Origin: a virus | DNA length: 40,084 nt | Virus record (IMG/VR): IMGVR_UViG_3300045108_000001 | Location: 1 to 40,084 of that record | Direction: 5' to 3' (one strand) | Shown here: positions 1-40,084 of the stretch, piece by piece | Layout of the letters: every line of letters starts with the position of its first letter | Numbering within the stretch: position 1 is the first letter of the stretch | Notes under the pieces: model-generated | What the model saw: the letters and a program-made list of their open reading frames with translations, nothing else | The model's database searches: none | Told to the model about the DNA's origin: nothing | Made by a program: the position numbers and the translations under genes

Positions 1-903
1 TCCGGAACCTTGAAGATCGGCGACATGACCTTCCCGTGCGCCGTGCTCACAGAAACTAACGGCAAGGTTACCCGCGTACTCACTCAGCACGACTTCATGA
101 AGGGCATGGGGATGTACTACAGCGGCTGGATTTCGAAAAACCGGGCGGTCGATGAAGCCACTGCAGAAGTACCTCTTTTTCTCGCCTTCGAAAGGCTTAA
201 GCCATTCATCGACAAGCATTTAGGCGATCTGCAGTCAATCGTCCTGAAGTACCGCACGCAGAACGGGAATCTGGCTTACGGTATTAAGGCGGACATCATT
301 CCGAAAATATGCGAAGTTTGGATGGATGCCGAGGAGCACGGGCGCCTCGGTAGGCGGCAGAAAGCCATCGCGCGAAAGGCCCATCTCATGATCCGTGCAC
401 TTGCGCACGTTGGGATCGCCGCTCTGGTTGATGAGGCGACCGGATATCAGGAGAGGCGGGCCCATGACGCTCTAGCGCGAATCCTCGAAGAGTTCGTGAC
501 GACCGAGTTGCAGAAGTGGGTAAGCACGTTTCCGATTGACTACTACCGGGAGGTCTGCCGACTGCGAGGCTGGAAATTTGATCCGGGTACGACAAAGCGC
601 GGCGTTATTTGGGGCGTCCTGACGAACAACGTGATTTATCAACGGCTGGCACCCGGCGTTCTAGAGGAGTTGAAGCGGGTAACGCCGAGAGATGAAAAGG
701 GGCGCCATAAAGACAAGCTCTTTCAGCGCCTCACAAGGGACACCGGCAATCCACGCCTCCGCGAGCATCTTGCTTCGGTCGTGACGCTCATGCGGGTTGC
801 GTCTGATGGTGACTGGAAGGGTTTCATGAAGATGCTGGACAAGGCGCTACCGAAGTATCGGGTGGGGCCACAACAGCTCCAGCTGGAAGGATTCGAAGAG
901 TGA
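1..903 (+). CDS. P63C-domain protein, 5' end cut by window edge
   Basis: The reading frame is open from base 1, so the gene begins before the window; the TTG at 10 is probably internal because the frame upstream (S-G-T) continues the sequence. The protein matches the P63C domain family by its central ALVDEATGYQERR motif (about residues 135-147 from the TTG), a hallmark I recognise from phage and plasmid proteins of about 300 residues. The molecular function of the family is unknown to me. It stands alone on the plus strand and ends just before a hairpin at 939-957. If the window ends are joined, a GTG at 40079 lies in the same frame and would be a natural start (see findings). Confidence 0.75.
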   Translation, partial: SGTLKIGDMTFPCAVLTETNGKVTRVLTQHDFMKGMGMYYSGWISKNRAVDEATAEVPLFLAFERLKPFIDKHLGDLQSIVLKYRTQNGNLAYGIKADIIPKICEVWMDAEEHGRLGRRQKAIARKAHLMIRALAHVGIAALVDEATGYQERRAHDALARILEEFVTTELQKWVSTFPIDYYREVCRLRGWKFDPGTTKRGVIWGVLTNNVIYQRLAPGVLEELKRVTPRDEKGRHKDKLFQRLTRDTGNPRLREHLASVVTLMRVASDGDWKGFMKMLDKALPKYRVGPQQLQLEGFEE

Positions 904-938
904 GTGAGGGGGTGACCGTGGCAAGCATGACAACAGGC

Positions 939-957
939 GGCCGGGGTGAGCCCGGCC
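939..957. terminator. hairpin between convergent genes
   Basis: A perfect 7-bp stem GGCCGGG / CCCGGCC with a 5-nt loop (GTGAG) sits between the end of the rightward P63C gene and the end of the leftward 966-1133 gene. The position suits a bidirectional terminator. There is no T-run on either side, so an intrinsic terminator is only a suggestion. Confidence 0.4.
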
Positions 958-965
958 ATCCCGCG

Positions 966-1133
966 CTACTTCTTTTCCGTCGTCGCGCCGCTCTTCTTTG
1001 CCGGACGCGGCGCGACTTTCAGTTTGCCACGGTTGGGCGGTTGTTCCGATCGCTCGATCATCTCGTCAAAGATGCGCTTCGCGTTCTGATTCACGTCGCG
1101 CGGAGACTTGCCTGCCGGGGACTTTTCCGCCAT
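966..1133 (-). CDS. small basic/charged phage protein, 55 aa
   Basis: ATG at 1133, TAG at 966. The 55-residue product begins MAEKSPAGKSPRDVNQNAKR and ends in a Lys/Arg-rich tail. The PRDVNQNAKRIFDE stretch is of the kind seen in small uncharacterised phage proteins (inference from memory of such proteins). It is the last gene of the leftward group behind the repressor, 14 nt after the stop of the membrane protein. No function is assigned. The competing rightward frame here is Arg-rich and looks like a shadow. Confidence 0.6.
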   Translation of the reverse strand: MAEKSPAGKSPRDVNQNAKRIFDEMIERSEQPPNRGKLKVAPRPAKKSGATTEKK

Positions 1134-1147
1134 GACATTCGTCGCCG

Positions 1148-1705
1148 TTATTGCCCGACCGCAAAGGCAGTCGAGTCAATGGCGTCAATCTGGCGCCGCA
1201 GCACAATCATGACCTGATCGAGGCAGAAACGTACAGCGAGCCACCCGAGCAGCGGCATGACGAAGGTCAGGACTATGATCGGGGAGCTGAGTACGAGGTG
1301 CATCAGAAGGAACGTATTCATTCGCCGACGATACGAAATTAGACGCTTCCGGAGTTCGTCGGATAGATCTGTGGTGGAGCTGTCCAAGCGATTCGAAAAC
1401 GGCTGTTCGCGCGACGCATCATCGCCACTGAAGCGATCGATCGTGCTTAGCACAAGAATGTCGAAAAGTGTGAGCTTGTGCGCGAAGCGAATGAACCCGT
1501 TCATCGTGCTCCTCAGCAGGCCATACGCTGGGTGATCGAACGGCATGAGTCCACTCGCCGCATCATCGAAAAGGTCGTCCCGGAGGGCGAACATATCCTG
1601 CCGGAATTTATCGATGCGGTAGTCCCGGTAAAACCAAAACAACAACACCCACCCGCCGAGAACTGACACAAGGGATGCTATCGCGACCACAACTTCATGT
1701 TTCAT
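1148..1705 (-). CDS. membrane protein, 185 aa
   Basis: An N-terminal hydrophobic helix (about residues 6-25, VVVAIASLVSVLGGWVLLFW) is followed by a charged domain and, near residues 130-160, a second hydrophobic stretch (LLMHLVLSSPIIVLTFVMPL). It is a predicted inner-membrane protein with no family I recognise. Its ATG overlaps the stop of the upstream gene (ATGA), so it is co-translated with the 1702-2118 membrane/coiled-coil protein. Placement directly behind the repressor suggests expression from the prophage, where small membrane proteins often act in superinfection exclusion; that role is inference. Confidence 0.65.
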   Translation of the reverse strand: MKHEVVVAIASLVSVLGGWVLLFWFYRDYRIDKFRQDMFALRDDLFDDAASGLMPFDHPAYGLLRSTMNGFIRFAHKLTLFDILVLSTIDRFSGDDASREQPFSNRLDSSTTDLSDELRKRLISYRRRMNTFLLMHLVLSSPIIVLTFVMPLLGWLAVRFCLDQVMIVLRRQIDAIDSTAFAVGQ

Positions 1706-2118
1706 CGCTCATCCTCCGGTCTCGTATTGCCTCGGGCGGTTAAACGACTAGACGTTCGTTTGCCATCAATTTGACGTTCGAACTTCTGGATTCGTTCCTG
1801 CAGCCGCTCGACAGTGTCTTTCCGAAGTTTTCGCTGGTGCCAACCATATGCCACGCTGCCACTACCGAAGAGCCACGCAACTGTCTCGCTCACCTTAACA
1901 TCGCCAAGAATCTTTAACCCAATATCGGCGAAGGTTGCGTGGCCCGCAAGTGCCAATACCATCAAATATACGTAACGAACGATTAGTACCGCACCGCCCC
2001 ATCTCGTTAAGTTGTTGAAAATAGAGACGATACCCTCGGAAGTCTTGACCTTCCGAAGAATCCGGTTCTCCGCGCGCAATTCGGCCGCAGTTTTATTTTT
2101 GGAGGCGATAAGGCCAAC
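1702..2118 (-). CDS. membrane/coiled-coil protein, about 138 aa, start unclear
   Basis: The convincing part starts near KNKTAAELRAENRILRKVK and contains a hydrophobic helix (GGAVLIVRYVYLMVLALAGH), a second semi-hydrophobic segment and a basic coiled-coil tail ending in RTSSRLTARGNTRPEDER. I see this as a known type of uncharacterised phage protein. No ATG, GTG or TTG lies in frame near the expected start; an in-frame TTG at 2079 would cut the conserved-looking N-terminus, while an ATG at 2126 is one frame off just before an A-rich run. The start may be rare, or the gene may carry an indel. It follows the repressor and overlaps the next gene by ATGA. Confidence 0.5.
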   Translation of the reverse strand, partial: VGLIASKNKTAAELRAENRILRKVKTSEGIVSIFNNLTRWGGAVLIVRYVYLMVLALAGHATFADIGLKILGDVKVSETVAWLFGSGSVAYGWHQRKLRKDTVERLQERIQKFERQIDGKRTSSRLTARGNTRPEDER

Positions 2119-2159
2119 TCTACCATAGGTATGGCGCGGCGCCGGGCTCCGCCCAACCC

Positions 2160-2390
2160 TTAGATGTCCTCTACCAGGTCGCGAACCTTGACCTTCAGCA
2201 CGCGCGAGATCGCGACCAGCACGGCGATCGAAGGATTGGCCTCTCCCCGCTCGATCGTCGCGACGGAGTTGATGGCGATACCAGCATCGAACGCCAGCGC
2301 CTCCTGACTCATCTTGCGCTCCAACCTCAGCTCGCGAATCCGCGTCCCGAGCTTCCGTAGCGCCGTCCTCGCACCTCTCCGATCGACCAT
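2160..2390 (-). CDS. CI-like HTH (XRE) repressor
   Basis: A 76-residue helix-turn-helix protein of the XRE family: the core MSQEALAFDAGIAINSVATI followed by ERGEANPS is the textbook HTH-3 pattern, filling residues 15-70. It lacks the C-terminal dimerisation/peptidase domain of lambda CI, so it is a short, single-domain regulator. It is transcribed divergently from the Cro-like gene at 2447 across a perfect palindrome at 2429-2442, the normal geometry of a lysogeny switch. There is no clear Shine-Dalgarno before the ATG at 2390. The role as prophage repressor is inferred from family and context. Confidence 0.8.
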   Translation of the reverse strand: MVDRRGARTALRKLGTRIRELRLERKMSQEALAFDAGIAINSVATIERGEANPSIAVLVAISRVLKVKVRDLVEDI

Positions 2391-2409
2391 CCGGCGACAG
2401 AGTGACGCG

Positions 2410-2439
2410 ATGACCGGCTACGGCGCCAACCAGTATACT
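2410..2439 (+). promoter_or_regulatory. candidate rightward promoter of the Cro-like gene
   Basis: A -10 box TATACT (2434-2439, 5 of 6 matches to TATAAT) and a weak -35 ATGACC (2410-2415, 4 of 6) are 18 bp apart. The -10 lies inside the 14-bp palindrome, so an operator-bound dimer would block it. The expected transcription start (about 2446-2447) falls at the GTG start codon of the Cro-like gene. Confidence 0.5.
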
Positions 2440-2442
2440 GGT
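2429..2442. promoter_or_regulatory. operator: perfect 14-bp palindrome
   Basis: ACCAGTATACTGGT is its own reverse complement and sits in the 56-bp gap between the divergent HTH genes. Its core AGTATACT supplies a -10-like TATACT on both strands. It is the obvious binding site for the 2160-2390 repressor and/or the Cro-like protein; this assignment is inference. Confidence 0.65.
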
Positions 2443-2446
2443 AGAT

Positions 2447-2680
2447 GTGACGCGACTCCAGCGGTTCATAGCGGCGAACGGCATCAAGCCAGCGCATCTC
2501 GCGCGAGCGGCCGGAGTGAGTCGGCAGCACCTCTTGCGACTGAGGCGCGGAGTGATGGACCCGAGACGAATCACGATGGTGCTACTGGCGCGCGGCTGTT
2601 CGTACCTGCTCGGTCGATGGGTCAGCGCGGATGAGCTGTTCGACATCGCGGGCGATCCGGTTCCGCTGAATGGATCATGA
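2447..2680 (+). CDS. Cro-like HTH protein
   Basis: A 77-residue protein with a Cro/C1-type HTH: KPAHLARAAGVSRQHLLRLR (about residues 14-33), then a helix MVLLARGCSYLL and a C-terminal tail. GTG at 2447 is chosen because the HTH needs these N-terminal residues. There is no Shine-Dalgarno, and the start lies only 7 nt behind a good -10 box, so the message may be leaderless. It opposes the repressor gene and overlaps the next gene by ATGA. Role as the lytic-side regulator is inferred from position. Confidence 0.7.
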   Translation: MTRLQRFIAANGIKPAHLARAAGVSRQHLLRLRRGVMDPRRITMVLLARGCSYLLGRWVSADELFDIAGDPVPLNGS

Positions 2681-3033
2681 TGAGAGAGCCCTTCGACATC
2701 CGCGCGCTCGCACAGGCGATCCATCAGCGCCGCCTAGAACTCAAGCGCGCGCGTCCGCACTTGAAGGTGCCGATCACTCCGGCCATGTCGCGCATTCTGG
2801 AAGCCGATCCGGGGTACGTTCCACGGCGGCGCAGGAGGGACGGGAGGCAGCGGCGCGAGGCGGTGAATCCATCGATTGGCACGGTCGCAGAGATCGCCAC
2901 CGCGTTGGGTACGACCGTAGGCGCGCTCCTTGGCGAGCGCGCGTATCGGATCACGAATGCGGATCGGGAACGAGTACGGGAGTTTGTCCGCTTCTTGACA
3001 GTGCTGTTCGAGTTGGACGATATCCCTGAATAA
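2677..3033 (+). CDS. second HTH regulator with internal basic insertion
   Basis: This 118-residue protein starts like an HTH protein (FDIRALAQAIHQRRLELKR), has a long Arg-rich insertion (VPRRRRRDGRQRREA, about residues 48-63) and then the classic XRE second half NPSIGTVAEIATALGTTVGA. A charged C-terminal helix follows. ATG at 2677 overlaps the stop of the Cro-like gene, so both are made from one message. It may act as a partner or a CII-like activator of the switch; that is inference. A second ATG follows directly at 2680. Confidence 0.65.
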   Translation: MMREPFDIRALAQAIHQRRLELKRARPHLKVPITPAMSRILEADPGYVPRRRRRDGRQRREAVNPSIGTVAEIATALGTTVGALLGERAYRITNADRERVREFVRFLTVLFELDDIPE

Positions 3034-3054
3034 CTATCAAATTGACCCACTACC

Positions 3055-3444
3055 CTATCCCGAGACACCATCAAGTGCGCGACGTACGTCCTCGATGGAC
3101 CACGCCACGATAGCTATCGCGCCAGTTCTGGCCACGTCGGACAAGAAGAGCGCCTGAGCGTCACTCGGCTTCTTCGTCGGTGCCTTGCACTCCACGAAGA
3201 ACGCTCGACCGTCGCACAGAACGCCAGCGATATCCGGGATGCCCTCTTCTCCCTGCTTGATCGGCTCACAGCATCGCTTCCCGAGTCCCGGCGCGCGCAT
3301 CATTCCACGAACGAACCGAATGAACCGGCTACCTCGCTGCATCATGCCGTTGTTCTGCCGCCAGAACCGGGACACGTCTGTCCGGTAGGCTAAGAACTCC
3401 ATGATGGAGTCTTGAAGGATGGATTCGCGAAAAGGTGGCTTCAT
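3055..3444 (-). CDS. VRR-NUC domain nuclease
   Basis: With the ATG at 3444 the product is 129 residues. It carries the VRR-NUC pattern: GEEGIPDIAGVLCDGRAFFV (PD at about 70-71), then the E-C-K triad residues (85-87) and a conserved Gln in DAQALFLSDV (about 97). VRR-NUC is a PD-(D/E)XK fold found alone in phages and fused in FAN1; stand-alone forms act as structure-specific endonucleases. This ATG overlaps the stop of the upstream gene (ATGA) and the residues before it are shadow-like. It is the last gene of the 5664-3055 leftward operon. Role in phage recombination or junction processing is inferred. Confidence 0.8.
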   Translation of the reverse strand: MKPPFRESILQDSIMEFLAYRTDVSRFWRQNNGMMQRGSRFIRFVRGMMRAPGLGKRCCEPIKQGEEGIPDIAGVLCDGRAFFVECKAPTKKPSDAQALFLSDVARTGAIAIVAWSIEDVRRALDGVSG

Positions 3445-3641
3445 GGCTGACCGACCACTGCCGCATACGCCTTCATCGCAAGATGGTCCCCTGATAGCGT
3501 TCGCAGGTGAAGCTGGCCAAGTATCCACGAATCCCCGGCCGCTGCGCGATTCAGCAGATCGGCGATTTCCGACTCGTGCCGCTCTTCGAAGCACTTCTCA
3601 AACCATGCGAGTGCTGCGGCGTCGGCCTCTCTTTTGGTCAC
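3441..3641 (-). CDS. hypothetical protein, 66 aa
   Basis: A mostly helical, Ala-rich 66-residue protein (MTKREADAAALAWFEKCFEE at its start) without a family I recognise. It overlaps both neighbours by 4 bases (ATGA at each end), which is strong evidence that it is a real member of the leftward operon. No metal-binding or membrane motif is visible. Confidence 0.6.
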   Translation of the reverse strand: MTKREADAAALAWFEKCFEERHESEIADLLNRAAAGDSWILGQLHLRTLSGDHLAMKAYAAVVGQP

Positions 3642-3880
3642 GTACGCACCCTCGTCATCATTGCGAACCCATAGCCATCACGCCGCGCGGTGAGCCTCAT
3701 TGCCTGAACGCCGACGATGTCGGCGAGCGGTAACGTCCACACTTCATCGAGGCTCGGCGTGCCGTCTGACATGAAGCATTGAATACGCCAGCCATTGCGT
3801 CCGGAAAATTCATCCCAATACAGATCATCGAGAACCGCCGCGACGAAAGCCAGCGCGTCTGCTTTAGAGAGTAGACCCAT
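3638..3880 (-). CDS. hypothetical protein, 80 aa
   Basis: An 80-residue acidic/aromatic protein (LLSKADALAFVAAVLDDLYW near its start). The frame is bounded by a 4-base overlap with the downstream gene and a 17-base overlap with the upstream gene. I do not recognise it. The amphipathic N-terminal helix and mixed beta-like middle (WRIQCFM...VWTLPL) suggest a small folded protein. Confidence 0.55.
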   Translation of the reverse strand: MGLLSKADALAFVAAVLDDLYWDEFSGRNGWRIQCFMSDGTPSLDEVWTLPLADIVGVQAMRLTARRDGYGFAMMTRVRT

Positions 3881-4064
3881 TCGCCTCGCCTTTGTACGTC
3901 TCCCGTTTCTTCTTCTCCTGATCGATCGACACCAACCCTTGAACGATGGCCAGGTTCATCAACTCAATCATCCACGGCTGTTCCAGTCGGAACTGAAAGC
4001 CGTTCTCGTTGTAGCCGGAGATTCCTTTCGGTCCCCATGTCAGGCGAGTCAGGATGGCTTTCAT
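3864..4064 (-). CDS. hypothetical protein, 66 aa
   Basis: ATG at 4064 gives 66 residues with several aromatic residues (MKAILTRLTWGPKGISGYNE at the start). It lies 13 nt after the small membrane protein 4078-4209 and overlaps the next gene by 17 bases. No family recognised; kept because it continues the operon with matching codon use. Confidence 0.5.
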   Translation of the reverse strand: MKAILTRLTWGPKGISGYNENGFQFRLEQPWMIELMNLAIVQGLVSIDQEKKKRETYKGEANGSTL

Positions 4065-4077
4065 GAAGTGATCGCCA

Positions 4078-4209
4078 TCACCACCACTTCGAAATAAAGT
4101 GCACCACTACCCACACGATAACGCCAATAATCATCAACACCAGACCGTGAACAGAGACCCAAAACGCAGCAAAGCAGCCCTCGGAAACTTCTGCTGATTC
4201 GAGATCCAT
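4078..4209 (-). CDS. small membrane protein, 43 aa
   Basis: This 43-codon gene has a short acidic N-terminus (MDLESAEVSEG) and then one long hydrophobic helix (roughly residues 14-39, including LVLMIIGVIVWVVVHF) ending in SKWW. It is a predicted single-pass inner-membrane microprotein. Its ATG overlaps the stop of the upstream gene (TGATG), supporting translation. Function unknown; small holin-like, toxin-like or exclusion roles are all possible. Confidence 0.65.
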   Translation of the reverse strand: MDLESAEVSEGCFAAFWVSVHGLVLMIIGVIVWVVVHFISKWW

Positions 4210-4385
4210 CACATGTTCTCCATCTTCGGCCTAGCGCCGATCATCTCCGAAGCCTTGACCTCGATCTCACACACCTTCAAGTGCCAGTCCGACTCCTTAC
4301 CGTCAAGGGAGGACTTTCGGACTCCTCGCATCAAACGGGCAAGGTCGCGGATCAGGCCGAGTACTTCGTCATCACGCGATGCCAT
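4209..4385 (-). CDS. hypothetical protein, 58 aa
   Basis: ATG at 4385, TGA at 4209. The 58-residue product starts MASRDDEVLGLIRDLARLMR and is largely helical and charged. It overlaps the 4372-4656 gene by 14 bases upstream and the 43-aa membrane protein by TGATG downstream. No function is recognised. Confidence 0.6.
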   Translation of the reverse strand: MASRDDEVLGLIRDLARLMRGVRKSSLDGKESDWHLKVCEIEVKASEMIGARPKMENM

Positions 4386-4656
4386 CGAGCCTCCAGACGC
4401 GCGCCTCGACGGGCCAGCAAACCTCCATCACGCGAATGATGTGTAGATGTCGCAAGTCGCCGGCTTTCGGCGTCTCGTTCCATGGCGGCTCTGGCCCGAA
4501 CAACGCCTCTACCTCGACCTCCAGAGCTTTGCTGAAATGAAGGATGTAATCAGTTGGCGACGCGATGAATAGGCCACTGTCATCCGCCAGCGTCTGGATC
4601 TTCGTCAGCTCATGGAGGATCGCTGCCTGCGTCATCGCCGGATCATCACTCCACAT
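4372..4656 (-). CDS. hypothetical protein, 94 aa
   Basis: The ATG at 4656 (MWSDDPAMTQAAILHELTKI) is chosen because it lies 11 bases inside the end of the upstream gene with a GAGG-type Shine-Dalgarno before it; an ATG at 4635 is an alternative. The longer frame upstream is Arg-rich shadow. The protein has an N-terminal helical half and a C-terminal stretch HLHIIRVMEVCWPVEARVW. No family recognised. Confidence 0.55.
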   Translation of the reverse strand: MWSDDPAMTQAAILHELTKIQTLADDSGLFIASPTDYILHFSKALEVEVEALFGPEPPWNETPKAGDLRHLHIIRVMEVCWPVEARVWRLDGIA

Positions 4657-5515
4657 TCGAAACCACCTCTGCGCTCTTCGGGTCCCACCCACCGAGCGAG
4701 TCGCCGCCAATTATCGTATTCGCAAAGTCTTCGATGCGGAACGTCCTGACCGCCACCAACCAGGCGAACGGCGTGTAATAGCTGCCATCCTCACGACGGG
4801 CGGTCATCTTCTCCATCTGCTCAGAATCGTAGGCCGTACCGCTGCCCCATGTGAAGATCGCTCGCTCACCAGCTTCTGAGCGCTTGATCAACTCGGCGCA
4901 CAGCTTCTCCTGCGTCTCGTTCAGCGGATCGCCTACTGCGAGCACGTACCCGATGTACGGCTGATACTGGTAGTCGTTCGACACCAGCGTTTCGGTGCCG
5001 GGGATCTTCTTGATGCGGTCAACGATGCGGACAATCACTCGGCCTGGCATCGGGTTCAACTTAGGTTCTTGCGACCATGCTTTATCCACGCGATCTCCTT
5101 TTGACGTCTCTCCGCTCAACTCCTCGCGACGCAACGGCAACTCCGCTATCTCATGTAGAGTCGCCGCATCAAACAGTGGCGCCAACGTGTCGTCCGCGTG
5201 CGGGTCCGTAATCCTGAGTGACCGGTAAACCGATACTCCGTCGTCTCCGCGCTCAGTGTAGCTAGCCGCCATAAAGAATGCGCCGCAATGCGGGTTGCTC
5301 GTCCCCCGTTTGCATCGGCAGCGCACCGGCCAAATATTCTGATCTTGAAGATACGCAGCGGGCATGCCCACTCGCGCGGCGAACTGCTCGGCAAAGAATC
5401 TCTGCACCCGATCGATCGCTGTTTCTAGGCGCCGATCTCCGATCCGGTCGATCAGCCGCGTGATGTCGTATTCACGGCTCACTTCGGCGCCGCCTTCCTG
5501 CGATACGTCACCCAT
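4646..5515 (-). CDS. protein with C-terminal GroES-like domain, 289 aa
   Basis: ATG at 5515 has a good Shine-Dalgarno (AGAAGG) in front. Residues 1-130 are unassigned and contain a Cys cluster (CRCKRGTSNPHCG, 66-78) that could bind zinc. Residues about 155-265 follow the co-chaperonin (Cpn10/GroES) pattern: PMPGRVIVRIV, then a polar loop (mobile-loop position, PGTETLVSND), then IGYVLAVGDP, then AGERAIFTWGSGTAYD. In GroES these correspond to the first strand, the GroEL-contacting loop, the G-x-V-x-A-V-G strand and the V-x-F-x-x-G-x-G strand. A phage co-chaperonin (as gp31 in T4) would help GroEL fold capsid protein. The family call is from pattern only. Confidence 0.5.
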   Translation of the reverse strand: MGDVSQEGGAEVSREYDITRLIDRIGDRRLETAIDRVQRFFAEQFAARVGMPAAYLQDQNIWPVRCRCKRGTSNPHCGAFFMAASYTERGDDGVSVYRSLRITDPHADDTLAPLFDAATLHEIAELPLRREELSGETSKGDRVDKAWSQEPKLNPMPGRVIVRIVDRIKKIPGTETLVSNDYQYQPYIGYVLAVGDPLNETQEKLCAELIKRSEAGERAIFTWGSGTAYDSEQMEKMTARREDGSYYTPFAWLVAVRTFRIEDFANTIIGGDSLGGWDPKSAEVVSNVE

Positions 5516-5664
5516 GAAGTAGCCTTCTTCCCGTCGCCGTGTCGTGCGAACCGCAGTTTGCACGGATTGCAAATGTGAATATCGCCGCACTCGGGATGAG
5601 CATGCCAACGGTTCGCCTTGCGGCGACACGCCTCGTCTGGGTTCTGGCAACGATCACCGTTCAC
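5479..5664 (-). CDS. small Cys-rich protein, 61 aa (operon head)
   Basis: GTG at 5664 starts a 61-residue basic protein with a probable zinc site (C-x(6)-C early, then HPECGDIHICNPCK at about 23-36). It is the first gene of the leftward operon and overlaps the GroES-like gene by 37 bases. A promoter with a perfect TTGACA lies at 5676-5704, so the 5' leader would be only about 5 nt and no Shine-Dalgarno is visible. Function unknown; a DNA- or RNA-binding regulator is possible. Confidence 0.55.
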   Translation of the reverse strand: MNGDRCQNPDEACRRKANRWHAHPECGDIHICNPCKLRFARHGDGKKATSWVTYRRKAAPK

Positions 5665-5675
5665 GTTAGATACGA

Positions 5676-5704
5676 AGACTAACCCGTCGAGTTGGCGATG
5701 TCAA
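5676..5704 (-). promoter_or_regulatory. candidate leftward promoter
   Basis: On the minus strand a perfect -35 TTGACA (5704-5699), a 17-bp spacer and a weak -10 TAGTCT (5681-5676, 3 of 6). It would drive the 5664-3055 operon, with a transcription start near 5669. Confidence 0.45.
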
Positions 5705-5720
5705 CAATTACCGCCATTTT

Positions 5721-5734
5721 TCGGCATCTGCCGA
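5721..5734. promoter_or_regulatory. inverted repeat in divergent promoter region
   Basis: TCGGCA-TC-TGCCGA is a perfect 6+2+6 inverted repeat in the 135-bp gap between the leftward operon and the terminase genes. It is flanked by two related copies of a CAATT(G/A)CCG element on the same strand. It looks like an operator controlling early/late divergence; the binding protein is unknown. The rest of 5665-5799 holds the leftward promoter and, at 5763-5794, a poor TTGAAC / CATAAC pair facing right with a 20-bp spacer. Confidence 0.4.
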
Positions 5735-5799
5735 CAATTGCCGACGTATCTCGTTACGGCCCTTGAACTTCCGCCGCTCGACCCGCACCATAACTCTCA

Positions 5800-6366
5800 A
5801 TGGCTTCAAATGTTCCGCCAGCGAATGACGTGGATATTCAGATCGCGATCTACGACGCGCTGGGCCTGTCTGCCGATGCCGTCGCCGAGCGTGTGAAGCT
5901 CACCGCCGAGCAGGTGCAAGAACGGCGCTCAGGCCAGAAGTCGAGCCGCATCGACGCCATCCGCGCATGGACGAAGGACGCCATGCACGAACGGCTCGAC
6001 GTCGAGATCGCCTCGGTTGACGTGAAGCGACACATCAACGAGATGAGCTATCAGCTCATCGAGAAGGGCCTGACGGCTGCGCTCGACACTGTCGATATCG
6101 CGTGCCTCGAATGCGGTCGCAAGCCATTCATCACCACGGCGCAGCTCACCGCCGCCAAGGAAGGTCTCGACCGCACCGAAGGCAAGGCTCTGGATCGCAA
6201 ATCGATCCTCCAGCAGCACACCGGTAAGGTGGAGCACACCTACACCGTGGACGGCGAGAACCTGACCGAAATCCTCGCCGAACTTTCCCGCCTCAACAAA
6301 CTCCGCGAAGGCTTCACCGCACCATCCGAGGAGCGAGCGTCTGAATCTCAAGAAAAGGTTAACTGA
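5800..6366 (+). CDS. terS: terminase small subunit (candidate)
   Basis: This 188-residue protein precedes the terminase large subunit and overlaps it by 26 bases. Its N-terminus (IQIAIYDALGLSADAVAERV) looks like the HTH DNA-recognition part of small terminases, the middle is helical, and the C-terminus is a charged helix ELSRLNKLREGF. Small terminases bind the pac or cos site and load the large subunit on DNA. Identification rests on position, length and the HTH-like start. The ATG lacks a Shine-Dalgarno and is the first gene of the late block. Confidence 0.6.
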   Translation: MASNVPPANDVDIQIAIYDALGLSADAVAERVKLTAEQVQERRSGQKSSRIDAIRAWTKDAMHERLDVEIASVDVKRHINEMSYQLIEKGLTAALDTVDIACLECGRKPFITTAQLTAAKEGLDRTEGKALDRKSILQQHTGKVEHTYTVDGENLTEILAELSRLNKLREGFTAPSEERASESQEKVN

Positions 6367-8254
6367 GCAACGGGACGCGTCCGACGCGCTCGCCTCGCGC
6401 GATCGGCGCCGCTCCCTTTCGACGACGCAGGCCGAGAACCTGCGCGCGGCTCTGCTCGATGACTCCTACCTCTTCGCTCGCGAAATCTGCGGACACCGCG
6501 ACCTCATCGACGAGTACCACATGGTGCTTTCGTATTCGGTCTGCGGAAGGTTCGACCGACTCATCGAAGTGCTCGACGCGGACGGATTCAACTCGTACGT
6601 GCTCGATCAGTTTCGGCAAGGTCTACGCGAGCGCATCGGCGACTGGCATGGCGTGTCTGGTCGAATGCGACTTGAAGACGCGCTGTCATGGCAGAATCAC
6701 CGCTGGTCCCGCGCAACGTTCAAATCCTCGGTAATCACGCATAGCGGCGCCACGTTCATCGCCACGCGTGACCCGAACCGCACCATCAAAATCACGCACG
6801 CTGTTGACCCGAAGGCGTGGGCATTCTGCGAGCAGATCGGCAACACGATCCGCAGCGGCATCTACCGCGACCTCTTCCCCGATCGCGTCCCGAGCAACGA
6901 AGTCCGCGATCTGACCATCAAGGCCATCAACATCGGCGGGCGCACGATCTCCCATCCGCAGAAGTCCATCAACGCGGCCGGGTACAAGTCAAAAGAGGAA
7001 GCGACGCACTACGACACGTTTTTCACCGACGATCTGGAAAACGAAGGCAACTCCTCCCCGCAGGAAGAGATCGGAGTGCGCCGCTGGCTCTCCGGGCTGT
7101 CCGGCATGTTCATGCCCACTCGGCCCGTCTGGCGAATCGACGTCGGGACGAAGCACACCGAGGACGACGACGATGCGTGGCTGACGCATGGCGAGCGCGC
7201 AAAGACTGTCTTCACAACGCGCGTGCCGATCGAAATCCACGGCCCGACGATCAAGAACCTGCTGAAGCGCGGCAAGCCCACACTCCCCAAACTCTATGAC
7301 GCCACTGGCATCACGAAGCTTCAGCGTCACGTCCTCGCAGATGAGTCGGAGGTTGACGGCGCGCATTCGTGGCGCTGCAACTACCTTCTCAATCCTGAAG
7401 CTAGTGGCGGACGCCTCTTCCCGCCGTCGCTCGTTGACGATCAGGATCACTGGTGGCTCGGCCCTTATCAGCATCCCCGTAAAGGCATGGCCGAGATTGG
7501 CCGTTACCTCGTGGCGCGATTCAAGCGGGACGATGAGGGAAATCCTCTGCCGAAGAGTGGCCGGGTAATCCGCGACGTGAACGGTGAACTGCTCGACGAC
7601 TGGCGCGAGAACGCGCACCGTCTCGTGTTCGACCCGTGGACGGACATGGATCGCGTCGGCCTCGTCGATCCGGCATTCGCGAGCCGCAACGATGCCGACG
7701 TTACGAAAGATCCCGACAATTGGGCCGTGTCCGCCGTCGCGACCGATCCCGATGCTGTGGCCTTCCAGCTTGAAACGCAATCCGACCGTACGGGCATCGA
7801 AGGATGGGTATCCGCACTCGTAGAGATGGATGCGTTCTATCACTTCCGCGTCATCGCGTTCGACGGAACGGCATGGCAGGACACGCTTGTCCAGAACATC
7901 ATGGAAACCGATCCGCGCCTGCGTCGCTTGCGTCGCCGCATGGTGCCGGTGAAAGCTCAGAACGTACGTAAGGGCGCCCGCATGCGGGCCGGACTTCTCG
8001 AACCTCTCCTCCTGCATCAGTTCCTCCTGCGGCCAGATGCGGCGGGCGCCCAAACGCGTCAGGAACTTCGCGGCATCCGCGGCCTTGACGGTGACACGGA
8101 CGGTATCGCCGATTCACTCTCGATGCATCGTGCCGTCAACAAGCGCGTACTCACCAAGGAGCAACGCAAGCGCGCGAAGGATGGCGCGGTAGCCGCGCAA
8201 TCCGCCGCGCGTCGCGCTGTCGATCCGTACCTCGGAGTGCCAACCGCCGCATGA
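6341..8254 (+). CDS. terL: terminase large subunit, probable CTG start
   Basis: The DNA-packaging ATPase/nuclease, 637 residues with the CTG at 6341. Seen: an ATPase P-loop-like RATFKSSVITHSG (about 124-136), a Walker-B-like TFFTDDLENE (about 226-235), and the nuclease acidic residues in VDPAF (about 440), FDGTAWQD (about 508) and DGIADS (about 589). No ATG, GTG or TTG lies in this frame between the last stop (6263) and the ATG at 6521, which would remove the conserved-looking LLDDSYLFAREICGHRDLID region. GAGGAG at 6328-6333 is spaced 7 nt before the CTG. It overlaps the portal start by ATGA. Family call is firm; the start is inference. Confidence 0.85.
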   Translation: MNLKKRLTEQRDASDALASRDRRRSLSTTQAENLRAALLDDSYLFAREICGHRDLIDEYHMVLSYSVCGRFDRLIEVLDADGFNSYVLDQFRQGLRERIGDWHGVSGRMRLEDALSWQNHRWSRATFKSSVITHSGATFIATRDPNRTIKITHAVDPKAWAFCEQIGNTIRSGIYRDLFPDRVPSNEVRDLTIKAINIGGRTISHPQKSINAAGYKSKEEATHYDTFFTDDLENEGNSSPQEEIGVRRWLSGLSGMFMPTRPVWRIDVGTKHTEDDDDAWLTHGERAKTVFTTRVPIEIHGPTIKNLLKRGKPTLPKLYDATGITKLQRHVLADESEVDGAHSWRCNYLLNPEASGGRLFPPSLVDDQDHWWLGPYQHPRKGMAEIGRYLVARFKRDDEGNPLPKSGRVIRDVNGELLDDWRENAHRLVFDPWTDMDRVGLVDPAFASRNDADVTKDPDNWAVSAVATDPDAVAFQLETQSDRTGIEGWVSALVEMDAFYHFRVIAFDGTAWQDTLVQNIMETDPRLRRLRRRMVPVKAQNVRKGARMRAGLLEPLLLHQFLLRPDAAGAQTRQELRGIRGLDGDTDGIADSLSMHRAVNKRVLTKEQRKRAKDGAVAAQSAARRAVDPYLGVPTAA

Positions 8255-10443
8255 GCGACATGGCTCGTTTCGACCTGATCCTCGGCGCCGAGATGGACTC
8301 GATAAAGGTCGAGCAGGATGCCGATGGGCACATGCGCGTCATGTTCGAAGGCGCCGAGCTGGACGCCGTGAACGAGTTCCTCGCCGACGAGTTGACCCGT
8401 GCGTACGACGATCACGCGCCGCTCTGGCTCAACGCCGTCGAGAACATCGAGACATACAAAGCCATCCGCACGCAGATCAAGGATTCCGGCCCGGCCATGT
8501 ACCCAGCACCGCTGGCGCGTATCCCCGCGGATCAGGTCATCGCATCGACCTACAACTCGGTCATGCGCCCCCGTCCCATCTTCTCGTTCGATGCGTACCT
8601 CAACGCCAACTATGACGTGCCCGGTGAGGCGACGATCGGAATGAGTGGCATCCCCGGCATGTCCGCTGCGCCGGTTCCAACCGAGCCGACGACAGCCGAA
8701 GAGATCGCGAAGAATCTCCGGCAGGGATACGAATTCATCACCCGCGAGCGGATACAGATCGGGCCAAAGCTTTTGAAGGCGATCGGTAACGCCGTGAAGG
8801 GATGTCCGAGCTACTGGAAGGTTGCCGTTAATCCGGATCAGACCACGAAGCTCGCGGCGATGGCGGACGCCGGCACCGTTACGACGGACGCACGTTACGA
8901 ATCTACCCGCATGCGTGGCGACATCATCGGGCATTACCTCGTGCCGTTCTTTAACTGCATGAAACCGATCGACCAGGACGACATTCAAACCTGCGATTGG
9001 TTCGCAGAACGCGAGAAGCACAATCGCCCTGATGACATCGTGAAGGCGTACGCAGCCAAGAAACTGTTCCTGATCAAAGATGACGTCGAGGTGAAGTCCC
9101 TCGCCAGCAGCACGGTGGACATCTATGACCCTTACCGCGAACGCCTCGCCGCGTCGACCGAGAAGAAGGGGCAGGCGCAGAAGCCGACGCAAGTCTGCGA
9201 CCGCTGGGAAGTCTGGTTCTACTGGACGGCGAACTTCAAGAACAAGCTGACCGGCGAGAGTGGCGTGAAGCAGTTGAACTGCATCGGCTCATTCCACCGC
9301 ACCGTCGGGAAGCTGATGAGTTGCTTCATCAATGGGTACGAGCATCAGGAGCGACCGTACGAATTGGTTGACCAGTTCGACGATGGCGGATCGACTGTCG
9401 AGAACATGCGGTATCACCAGAACGTGTTCACGCACACGATGCAGGCCGAGATTAAGAACGCCTTCATCGCGAACAATGTCGCGCTATGGCACGATCCGGA
9501 CAACTCGGAGCTGGTCGCATGGTTCACGTCCCATCCCACCATTAGCGCTGGCGATCACGTGCCCGGCGAGTTCATGAAAGACTGGGGCATCGCGGTGATG
9601 GGCGAAGAGCATGACTCGATGCTCGAACTGCTGCGCTTCATCCTCTCGATGTCGCAGCTCGACTCAAAGCAAAGCAAGTACAGCTCCGGCGATCCGGGCG
9701 GGCGCACGCCAGCGAACACCATGGCCATGGCGATCGAACAAGCCGGGCAGGAACCGCACCTGTTCCTCCACCGGCTTTCCATGAAGCTATCGCGCATCCT
9801 CCGACTGGACATGGAAACGCGTCGTCAGTTCCAGCCGCTCGGCGAAGTGCTGCCGGTATGGGAAGGGAAGAAGAAGACGGAGATTCCATTCCGCTTCCCG
9901 GTCGGCGATGTGCTCGACAACTTCCGCATTGCGCTGACCGCTTCCGATGAGGCGCTGGCCCGCGAGCAGGATCAGCAGAACATCATGGCGCAGAAGAAAG
10001 CGCTGATGGACGACGGCGAGTATGTCGCCAAGATCCTCGGCGCGATCATGAACCTGCAAACGCCGCTGCCAAAGGAAGGCGTCGATGCGTTCGCGAAGAT
10101 CATCCGCCGCGACCAGAAAGCGCTGATGGACCTCCTTGGCAACGTCACCACAGACGTTGGCCAGTACGACCTGACGCCGGAAGTGGATGCCCTGCTGGCG
10201 GCGCGCAACAAACAACTGGAGGCGCAGCAGGCAATGCAGCGCGAGCTGCAACACGCACAGGCACTCCAAGGAGGGGCGAATGCTCAGATGCAGACTGCCG
10301 GATCCGGATCGGCTGTTCCCGGACAGGCTGGCCCCGGTGGAGCTGGAGTCGCTCCTCAAGCTGGAGGACAACCAAGCATTCCAACGCCTCCTCCAGCACC
10401 TCCAGTACAAAGCAGCCAAGCTGTCGGAGGAGCCGTTCAGTGA
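8251..10443 (+). CDS. portal protein
   Basis: 730 residues directly after the terminase: the usual place and, for podoviruses such as P22 (about 725 aa), the usual length of the portal. The middle is mixed alpha/beta with many aromatic residues, followed by a long helical region (about 570-690, with ALAREQDQQNIMAQKKALMD) typical of portal wing/stem helices. The last 50 residues are Gly/Pro/Gln-rich low complexity and are overprinted by the next gene. The ring forms the DNA gate at one capsid vertex. The call rests on context and size more than on a signature motif. Confidence 0.7.
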   Translation: MSDMARFDLILGAEMDSIKVEQDADGHMRVMFEGAELDAVNEFLADELTRAYDDHAPLWLNAVENIETYKAIRTQIKDSGPAMYPAPLARIPADQVIASTYNSVMRPRPIFSFDAYLNANYDVPGEATIGMSGIPGMSAAPVPTEPTTAEEIAKNLRQGYEFITRERIQIGPKLLKAIGNAVKGCPSYWKVAVNPDQTTKLAAMADAGTVTTDARYESTRMRGDIIGHYLVPFFNCMKPIDQDDIQTCDWFAEREKHNRPDDIVKAYAAKKLFLIKDDVEVKSLASSTVDIYDPYRERLAASTEKKGQAQKPTQVCDRWEVWFYWTANFKNKLTGESGVKQLNCIGSFHRTVGKLMSCFINGYEHQERPYELVDQFDDGGSTVENMRYHQNVFTHTMQAEIKNAFIANNVALWHDPDNSELVAWFTSHPTISAGDHVPGEFMKDWGIAVMGEEHDSMLELLRFILSMSQLDSKQSKYSSGDPGGRTPANTMAMAIEQAGQEPHLFLHRLSMKLSRILRLDMETRRQFQPLGEVLPVWEGKKKTEIPFRFPVGDVLDNFRIALTASDEALAREQDQQNIMAQKKALMDDGEYVAKILGAIMNLQTPLPKEGVDAFAKIIRRDQKALMDLLGNVTTDVGQYDLTPEVDALLAARNKQLEAQQAMQRELQHAQALQGGANAQMQTAGSGSAVPGQAGPGGAGVAPQAGGQPSIPTPPPAPPVQSSQAVGGAVQ

Positions 10444-10567
10444 CAAGGCTTCCGACCTCACCGCGAGTGTTCACGTCGCTCGCGGCGCCCGAATGATGTT
10501 GAAAGAAATCGACGCGCAGTTGAGCGTCATGAGAAAGACACAAGATGAGCAAACGACAAGTTCTTGA
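10280..10567 (+). CDS. small helical protein overprinting the portal end, 95 aa
   Basis: ATG at 10280 is preceded by a strong Shine-Dalgarno (AAGGAGGGG at about 10269-10276). It overlaps the portal gene by 164 bases in another frame and the scaffold gene by 23. The product contains helical stretches such as PVELESLLKLEDNQAFQRLL and ARMMLKEIDAQLSVM. No family is recognised; position suggests a small head-assembly or portal-associated factor. The portal residues encoded by the overlap are low complexity, as expected if this frame is constrained. Confidence 0.6.
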   Translation: MLRCRLPDPDRLFPDRLAPVELESLLKLEDNQAFQRLLQHLQYKAAKLSEEPFSDKASDLTASVHVARGARMMLKEIDAQLSVMRKTQDEQTTSS

Positions 10568-11495
10568 CAGCGAAGGAAAACCGATCGACCCCTCCGCGAA
10601 CCTCGGCGAATTTCTTCAGGGTATCCCGCAGTCGGACCTTGAAGATGTCGCGGCCGCAGCGCCAACGTGGGACACCTTCACGCTGGAAGTGGATGACCCG
10701 GAACTGAGGGGGAAGACAGGCAAGGATGCGTTGGCCCTGCTCGATCAGACGCGCGCGAAGGCAAAGCAGGAAAGTGAACGCGCGGCAAACCTCGAACAGC
10801 AACTGTTCGAGCAACGCCAGAAGGCCGAGATTGAAACGACCACGCGCCGCGTCCTTCAGGAACAGCAGGCCAAGCCGCCAGCCGCCGAGCCGCAGATCGA
10901 TCCACGCGAAGCTCAGATCGCCGAACTGTGGTGGACCGATCAGCCGGCCGCGATGAAACTCATTGACGAAAGGAATGATGAGCGGGCGCGCCAAATCGCG
11001 AAGGAAGCCGAGGAACGCGTCATCGGGCGCATAGACAACGAGAAGAAGCGCGACCTCTCATACCGCTCATTCGACGTCGCATACAACACGCTGAAGGGTC
11101 AGGGTATCGACCTCGATCAAGTCAAAGCATCGGCAGTCCTGCATCTCGTCAACAACCCGGCGCAGCCCTACTTCGCCAATGGTGGCCTGTACAAGCCGGA
11201 GAACATCATCCATGCGGCACGTACACTCTTCGGCGGACCCGTTGCGGCAGCAGCAGCCACTGCGGCGCCCACCGTCGCCACGCAAGCGGCACCAGCACAG
11301 ACAGCCGCGCCGATCGTCGCGCCACCGGGAAGCGGTCGCCCCGCCCCCGCCGCTGCGCCAGCGCGCGCACGAACCGCAACCGTCGATTCGCGCACCCAGA
11401 AAGACTACGAACACATGGCCGAAATCTTCGGGCATGACCCCGCGAAACTACTGGCGCGCCGCGCCGCACGAATTGAAAGAGAAGGGGACCACTAA
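10545..11495 (+). CDS. scaffolding protein (candidate)
   Basis: 316 residues, rich in charged coiled-coil sequence (about residues 70-170, for example QTRAKAKQESERAANLEQQL) followed by an Ala/Pro/Thr-rich linker (about 225-280) and a short basic C-terminal helix (DPAKLLARRAARIEREGDH). Position between portal and capsid, long helices and a basic C-terminal helix are the usual properties of scaffolding proteins, which bind capsid protein through a basic C-terminal segment. Assigned from these properties, not from a family signature. Confidence 0.55.
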   Translation: MSKRQVLDSEGKPIDPSANLGEFLQGIPQSDLEDVAAAAPTWDTFTLEVDDPELRGKTGKDALALLDQTRAKAKQESERAANLEQQLFEQRQKAEIETTTRRVLQEQQAKPPAAEPQIDPREAQIAELWWTDQPAAMKLIDERNDERARQIAKEAEERVIGRIDNEKKRDLSYRSFDVAYNTLKGQGIDLDQVKASAVLHLVNNPAQPYFANGGLYKPENIIHAARTLFGGPVAAAAATAAPTVATQAAPAQTAAPIVAPPGSGRPAPAAAPARARTATVDSRTQKDYEHMAEIFGHDPAKLLARRAARIEREGDH

Positions 11496-11496
11496 C

Positions 11497-12015
11497 ATGG
11501 CACGCCAGAAACCAAACGCAACCGAAACCGCCGCGCCGAATTACGGCGACTGCTCACTCGCCCTGCCTCCTGATTGGAGTCGCGGAAGTCTCGCATCCGG
11601 GCAGGACTTCATGCGCACCACGATCGGCCACGAGAACGGCATCGCCGATCTCTACCTAAAGCACGATCCCGGCAAGGCGCATCAGTTCGCGTGGTGCGAC
11701 CCGAAGGACACCGATCGCCGCGACTACCTCCGTTCCGAGAAATACGAGTGGGTCAAGGGCGGCGGCGAAGACGGGCCGTGGCTCAAGAATCCCGACCTTT
11801 GGGAGTGGGACTCCGAAGGCTTCGCCTGGCACAAGGGCCAGCGCGCCATGGCACGGCCACGCGAAATCTGGCTCGCCAGTGAAGCGAACAAGAAACAGGC
11901 GGAGATGGTTCGTCGCAAGCGCGCTGACGACATGGACCAGACGATGATCAAGCTCCTCGGTGAAAACGCACTCGATGAGCACGGCCGACCGCTCAAGAAA
12001 GCGGCGAGGGGGTAG
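11497..12015 (+). CDS. hypothetical protein in head cassette, 172 aa
   Basis: ATG at 11497 with AAGGGG nine bases upstream. The longer frame upstream is an Arg-rich shadow of the scaffold gene. The protein is Trp-rich (WGGGEDGPWLKNPDLWEWDS-like region near residues 85-105) with a C-terminal charged helix QAEMVRRKRADDMDQTMIKL. I do not recognise it. It lies between scaffold and decoration candidates, so a head-assembly role is likely but unproven. Confidence 0.6.
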   Translation: MARQKPNATETAAPNYGDCSLALPPDWSRGSLASGQDFMRTTIGHENGIADLYLKHDPGKAHQFAWCDPKDTDRRDYLRSEKYEWVKGGGEDGPWLKNPDLWEWDSEGFAWHKGQRAMARPREIWLASEANKKQAEMVRRKRADDMDQTMIKLLGENALDEHGRPLKKAARG

Positions 12016-12018
12016 GCC

Positions 12019-12711
12019 ATGACCGCACAGGTGACAGCTACTCTGCCGACGACGTTCGGGAAAAACACTGGCGGCACTACGCCATTCGCCGTTGACACCA
12101 TTACCGAGTTCACCGCCAGCAACGGCGTCACTATCGATAAGGCGCTCACGGCTTCAGGTGGTCTGACAACGACCACGCTCGCGACGACCGGCGCATACAC
12201 GCCAACGGGCGGCGTGGCGGCGGCTGGCGGATTTACGGTCGCGCCGCGCGGCCTGCACACGGGCGGTATCACCGCCACGCAGACGACGGACGGCAATGAC
12301 ACGACGCCTGCAACAACGGAAACATACATCGCGGAGATCATCGTCCCCGCGAATATGACGATCACCGGTATTGCGTTTTTCAACGGCTCCGCAGTGGGCA
12401 CTGACAAGCTGGTAGGTATCCTCTTCAACTCCTCGGGAGTTGTCGTTGCGAACACTGCCCTTGCTGGCACCACGGCTACCGGCACTGACGCATTCCAGAA
12501 GATCGACCTTGCCGCGACGTACGCGGCGAAGGGTCCCGCAACGTACTACGTCGGACTTCAAGTCAACGGCACGACATACCGATTCAACTCGCACATTCTC
12601 GGTGTGTTCGGCGCGTCCAAGAAGACCGGCGAGACGTTCGGGACGCCGACGACGATTACGGCGCCTACTACGTTCACCACCGCACAGGGGCCGATCGCGA
12701 GTCTGTACTAG
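12019..12711 (+). CDS. virion surface/decoration protein candidate, 230 aa
   Basis: A Thr/Ala/Gly-rich protein with a folded beta-type C-terminal half (about 95-215): ETYIAEIIVPANMTITGIAF, then GTDKLVGILFNSSGVVVANT and YYVGLQVNGTTYRF. I recognise this arrangement as a recurrent jelly-roll-like phage protein found next to capsid or tail genes. Good Shine-Dalgarno (GAGGGGG). The Thr-rich N-terminal third contains no obvious fold. Likely exposed on the virion; exact location is inference. Confidence 0.55.
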   Translation: MTAQVTATLPTTFGKNTGGTTPFAVDTITEFTASNGVTIDKALTASGGLTTTTLATTGAYTPTGGVAAAGGFTVAPRGLHTGGITATQTTDGNDTTPATTETYIAEIIVPANMTITGIAFFNGSAVGTDKLVGILFNSSGVVVANTALAGTTATGTDAFQKIDLAATYAAKGPATYYVGLQVNGTTYRFNSHILGVFGASKKTGETFGTPTTITAPTTFTTAQGPIASLY

Positions 12712-12731
12712 GGCGCGAAGGGGAGGGAATC

Positions 12732-13217
12732 ATGGCCACCACTGGAAAAACTTCAACGATCCCGCGACCGGCGCGGCGGAAGGTTGGCGCCATCGTCAAC
12801 TCGCTTCCGGAAGTCTCGGCCGCAACGTGGCCGATCGGTGCATTTCTCATTCGCACTGCCGGGTCGATCCGCATGGGCGTCACCGGCACCGTGCAGAGCA
12901 CGGGGCTCGCCGGCATGGCCTGCAACACGGGCCAGAGCCTCACAGCAAACGGCCTCGCAAAGGCGGCGTTCTACGCGTTCGAGCAGGGCCGGCCGATCAA
13001 GATGACGCTGCCCGGCACATGGACGGGGAGCGCGCATCGCGGCGTCACCGCTGGCATCACCATGAACACGGCCGGCGTTGTCGTCCTCCAGACGACGGCG
13101 GGCGGCTGCTTCACCATCGACAAAGAAGTCGAGTGGGACAACGGCGTTGCCGTCGCTGATGGTGACGTGAATGTCGTTGTCTACGCCATCCCGCTCGATG
13201 CGGCGATCGCGGTGTAA
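12732..13217 (+). CDS. head decoration protein candidate, 161 aa
   Basis: A beta-rich, Ala/Gly/Thr-rich 161-residue protein directly before the major capsid gene, the normal place for decoration (cement) proteins. Repeated short strands such as GAFLIRTAGSIRMGVTGTV and GVVVLQTTAGGCFTIDKEV are visible. GGAGGG lies 7 nt before the ATG. The function is assigned by neighbourhood and composition only. Confidence 0.5.
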   Translation: MATTGKTSTIPRPARRKVGAIVNSLPEVSAATWPIGAFLIRTAGSIRMGVTGTVQSTGLAGMACNTGQSLTANGLAKAAFYAFEQGRPIKMTLPGTWTGSAHRGVTAGITMNTAGVVVLQTTAGGCFTIDKEVEWDNGVAVADGDVNVVVYAIPLDAAIAV

Positions 13218-13229
13218 TGGGAGGGCGAG

Positions 13230-14174
13230 ATGACTTACTGGTCAAAAGCAGATTTCATTCCGATCATCCGCGACCTCATCGACGAGGCGTGGGAAGCAGA
13301 AACACCCGAGCAGGAAGCCTGCTATCCGAAGTATATGAACGTGGGCAACTTCAAGCGCGGCGAGTTCGTTGACATTCAGCTCAGCGGCCTCGGCATGCCG
13401 CTTGAGCGTCAGGTACTCGAAGACATCGATTACGACACCTACGACATCGGCCCCGAGCTGCGCGTGCTGCCGGTCAATTACGGACGCGGCTTCCGCATGG
13501 CACAGGAAGACCTCGACGACATCATGGACTCCGGCCCGTGGGACGGCGTTTCCGCCGCGAAGATGGGCACGTATCAGGACGTCGTCAAGCGCTGGAAGCG
13601 CTCCGCAACCGTGCGCGTCGAGACGGCCTGCGCGAACAAGATTCTCAACGGCACCACGGCCGGCGCGTACGCCGGTCGCGACGGCCTCGCACTCCTGACC
13701 ACACACACCACGCTCAAGAACCCGCCGCAGTCGCAGGGCAACGTCACCACCGGCTCCTCGGTTTCGCAGGCAAATATCTACTCGGCCATCACGGCGATGG
13801 ATACTCAGCTCGACGACCGGGGCGACTTCATCGAGAACACGGGCGGTTACATCCTCCTCTACGCGCCGACGAACTGGGCGCGCGTGGGCGAGGTGCTGAA
13901 AACCGATCGTCAGGTCGATACCCACAACTGGAACACAAACCTCCTGAAGGATCAGGACATCACCCCGGTCTCGTGCAAGTATCTCGGCGCGTCCTACACG
14001 GGCTGGTGGCTGATCTCCAAGAAGCGCAACCCGCTGTGGTGGAGATGGCGCCAGAAGCCCGCGTACGATCAGCACGTCGATTTTGACGCGAACGCTGTGA
14101 AGTACAAGATGACCATGCGCGGCGTGTCGTATCACCGCGACTGGAGAGGCATCGCGGGGTACCCGACCAGCTAA
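13230..14174 (+). CDS. major capsid protein (Mu gpT-like)
   Basis: 314 residues, strong Shine-Dalgarno GGGAGGG. The sequence resembles the Mu gpT-type HK97-fold capsid proteins: RGFRMAQEDLDDIMD (about 90-104), AATVRVETACANKILNG-like helix (about 125-142), LTTHTT, and a late beta-hairpin GGYILLYAPTNWARVGEVL. An aromatic C-terminus (NPLWWRWRQKP, GVSYHRDW) follows. Hundreds of copies would form the shell. A terminator-like hairpin follows the gene, consistent with separate, high expression. Confidence 0.75.
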   Translation: MTYWSKADFIPIIRDLIDEAWEAETPEQEACYPKYMNVGNFKRGEFVDIQLSGLGMPLERQVLEDIDYDTYDIGPELRVLPVNYGRGFRMAQEDLDDIMDSGPWDGVSAAKMGTYQDVVKRWKRSATVRVETACANKILNGTTAGAYAGRDGLALLTTHTTLKNPPQSQGNVTTGSSVSQANIYSAITAMDTQLDDRGDFIENTGGYILLYAPTNWARVGEVLKTDRQVDTHNWNTNLLKDQDITPVSCKYLGASYTGWWLISKKRNPLWWRWRQKPAYDQHVDFDANAVKYKMTMRGVSYHRDWRGIAGYPTS

Positions 14175-14183
14175 CACGACGTT

Positions 14184-14210
14184 GGGGGCGGGCAGCCGCC
14201 CCCGCGTTTT
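14184..14210 (+). terminator. intrinsic terminator after major capsid gene
   Basis: Stem GGGGGCGG (14184-14191), loop GCAG, stem CCGCCCCC (14196-14203), then GCG and TTTT. An 8-bp perfect GC stem with a short T-run fits a rho-independent terminator. Partial read-through would lower the genes downstream relative to capsid. Confidence 0.65.
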
Positions 14211-14217
14211 ACACGCC

Positions 14218-14826
14218 ATGCACTACATCCTCAAGCGCGCGTCTGTGCCGGAGCTCTACAACGCTAGAGCGCAGCGGTACCGCCTTCTGTCGGCGCCGCG
14301 CGTGAAGCGCTGCGGAACCTGCACGTTCGAGGTGCCGGAGGGTGACATCGTTTTAGAGGATGGCGCCGAGCGCTGTCCGATGTGCAAAGACGTACTGACG
14401 GCTGAATGGAAATCCAACGAAGAGCGAGATGTCGCAGCCGTGAAGTCTGCCGCATGGCGTGCGCTCTATCAGCCGCCGCAGTTCTCGGTTCGCGCGCTAC
14501 AAGAGGCGCGGCCGGGCGTTGTCACGGCGATCAACGACGCGAACGGGCACGCCGTCTACTCCAGCTCACCACTCACGCAGAGAATCGGCGACGCGCCCGC
14601 GACCACGCCACCATCAGCGTTTCCGGATACCGTGCTGACGTTGGTCGGTCAGCGCTTCCTCGCTACGGACGTCGTCACGCTACCAACCGGATACTCCAAC
14701 CTTCACACCGTCATCACGTCAACGGCGATTGAACTATCGATCTACCCGAACACCGCGACAGTCGGGCGATACTCCTTGCAGTTCAATGGGCATGTGTTCC
14801 GCGACATCCTCGCGGCCATCAATTAA
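14218..14826 (+). CDS. zinc-ribbon protein of head region, 202 aa
   Basis: ATG at 14218 (MHYILKRASVPELYNARAQR); the frame upstream of it is the terminator. A four-Cys zinc site CGTC...CPMC lies at about residues 32-60. A helical middle follows, then a beta-type C-terminal part (DTVLTLVGQRFLATDVVTLP to GRYSLQFNGHVFRDI). No family is recognised. Position after the capsid gene suggests a minor head or head-completion protein. Confidence 0.6.
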   Translation: MHYILKRASVPELYNARAQRYRLLSAPRVKRCGTCTFEVPEGDIVLEDGAERCPMCKDVLTAEWKSNEERDVAAVKSAAWRALYQPPQFSVRALQEARPGVVTAINDANGHAVYSSSPLTQRIGDAPATTPPSAFPDTVLTLVGQRFLATDVVTLPTGYSNLHTVITSTAIELSIYPNTATVGRYSLQFNGHVFRDILAAIN

Positions 14827-14861
14827 CGCTTAACCAACAGGACCCCTGAAGGAGCATCACA

Positions 14862-15020
14862 ATGCCTACGCCGTGGATCGTCAATTACGAGGGCGCAGAC
14901 CTCGACCAGTTCGCACCGCAGGACGTCGATTCGTTGCAGGGCCGCGCAATCATCCATCAGCAGGTTGACGCCGTGCTCGACGCGCCCGGTACGAAGATCA
15001 TCATTCAGCCGAATAGCTAA
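14862..15020 (+). CDS. small protein, 52 aa
   Basis: An ATG with a strong GAAGGAG Shine-Dalgarno eight bases upstream opens a 52-residue acidic protein (MPTPWIVNYEGADLDQFAPQ). Its TAA is immediately followed by the ATG of the glycosyltransferase gene, indicating coupled translation. No family recognised; a small virion or partner protein of the next gene is possible. Confidence 0.65.
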   Translation: MPTPWIVNYEGADLDQFAPQDVDSLQGRAIIHQQVDAVLDAPGTKIIIQPNS

Positions 15021-15869
15021 ATGGCGATCATGACGCGTGTAGTTGCGGGACAGCGGCAGAACGAGGCAGCAACTTCGTTCGGCAGTGAGAATATCGCCGC
15101 GTACGAACAGCGCAAGGGCTATCGGGACATGGGCGTTGTGTGGGTCATGCCATCACGCGGTCTGATCCCTACCAGCGTGTTCGTGTCGCTGTTCGCCTTG
15201 CAGTGGCCGATGAATCAATTCCGGACCAACGCTCTGGTAGCTGAATCGATGGAAGTCGGCGCCGCATACAACACGCTCGTGTCAATGGTGCTCGATCGTA
15301 AGCAGCTCATCGAAACGTTCGGGCAAGAGTACGGCGAGGCGGCGCACCGCGCGCCGTTCATCCTTACGACGGAGGAAGACAACCTCCCGCCGTGGGACGC
15401 CGTCCTGAAGCTCTTTGCTGGTATCTACAAGTGTCCAGACTGCGGCGCCGAAGTGGGAACAACGAAAGAGGCGCTAGCCCGGTGGGAGTGCGCGAAGGGG
15501 CACCGGGGCTTTGACGCTGTGTCTGGACTTTACTTCGTCAAAACCGATCCGCCGATTCCACAGGCGTGGGGCCAGCCGAAGAAGCGCAGTAAGAAGTTCG
15601 ACTTCGCGCCCGTCTCAGTCGCCAACGCGATTGAGAAAGGCGCGACGATCGAAGTGAATGGGATTGGCATGGGTTGCGCGTTGTGGCGCAAGGACATCTT
15701 TCGCAAGCTGCCGAACACAGAAGCTAACCCGTGGTTCGAAACGCCGGTAGGCGGAACGCAGGATTTGCGTTTCTGTAAGCGGGCGAAGATCGAAGCGGGC
15801 GCACGGTTCGGCGTAGACTGTAGCATCCATGTCGGGCACCTGAACACGACCACGATGCAGATGTACTAA
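15021..15869 (+). CDS. predicted GT-A glycosyltransferase with inserted zinc ribbon
   Basis: 282 residues. The N-terminal half resembles GT-A transferases (YRDMGVVWVMPSRGLIPTSV, then PFILTTEEDNLPP at about 112-124, where EEDN replaces the usual DXD metal site). A zinc ribbon CPDCG...CAKGH is inserted at about 139-160. The C-terminal part has the acceptor-side pattern GIGMGCALWRKDIF, PWFETP, TQDLRFCKRA and the closing VDCSIHVGHLN. Such enzymes move a sugar from a nucleotide-sugar to an acceptor. Lying among virion genes, it may glycosylate a capsid or decoration protein, or host surface sugars; substrate is unknown. Confidence 0.6.
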   Translation: MAIMTRVVAGQRQNEAATSFGSENIAAYEQRKGYRDMGVVWVMPSRGLIPTSVFVSLFALQWPMNQFRTNALVAESMEVGAAYNTLVSMVLDRKQLIETFGQEYGEAAHRAPFILTTEEDNLPPWDAVLKLFAGIYKCPDCGAEVGTTKEALARWECAKGHRGFDAVSGLYFVKTDPPIPQAWGQPKKRSKKFDFAPVSVANAIEKGATIEVNGIGMGCALWRKDIFRKLPNTEANPWFETPVGGTQDLRFCKRAKIEAGARFGVDCSIHVGHLNTTTMQMY

Positions 15870-15886
15870 CGGGAGGGCGCGTCACA

Positions 15887-16267
15887 ATGGGAAGCAGCGC
15901 ATTTAATCTGAACCTCTCCGCCGACTGGGGGATGTTCATCAACTCCGGACTCGGGTCGGCCGATCTTCCGCAGAACAACCGTACCGGCAACGGATACGCG
16001 CTCTATAACCCAACTACCGCCAAGATGCTCACGCTTACGCCAGTCGGCGGAGTGGCGATGCCAGCGGAAGCGCGGCACGCGCTCATTGCCGTAACAACTA
16101 ACCCGATCCGGTTTCGCACTGACGGGACCGACCCGACCGGCGCAGCGGGACTCATTCTACCAACCGGCTTTTGGGTGTTCGAGAATCAACGCGCGATGCT
16201 GGAACAGTTCCGGTTCATTGACAGTTCGGCAGGCGCTTCCGAAGTTACCGTGATGTACGCGTGGTGA
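15887..16267 (+). CDS. small beta-rich virion protein candidate, 126 aa
   Basis: A 126-residue protein with the stretch ITTNPIRFRTDGTDPTG-like (about 68-84) and LPTGFWVFENQRAMLEQF, a layout I recognise from small phage structural proteins that sit near capsid or tail genes. GGGAGGG Shine-Dalgarno. It is probably a virion component; the precise role is unknown. Confidence 0.5.
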   Translation: MGSSAFNLNLSADWGMFINSGLGSADLPQNNRTGNGYALYNPTTAKMLTLTPVGGVAMPAEARHALIAVTTNPIRFRTDGTDPTGAAGLILPTGFWVFENQRAMLEQFRFIDSSAGASEVTVMYAW

Positions 16268-16277
16268 GGTGAGATAG

Positions 16278-16940
16278 ATGGCAGGTATTAGCGGCAGTCC
16301 ATCTGGCGGAACCGGCAATGCGGTTGGCGCGGCGTCGTCAACCGACAATGCCATTGTGCGCTTCGACGGCACGACTGGTAAGACACTTCAGAATTCCGTC
16401 GTGACGATCACGGATGTCGGCGGCGTCGTGCTCCCGACAACTGGCGCTTTTCAGCAGACGATTAGCGGCGTCGCGAATCAGTTCACCGGCTCAGCCACCG
16501 GCCCGCAGATCGCCGCCAACTATGGCGACGGCAATGTATCGCTGGCGTTTGATCTCAGCGGCCTATCGGTGGGTGCGAATACGCTCATCCCGCCCGCAAC
16601 TGGCACGCAACTCGTATCGACGTCCAGCACCGCTACTCTGACAAACAAAAAGATCAAGTCGCCAGTACGCGCGCTGACGGCCAACGCGACCCTGGCGATC
16701 ACCGACGAGATTGTTACGATCGACGCCACGTCCGGCAACGTCACCTTAACCCTACCCGCCGCCTCGACCGCCATCGGCCTGTCGTTCCGCATTAAGCGGC
16801 TCGATGGTTCGGGCAACACAGTAACAATCGCGCGAGCTGGCTCCGACACCATCGACGGCGCGACGTCCGCGACGCTAACCGCTCAGTACCAAGCGCGCGA
16901 CATCAGCGGGCTCACCAGCAGCACGTGGGGGCTCTTCTAA
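16278..16940 (+). CDS. tail fibre/whisker-like protein, 220 aa
   Basis: Gly/Ser/Thr-rich. It contains DNAIVRFDGTTGKTLQNS (about 23-40) and TLTNKKI, both frequent in phage fibre shafts, and a C-terminal beta-type part (SGNVTLTLPAASTAIGLSFR, NTVTIARAGSDTI). These support a fibrous, trimeric virion protein. At 220 residues it is short for a receptor-binding fibre; it could be a head fibre or collar whisker. It overlaps the next gene (TAATG). Confidence 0.55.
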   Translation: MAGISGSPSGGTGNAVGAASSTDNAIVRFDGTTGKTLQNSVVTITDVGGVVLPTTGAFQQTISGVANQFTGSATGPQIAANYGDGNVSLAFDLSGLSVGANTLIPPATGTQLVSTSSTATLTNKKIKSPVRALTANATLAITDEIVTIDATSGNVTLTLPAASTAIGLSFRIKRLDGSGNTVTIARAGSDTIDGATSATLTAQYQARDISGLTSSTWGLF

Positions 16941-17293
16941 TGGCATACGAACCGCGCGCCAAAGTGGACCTTTCTGGCCAAACCGCGTCCATCGGAACGA
17001 CAACAATCACAACGGCGCCAGCGGCTGGACTCTACCGCATCACATATTACGTCGGCACAACTACGGCTGGATCAGCTGGCACCGTGCTTATGACGCTCGC
17101 ATGGAATGATGGAGTCGCGCAGTCGCTCGCGACGTCCGCGATCAGCCTCGCCACTATAGTGGCTGGCACGCTCGCGCAAGGCAGTGTCGCCATCATGTGC
17201 GCAGCCGGTCAGGCTATCACGTATGCCACGACCGTGGCGGGCGTGATCGGCAACCCGCAATACTCACTCACAATCCGACTGGAGGCGCTGTGA
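16940..17293 (+). CDS. small beta-type virion protein candidate, 117 aa
   Basis: ATG at 16940 overlaps the preceding stop. The product is a Thr/Ala/Gly-rich beta protein (ASIGTTTITTAPAAGLYRIT, then SVAIMCAAGQAITYATTVAG). Similar short proteins are common beside phage fibre genes (from memory). It ends in a GTGA overlap with the next gene. Confidence 0.5.
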   Translation: MAYEPRAKVDLSGQTASIGTTTITTAPAAGLYRITYYVGTTTAGSAGTVLMTLAWNDGVAQSLATSAISLATIVAGTLAQGSVAIMCAAGQAITYATTVAGVIGNPQYSLTIRLEAL

Positions 17294-17643
17294 ATACTCT
17301 CACCCAAATGCAATTCATCCACACCGATAGCAACATGTCGGACGGCTGCGTCGTCAAGATTCGGCAGGACCTCAACGGGTCCGACGAGTATTACGATACG
17401 TCGCCGCTGATCGTCACAAACGCCGACGCTGACGCGCTGCTGAAGGTCCACGCCGCTGGCAGCAACAAGGGCGTCGAGTCGCTCTACGGCTTCACGCAGG
17501 GGCCATCTGGCGTGAGGGATTACTGTTGCAGCGGCACGCCGACCACGGATGATCCTGTCGGCTCCACGGCGCGCGACACATCAGGCGGGCATCTCTACTT
17601 CAAAACCGCCACCGGCACGAACGGCTGGACGCTGATCGTCTAA
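17290..17643 (+). CDS. hypothetical virion-cassette protein, 117 aa
   Basis: GTG at 17290 overlaps the preceding TGA (GTGA). The frame before it is shadow. Sequence features: acidic, with MSDGCVVKIRQDLNGSDEYY and a C-terminal HLYFKTATGTNGWTLIV that looks like the end of a fibre or tip protein. No family recognised. Confidence 0.5.
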   Translation: MNTLTQMQFIHTDSNMSDGCVVKIRQDLNGSDEYYDTSPLIVTNADADALLKVHAAGSNKGVESLYGFTQGPSGVRDYCCSGTPTTDDPVGSTARDTSGGHLYFKTATGTNGWTLIV

Positions 17644-17655
17644 GGATCGCCAGTT

Positions 17656-18399
17656 ATGGCATGGACTGAGGTAGATTCCGCCGTCACCTCGCCCGCGGAA
17701 ACCGGGCTTAGCGCCACGGTTATGACGGCGGACGTCATCCGTAACTGCAACAACCTGCCACCTCAGCATCCGCATTACTCGTCAGTCCTGAAGTACATCA
17801 ACGAAGCGAAAGACGAGTTCATGACGCTGATGGTGTCCTCACATCGCGGGCTGTTGTCGCTGATGCCGCGCCTTCAAAACTGGCGCTGGTATGACGTCAC
17901 GGTTGACGGCCAAGGCTACCTCGTTCTCCCGAGTACGATGCTGACGTTCGAGTCAGCATCGTACTCAAAGCTTACGACGGCGTACGTGCCCGGCACGACG
18001 ACCGAATACCCGATGTTCCCCGAGGCGGACCCGGTCCTCTTCGGGCAGTTCACCAAAACAACCACGGGCTGGCCTGTGCGCTACCGTCGCAACGGGTCGC
18101 GCATCGACCTTTGGCCTACGCCTGACAGTTCTCCTACAAACTACCTCACCCAAGTTGTCATCCGAGGCACGCGCAAAGAGGACGACATTAGCACTACCGG
18201 CACGTACAAGATGGACGCGAAGCTGCACGCGTTCGTGGTAGAGCTGGCGACGGCGATCACCATGGAAAAGATGGGGTGGGAGGAAGCACCGCTGCGGCGC
18301 GCGAGCGTCGAGCGGCGACTGTCCCGCTACATGAATGTCTCGGCCACCGAACAGGGCCGCACGATGATCCGCACAACCATCGCGGGGCTCCCGACTTAG
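17656..18399 (+). CDS. head-tail adaptor/tail factor candidate, 247 aa
   Basis: A helical N-terminal half (KYINEAKDEFMTLMVSS...) is followed by WRWYDVTVDGQGYLVLPSTM and WPVRYRRNGSRIDLWPTPDS, then a helical C-terminus. This layout and the position just before the large nozzle candidate resemble the gatekeeper/adaptor proteins of podoviruses (P22 gp4, T7 gp11 type), which attach beneath the portal. The match is by pattern and context, so treat as a candidate. Confidence 0.5.
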   Translation: MAWTEVDSAVTSPAETGLSATVMTADVIRNCNNLPPQHPHYSSVLKYINEAKDEFMTLMVSSHRGLLSLMPRLQNWRWYDVTVDGQGYLVLPSTMLTFESASYSKLTTAYVPGTTTEYPMFPEADPVLFGQFTKTTTGWPVRYRRNGSRIDLWPTPDSSPTNYLTQVVIRGTRKEDDISTTGTYKMDAKLHAFVVELATAITMEKMGWEEAPLRRASVERRLSRYMNVSATEQGRTMIRTTIAGLPT

Positions 18400-18401
18400 T
18401 T

Positions 18402-18704
18402 ATGGCGCAGCTTGAATCAGCCGTTGACGGCATCACCATCGAGCAGATCAACACTGCGCTTGAAGAGAACGCGCGCCGCAAGGTGTCGTGGGGTTCTCCC
18501 TCAACGGTAAACTGTCCGACGATCGGGGCTGTTGTCGCGGCGCCGCATGATCTCGGCGTAACGCCGACAGACCTCGATGTAACGCCGTGGGTCAATGGGA
18601 CGTGGTGGGCGGATTCGAGCGATCGTCGCCTTTGGAGCAGCACGATCATCTGCTTCCACGCGTCAGCTGTCGGTCAGTACACCGTAAAGGCGGGCGTTCA
18701 GTGA
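18402..18704 (+). CDS. hypothetical protein in tail cassette, 100 aa
   Basis: ATG at 18402, two bases after the preceding stop. A 100-residue protein with an N-terminal helix (EQINTALEENARRKVSWG) and a Trp-rich middle (VNGTWWADSSDRRLW). It overlaps the nozzle gene by GTGA. No family recognised. Confidence 0.5.
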   Translation: MAQLESAVDGITIEQINTALEENARRKVSWGSPSTVNCPTIGAVVAAPHDLGVTPTDLDVTPWVNGTWWADSSDRRLWSSTIICFHASAVGQYTVKAGVQ

Positions 18705-20956
18705 CGGCTGTCACCGGTACGCCAGTCGGCCAGCGCACGGCGGTAGCACCGCTCCCCTTCGAAAAAGGGATGTGGAGCAGTGGCGATCCGTCGATGATGC
18801 CGGACGGCTACTGCCGCTCGCTGCGCAATTACCTGATGCGACCCTTGCGCGTTGATGGTCGTCCGCCGTTCGTCTACGACGGAGTAATGAGCATCGTCAA
18901 CTTCATGCGCTGGGAGGATTTGACGACGACCGCAAAGACGCTAGCGATCGACGCGTCGCAAAACCTGCGCATCAAAGCGGCGAGCGGCATCGCCTACGGC
19001 TCTGACGTCGTCACCGGTAGTCCAGTCGGACGCCTCACGGACTTCGCCAACTTCATGGGCAAGGTGTACGCCGTCTATGACGACGGCGCCGGCACCCCGT
19101 CTGCGGCCACCGTGTTCGATGGCCTCGCGGTTTCGACCACGCCATTTAACTCGACGATCTATGCGCGAACTGTGACGGCCTTCATTGAGCGCTTGTTCAT
19201 CACGTGTCCGCGCCTGACCATCACAAACATCCTCGGGACCACAAAGGCATACGTCGCGACTGGCGGTAGCTGGGTTCTGGCCAGCGCCGCAGCAGACACG
19301 GTTACGCAGGGCTCCGCGACAATTGGCCGACTCACTCCGACGGCCACTACTGGCGCGACCGCCTATGCCGACGCCGAAACGATCGTGGCGCTGACCACGG
19401 CGGCGAAACGCGTCTGGCGCTGCGATCTGCAAGCCGTGTCGGCCACGTACGACATGCCGCTACGTCTAGTGATGGACCTCGCGCAGCCGTGGGGCGCCGC
19501 TGACGCGGTGTCGGCTGGCGCGCTTCGTACGCCAGCGACCTCCAACGGCTATCGCTACCGCGCGCAAAACGCCGGTACCACTGGGGCCGGCGAGCCGGTG
19601 TGGCCGACGACGCTTCGGGCGACCGTCGCGGACAACGGCATCACGTGGGTTTGCGAAGCATCCTCGGTCCTCGGCGCCGTCGATGTGTTCCTCGTGAACG
19701 CGACCGCTTCTCCGGACTGGCAGACGTACTACATTCCTGGCGATCTCCCGCCCACACCGAACGACTACATCATCCGAACGCGTATCGAATTCGGCAATGT
19801 CGCCGTAGCCACGATCACGTTGAACCCGATCAACTATTCATTCCGCGACGGATTGGCCGACACGAATCCATCGAAGCTGAATTATGGCCAGCAGCTCACG
19901 GCTGGCGAGTTCTATCCGCCGTTCTTCAACAAAGAATCTACGGCAGCGGCGACTGTCACGCTGGAAGATATCGTGTGGTGCGAGATCGGCCAGCCGAAAC
20001 GCTTTCGTGCGCAGAACACGTTCAAGCTGCCAGAGGTGCCCGGCCTGCCCACTGCCGCGACGGTTGTTGGCGGACGCCTTGTGGTCTACAAGCGGCGCGG
20101 CTTTTGGGTGTTCAAGCGAACGACCGATCGCAATAACCCGATCCTGCCGGAGCGGGCGGCAAACACGGAAGTCGGTTGCATCGGCCCCCGCGCCTTGGAC
20201 GTCTACAACGATCAAATCTTCTGGATCGGTGAGTACGGCGTGTACCGCATGGGAAGCGACTGGCAGCCCGTGGAGATCGGCGGCGCGGCGATGCGTGAGG
20301 AGATCATGGCGCGCGGCGCGAACTGGGTGGAGAACCAATCCACCTACAACCTGCCGCTGTTGGTCGTGGAGCACGCCAACAAAGAGGTGTGGGTTTACGC
20401 GCAGAAGGGGAAGATTCACATCTACCACATTCCAACGGACGCATGGACCTACCTCGACGTGTCTGGATCGCCGCAAGTCCGCTCGATGATCTACGACTAC
20501 GTCAGCAGCCGGATGCTCATTTCATTCGGCGGGTTCGGCGGAACGCGGTTTGATGAGACGTCAGCGGCGAAAGACACGATCGACAATACCGCTACGGCGC
20601 TGACTGTCACGAACGATGTGACGTTCAAGCCCGTCGAACTGTTCGCGCCTCGGTACGAAGCGGCCAGCGAAGAAGTAGGCGTGTTTCATCTGGCGACCGC
20701 GTCACAATCCGGCCAAACGATTTCCGTCGCGTACTCGCTCGATCGCGGCGCGAATTACACAACGCCGGCCGGATATCCGGCAACGGTTAGCCTCAGCTCG
20801 AACCGTGTGCCGCTGCCGGTGGCGACGCTCGGGCCGAGCGTCACGCTCAAAGTTTCCAGAGCTGGTTTCGGCGGCGCTACTAACTGGTCTATTTCCAAGG
20901 CGGATGCTAAGCTGCAAGTGAAGAAGGGCGAAACTCCGTGGGCGACGGCAACGTGA
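18701..20956 (+). CDS. tail nozzle protein candidate, 751 aa
   Basis: GTG at 18701 overlaps the preceding TGA; residues before it are shadow. The protein is large and beta-rich. The second half has blade-like repeats: RRGFWVFKRTTDRNNPILPE, YNDQIFWIGEYGVYRMG, HIYHIPTDAWTYLDV and MIYDYVSSRMLISFGG. Such patterns, with the size and place after an adaptor, match the nozzle proteins of podovirus tails (P22 gp10, T7 gp12 type), which form the lower tail tube and close the DNA channel. No enzymatic motif is seen. Confidence 0.6.
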   Translation: MTAVTGTPVGQRTAVAPLPFEKGMWSSGDPSMMPDGYCRSLRNYLMRPLRVDGRPPFVYDGVMSIVNFMRWEDLTTTAKTLAIDASQNLRIKAASGIAYGSDVVTGSPVGRLTDFANFMGKVYAVYDDGAGTPSAATVFDGLAVSTTPFNSTIYARTVTAFIERLFITCPRLTITNILGTTKAYVATGGSWVLASAAADTVTQGSATIGRLTPTATTGATAYADAETIVALTTAAKRVWRCDLQAVSATYDMPLRLVMDLAQPWGAADAVSAGALRTPATSNGYRYRAQNAGTTGAGEPVWPTTLRATVADNGITWVCEASSVLGAVDVFLVNATASPDWQTYYIPGDLPPTPNDYIIRTRIEFGNVAVATITLNPINYSFRDGLADTNPSKLNYGQQLTAGEFYPPFFNKESTAAATVTLEDIVWCEIGQPKRFRAQNTFKLPEVPGLPTAATVVGGRLVVYKRRGFWVFKRTTDRNNPILPERAANTEVGCIGPRALDVYNDQIFWIGEYGVYRMGSDWQPVEIGGAAMREEIMARGANWVENQSTYNLPLLVVEHANKEVWVYAQKGKIHIYHIPTDAWTYLDVSGSPQVRSMIYDYVSSRMLISFGGFGGTRFDETSAAKDTIDNTATALTVTNDVTFKPVELFAPRYEAASEEVGVFHLATASQSGQTISVAYSLDRGANYTTPAGYPATVSLSSNRVPLPVATLGPSVTLKVSRAGFGGATNWSISKADAKLQVKKGETPWATAT

Positions 20957-20972
20957 GTGGGAGGGTGGCGAG

Positions 20973-21863
20973 ATGAGTGACCAGCCCGATTTCGGAACAG
21001 ACGTAGCCACCCAGTTCGATTTCATGGAGGATTACAACAAGCGCGGCGCCGACCCATGGAACTTTAACCGCGTGGACTACTACGACCCCGCGACACACAC
21101 CACGCGCAGCGTACCTGCTGGTGCCGGCAGTGGGGGCGGGGGCGGCGCTATACCGGGCTGGCTCACCGGGTCCAAGTCCGGTGCATCGCTAGGCGCGGGC
21201 GCGACTGGCACCACGGGTGCGCTGGGAACTACTACTGGAACGGCGGCAGCGGCAGCCGGTACGCCGTGGTGGCAATCCTCCGTCGTCCCCGGCATCCTCA
21301 ACGCCATCATTGCCCTGAAGTCGATGCACGACCAAGGGAAGAAGCCGAACTTCTACAACGCACCGCAGACACCACAGGACATCTGGAAAGAAGGAAAGAC
21401 TCGCGACGAGTACGATTTCTTTAGCAAGTGGTGGGAGCAGTTCCTGCGCGGCTCGTCGGACCTGAACCCGAGCTGGTCGATGCCGAACAATGACCTCGGC
21501 AACCCGTCGTTCATGGGCGGCATCAAAGTGCCAACGATCGACTTCACGAAGGTCGGATCAATCGGCGGCAATAACACCGGAGCAGGCACTGGACCTGTCA
21601 GCGGCCCTGCCCCGAATACCGACACGCCTCCTCCACCTGCGAATCAGCAGCAGTCGATGAGCAGCGGGATCGACTGGAATGCCATCAAGTCGTACGGCAG
21701 CGGAGCGATGGATTTCGTATCGAAGATGCAGGCGAACGGCGTAGACGATGCCGCAATCATGGCATCCGTGAAGAAAATCTTCGGCGGCAACAATGACGCG
21801 CTCACGGCCGATCGAGATCCGCAGAATCCATTCGAAGCTGCAATGGGCGGGAGTATGGCTTAA
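20973..21863 (+). CDS. internal/ejection protein candidate, 296 aa
   Basis: Strong Shine-Dalgarno (GGGAGGG). The protein has a Gly/Ala/Thr-rich stretch with a hydrophobic core (about 45-115), a Trp-rich middle (YDFFSKWWEQFLRG) and a C-terminal helical part (DWNAIKSYGSGAMDFVSKMQ). It begins a run of four large, compositionally biased genes after the nozzle, the usual place for podovirus ejection proteins that enter the host envelope. Assignment is by context. Confidence 0.45.
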   Translation: MSDQPDFGTDVATQFDFMEDYNKRGADPWNFNRVDYYDPATHTTRSVPAGAGSGGGGGAIPGWLTGSKSGASLGAGATGTTGALGTTTGTAAAAAGTPWWQSSVVPGILNAIIALKSMHDQGKKPNFYNAPQTPQDIWKEGKTRDEYDFFSKWWEQFLRGSSDLNPSWSMPNNDLGNPSFMGGIKVPTIDFTKVGSIGGNNTGAGTGPVSGPAPNTDTPPPPANQQQSMSSGIDWNAIKSYGSGAMDFVSKMQANGVDDAAIMASVKKIFGGNNDALTADRDPQNPFEAAMGGSMA

Positions 21864-21866
21864 ACC

Positions 21867-24074
21867 ATGGCACTCCCACAGCGCGCATTCACGCAGCAGA
21901 TGCCGTCACCGCCGTTCGGTGGGCCACCGGAGGCGACGGCTTCCGACTTCAGTAACGGCATCGCAGGTTCAGTGACGCCGGAGTCTCAGAACAACGCCAC
22001 GCAGCAACAGAAGAAGGTAAGCGGGAACCCGTTCTCCGATGCGCTGTCACACGCCGCCACATGGCAGCCGCTGAACTTCAGCGGGGAGATGCCAGCCACG
22101 GCCGAACCGGAGAATCCATTCGCTGCCGCATTCAGCGCTTCGGCTCCGATCGGCTCGGAACCGCGCAAGCAGACTAACCCCGGCTTTGGCCCCACCGCAC
22201 CCGCGACGGCATTATTCACGGGATCAGCCAATAGTACGTCTGAGGCGGAGGCGAGCGCTGGCGGTGCGATACCGCAGACCACAGGAATCGTTCCGACTGC
22301 TGGCGCGGCGTGGGAACCGATGATGACGACGACGTATAGCAACGTCGCTCCAATGGAGCCAGCGCCGCCCATCCAACCGATGCCGCCCGTTCCGGCGTAC
22401 ACGCCTCCGATGCCGCCAGCACCAGGCCAGACGATTCCGCCGATGCCACCGGCACCCGCGCCAGCTATCCCTCCAATGGCGCCCGGACAAGCTCCCGATC
22501 AGAGCCCGACGCAAGGGCCATCGGGCGCGCCACCGACATTAGTGGCGCCACCGCCACAGCCGGTTCAGACGACGCCAACAGTGCCGGCTGACCCGAATGC
22601 TCCGCTGACGTCTGCGCTGTATACGGCATCGTCCCCGAATTCACTCACCGCGCAGACGAATCGCACCAGGGCAACCCCGCCCCCGGCGAGCACGGCGCCC
22701 CCCAACGTCGGCGTGACGCCAAGCGGCGGATCGGGCGGCTTCAGCCTGACGACAGTCGGCCCGTACGAGTCGGTTGACCCGGCGATCGAAGGGCTCGCAT
22801 TCCAATACGGGCTCAGTGACCCCGCCTATGGATGGGTTGCAGCAGTCCCCGCCATGGTGAAGGAGTATCAGGACTGGGCACTCTCGACCGGCAATTGGGA
22901 CACGGACATCGTGGATTGGATCGCTCACCAGAAGGAGTATCAGGCGCGCCCGAACCCGCAGTTCCAGCGGCGCGGCTTTGATACGTACTTCTACAAGAAG
23001 GACGCGAACGGTAACGCGGTCCCGCGAAACGCGACGCCAACAGCAGCTCCAGGCGAGCCGCCTCCGGGGATGACGTTCACGAACAGCGGCGGATCGGGCG
23101 GAGGCGTGCTGTCCGGAACGCCACCTCCAGCGCAACCCGCCGCGACTCCGCAGAACGCGCCAGCGCCAACAGGTGCGACGCCACCTCCTGCTGTGCAACC
23201 GCCACCACCAACATCGAGCACGCCGCCTCTATCGGCCACGCCTCCGCCTGCCGCAACCGGCTCGACAACGACGCCACCTGCAACCACGCCACCACCGACG
23301 TCCACGGCCCCACCGCCAGCGACGACGAACCAAGTCCCCGCGGCTGAGATCCAGTCGCTGATCGACCTGTATCGGACGCAGTACCAGAACCATCAACCCG
23401 ACATCGAGGGCTTGCTTAATCCCATGTTTGCGCGCCAACGGCAGAACCTTATCGGCGACTTGAATGCCGACGCGGCGGCAACTGGGGCGATTCACTCGGG
23501 CGGGTTCGGCGAAACGAAGGGCACCGCGCTCGCGGACCTCGGTGAGAAGCAGTCCGGCATCCTCGCTGACTACACGTCGAAGCAAAGCCTCGCGCAGATG
23601 GAGCAGAACACAGAGTTGGCGAAGCTCTCAACGAGCGCCGGTATGCAGCAGTTCATCGCCGAGATGAACGACTCTCTACAGCGCGACAGCATTAAAACAA
23701 ACGCGGACCTTCAGCGCTGGCTCAACACGAACGACAACACGCTGAAGAAGTACGGCATTGACGCACAAGCGGTGTGGGAGAAGTATCAGGCCGACAGCGG
23801 ATTGCAGGGCAAGCAAATCGATGCGGCGGCATCCATCGACGCGGCGAAGCTTCACGCTGCTGCCGCGAATGCCGCTGCCGGTGCGTCAGCCAGAGTCGCC
23901 TCTGAAAACGCACGACTCCAGCATCAGCTCGGCCTTGATCAATTGAACGTAGCAAGAGAGAACAACATGGGGAACTTCATCCTCGGAATTCTGACCTTGG
24001 CGGCTGGTGGCGCTGGATCGCTCGACGACATCCTGAAGCAGCTCCCTCCGGGGCTGACCGTCACCACCCCATGA
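21867..24074 (+). CDS. Pro-rich ejection protein candidate, 735 aa
   Basis: Residues about 150-220 and 395-485 are strings of Pro-rich repeats (for example YTPPMPPAPGQTIPPMPPAP). Between them lies a folded segment (FQYGLSDPAYGWVAAVPAMV). The last 250 residues are helical coiled coil (LNADAAATGAIHSGGFGETK, then KLHAAAANAAAGASARVASE) ending in a hydrophobic segment (NFILGILTLAAGGAGS). Long helical proteins with small-residue repeats after the tail genes are typical ejection/internal virion proteins. Role inferred. Confidence 0.5.
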   Translation: MALPQRAFTQQMPSPPFGGPPEATASDFSNGIAGSVTPESQNNATQQQKKVSGNPFSDALSHAATWQPLNFSGEMPATAEPENPFAAAFSASAPIGSEPRKQTNPGFGPTAPATALFTGSANSTSEAEASAGGAIPQTTGIVPTAGAAWEPMMTTTYSNVAPMEPAPPIQPMPPVPAYTPPMPPAPGQTIPPMPPAPAPAIPPMAPGQAPDQSPTQGPSGAPPTLVAPPPQPVQTTPTVPADPNAPLTSALYTASSPNSLTAQTNRTRATPPPASTAPPNVGVTPSGGSGGFSLTTVGPYESVDPAIEGLAFQYGLSDPAYGWVAAVPAMVKEYQDWALSTGNWDTDIVDWIAHQKEYQARPNPQFQRRGFDTYFYKKDANGNAVPRNATPTAAPGEPPPGMTFTNSGGSGGGVLSGTPPPAQPAATPQNAPAPTGATPPPAVQPPPPTSSTPPLSATPPPAATGSTTTPPATTPPPTSTAPPPATTNQVPAAEIQSLIDLYRTQYQNHQPDIEGLLNPMFARQRQNLIGDLNADAAATGAIHSGGFGETKGTALADLGEKQSGILADYTSKQSLAQMEQNTELAKLSTSAGMQQFIAEMNDSLQRDSIKTNADLQRWLNTNDNTLKKYGIDAQAVWEKYQADSGLQGKQIDAAASIDAAKLHAAAANAAAGASARVASENARLQHQLGLDQLNVARENNMGNFILGILTLAAGGAGSLDDILKQLPPGLTVTTP

Positions 24075-24085
24075 GGTAAGGCGCC

Positions 24086-25729
24086 ATGACTGAATTGATC
24101 CAGCTCCAACGCCAAGGGCCGAGCACTTACGAACTGCTGTCGGATGCCGTGCAGCAGTTCGAGAAGGCGCAACAGCAGGCGCGCGACGAGAAGTTTCGAA
24201 ATAGCCAGCTCGACCTCCAGCGCGGTCAGCTCGACTTGCAAGGTAAGGAATTGGCGTCGAACGACGCGGCGCGAGCTGGCAACCTGAAACTGGGTCAAGA
24301 CACACTGTCGGATCAGCAGAAGAAGGCGCAAGCGGACCAGTTCATCGAACTGCACTTTAAGCCACTGTACGCAGCTGACGACACAGTTGGTGCCGCTAAG
24401 ATCCTTTATCAGTACACAAAACAGAATCCCGAGCTAATGCCGTATCTGACGGCAGCAGCTCAAGAGCGCAACGCGACGCCAGCAGAGGAGGCGTCGGGCA
24501 ACGTCGGGAGATTCTCTCGCACGCAGACTGGTATCGCCGCTGCCGGTGGGACTGATCCTAACGCGGTGAATTTCACCACTAAGCTCGCAACGAAAGACTG
24601 GATGCCGAAAGAGGGCTTCGTCGAGCAGCAGGCGAAAGATACCGGCAGCCTGATGGGGACGAACGCTTTGCCGGGACCAGACCTCGCGAAACCGACGCCT
24701 CGGCCGAGCGGCAACGTCGTCTTGGATACTCGCGCTAGAACACTCGGCGCAATGACGGACGCCGGTCAGAACCAAACGAGCCAGACGTCAATCACGACAG
24801 AGGGCATGCGACAGAGGGGTGAGACGCAGCGGCAGGCCATGGTGATCAAGGCGCAGAGGGATGCCGCTGCCGCGACCAGCGGCGGAATGCCTGACATCGG
24901 TATTGGCGGTGACATCTCGAAAGAGAAGCCGCTCGTGCGCCTACTTGTCAGTCGAGACGCTGACCCGGCGATCTTGACGGGGCTGATGCGCCGCAAGGGT
25001 GGCGAAGCCGCGGTGAACGAAATCCTCGGTCGCGTCATGCAGTACGACCCGAAGTTCAACGTCGGCGATTACGCCGAGCAGTTCGGCATCAAGAAGCGCT
25101 ACAACTTCGGAAAAGATAAGGACAACGTTGACGCGCTGAACACCGCTATCGGCCATGTGTATGACGGGTGGGTTGCGTCGGGGAAGATTGATAACTTTGA
25201 CTCGATCCCACTGCTGAACACGTTCGCCAACTCGATCAAGAATAAAGCGAAGGTGGCATCAGGTGGCGGGCAACCTCTCCTGGACTACCGACAAGCCGTG
25301 CAGGGCATGAGCGGCGAGTTCAATAAACTGTACACCGGTGGCGTCGGCTCCGAGGGCGAGATGGAAGCTTGGAAGGCTACGGCCAATGAGAGCCATAGCG
25401 ACTCCCAACGGCGCGGCGAACTACAGCACCTCGCACACATGCTCGGCGCCCGATACCAGCCGCTCGCATCGACGTACGAACGCACGGGCCGATCGTTCTA
25501 CGACGACAAGATCACGCCGCAGAACAAAGAGCGCATGCGGGCGATGGGGCTCGATACCACCACGTTCGACATTCTCGGCAAGGGTCAGGCGCCGAGCGGA
25601 GGCGCGGCAGGCGCCCCGCCGCCGTCGCGCACGTTCGGAATGACGGCCACGGGTCCGAACGGTCACAAGATCGGCAGCGACGACGGCAACACGTGGTACG
25701 ACGTCCAGACTGGCCAGAGGGTGCAATAG
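24086..25729 (+). CDS. internal virion protein candidate, 547 aa
   Basis: An N-terminal coiled-coil region (STYELLSDAVQQFEKAQQQA, then QLDLQRGQLDLQGKELAS) precedes a helical middle and a structured C-terminal part ending TGPNGHKIGSDDGNTWYDVQ. AGGTAAGG lies before the ATG. It is soluble, with no lysozyme or peptidase motif that I can see. Position between two other large proteins suggests a component of the ejected or internal protein set. Confidence 0.45.
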   Translation: MTELIQLQRQGPSTYELLSDAVQQFEKAQQQARDEKFRNSQLDLQRGQLDLQGKELASNDAARAGNLKLGQDTLSDQQKKAQADQFIELHFKPLYAADDTVGAAKILYQYTKQNPELMPYLTAAAQERNATPAEEASGNVGRFSRTQTGIAAAGGTDPNAVNFTTKLATKDWMPKEGFVEQQAKDTGSLMGTNALPGPDLAKPTPRPSGNVVLDTRARTLGAMTDAGQNQTSQTSITTEGMRQRGETQRQAMVIKAQRDAAAATSGGMPDIGIGGDISKEKPLVRLLVSRDADPAILTGLMRRKGGEAAVNEILGRVMQYDPKFNVGDYAEQFGIKKRYNFGKDKDNVDALNTAIGHVYDGWVASGKIDNFDSIPLLNTFANSIKNKAKVASGGGQPLLDYRQAVQGMSGEFNKLYTGGVGSEGEMEAWKATANESHSDSQRRGELQHLAHMLGARYQPLASTYERTGRSFYDDKITPQNKERMRAMGLDTTTFDILGKGQAPSGGAAGAPPPSRTFGMTATGPNGHKIGSDDGNTWYDVQTGQRVQ

Positions 25730-25730
25730 G

Positions 25731-27680
25731 ATGGGCGTTCCGGTCGGGTACGTCATGGATGAGGAGCCGATGGGCAACGTGGCGTTGCCGCACGGCTACA
25801 CGCTCGATCCGCCGCTGGGCGTCGCCGATCAGGCGCGGAAGCGTCTCGCGTCTCGCGGGCTGACGCCTGATGACGTGACAGCCGGGCGCGGACTGACAAC
25901 TCCGGCGCAGATCGAATTTGAAGATCCGAAGGAAGTCAACGGCGGGTTCATCGGCGGCATGGGGCGGTTTGCGAAGTCCTCTGTTCCTGACACAGTCGCC
26001 AACGCGATATTGCCAGGTGCCGGGCCGCAAATGCTCCACCTCGCCCAAGCCGCTCGGACGCTTCCAGAGCACCACACGGTGCGCGACGTCGCCAGCAACG
26101 TGGCGTCAGTTGCCGGGGTTCCGGACTACCCAGGAATTGCGGCGGAATCGTACCATAGGGGCGAATCGAATCAGAGCCGGGCGGATATGTACGGCGAGGC
26201 GGCGATCCCCGTTGCTGCGGCTGCTGCCGGCCTAGCTGCCAAGTTCCTGCCGAAGACGGCGCCGCTCGAAGCGCCCCCGCCAAGGCCGACGCTGATCGAA
26301 CGACCGGTGGGCAGCGCCGATAAGCCGCTCTTGTACACCGCGAGCGGTGACCCGCTCGTAGATGCGACGCCACCGAAAGCACCAACGCCAACGGCCACCA
26401 GCCCGACCGGGTTCCTGTGGCGCAAGCTAGCGCACCTCATCCCGGGCGTCGGGAAGGCTGTAACGGTGGCAGAGATCGGGAAGGCCGTGTACGACAGTCC
26501 ATTGTTCAAGAGTACGACGCCATCGACGAAGAGCGCCTTCGCGAGCGCCCTGCGGGCCGGCGACATTCAACGGGCGCTCGCGCTGAGCGCTGGTTTCGTC
26601 GGCGGACAAGGGCTGGACGATGAGTACGGCCACGATCCGGCGATCCATGCGGCGGTAGATGACGCCTTCGCCAAGGCGAATGGGAATCCGATGGTCGCGC
26701 GCCAGTTACTCCACGCTCAGGAGGCGGTCTATGTCAACCCCGATGGAACGGAAATCCGAGTCCCCCACCACGTCGTCAGTTCCTTCGTCAACGCCATCCC
26801 GAACACCAATCTACAACACGCCGATACTGGGGTGGCTCCGGGCAATGCGCAAGGCGGGCAAGCTCCAACCGGGCGGCAAGCTGGTACTGCGCAAGAAGGC
26901 ATGACCGGAGGCGACACGCTTTCGGATATGCTGTTCGGCGCCTCAGCGAACGCGGCGGAGCGACCGCAAGCCACCAAACCAGCAGCCACTAGCGCACCGT
27001 CTCCCGCGATCGCCAAGGCGCAAGCGGAGATGGATCGTGACGGCATTACGGCCGAGCAGCGTGCCGCATACCGCAGCGGTATGAGCGAGAAGCTGTTCAA
27101 GGCTTTCGACCCAACCGAAGAATACGATGACGCGAACTTCGTCAAGCGTGAGATTGAGAAGGCGCGACGCCGCCTGAAGGGCGAGGATGTTGGCGATGAG
27201 CGTGATCCGAAGGTCAACGACGCGTGGCGTCTCTACCTCGGCTTGCCGCAGCAGCACGGTACATTCAGCGTATCACCATATACGCCTGGCATTAAAAAGG
27301 ACGGCGCCGAACCGTATTACTACCGCATTAACAACTTCTGGCGCTCGTTCCTTGACGAAGACGACAGCGGGCAGACCGACGCGCCGAAAATCAGAGCCCT
27401 CATCGCGGAAATCGACGGAAGCGAAGGTGGCCGGCTGCACTTCGACGCCGACATGGTCATGCGCGAGTACACGGTCATGCGCAGCAAAGACGCACGCGGT
27501 CCATATATCTCGATCTATGACATTTGGGATCTCGCCCCGGTCATCAGTAGCGGCGGTGATGAGAAGGCGATTCGGATGGAGAAGTACATCGGACGCCCGT
27601 TCGAGATCTACGACCGGCTTTACTATGACCCGAAAACGTTTGCGCCGCGATTTGAGAACACGAGCAAGGAGAAGAAGTGA
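25731..27680 (+). CDS. large virion protein with distinctive C-terminal domain, 649 aa
   Basis: The N-terminal half has small-residue hydrophobic segments (EAAIPVAAAAAGLAAKFLP, about 163-181) and Pro-rich linkers, fitting an ejection protein. The C-terminal 150 residues are a separate globular domain, rich in aromatics: FVKREIEKARRRLKGED, YYRINNFWRSFLDED, GPYISIYDIWDLAP and GRPFEIYDRLYYDPKTFAPR. I have the impression that a WD...GxPFExYDRxYY pattern also occurs at the ends of large secreted or polymorphic-toxin-like proteins, but cannot confirm it. No catalytic residues are assigned. Confidence 0.5.
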   Translation: MGVPVGYVMDEEPMGNVALPHGYTLDPPLGVADQARKRLASRGLTPDDVTAGRGLTTPAQIEFEDPKEVNGGFIGGMGRFAKSSVPDTVANAILPGAGPQMLHLAQAARTLPEHHTVRDVASNVASVAGVPDYPGIAAESYHRGESNQSRADMYGEAAIPVAAAAAGLAAKFLPKTAPLEAPPPRPTLIERPVGSADKPLLYTASGDPLVDATPPKAPTPTATSPTGFLWRKLAHLIPGVGKAVTVAEIGKAVYDSPLFKSTTPSTKSAFASALRAGDIQRALALSAGFVGGQGLDDEYGHDPAIHAAVDDAFAKANGNPMVARQLLHAQEAVYVNPDGTEIRVPHHVVSSFVNAIPNTNLQHADTGVAPGNAQGGQAPTGRQAGTAQEGMTGGDTLSDMLFGASANAAERPQATKPAATSAPSPAIAKAQAEMDRDGITAEQRAAYRSGMSEKLFKAFDPTEEYDDANFVKREIEKARRRLKGEDVGDERDPKVNDAWRLYLGLPQQHGTFSVSPYTPGIKKDGAEPYYYRINNFWRSFLDEDDSGQTDAPKIRALIAEIDGSEGGRLHFDADMVMREYTVMRSKDARGPYISIYDIWDLAPVISSGGDEKAIRMEKYIGRPFEIYDRLYYDPKTFAPRFENTSKEKK

Positions 27681-27723
27681 GGCGCATCCAGTGCGACCGT
27701 ATCTCGTAACGAAGGAGCTGACG

Positions 27724-28074
27724 TTGGCCGACGAAGAACGTGAAGAGCGGCGCGCGCCAGCGCCGACAGCGTGGCAGGACCCGCGCTTCTACCTCTCTGC
27801 TGCATCCGTGCTGTTGACGATCGTGCTGGCGCTATTCGGCTACATCGCGACGCAGATATCGACGATCAGCGCGACGCTCGCCACGCTCTCTCGCGATAGC
27901 GGAAAGCAGGATGTCCGGATCGACAAGCTGGAAGAGTTTCGGAGAGATCAAGAACGAAAGAATGAGAAGGTATCCGACAGCCTCGCCACGATCAATAACC
28001 GGGAAACGGACTATCATTTCAATCTCTCGGGACGACTGAGCACACTTGAAGGGGCAGCAAAGAAAGGACCATAG
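27724..28074 (+). CDS. single-pass membrane/coiled-coil protein, 116 aa
   Basis: TTG at 27724 is chosen because AAGGAG lies six bases upstream; a GTG at 27691 has no Shine-Dalgarno. A short charged N-terminus is followed by one transmembrane helix (YLSAASVLLTIVLALFGYIA, about 26-45) and a coiled coil (DVRIDKLEEFRRDQERKNEK). This layout fits an inner-membrane spanin or holin-type lysis component, and the gene lies at the end of the late block, but no partner o-spanin or endolysin is recognised. Confidence 0.5.
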   Translation: MADEEREERRAPAPTAWQDPRFYLSAASVLLTIVLALFGYIATQISTISATLATLSRDSGKQDVRIDKLEEFRRDQERKNEKVSDSLATINNRETDYHFNLSGRLSTLEGAAKKGP

Positions 28075-28076
28075 TC

Positions 28077-28361
28077 ATGCCAGACGAAGGCTGCACCAAA
28101 TGCATCATCGATACCGGCCACCTCAAAGGCGTGTCGGACTTCCTCGTGTTCACCGCCGTGAACCTTGACAAGGTGATCGAGACGATCGGGACGGCCAATC
28201 TCACCGACGAGCAGAAACGGGTGTACCAGAAGGTTCTCGATGAACAGTGCGAGCTGAAGGACGCAATCCTCGAGAAGATCGAAGCGTGGTCCTACGCGGT
28301 GACCGACATCAGCAAGGCTCACGACGTGCTGTACAAGCTGAAGGACGGCGGCAAGAAGTGA
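28077..28361 (+). CDS. hypothetical protein, 94 aa
   Basis: AAAGGA lies before the ATG. A helical, charged 94-residue protein with an early Cys pair (GCTKCIIDTGH) and a long helix (TDEQKRVYQKVLDEQCELKD). It ends in a GTGA overlap with a tiny ORF. No family recognised; it is near the end of the late operon, so a lysis-associated or accessory role is possible. Confidence 0.55.
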   Translation: MPDEGCTKCIIDTGHLKGVSDFLVFTAVNLDKVIETIGTANLTDEQKRVYQKVLDEQCELKDAILEKIEAWSYAVTDISKAHDVLYKLKDGGKK

Positions 28362-28471
28362 CGCCGCTCTCGATGCTCTGGTGGCTGATCGTCGGTCATG
28401 CCGTCGAGATACGCGGGAGCACAAGCGGGACGAATGGAGCGAGGAGAACCGGTGCGCGGACGCGTGCGTGA
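28358..28471 (+). CDS. tiny hydrophobic-N ORF, 37 aa
   Basis: GTG at 28358 overlaps the stop of the preceding gene (GTGA), the same junction used elsewhere in this genome. The product begins MTPLSMLWWLIVGHAVEIRG and then becomes Arg/Thr/Gly-rich. It could be a real micro-membrane protein at the end of the late block or a chance frame. It stops three bases before the convergent leftward genes. Confidence 0.3.
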   Translation: MTPLSMLWWLIVGHAVEIRGSTSGTNGARRTGARTRA

Positions 28472-28489
28472 CGTCAGCCATTCAGCACC

Positions 28490-28699
28490 TCATCCAGTTT
28501 CGCCACCATCGACAACGCCGCGGGGAGGCGAAGGTAAGTAAGTGATCCGCCATCGCTTGACGCGGACGACGCGTCGATACCCGTTCCTTTCGCTGAACAA
28601 TTCGAGCGCCCACGGCGCATGCAGGCAGAGCCCTCGGCCGAAGATACGGAACCACCACACGCCGTGTTCCACCAAACCATCGCATTCGAACCACGGCAT
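28490..28699 (-). CDS. small phage protein, 69 aa
   Basis: ATG at 28699 gives MPWFECDGLVEHGVWWFRIF followed by a stretch with LELFSERNGYRRV. I recognise the F-S-E-R-x-G-Y pattern from small uncharacterised phage proteins. The longer frame upstream is shadow. It is the last gene of the long leftward operon and overlaps the preceding gene (TGATG). Two other minus-strand frames here (to 28680 and 28745) are Ser/Arg-rich and rejected. Confidence 0.6.
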   Translation of the reverse strand: MPWFECDGLVEHGVWWFRIFGRGLCLHAPWALELFSERNGYRRVVRVKRWRITYLPSPPRGVVDGGETG

Positions 28700-28911
28700 C
28701 ACCGTCCTCCCGCACGTTTGCCGAAGTACCGATGCACGGCCCCATTCAGCTTGTTCATCGGTGCAACAAGCCGCATGCGCTTCAACCACGGCAAGTGATG
28801 CACGAACTGCTTTGCGACACCGCCAGCGCGTTGCCACGAGTCACCGCCGCAGACTGGGCAACGGTTCCGGTGCAGCTCCACGCGGCCACAATCAGGGCAG
28901 TCGGCCAGCAT
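28699..28911 (-). CDS. zinc-ribbon protein, 70 aa
   Basis: ATG at 28911, overlapping the stop of the upstream gene. A clear Cys4 zinc ribbon (CPDCGRVELHRNRCPVCGG, about 5-23) is followed by a basic helix-rich tail (FVHHLPWLKRMRLVAPMNKL). Zinc ribbons of this size usually bind nucleic acid or protein partners. Function is not known. Confidence 0.7.
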   Translation of the reverse strand: MLADCPDCGRVELHRNRCPVCGGDSWQRAGGVAKQFVHHLPWLKRMRLVAPMNKLNGAVHRYFGKRAGGR

Positions 28912-29096
28912 CACGGCTCCCCGTTCTTGCAGCCCGGCAGGAATCGCACGCCGACCGTTGCGACGATCGCCGGGCGCCAGACGAAGCCGCAGTTCTGGCA
29001 CGCGTGCGTGTGATGCAGCTTCGTAGCGAAGTCGCCAGTATCGATGTGCCGCTCCATGCACTCAGGACACCACAGAATCATCGGGATTGCTTCCAT
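28911..29096 (-). CDS. zinc-ribbon protein, 61 aa
   Basis: ATG at 29096 with a GAGGAG Shine-Dalgarno. Two Cys pairs (CPEC at about 10-13, CQNC at about 33-36) frame HIDTGDFATKLHHTHAC; the ending GVRFLPGCKNGEP is familiar from a widespread uncharacterised phage protein. Overlaps the next gene by one to four bases. Likely zinc-binding; role unknown. Confidence 0.7.
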   Translation of the reverse strand: MEAIPMILWCPECMERHIDTGDFATKLHHTHACQNCGFVWRPAIVATVGVRFLPGCKNGEP

Positions 29097-29149
29097 GTCT
29101 CATCTCCTCCAGTTTGCGAAGGCTTCGTCGGTGGTCATCAAACAGGCGG

Positions 29150-29353
29150 TCACGGTGCGGCCCGCGGTAGACTTGACGGATCATCTACGCGCGCCTTGGG
29201 CTGGCTCTGCGCCATGGCGCCGCACGGACACCAACACCAGCCGTTCTCCTCGGTATGCGCTTGGCACTGGTGCGCCAACGTACTACCCGGCACTGTGAAA
29301 TGGCGCCCGCAGGCGTCCGCCCTCACAACCCTGATCCGCGGCTTATTCATCAT
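29150..29353 (-). CDS. small Cys-rich protein, 67 aa
   Basis: ATG at 29353 follows AAAGGATAGGAACG. The protein (MMNKPRIRVVRADACGRHF...) has Cys/His residues HQCQAHTEENGWCWCPCG that could coordinate zinc. Frame upstream of the ATG is Arg-rich shadow. The stretch 29100-29149 downstream holds only a 17-codon frame. Confidence 0.55.
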   Translation of the reverse strand: MMNKPRIRVVRADACGRHFTVPGSTLAHQCQAHTEENGWCWCPCGAMAQSQPKARVDDPSSLPRAAP

Positions 29354-29358
29354 CGTTC

Positions 29359-29829
29359 CTATCCTTTCATCGGGCGGCACGGGGCGTTGTAGATTTCGAC
29401 GTGCTCGTCGTTCAACTGGGCAGCGAATTGCCCACAGGAGTTGAGGTCGAGGCACGCGGTAAGGTGAGCGTTCACGAGTACGCGCGCCCTCTCCGCGAAG
29501 CGGGCGTCACGCTTGGTAGCTTCGCGCACTTCTGCTAGTTGCTGTTGCAGTTCATTGATCCGACTCGCGGTCGTTTCGTCTAGCGCATTCAGGTCGTCAC
29601 GTAACTGGTTGACGTACTCCGGGATCGCGGCCAGCCGCCAGCACCCGCCTGTTTCAGCCTCACAATACGGGTTTTCTGCGTCGTGAGCGTTGGCGCAACC
29701 GCCACACCCGCAGCAATCTCCGCACGCGAATACTGCTCGCGCTGGCGGCTCGTTATCGACCGAGAGGCAAACGGCCGGGGCGCCGCACATTCCGCACGGC
29801 AGCACGGCGCTATTCGTCACCTTGCCCAT
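29359..29829 (-). CDS. Cys-rich N-terminal plus coiled-coil protein, 156 aa
   Basis: The first 65 residues carry many Cys (CGMCGAPAVC, then CGDCCGCGGCANAHD, then YCEAETGGC), likely two metal sites or disulfides. A coiled coil follows (VNQLRDDLNALDETTASRIN, then RINELQQQLAEVREATKRD). The gene sits mid-operon, five bases before the next gene and four after the previous one. No known family. Confidence 0.6.
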   Translation of the reverse strand: MGKVTNSAVLPCGMCGAPAVCLSVDNEPPARAVFACGDCCGCGGCANAHDAENPYCEAETGGCWRLAAIPEYVNQLRDDLNALDETTASRINELQQQLAEVREATKRDARFAERARVLVNAHLTACLDLNSCGQFAAQLNDEHVEIYNAPCRPMKG

Positions 29830-29832
29830 CCT

Positions 29833-30096
29833 CTACTCCTTCGTCATCCGCGCACGCTCCGGCTGGAGAGTCGCGAATGCCTTGTCGTTCACGACGTCAT
29901 GCCGTACGTTGCTGATGATCCCGCGCGCCATCTTCAGCTTGCGGATGTTGTGGCGCCACGGGTAGGCCGGATCGTCCTCGCCGTCTCCGTCGTCTGGCAT
30001 GTACTGCTTGAGAACCGTCGCCGCTTCGCTCAGGTGCGCGAGGGCGTTCGACAGCGCAAGTTCGGCGTCGTGCGGCAGGCGGCGAACCTCGATCAT
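29833..30096 (-). CDS. hypothetical protein, 87 aa
   Basis: A helical 87-residue protein (ELALSNALAHLSEAATVLKQ) with an acidic patch (MPDDGDGEDDPAYPW) and a basic tail. Overlaps its upstream neighbour by ATGA and lies three bases from its downstream neighbour. No family recognised. Confidence 0.6.
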   Translation of the reverse strand: MIEVRRLPHDAELALSNALAHLSEAATVLKQYMPDDGDGEDDPAYPWRHNIRKLKMARGIISNVRHDVVNDKAFATLQPERARMTKE

Positions 30097-30341
30097 TCCT
30101 CACCTCTCGACGCCGCACGCGGACGCTCGATTTGCTCGCGAAGCCGCTGCGTCACGATCAAGTGCGGATCGAATTGCGTGATTAAGCAGTCGCGCAGAAA
30201 CGCCGCCTGCTTGGACGGTTCGAAGCCGCGGCTTTGCATGCACGTTAGGACCACCCACTCGATGGCGCCGTTCAGTTTCTCGGCTAGCGCGTCACGTTCG
30301 CTGACAACGGCGTTGTACTTCTTGCGGTCTGCGGTATTCAC
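30093..30341 (-). CDS. helical protein, 82 aa (paralogue of 32950-33249)
   Basis: GTG at 30341 overlaps the stop of the large membrane gene (GTGA); residues encoded further upstream are shadow. The C-terminal part CMQSRGFEPSKQAAFLRDCL followed by ITQFDPHLIVTQRLRE is clearly related to the gene at 32950-33249 (CLDSRGYPPDRQAAYLRDQL, then LSQFDPLMMVTQRLRE). The two copies flank the membrane-protein segment, which points to an old duplication. Function unknown. Confidence 0.65.
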   Translation of the reverse strand: MNTADRKKYNAVVSERDALAEKLNGAIEWVVLTCMQSRGFEPSKQAAFLRDCLITQFDPHLIVTQRLREQIERPRAASRGEE

Positions 30342-32311
30342 TCCGAACTCCCGCTCGGCCGAACCCGTCCCGCCTCTGCCGGAATCCACTGCTCCACAAC
30401 TACCGGTCCTCCTTCAACCATGCACGGCGCCTTGAACCACAACCGGCACGCCGCGCCCGGAACGAGGCACCCCGGATCAACAGGCGGCAACCCATTCCAG
30501 ACCGGCACCACGCCGCCCATCGAGCCGAGTGCTAACTGCGCGATGTAGTGCTCTCCGTTGCGCCTGACCTGCACGCCGACGTACGGCACCTCGATGCGGT
30601 TGCCGTCGAAGGTGTAGAAGAACGGCTTCGGGGTGATGGTGTCGACCGGGTAGGCTTTCCAGTGCAGCGGGGAGTCGTACTTCTGCTCGCACAGCCACCG
30701 CGGTACGTCTACGTCATCCGGGCGCCCGTTGTTGTACCAGCGCATGACGATATCCCCGCCGGCACAGTCGTTCAGGTAGGCGCCGTACGTGATGCAGGCC
30801 CGCGAGTCGTACGACTTGCAGATGTTCGTCGCCCACTGGCCCGCCTTCTCCGCTGCGGCGATCCAGGCAGCGTTTAAGGGTTGGGAGTTGTAGGCGGCGC
30901 AGTTACGGTACGCGCTCGGTTGGGGCTGTGTCGCCTGTGTGCCGGCATGGGCAGCGGAGACGGTAAGCGGTGATGCCTGTCCCTTTGACGATGCTGGCGC
31001 GGCAGCCGTTATCACAATGGGCTGCGACGGCATGACCGCATCGTGCGCAATCATCGGCATGAACGGCGGTATCACTGGCCATCGGGTGCCGCCTCCGTCG
31101 CTGACTTCTTGCGCTTGCTGGGCGGTTTCGGTGCTCGATACTCCCGTTCCGCGAACGCGAGTACGATCGCGTCCCATTCTTGAGTCACCTTGGTCACCAT
31201 CTTCTGTAGCCAGCGTAGCTGGATTTCGTCGTCCGGTAGCTGATTCGGCATCGCTACGTACAACTCGCGGACTGCGTTGTTGAATCGCCTTGCTGGCGTT
31301 GTCCTCGATCGCGGCACTACTGACTCCTTTCGCCGAACACGTCACGCTCCACGTCACGCGCTTCTCGGACGGATGTGAGATTGCTTCGAACTGGTACACG
31401 CTCGATGCGTCGTATGGAGCGTAGCCGTTCCATGTTGCGCGACCGCCGATGTATTGGATCGTCTTGCGCTTTGACGGTGCACTCGTTGGCCAGATGTCGG
31501 CGGACGTGTCCGAGGTGACAGGCGGCGTAAGGTTGGCGACGAGGCAGACCTGCTCAGTCGCGGCCGTCGTCGTTATCGTCGCATCCGCATTCGACTGTGC
31601 CGTCGAAGCCGTCTCGGAAGTCGCCGGGTTTACCGAGGACTTGCGTTCGGTCGCGGCAACGCTCGGCGTGTTTTGGGTGGTCACAGGCGGGGCATCGTTC
31701 GATTGCCATGACGCGATTCTTTTCGATAACAGCAGCAAGGGTTCAGCGGTGTGGAGTTGAACCACAGCCTTGCGGATTAGGTCATGAGCCGTTCCGCTAC
31801 TACGCGCCAGCCCGCCGCCCTTGCCGCCTAGTGATCCCGTCGACAGGACCACGTCTTTATTTCGAAGTGAGCGGCTTGCCTCGTCCGCTCGTGGCTGCCC
31901 CGCTGTGTCCGGCGTGACTTTCAACCACGGTTTACCCGTTGGGTAGTCGCCCCCCGTGCGCACAGGCCTGTATCGCAGCTCCCCGTCCTTCTTCGCAGGT
32001 TCAATCGGGCCGACCCGCAACGGTTCACGAGCGCCGCGCGTTAGGTTGTGATCCTGATCGGCTCGATTCAACCCGCGAGGTTCCACATCTCGCCGAGACA
32101 CGCCAGCGACTTTCACAGATTCATCAGTGGCCGTCGCAGGGCCATCGTTACCCGTTGACGGTCCGTGCTGGCGTGTCTCGGCCGGACGTGGAGGTAAGGC
32201 CTTCATGACGGCGACATAGATCGCCAACGAGAACACCACGCCGACGAGCAGGAAGACGAAACTAATGAGGGCGGCGAGCGGGATGGCGGTGCGGCGCGTC
32301 ATTTCGTCCAT
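30338..32311 (-). CDS. large membrane-anchored Cys-rich protein, 657 aa (with nested ORFs)
   Basis: An N-terminal signal anchor (IPLAALISFVFLLVGVVFSL, about 10-29) is followed by a long polar, Ser/Thr/Pro/Ala-rich region and a Cys-rich C-terminal domain (about 415-650) with motifs NCAAYNSQPLNAAWIAAAEK, NICKSYDSRACITYGAYLND and DPGCLVPGAACRLWFKAPC. Topology suggests a short cytoplasmic tail and an ectodomain outside the inner membrane with disulfides. No family is recognised. The frame is open throughout, yet at 31072-31317 codon use favours another frame (see the nested ORF), and a GTG at 31075 would make a 245-residue form. Translation of the whole length is therefore uncertain. Confidence 0.5.
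   Translation of the reverse strand: MDEMTRRTAIPLAALISFVFLLVGVVFSLAIYVAVMKALPPRPAETRQHGPSTGNDGPATATDESVKVAGVSRRDVEPRGLNRADQDHNLTRGAREPLRVGPIEPAKKDGELRYRPVRTGGDYPTGKPWLKVTPDTAGQPRADEASRSLRNKDVVLSTGSLGGKGGGLARSSGTAHDLIRKAVVQLHTAEPLLLLSKRIASWQSNDAPPVTTQNTPSVAATERKSSVNPATSETASTAQSNADATITTTAATEQVCLVANLTPPVTSDTSADIWPTSAPSKRKTIQYIGGRATWNGYAPYDASSVYQFEAISHPSEKRVTWSVTCSAKGVSSAAIEDNASKAIQQRSPRVVRSDAESATGRRNPATLATEDGDQGDSRMGRDRTRVRGTGVSSTETAQQAQEVSDGGGTRWPVIPPFMPMIAHDAVMPSQPIVITAAAPASSKGQASPLTVSAAHAGTQATQPQPSAYRNCAAYNSQPLNAAWIAAAEKAGQWATNICKSYDSRACITYGAYLNDCAGGDIVMRWYNNGRPDDVDVPRWLCEQKYDSPLHWKAYPVDTITPKPFFYTFDGNRIEVPYVGVQVRRNGEHYIAQLALGSMGGVVPVWNGLPPVDPGCLVPGAACRLWFKAPCMVEGGPVVVEQWIPAEAGRVRPSGSSE
31072..31317 (-). 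CDS. nested ORF inside the 657-aa frame, 81 aa
   Basis: GTG at 31317 has AAAGGAG six bases upstream. The product is protein-like, with a helical core (NQLPDDEIQLRWLQKMVTKV, then TQEWDAIVLAFAEREY) and a basic tail. By hand count about 70% of its third codon positions are G/C, against about 44% for the long frame over most of the same bases. Its stop overlaps a GTG (GTGA) that would start the Cys-rich C-terminal domain as its own gene. It is probably a real gene; whether it coexists with the long ORF is open. Confidence 0.55.
   Translation of the reverse strand: MPRSRTTPARRFNNAVRELYVAMPNQLPDDEIQLRWLQKMVTKVTQEWDAIVLAFAEREYRAPKPPSKRKKSATEAAPDGQ
31554..31709 (-). CDS. nested zinc-binding miniprotein, 51 aa
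   Basis: ATG at 31709 opens a 51-residue frame starting MAIERCPACDHPKHAERC and containing a later ECGC. The spacing of Cys and His is what the other zinc miniproteins of this operon show. It lies inside the Ser/Thr/Ala-rich, low-complexity part of the 657-aa frame, where overprinting is easy. There is only a weak Shine-Dalgarno. Either a real overlapping gene or a lucky frame. Confidence 0.4.
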   Translation of the reverse strand: MAIERCPACDHPKHAERCRDRTQVLGKPGDFRDGFDGTVECGCDDNDDGRD

Positions 32312-32529
32312 CCGCGTACCTCTCTCGCCTTCGCCCAGTACGCCGAGTCTGTGCGCCGCGCTTCAGCGAGTGTCAGCGGCTTCTCGCCAGTCAGCGCACG
32401 GTAGCCGCGACCGTCGATCATAACGATCAGATCGCCCTTCGCGTCGTGAAAATCAACGAGGAAAGTGCTTGCTTCTTTCGGGACGGCGAACTGTTTGGCT
32501 TGTCGGAAGAGGCGACGCGTCTCGACCAT
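32299..32529 (-). CDS. hypothetical protein, 76 aa
   Basis: ATG at 32529 (MVETRRLFRQAKQFAVPKEA); the frame could extend to a TTG at 32565. The protein has mixed strands (FLVDFHDAKGDLIVMIDGRG) and a C-terminal helical part with EARRTDSAYW. It overlaps the start of the large membrane gene by 13 bases. No family recognised. Confidence 0.55.
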   Translation of the reverse strand: MVETRRLFRQAKQFAVPKEASTFLVDFHDAKGDLIVMIDGRGYRALTGEKPLTLAEARRTDSAYWAKAREVRGWTK

Positions 32530-32768
32530 GGTCTTGCCTGCCGCGCCTCGCCCCGTCTTGAGCAACTCACCACCGCGAATGCAGTAGATTTCGACGTAAT
32601 GCCTTGCCTTAGTCGTCGTTCGTCACCACCTTCGGACTCTTCGCACTGCACGCAGATGACGCCGCGTCCGCCGTTGTTGCAGCAGTCGCTGCCACCTTCC
32701 TCACCACAACGCTGGCAGGTAAGCAGCCCTTGCGTGTGCTGACCGCATTTCGGGCATGTCAAGTACAT
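32427..32768 (-). CDS. zinc-ribbon protein, up to 113 aa
   Basis: ATG at 32768 has a strong GAGGAG Shine-Dalgarno. The first 50 residues are a clear metal-binding region: CPKCGQHTQGLLTCQRCG, then CCNNGG and CVQC. After about residue 62 the sequence turns Arg/Ser-rich and overlaps the next gene by 103 bases, which looks like a shadow; a one-base shift near 32600 would end the protein at a TAA (KSPKVVTNDD). The 3' end may therefore carry an indel or an unusual long tail. Confidence 0.55.
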   Translation of the reverse strand: MYLTCPKCGQHTQGLLTCQRCGEEGGSDCCNNGGRGVICVQCEESEGGDERRLRQGITSKSTAFAVVSCSRRGEARQARPWSRRVASSDKPNSSPSRKKQALSSLIFTTRRAI

Positions 32769-32779
32769 CGATTTCTCCT

Positions 32780-32953
32780 CTATGGAAACTCGTACGCCTT
32801 CCACTCGTCGTACTGCCACTCGCGCTCCATGTACTCGTCGGCTGCCTCTTCGGTCGGAAACTCCCTCACCATCTCGCTGCGACCGGTCACGTGCTCGGTA
32901 AGCGGGAAGAGGCGTCCGTTGATGGCGTTGCGCTTCATGATGAACCAGCTCAT
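32780..32953 (-). CDS. small acidic protein, 57 aa
   Basis: ATG at 32953 overlaps the preceding stop (ATGA). The protein begins MSWFIMKRNAINGRLFPLTE and ends in an acidic/aromatic helix (ADEYMEREWQYDEWKAYEFP). It has strong coding character, and its neighbours are 4 bases (overlap) and 11 bases away. No family is recognised; a small acidic DNA-mimic or inhibitor is one possibility, unproven. Confidence 0.65.
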   Translation of the reverse strand: MSWFIMKRNAINGRLFPLTEHVTGRSEMVREFPTEEAADEYMEREWQYDEWKAYEFP

Positions 32954-33249
32954 TTGGCGGGCTCCTTCTGCGCGGATTGAAGTGCAGCAGACTCGCGAAG
33001 GCGTTGCGTGACCATCATCAGCGGATCGAACTGGCTGAGGAGTTGATCGCGCAGGTATGCGGCCTGTCGGTCTGGCGGATAGCCGCGACTGTCAAGGCAC
33101 GCTTGCACTACGGCATCAATCGCCGAGTCGTGCTCGCGTTGCCAATGCTCCGCCTCTCGCAGCTTCGACTCCAGCGCCTCGATCGTTGCGAGGTAACGTT
33201 GCGCATTGAGGCAGTCGCCGTGCGTGTACGGCTTGATTCGTCTCTTCAC
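32950..33249 (-). CDS. helical protein, 99 aa (paralogue of 30093-30341)
   Basis: A 99-residue protein with a coiled N-terminal half (RYLATIEALESKLREAEHWQ) and a C-terminal half shared with 30093-30341 (SRGYPPDRQAAYLRDQLLSQ, then FDPLMMVTQRLRES). Overlaps both neighbours by ATGA. Function unknown; the conserved half should be a folded helical module. Confidence 0.65.
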   Translation of the reverse strand: MKRRIKPYTHGDCLNAQRYLATIEALESKLREAEHWQREHDSAIDAVVQACLDSRGYPPDRQAAYLRDQLLSQFDPLMMVTQRLRESAALQSAQKEPAK

Positions 33250-33458
33250 TTCCGGCTCCTCTTCTTCCGCAACGACATGGCCTGAAACCGCTCATCCTCG
33301 ATGCGCTGGATCTTCTCTTCGACCGCCGTCCTGATGAAGTACGCCTGCTCGCCGGCCAGCACGTGCTGGGCGAGGTAGCTTTCGGTAGAGCGAGCGAGAC
33401 GCACGGATCGCGGGCGCATCGGTGGCGGCTTGAGTTTCGTGATGGCTTGCTCCGTCAT
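33246..33458 (-). CDS. ribbon-helix-helix (CopG/Arc-type) protein, 70 aa
   Basis: With the ATG at 33458 (MTEQAITKLKPPP; GGAGA just upstream) the product is 70 residues; an ATG at 33470 would add four. RPRSVRLARSTESYLAQHVL followed by FIRTAVEEKIQRIEDE matches the RHH pattern: one basic strand (RSVRL) and two helices, with FIRTAVEEKI as the second. RHH proteins dimerise and bind operators with the paired strands. It heads the leftward operon, so autoregulation at 33471-33570 is likely. Inference for role. Confidence 0.6.
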   Translation of the reverse strand: MTEQAITKLKPPPMRPRSVRLARSTESYLAQHVLAGEQAYFIRTAVEEKIQRIEDERFQAMSLRKKRSRK

Positions 33459-33470
33459 GTCTCCATACAT

Positions 33471-33570
33471 TGAGACCTGATCGTGAATTTGTCAAGCTAC
33501 ATTATGACTTTCGTATCGGCATGCGAAAAGTAGTTGCGCTTCGCCGTTCTCCGACCTATGATGTTGAGCC
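33471..33570. promoter_or_regulatory. divergent promoter region
   Basis: The gap between the leftward RHH gene and the rightward block. Facing right: -10 TATGAT (33557-33562, 5 of 6) with a poor -35 TTGCGC (33534-33539), 17-bp spacer. Facing left: a perfect TTGACA (33495-33490) without a good -10 at standard distance, and a CATAAT (33507-33502) as another -10 candidate. No clear palindrome was found. Confidence 0.45.
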
Positions 33571-33585
33571 ATGGAGGGAGCGGAC

Positions 33586-33882
33586 ATGGCGACGAAGCGG
33601 GGGACGGGATGTATCGGGTGCGACAGTGGCAACCAGCCGGCTGAATGTCCCGTGCATGGCCAGTACGCGGCGCGCGGCTGGTGGCCAGTGGCGAACAACA
33701 GCGAAGGCGACGCGGACCTAACCGCTTACGACGATGGTATCGCGGAGTCGTACGCACTCGTGCTGACGATCGGCGGAGAGCGTCACATTACGAGCGACGG
33801 CTGGCGCGTACAGCGGTGCAAGGTTTATAACCCGCTGGCCCACCTAGCCGATATTCTCGCCGAAATCCGGGTGGCGTCATGA
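33586..33882 (+). CDS. small Cys-containing protein, 98 aa
   Basis: ATG at 33586 has GGAGGG at the right distance; the in-frame ATG at 33571 lies eight bases after the -10 box and could be a leaderless start. Residues 8-23 hold CIGCDSGNQPAECPVHG, a probable zinc knuckle. A beta-type region (SYALVLTIGGERHITSDGWR) and a helix follow. First gene of the rightward block; overlaps the next by ATGA. Function unknown. Confidence 0.6.
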   Translation: MATKRGTGCIGCDSGNQPAECPVHGQYAARGWWPVANNSEGDADLTAYDDGIAESYALVLTIGGERHITSDGWRVQRCKVYNPLAHLADILAEIRVAS

Positions 33883-34271
33883 CCCTCCTCCACACCAAGG
33901 GAGCCGACGAACGTGAAGCAAGGCTGCCTCGATGGGCGCGAGACCTTTTGCGCGAGCTGCGCGCCGATGTTCGCGTGCTGGGGCGTGATCTTGTCACTCT
34001 TCAGGGCGGCGAACCTGAGCCGACGCGCATCACGATCGAGCCGAGCCACTCACGCTTCACGACCGGCCTCGCGCTACCGGACCTTTCCCGCGTGCGCTTT
34101 CGCGTCGGCCAAAGTAAGTGCGACTTCGTTTCGATGTACTTCGACGCCTCGCACGACGGCGCGTTGACGCTCATGGGCGGCGACTCGCTGATCTTTCAGC
34201 CGTGGTCCTCCAACGTCGCCCTCCTGACGACGGCCAGCATTCATGACGTGATGAAGGCGGTGCAACCGTGA
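33879..34271 (+). CDS. hypothetical phage protein, 130 aa
   Basis: An Arg-rich N-terminal helix (LPRWARDLLRELRADVRVLG) precedes a beta-type domain ending LIFQPWSSNVALLT. I have seen this kind of small phage protein with a C-terminal P-x-x-S-N-V motif in Gram-negative phages, uncharacterised. Its first residues (MTLLHTKG) match those of the next gene (MTLIHTKG). ATGA and GTGA overlaps on both sides. Confidence 0.6.
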   Translation: MTLLHTKGADEREARLPRWARDLLRELRADVRVLGRDLVTLQGGEPEPTRITIEPSHSRFTTGLALPDLSRVRFRVGQSKCDFVSMYFDASHDGALTLMGGDSLIFQPWSSNVALLTTASIHDVMKAVQP

Positions 34272-34648
34272 CGTTGATCCACACCAAGGGCTACTTCGAA
34301 GTACTGGAGTCCGTGAAGAAGAGGGCCGAGAAGAAGGCCAAGGCCATGGCGCGGATGGCGGTCAAGGTTAACGAGTCGAGCGTGTTGATGGCGTTGGCTT
34401 CGAGCGCAGACAAACAACTCGTGGAAGCGCTCCACGACGCGATGTTTAGCCCGCCGCTCGCGTTGACGGCGGAAGAAATGACGGACCTGCGCCTCCTTTT
34501 CGCCGAGGACTTCCTTCACCACTACGGCTTCGAACTGGAACTAGTCAGGAGTGAAAAGGTGCGCGAGCATGAGGAGCAACCCGCGCCGCCGACGTTTGGC
34601 CGCTGCATCAAGCACCGCAACCCGACGTGCGAGGAGTGCGAGTTCTGA
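34268..34648 (+). CDS. hypothetical protein with C-terminal Cys motif, 126 aa
   Basis: GTG at 34268 overlaps the previous stop. A basic helix (SVKKRAEKKAKAMARMAVKV), a helical middle and a terminal metal-site-like ending GRCIKHRNPTCEECEF. The short CxxH...CxxC ending recurs in small phage proteins. Overlaps the next gene by TGATG. Function unknown. Confidence 0.6.
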   Translation: MTLIHTKGYFEVLESVKKRAEKKAKAMARMAVKVNESSVLMALASSADKQLVEALHDAMFSPPLALTAEEMTDLRLLFAEDFLHHYGFELELVRSEKVREHEEQPAPPTFGRCIKHRNPTCEECEF

Positions 34649-34782
34649 TGACCACGTACCTCCACGCCTACCTCCCCACCGCGTACGTGCGCCGCGCTTC
34701 GCCGCTGCGCTACGGATGCGCTTGTGGCACTCGCAGCTGCACGAAGGGAGGCGAGCGGACATGGACAGGGGTGGAGCCGTGA
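34648..34782 (+). CDS. miniprotein, 44 aa
   Basis: ATG at 34648 overlaps the preceding stop. The 44 residues (MTTYLHAYLPTAYVRRASPL) contain CACGTRSC, a possible metal site. The gene overlaps the next one by about 22 bases. Its junction and Cys pattern match the neighbouring miniproteins. Confidence 0.5.
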   Translation: MTTYLHAYLPTAYVRRASPLRYGCACGTRSCTKGGERTWTGVEP

Positions 34783-35021
34783 CGCCTGAATTGATGATCG
34801 CCTTCCTGAATAGCATCGAGTGCGAGCCGAGCCGCGTGACTCCGCATGTCCTGAAGGCGAACCTCGTTGAGATCAGGGACATGATCGGCGATCTTGTGAG
34901 GTTGCGCGAGATCATCACGGCAATCAGCGCGCACGCTTCGGCGCATCGCTTTGTCGATACGACCGGCACGGGTCAGTCCGGCGACATGGACCGCATTCGC
35001 GACATTCTGGAGCTAACGTGA
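34761..35021 (+). CDS. hypothetical helical protein, 86 aa
   Basis: ATG at 34761 has GGGAGG nine bases upstream; a GTG at 34779 overlapping the previous stop (GTGA) is the alternative. The protein is helical (KANLVEIRDMIGDLVRLREI, then ITAISAHASAHRFVD). The long frame before the ATG is shadow. No family recognised. Confidence 0.55.
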   Translation: MDRGGAVTPELMIAFLNSIECEPSRVTPHVLKANLVEIRDMIGDLVRLREIITAISAHASAHRFVDTTGTGQSGDMDRIRDILELT

Positions 35022-35338
35022 GGCGTAGGACGATCGAATACGAATGCCGGACCTGCCGTGTTGGCGATCCCGAGAACAACGAACCTGTTCGATGGCTGGT
35101 GACCGAGGACAACGAAGTGTGTGCGAAGGAGAGAAGAGATGAAGCCAGTCTATGCGGCCCTGCTGTTCGGCATCGGTGGCTTCGTCGCCATCGGCTTGGC
35201 GTTCGCGCTTGCAGCGTTCATCGTGGACATAGCGATCAACTTTCCGTACACGTTCACGCCTGCCGCGCTGGCTGTCGCGGCGTGCTGGTTCATGACCTTC
35301 GCATTCGTGATCGTCGTCGTAAGCTGGTGGTGCACTGA
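35018..35338 (+). CDS. small Cys protein, possibly frameshifted, 106 aa as read
   Basis: GTG at 35018 overlaps the previous stop. The first 40 residues look real (MRRRTIEYECRTCRVGDPEN, then VRWLVTEDNEVC). Beyond them the frame becomes Arg/His-rich and overlaps the next gene by 200 bases, as a shadow would. Loss of two bases in the GTGTGTG run at about 35117-35123 would give EVCEGEKR followed by a TGA that overlaps the next ATG (ATGA), the standard junction here. An indel or programmed slip is therefore suspected. Confidence 0.5.
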   Translation: MRRRTIEYECRTCRVGDPENNEPVRWLVTEDNEVCAKERRDEASLCGPAVRHRWLRRHRLGVRACSVHRGHSDQLSVHVHACRAGCRGVLVHDLRIRDRRRKLVVH

Positions 35339-35366
35339 TGCGGTCCGCGCTTGGCGGCGGTGGTGA
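35139..35366 (+). CDS. two-helix membrane protein, 75 aa
   Basis: ATG at 35139 with AGGAG seven bases upstream. Two transmembrane helices (about 5-30, YAALLFGIGGFVAIGLAFAL; about 43-65, ALAVAACWFMTFAFVIVVVS) and a basic end (DAVRAWRRW). A small inner-membrane protein of unknown role. The GTG of the next gene overlaps its stop. Confidence 0.65.
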   Translation: MKPVYAALLFGIGGFVAIGLAFALAAFIVDIAINFPYTFTPAALAVAACWFMTFAFVIVVVSWWCTDAVRAWRRW

Positions 35367-35677
35367 GCAACGTCACCTCCATGGCCTGCTGGCGAGCAAC
35401 ACCAGCGGCTCACCTGAACCCGAGCGAACGGCTGGTAGTCCTGATCCTGAAAGATGCGGCAGAAGGCGTGTGGGCGCGCGACGGCATGCCGGTCGAACAG
35501 ATCGAGAAGCAGATGGGCCGGTACGTGGCGCGCGGGTTCCGCGGTGACGACGTAACTCCGGAAGATGTCGAAGGCTGGCAGCTCGTCTACACCGGAGCGG
35601 CGTCGAAGATTCTGGAGAGACTTGAACGTGACGGATTGGCTGAGCGGTTGCCGTCCGGTAACTGGAGGAGGAGCTAA
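35363..35677 (+). CDS. winged-helix-like protein, 104 aa
   Basis: GTG at 35363 overlaps the preceding TGA. The part LNPSERLVVLILKDAAEGVW (helix 1), an acidic insertion, and GAASKILERLERDGLAERLP followed by SGNWRR (recognition helix and wing) fit a winged helix-turn-helix fold. It is probably a DNA-binding regulator. Assigned by pattern only. Confidence 0.5.
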   Translation: MSNVTSMACWRATPAAHLNPSERLVVLILKDAAEGVWARDGMPVEQIEKQMGRYVARGFRGDDVTPEDVEGWQLVYTGAASKILERLERDGLAERLPSGNWRRS

Positions 35678-36174
35678 TGAAGGTGGTGACGACGTACGTG
35701 TGCGATATCTGCGGCCACGAGTTCGGAGATGAGGCGACTGCTGTTGCTTGCGAGGGGCGCGGCCGAGAGCGAGCAATCGTCAAAGTGGGGGATATCGTTG
35801 TCGGCAATCGCGCCGGATTCGGATGGTTCGATGGCGATGTTTCATGGATCGCGAATCCACAGGTGGCGAGGGACGGCGTGCCGGTGCCGGGCAGTGTCTC
35901 CACGAAGCGCAACCCGAAGCACGGCAACTGCTACGGCGCCTGCTGTACGTATCAGTTCTACTATGTCGTCACCGCGATCGACGGCGACGAGAGCGACGGT
36001 CATCGCGTGCGGTATCACCTCGCAACGAAAGCCATGACGGGCAAGGAAGGTTATCGCTCCGGTTATACGTTCAGCGACGGGCACGTCCGGCCGCGAATCG
36101 TGATCGACCCGCCTGGTGCCGTTCTGGATAGCTCCGATGATCTGATCGGGCAAAAGGCAGACTGCCTGCTATGA
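35677..36174 (+). CDS. zinc-binding protein, 165 aa
   Basis: The start MKVVTTYVCDICGHEFGDEA is a classical zinc-binding N-terminus (CDICGHEF) seen in many small phage proteins, followed by a beta-rich domain with KVGDIVVGNRAGFGWFDGDV and NCYGACCTYQFYYVVTAIDG. One-base overlap with the preceding stop. Function unknown; the V-G-D-I-V strand could indicate a small beta-barrel. Confidence 0.65.
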   Translation: MKVVTTYVCDICGHEFGDEATAVACEGRGRERAIVKVGDIVVGNRAGFGWFDGDVSWIANPQVARDGVPVPGSVSTKRNPKHGNCYGACCTYQFYYVVTAIDGDESDGHRVRYHLATKAMTGKEGYRSGYTFSDGHVRPRIVIDPPGAVLDSSDDLIGQKADCLL

Positions 36175-36377
36175 CGACACCTCCCGACCCTCTCAATCCC
36201 TCTTCTTCTCCAGAACGGACAAAGTGCCGAGTGTGCCGCTTGTTCAAGGCGTGCCTCGCTCTGATGATTGCGACAGGTCTGTTATGCCTGTACATGCGTG
36301 ACGCGCTGAATGCGGCGGCTCTACTCGGCTTCGGCATCGGTAACCTCGGCTGGCCATTTCTGTGGCGGAAGGACTGA
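36171..36377 (+). CDS. small membrane protein, 68 aa
   Basis: A Pro/Ser-rich N-terminus, a Cys pair (CRVC at about 19-22), then two hydrophobic stretches (ACLALMIATGLLCLYM; AALLGFGIGNLGWPFLW). ATG overlaps the preceding stop (ATGA) and the stop overlaps the next ATG. Predicted inner-membrane protein, function unknown. Confidence 0.6.
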   Translation: MTTPPDPLNPSSSPERTKCRVCRLFKACLALMIATGLLCLYMRDALNAAALLGFGIGNLGWPFLWRKD

Positions 36378-36847
36378 TGAGCCTTCGCCGCTCTGGATTC
36401 CGCAAAGATAAGAAGCCATTGACTCCACTTCAGGAGTACAAACGATCCGCACCTCTAGCGATCGAGACGCCTCGCGATGAACAGATCAACACGGCTGAGC
36501 TGGAGCAGAAGAAGGTCCACCCGATCCGTGACGAGAAGTATCGGGCATGGTTGTACGACAAGCCGTGCTGCATCGAGGGTCGGACGAACAAGCGCACCGG
36601 CCTGCTGCATGTCTGCTGGAGTCCGGAGAGGATCGGCCGACAGTTCAAGTCAGACCCGATGCACGGGCGCAAGCTCGGGACGGCGATCAAGGCGGACGAT
36701 AGCAGTTGCTTCCCGGGATGCAGGCATTGCCATCGCGAGCAAGAGGCGAACATGGATCGCTTCGACGCTGATTACGACATCGACCGGCATCAGATCGCGG
36801 CCGGGTATTACGCTGAGTACCAACGAGAACAGGAGCTGAAGCGATGA
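36377..36847 (+). CDS. HNH/DUF968-like nuclease candidate, 156 aa
   Basis: ATG at 36377 overlaps the previous stop. After a basic N-terminus, the core reads HPIRDEKYRAWLYDKPCCIE, then LLHVCWSP, then AIKADDSSCFPGCRHCHREQ and a final D-rich helix. This follows the DUF968/Ref-type order: Y-R-x-W...PC, a His-containing middle, D-D-x-x-x-x-P-x-C-x-x-C-H-x-E, which is an HNH-related fold of phage recombination nucleases. It lies two genes from a RecB-type nuclease, supporting a recombination module. Confidence 0.55.
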   Translation: MSLRRSGFRKDKKPLTPLQEYKRSAPLAIETPRDEQINTAELEQKKVHPIRDEKYRAWLYDKPCCIEGRTNKRTGLLHVCWSPERIGRQFKSDPMHGRKLGTAIKADDSSCFPGCRHCHREQEANMDRFDADYDIDRHQIAAGYYAEYQREQELKR

Positions 36848-37344
36848 GTCTCGGGGTAACTTGTTACATCGACTTCGGGCTGTGCGCTGTGTGCCGCGCG
36901 AAGCCAGCAACGCATACCGAGTTCCGCATGGGTGGCAAGATCGCTATATCGCTGTGCGACGATTGCGCCGTGCCACGTGAGCTTGCGGATCAGGCTCGCA
37001 GAGACGATCCGCGACCGTGCGATAACTGCGGGACTCCGCTGCACAAATGCAATCGAGACTCGACCGGATGGCCGTGCTGCACCGTGTCGCAATCACCCGA
37101 GAGGGAAGTATCCACAACCGAAGGAACAGGAGAGACGCACATGAGTTTCGCAACGTTAGAGCGGGCAGTTCTGAATGAGGCGCGGGTTGTCCTGAACAAC
37201 CGGAAGCTGCGCAAGGCCGACATTCAGGAATGGTCAACCGGCGCAGTGAAGGCGAACGATCGCGAGGTCGTAGTGAACTGCCCCGACATCGGCGTCAACG
37301 TCTGCGTGCTGGCTGCGATGGATAAGCGGAAGCCAGGCAAGTGA
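36844..37344 (+). CDS. zinc-finger protein fused to small phage domain, 166 aa
   Basis: Residues 1-75 hold several Cys pairs (CAVCRAKPATH, CDDC, CDNCGTPLHKC, CC). Residues 100-166 (MSFATLERAVLNEARVVLNN, then KADIQEWSTGAVKANDREV) look like a separate, widespread phage miniprotein. An ATG at 37141 with AGGAG ideally placed could start that domain alone, so the region may make two products. Start and stop show ATGA and GTGA overlaps. Function unknown. Confidence 0.6.
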   Translation: MSLGVTCYIDFGLCAVCRAKPATHTEFRMGGKIAISLCDDCAVPRELADQARRDDPRPCDNCGTPLHKCNRDSTGWPCCTVSQSPEREVSTTEGTGETHMSFATLERAVLNEARVVLNNRKLRKADIQEWSTGAVKANDREVVVNCPDIGVNVCVLAAMDKRKPGK

Positions 37345-37517
37345 GCGGCGATCCCCGCCTCTGCGACAACTGCGGCATGAGCCTCATGGGCTGTGAAATC
37401 TTCTCCGGAACTGGAAGGCGATGCTGTTCTCACTGCTTCCACCCCGAACCCAAAGAACCGAAGGACAAAGACAACGACGTTACTCCGTTGATGCGGAGAG
37501 AGGAGCTGGTGAACTGA
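37341..37517 (+). CDS. zinc-ribbon miniprotein, 58 aa
   Basis: GTG at 37341 overlaps the preceding stop (GTGA); the TGA overlaps the next ATG (TGATG). The 58 residues contain CDNCGMSLMGC and CCSHCFH, a four- to six-Cys zinc ribbon, then a charged tail (PEPKEPKDKDNDV). Role unknown. Confidence 0.65.
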   Translation: MSGDPRLCDNCGMSLMGCEIFSGTGRRCCSHCFHPEPKEPKDKDNDVTPLMRREELVN

Positions 37518-37726
37518 TGAAATTCGAAGAGCATGTGTTAAAGGCCGAGAAGTTGCTAAAATCGGCCGGTGGTTTCTCGCTGTCGGCATCGGAGATGATC
37601 GCGTTGGCGGCGGTCGAAGTGTCGCTGGCACAGGCGATCGGTGGCCGCGAGGCGGTGATGGCCCTGCAAAAGGTGACGGGCGAGGCGCTGGCCGCGACCA
37701 ACGAGGCGATGGACCGGTTACGCTGA
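37517..37726 (+). CDS. helical protein, 69 aa
   Basis: ATG at 37517 overlaps the previous stop. An Ala-rich, helical protein (MKFEEHVLKAEKLLKSAGGF, then ALAAVEVSLAQAIGGREAVM). It directly precedes the PD-(D/E)XK nuclease gene with a TGATG overlap, so it may be a partner of it; no family recognised. Confidence 0.55.
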   Translation: MKFEEHVLKAEKLLKSAGGFSLSASEMIALAAVEVSLAQAIGGREAVMALQKVTGEALAATNEAMDRLR

Positions 37727-38562
37727 TGCGCAAAGAGATCCGCCGCGTCGCCGATCGCGAAAACGGGACGCTCTGCATCACCACCGACGACGAACGCTTT
37801 TACGGGCGCGAGCTGCCCGATCCGCTAACGGGTGTGCCGAAGTATGTGTGGGTCCCGTCGATCACCTTCATCTGCTCGCAGGTGCCGCCCGACAAGTACT
37901 TGACGGAGTACCGCGAAAAGCTCGGGACCGACGCGGCCGACGCCTACATGCGGCTTCGTGGCGACCGCGGCACGAAGATTCACGATGGCTCGGGCATGCT
38001 GCTCAACGGTGAGGAGATCGACTGCGAAAGGACCCTCTTCCGCAACCCGAACACGGATCAGATGGAGGCATTGCGCGCTGACGAGATCGAGAACCTGATG
38101 GCGTTCGCCGACTGGCACGAGTGCGCCATCACTGGCAAGACGCACGACGCGCAGAAGCGGAGAATCCTGCCGAGCGGCTATGAAATCCTCGGATGGGACG
38201 AACTGCTGTGGGACAAGCAGAACCGATTCGCGGGGCGGCTCGACCTTCGGGCGCGGCGCCTCACGGACGGGAAGATCGGCGTGATCGACGAGAAGAATAC
38301 GAAGGGCATCTACAAGTCACACCGCGCCCAGGTATGTGGCTACCGTCGAGCGGACCCAACTCTCGAATGGGGAGCTATCCTACGTCTCGGTGGCGGCAAC
38401 AAGCGCGGATGGTTCTTCGAAGAGGTACCGGACGGCAAGTTCCGAGTCTTTGACGCGGCCTACGAGAACTGGCTCGATGAGTACGGCGATGAGGACTTCG
38501 AATTCCAACGTGACTACCCCTTAACTCTGGCACTCAAGAACCCACCTCTGAGGAAGGAGTAA
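37726..38562 (+). CDS. RecB/Cas4-type PD-(D/E)XK nuclease, 278 aa
   Basis: All sequence motifs of the RecB-like nuclease fold are visible in order: GTKIHD (His at 86), FAGRLDL (Asp at 173), VIDEKNTKG (Asp 188, Glu 189, Lys 190) and QVCGY (Gln 202, Tyr 206: the QxxxY motif). Phage members are exonucleases or endonucleases acting in recombination or host-DNA breakdown. No Cys cluster typical of Cas4 iron-sulfur enzymes is seen. The gene ends the compact run of overlapping genes. Function inferred from motifs. Confidence 0.8.
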   Translation: MRKEIRRVADRENGTLCITTDDERFYGRELPDPLTGVPKYVWVPSITFICSQVPPDKYLTEYREKLGTDAADAYMRLRGDRGTKIHDGSGMLLNGEEIDCERTLFRNPNTDQMEALRADEIENLMAFADWHECAITGKTHDAQKRRILPSGYEILGWDELLWDKQNRFAGRLDLRARRLTDGKIGVIDEKNTKGIYKSHRAQVCGYRRADPTLEWGAILRLGGGNKRGWFFEEVPDGKFRVFDAAYENWLDEYGDEDFEFQRDYPLTLALKNPPLRKE

Positions 38563-38575
38563 GGGCGGGTTAGCT

Positions 38576-39313
38576 ATGGGACTATCTAGGGATCGACGAC
38601 GACGCCGACTGGCTGGCCATCATAATGGCGTTAAGCGTAGACATCGGAAGTTCGAGCCGAGGCGCGTCAAGCGGAAGCAACGCGTGGCGATGGACATGGC
38701 GGCAATCGACGCGATTGCCCCGGAGGTCAGGCGATTCGACCCCGTAGCTCCGCCAGTCGAGCGGCGGCGATTTGTGCCACCAGTTGGGACTCGTAATGAG
38801 CGCGGCCCGCAGGGCGGCTACGCCAGTGCGGCGATCGTTCATGAGTATTGGTCGTCAGTGGGTCGAGAGCGACATATAGGGTGGCATCCAAACCTTAGAC
38901 GGGAAATAGAGGCAATGTTTAGACGTCTCAGCGGTTGCGCCAGCGGCGCGAACTTTAAAGGCTGGTCGCTCGCCGATGATTCCTACCAAGAAAAGCAGAT
39001 GTTACGGATAATAGCGCCGCTCAGGCGAACGGTTTCAATTTCATGGAAGCCTATTAGTAGGCGACCGTGCGTGGTGCCGCAGTTTCTGGTTGGTCGCCAG
39101 ATCGACCGCGTGCTGTCAGCGGTTAGCAGCGGCGCCGAGACATCCGCCGAAGTGGCGGCTCGTACGGGGTTGAGTATCAAATCATCCTCGGCGTGGATGT
39201 CGCAATTGGCAAAGATGGGTAAGATAGCAAGGCAGCACGGGTGCGTGGCGTACTATTCAGTTAAGGCGCAAGCGTCGTTCAGGTACCAGTGCCCGAAGCC
39301 CCTCCTACCCTAA
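38576..39313 (+). CDS. basic HTH protein, possible regulator, 245 aa
   Basis: A very basic N-terminus (RDRRRRRLAGHHNGVKRRHR) suggests nucleic-acid binding. The C-terminal 80 residues contain a winged-helix pattern: QIDRVLSAVSSGAETSAEVA, ARTGLSIKSSSAWMSQLAKM, then GKIARQHGCVAYYS. It is the last rightward gene, overlapping the end of the convergent leftward group by 9 bases. It may regulate late transcription; that is inference. Codon use looks a little less GC-rich than in the neighbours. Confidence 0.5.
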   Translation: MGLSRDRRRRRLAGHHNGVKRRHRKFEPRRVKRKQRVAMDMAAIDAIAPEVRRFDPVAPPVERRRFVPPVGTRNERGPQGGYASAAIVHEYWSSVGRERHIGWHPNLRREIEAMFRRLSGCASGANFKGWSLADDSYQEKQMLRIIAPLRRTVSISWKPISRRPCVVPQFLVGRQIDRVLSAVSSGAETSAEVAARTGLSIKSSSAWMSQLAKMGKIARQHGCVAYYSVKAQASFRYQCPKPLLP

Positions 39314-39514
39314 ATACCTCCCACACTCACACACCCCGCTCCTACCCTTCCGATGTTTGGGCTTCCCCTCCATACACACCTGAATCGCCCGTAAACGGGC
39401 CGCCAGGACGACGAGGTCGGTATCCCCTACCTCTCGGACGTCCTGAGCGCTCAAGCGGACGCCATGGCCCTCCAGCGCGGCCCTTCTAATCTTCCTGTAG
39501 ACGTCGAGCCCCAT
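39305..39514 (-). CDS. small protein with C-terminal Cys pair, 69 aa
   Basis: A basic helical N-terminus (MGLDVYRKIRRAALEGHGVR) is followed by VGDTDLVVLAARLRAIQVCM and a terminal GVCECGRYLG with HRKGRSG before it, a possible zinc site. ATG overlaps the preceding stop (TGATG). It is the last gene of the right-end leftward operon. Function unknown. Confidence 0.6.
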   Translation of the reverse strand: MGLDVYRKIRRAALEGHGVRLSAQDVREVGDTDLVVLAARLRAIQVCMEGKPKHRKGRSGVCECGRYLG

Positions 39515-39729
39515 CAGCGGGGACCCTTCGTGATCGGCAGGTCGGCGATGACCTGCTCGACTTCCGAGGCCGCGCCATCGGCCACGAGGCGGGAGCGGTC
39601 GGTCTGGTGACTGGCGCGCTCACTGCCTGGCGGAAACTCGCCAGACCAGTAGCCGAAGAGCTTCGTTCCGACTTCGTCGCTTTTACCGGTGAGAATGAAC
39701 GGGTTAGCGTCGCCGCGGATGTAGATCAC
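39514..39729 (-). CDS. hypothetical protein, 71 aa
   Basis: GTG at 39729 overlaps the preceding stop (GTGA); the longer frame upstream is shadow. Product begins MIYIRGDANPFILTGKSDEV and is polar. No family recognised. Confidence 0.55.
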   Translation of the reverse strand: MIYIRGDANPFILTGKSDEVGTKLFGYWSGEFPPGSERASHQTDRSRLVADGAASEVEQVIADLPITKGPR

Positions 39730-40001
39730 CCTCCCACCTCCTGCTCCGAGACACCAGCCGGGAGCTTGACGTAGACCGACTGCCAGCCCGGATCCGCCCC
39801 AAACAGGGGCCGCGTGACCGTAGCGTGCTTGTCGCACTGGTACGCGCGATAGCCGGCTGGAGTGACTCGGTCGGTGACGTGTGTGCTTGCATGGCCACAA
39901 GTGAAGCATGCTGGCGCGGCCTGGTGACCCGTCAGAACGCGTGCATCTCGCAGCTCGGCGGCTGAGCGGTGTTGCCGGACCTTCTGCTCGAGTGTGTTCA
40001 T
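39726..40001 (-). CDS. small Cys/His protein at operon head, 91 aa
   Basis: ATG at 40001 (MNTLEQKVRQHRSAAELRDA) has GGAGG five bases upstream; in-frame ATGs at 40004 and 40013 are alternatives. The 40013 ATG lies exactly at the expected transcription start of the promoter at 40021-40049. ACFTCGHASTHVTDRV and a later YQCDKHATV could form a zinc site. Function unknown. Confidence 0.55.
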   Translation of the reverse strand: MNTLEQKVRQHRSAAELRDARVLTGHQAAPACFTCGHASTHVTDRVTPAGYRAYQCDKHATVTRPLFGADPGWQSVYVKLPAGVSEQEVGG

Positions 40002-40020
40002 CATTGCCTCCATGAGGACC

Positions 40021-40049
40021 AAGATAGGCTCACGCCCGTCGCTTGTCAA
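40021..40049 (-). promoter_or_regulatory. leftward sigma70-type promoter
   Basis: On the minus strand a perfect TTGACA (40049-40044), exactly 17 bp, then TATCTT (40026-40021, 4 of 6). It drives the three leftward genes to 39305. The best promoter in the window. Confidence 0.65.
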
Positions 40050-40084
40050 CGACATCCCGCCCACTTGCGTATCTACTGGTGCCC

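What the first reader, a model, noticed from the sequence alone, without database searches (positions are those of the whole stretch)
15021..15869. Glycosyltransferase with inserted zinc ribbon inside the capsid cassette
A GT-A-like enzyme (PFILTTEEDNLPP, GIGMGCALWRKDIF, VDCSIHVGHLN) is interrupted by CPDCG...CAKGH and is translationally coupled to a 52-aa protein. It sits between capsid and fibre genes rather than in an accessory region. It could decorate the virion itself, for instance the Thr/Ser-rich proteins at 12019 and 16278, which would be a little-described system of phage virion glycosylation.
Basis: partly seen in the sequence, partly recalled or inferred. Interest (0 to 1): 0.65.

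Follow-up and report, generated by a model that had tools for sequence, protein, structure and literature searches.

The report
Zinc-ribbon glycosyltransferase in phage head operon
This phage carries, in the middle of its particle-building genes, a genuine sugar-attaching enzyme with a small zinc-binding insert; its relatives sit in a recurrent fibre protein - sugar transferase - methyltransferase gene set, so the phage probably coats part of its own particle with sugar.

Summary
Window 15021-15869 encodes a 282-aa GT-A glycosyltransferase: the AlphaFold model has pLDDT 94, and its best PDB match is the viral glycosyltransferase STIV A197. The four GT-A core motifs are all but invariant in 80 relatives, and selection on the gene is strongly purifying. 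A C-x2-C...C-x3-H ribbon is inserted after the DxD helix. It occurs in one clade only (8 of the 80 aligned relatives, support 1.0). That clade tracks one phage lineage: ten of eleven loci carrying its capsid protein also carry this enzyme; the eleventh has a different GT-A plus a methyltransferase in the same slot. The larger ribbon-less family (about 500 loci in IMG/VR) is usually flanked by a Ser/Thr/Gly-rich repeat protein upstream and a SAM methyltransferase downstream, in phages and in Patescibacteria-type MAGs. Three ribbon-bearing phages keep the methyltransferase; the window does not. The coupled 52-aa protein is not a conserved partner. Modification of a virion surface protein is the best explanation, but no acceptor, donor or zinc has been shown. 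Virion glycosylation by phage enzymes is already known in mycobacteriophages; the proven enzyme Che8 gp110 is not detectably related to this one. I rate it a new variant of a known kind.

The parts
15021..15869 (+). GT-A glycosyltransferase, 282 aa
   Evidence: AF2 pLDDT 94.1 / pTM 0.90; Foldseek best PDB hit STIV A197 2C0N E 8e-9; PHROG 12406 glycosyltransferase E 1.8e-4
15372..15380 (+). DxD-equivalent motif E118-x-D120 (followed by N121)
   Evidence: E and D in 80/80, N in 79/80 of alignment A5
15432..15503 (+). zinc-ribbon insertion C138-x2-C141 ... C157-x3-H161
   Evidence: only in a monophyletic clade (support 1.0); ligands invariant in all its members
15660..15674 (+). G-loop GIGMG (214-218)
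   Evidence: G214 79/80, G218 80/80
15756..15764 (+). xED-equivalent T246-Q247-D248, putative catalytic base D248
   Evidence: Q247 and D248 80/80
15837..15839 (+). C-terminal His (H273) of the VGH motif, putative metal ligand
   Evidence: 80/80; C-His of the GT-A core as defined in PMC7185993
14862..15020 (+). 52-aa ORF abutting the GT; not a conserved partner
14218..14826 (+). protein with a separate C-x2-C...C-x2-C ribbon, directly after the capsid gene; found in all nine ribbon-GT loci analysed
   Evidence: not found in the available part of L142
13230..14174 (+). major capsid protein (314 aa, weak hits to head-protein families)
   Evidence: PHROG 133 E 2e-5, Pfam Mu-like gpT E 0.03; position and conservation
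15887..16267 (+). 126-aa structural-type protein downstream, candidate acceptor
   Evidence: conserved in most ribbon-GT loci
16278..16940 (+). Ser/Thr-rich (27%) fibre-like protein, candidate acceptor; a homologue lies two genes upstream of the GT in L133 and in L135
12019..12711 (+). Thr/Ser-rich protein, weaker candidate acceptor
   Evidence: no hit in L133/L135; low-confidence all-beta model
17656..18399 (+). SU10-type head-tail adaptor, right boundary of the module
   Evidence: Pfam PF24175 E 6e-7, above cut-off

Best explanation
The gene encodes a metal-dependent GT-A glycosyltransferase, probably inverting, made with the head and neck proteins. It transfers a sugar from a host nucleotide-sugar to a protein of the virion surface, most likely the Ser/Thr-rich fibre or decoration protein encoded one or two genes away, or else the capsid lattice. 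E118/D120 and H273 would hold the metal and nucleotide-sugar, the G-loop the donor, and D248 would act as base. The zinc ribbon, inserted after the DxD helix in one phage lineage, most likely serves as a rigid docking surface for that lineage's own acceptor or partner, for example the capsid-adjacent ribbon protein at 14218-14826. Shown here: predicted fold, motif conservation, purifying selection, core-gene behaviour, linkage to fibre and methyltransferase genes in relatives. Inferred: activity, timing, donor, acceptor, zinc binding, ribbon function.
For: Fold and motifs. dN/dS 0.03-0.08, close to that of the capsid gene. The gene lies downstream of the capsid gene in every one of the nine ribbon-GT loci analysed, over portal identities from 82% down to 32%. 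Ten of eleven contigs with this capsid lineage carry it; the eleventh has a different GT-A plus methyltransferase in that slot. In the ribbon-less phage family, clustering found the methyltransferase in 84 and the repeat protein in 80 of 96 loci; at 70% dereplication, methyltransferase at +1/+2 in 39 of 46 and repeat protein at -1 to -3 in 34 of 46. In MAG loci the repeat protein lies within about 3 kb upstream in 21 of 26 and the methyltransferase within 2.5 kb downstream in 23 of 26. L132, L133 and L135 join ribbon GT and that methyltransferase, with an ATGA overlap in L132. Wanda gp15, a homologue by profile comparison, follows the major capsid gene directly; ctKR88's homologue lies in a GT/methyltransferase cluster between capsid and tail genes. 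No thymidylate-synthase-type DNA-modification gene in six genomes.
Against: No direct evidence of glycosylated virions. The family also occurs in MAGs assigned to bacteria, so it is not tied to virions only; there the linked repeat protein may be a cell-surface protein. The window lacks the methyltransferase. No sequence relation to the proven capsid glycosyltransferase Che8 gp110. TM-scores to solved structures are only moderate (0.47/0.67 for A197).
Confidence: 0.55

Rival explanations
1. The enzyme modifies a host envelope glycan (capsule, LPS or teichoic acid) late in infection, to block superinfection or free progeny, and its place among structural genes only sets expression time.
For: Part of the Foldseek list is envelope-glycan enzymes (TarP, RmlT); related genes occur in bacterial MAGs; S-TIM5's relative lies among non-structural genes.
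Against: Near-strict co-occurrence with one capsid lineage and replacement in the same slot; linkage to a Ser/Thr-rich repeat protein and a methyltransferase in phages and MAGs alike.
Confidence: 0.13
2. It glycosylates a modified base in phage DNA (DNA hypermodification).
For: Phage glycosyltransferases are known to act on DNA; a TET-associated GT is a weak structural neighbour (rank 49).
Against: No thymidylate-synthase-type gene in six genomes; no other base-modification gene among the window ORFs scanned; best structural relatives are protein-glycosylating or virion-associated enzymes.
Confidence: 0.05
3. The protein is a structural or assembly factor that uses a GT-A scaffold without catalysis, with the ribbon as interaction domain.
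For: Core gene of the head module in one lineage; the classic DxD is E-x-D.
Against: All four catalytic/metal positions invariant or nearly so in 80 sequences, which a non-catalytic scaffold would not need; replaced in L142 by another GT-A with a canonical DDD motif.
Confidence: 0.07
4. It acts on a virion protein, but that protein is the capsid subunit itself (a glycan shield as in mycobacteriophages) and not a fibre or decoration protein.
For: Closest genetic linkage in the lineage is with the capsid gene; Wanda gp15 follows its capsid gene; STIV A197 is proposed to act on the STIV coat protein (PMC10551542).
Against: In the ribbon-less family the conserved neighbour is the repeat protein.
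Confidence: 0.2

Closest known systems
STIV A197 (PDB 2C0N), viral GT-A glycosyltransferase proposed to glycosylate the STIV major coat protein
   Same: Best PDB structural match (E 8e-9, TM 0.67 on the target); compact viral GT-A with DxD, Asp base and metal site (PMC4187194)
   Different: 14% identity; archaeal virus; acceptor of A197 also unproven (PMC10551542); reported to have no additional domains, so no ribbon
Mycobacteriophage Wanda gp15 / PHROG 12406 glycosyltransferase
   Same: Homologous by profile comparison (probability 98%); directly after the major capsid gene, in a GT/kinase/methyltransferase cluster
   Different: No ribbon; 28% identity over the C-terminal part only
Mycobacteriophage capsid/tail-tube glycosylation (Che8 gp110, Corndog gp38, Myrna; Freeman et al. 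2023, read only through papers citing it)
   Same: Phage-encoded glycosyltransferase that modifies virion proteins (PMC12363180)
   Different: Che8 gp110 and gp109 show no detectable sequence relation to this family; in Che8 the genes lie near the genome's right end, not beside the capsid gene
Podovirus ctKR88 'has synthase' and its roughly 500 IMG/VR relatives
   Same: Same GT-A family, all core motifs aligned
   Different: No zinc ribbon; usually flanked by repeat protein and methyltransferase

Membership tests
GT-A fold glycosyltransferases (core as in Taujale et al. 2020, PMC7185993) | GT-A (Rossmann-like) fold | tested here: met
   AF2 pLDDT 94.1; Foldseek E 8e-9 to STIV A197 and 1e-6 to LH3/COLGALT1
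GT-A fold glycosyltransferases | DxD metal/donor motif | tested here: met
   E118-x-D120, both invariant in 80/80; first acid is Glu, a variant of the motif
GT-A fold glycosyltransferases | xED catalytic-base motif | tested here: met
   T246-Q247-D248 at the start of a helix; D248 80/80; the Glu is replaced by Gln
GT-A fold glycosyltransferases | G-loop glycine and C-terminal His | tested here: met
   G214 79/80, G218 and H273 80/80
GT-A fold glycosyltransferases | sugar transfer from a nucleotide-sugar | not testable with these tools
   needs protein and assay
PHROG 12406 (Wanda gp15-type) glycosyltransferase | profile match over the full length | tested here: inconclusive
   E 1.8e-4 over residues 161-276 only; 98% probability by profile comparison
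Proven mycobacteriophage capsid glycosyltransferases (Che8 gp110 type) | sequence homology to Che8 gp110 | tested here: not met
   hhalign probability 1.5%
Proven phage virion glycosylation | glycan on virion proteins | not testable with these tools
   needs virion proteomics
Zinc ribbon | two knuckles with four Cys/His ligands | tested here: met
   CPDC ... C-x3-H conserved in all ribbon-bearing loci; high-confidence region of the model
Zinc ribbon | binds zinc | not testable with these tools
   needs metal analysis; only weak Pfam matches (zf-tcix E 0.05)
DNA-hypermodification glycosyltransferase system | accompanying base-synthesis gene (thymidylate-synthase homologue) | tested here: not met
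   0 of 6 records, some possibly incomplete; the control rang in 9 of 14 reference genomes

The most novel reading that the evidence does not exclude
A widespread, undescribed surface-fibre glycosylation cassette (Ser/Thr/Gly/Asn-rich repeat fibre - GT-A - SAM methyltransferase), shared by uncultivated tailed phages and Patescibacteria-type genomes, puts O-methylated sugars on the linked fibre. In this phage lineage the cassette has moved into the head operon, lost the methyltransferase in the window's subgroup, and gained a zinc ribbon that redirects the enzyme to a lineage-specific virion protein.
Probability: 0.35. Interest if true: 0.7.

Novelty: new variant of a known kind. Interest (0 to 1): 0.5.

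Why it matters
In the papers I could read, phage virion glycosylation is demonstrated for a few mycobacteriophages, with an enzyme not detectably related to this one where tested (Che8). A conserved fibre-GT-methyltransferase cassette in hundreds of uncultivated phages, and in bacterial MAGs, would mean that sugar-coated fibres are common, with consequences for adsorption and recognition. The ribbon insertion offers a natural comparison of how a phage GT-A picks its protein acceptor.

Tried and rejected
Pfam did not recognise the protein or most members; only weak Glycos_transf_2 hits. PDB sequence search: only chance-level hits. The 52-aa ORF as a dedicated partner: rejected. Thr/Ser-rich protein 12019 as obligate acceptor: rejected; its structure model is low confidence (pLDDT 42), so no fold search was run on it. 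DNA hypermodification: no supporting genes. Homology to Che8 gp109/gp110: none. Corndog and Myrna could not be fetched by the accessions tried. Genome scan for ribbon-bearing relatives: none found. The primary paper (Freeman 2023) is not held. PHROG scan of more distant neighbours of the ribbon-less family gave a mix of virion and endonuclease families, not informative.

Full report
OBSERVATION. Its codon usage matches the structural genes. Its nearest relatives in IMG/VR are 77% identical and sit in the same gene order: capsid, ribbon protein, 52-aa ORF, GT, 126-aa protein. Pairwise dN/dS is 0.08 against L001 and 0.03 between near relatives of the L051 group, close to the values of the capsid gene. 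It is a gene under constraint.

WHAT THE ENZYME IS. PHROG 12406 (glycosyltransferase) matches residues 161-276 at E 1.8e-4. An alignment of 80 members gives an AlphaFold model with pLDDT 94.1 and pTM 0.90. Foldseek against the PDB puts STIV A197, a viral GT-A enzyme, first (E 8e-9), then other glycosyltransferases including collagen-hydroxylysine enzymes COLGALT1/LH3. Against viral models, uncultured Caudovirales proteins, several named GT-A, come first. The four conserved features of the GT-A core, as defined in PMC7185993, are present and nearly invariant in all 80 sequences: E118-x-D120, G214/G218, D248, H273.

THE RIBBON. Aligned with the podovirus ctKR88 protein, the window's enzyme has an extra stretch between the helix after the DxD motif and the next core strand. 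Loop lengths are cleanly bimodal: 42-47 residues in 8 sequences, 21-27 in 72. All 8 carry C-x2-C...C-x3-H with all four ligands conserved despite a 5-residue length change. With gap-rich columns, the ribbon included, removed, these sequences form one clade with support 1.0, which fits a single gain. Zinc binding is inferred, not shown. Its function is unknown; a docking role is my inference.

A CORE GENE OF ONE PHAGE LINEAGE. Nine ribbon-bearing loci were compared gene by gene with the window. All keep the GT between the capsid gene and the SU10-type adaptor, over portal identities of 82% to 32% (adaptor by Pfam PF24175). A search with the capsid protein found eleven contigs; ten are ribbon-GT carriers already in hand. 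The eleventh, L142, has the same genes up to the capsid (75% identity). It then has a 199-aa protein, a different GT-A (LDDDQ...GAGCML...GDDL...VGH) and a methyltransferase overlapping the GT by one base. A GT thus appears to be kept in that slot even when the enzyme is exchanged. L142 ends 2 kb after the capsid gene, so a second GT further on cannot be excluded.

THE WIDER FAMILY. About 500 relatives exist in IMG/VR, nearly all ribbon-less among those fetched. Among 96 ribbon-less loci, clustering found a SAM methyltransferase in 84, usually the very next gene, and a Ser/Thr/Asn/Gly-rich repeat protein in 80, usually just upstream (Pfam Methyltransf_11). After dereplication at 70% identity the figures are 39 of 46 (methyltransferase at +1/+2) and 34 of 46 (repeat protein at -1 to -3). 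Thirty-two loci in bacterial MAGs, many of them Patescibacteria, were found. Of the 26 with a recognisable GT ORF, 21 have the same repeat-protein family within about 3 kb upstream, and 23 have the methyltransferase within 2.5 kb downstream; one lies on a 1.16-Mb Saccharibacteria contig beside a UvrA-like gene, by my reading of the sequence. Three ribbon-bearing phages (L132, L133, L135) still have the methyltransferase next to the GT, with an ATGA overlap in L132. L133 and L135 also have a homologue of the Ser/Thr-rich 16278 protein two genes upstream of the GT. The window lacks the methyltransferase.

THE 52-AA PARTNER. It abuts the GT (TAA-ATG) in the window and is adjacent in L001/L002. 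In L131 its homologue lies about 3.5 kb upstream, and in L132 the ribbon protein and the GT leave no room for it. In L133 and L135 the GT start overlaps the stop of a different upstream gene. Close spacing belongs to this operon in general, not to this pair.

MECHANISM AND ACCEPTOR. The best-supported explanation is glycosylation of a virion surface protein from a host nucleotide-sugar. The fibre/decoration proteins near the GT are the best candidates, then the capsid protein; protein 12019 is less likely, since it was not found in two ribbon-bearing genomes. The ribbon protein at 14218-14826 co-occurs with the ribbon GT in all nine loci and was not found in the available part of L142, so it is a further candidate acceptor or partner. 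Donor, linkage and acceptor are not shown. DNA hypermodification lacks its companion gene, and host-surface modification fits the capsid co-inheritance poorly.

RELATION TO KNOWN SYSTEMS. Capsid and tail-tube glycosylation by phage enzymes is reported for Che8, Corndog and Myrna (Freeman et al. 2023, not held; described in PMC12363180, and PMC11256854). Che8 gp110 is not detectably homologous to this family. Wanda gp15, directly after its capsid gene, is homologous. STIV A197 is the closest solved structure and is itself proposed, unproven, to act on a coat protein (PMC10551542). I found no held paper on a phage GT-A enzyme with a zinc ribbon (one unrelated paper). The ribbon insertion and the fibre-GT-methyltransferase cassette appear undescribed in what I could search, but the kind of system is known.

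LIMITS. All ribbon carriers are metagenomic contigs without known hosts. Neighbour clustering used simple longest-ORF calling and permissive BLAST linkage, which may over-merge low-complexity repeat proteins. MAG contigs may include viral sequence.

Noticed in passing
L155 3040-7306 and other loci L153-L178: The repeat protein - GT-A - SAM methyltransferase gene set occurs in MAGs of Patescibacteria and others, once on a 1.16-Mb Saccharibacteria contig near a UvrA-like gene, so it may also serve cell-surface proteins.
   Followed up: partly
L142 8071-9908: Close relative of the window whose post-capsid slot holds a different GT-A plus methyltransferase, an apparent exchange of the glycosyltransferase in place.
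   Followed up: partly
window 14218-14826: A second, separate CxxC...CxxC ribbon protein directly after the capsid gene, found in every ribbon-GT locus analysed.
   Followed up: partly
L005 5749-6474 and L142 8680-9369: PHROG 1574, listed as unknown function, matches Wanda gp15 (E 2e-7) and the L142 GT-A (E 3e-15): probably a glycosyltransferase family.
   Followed up: no
window 16946-17290: Weak match to the BclA C-terminal domain (Pfam PF18573, E 7e-4, below cut-off) in a protein just after the fibre gene.
   Followed up: no
window 10-903: P63C-domain protein at the left end of the contig (E 8e-30).
   Followed up: no
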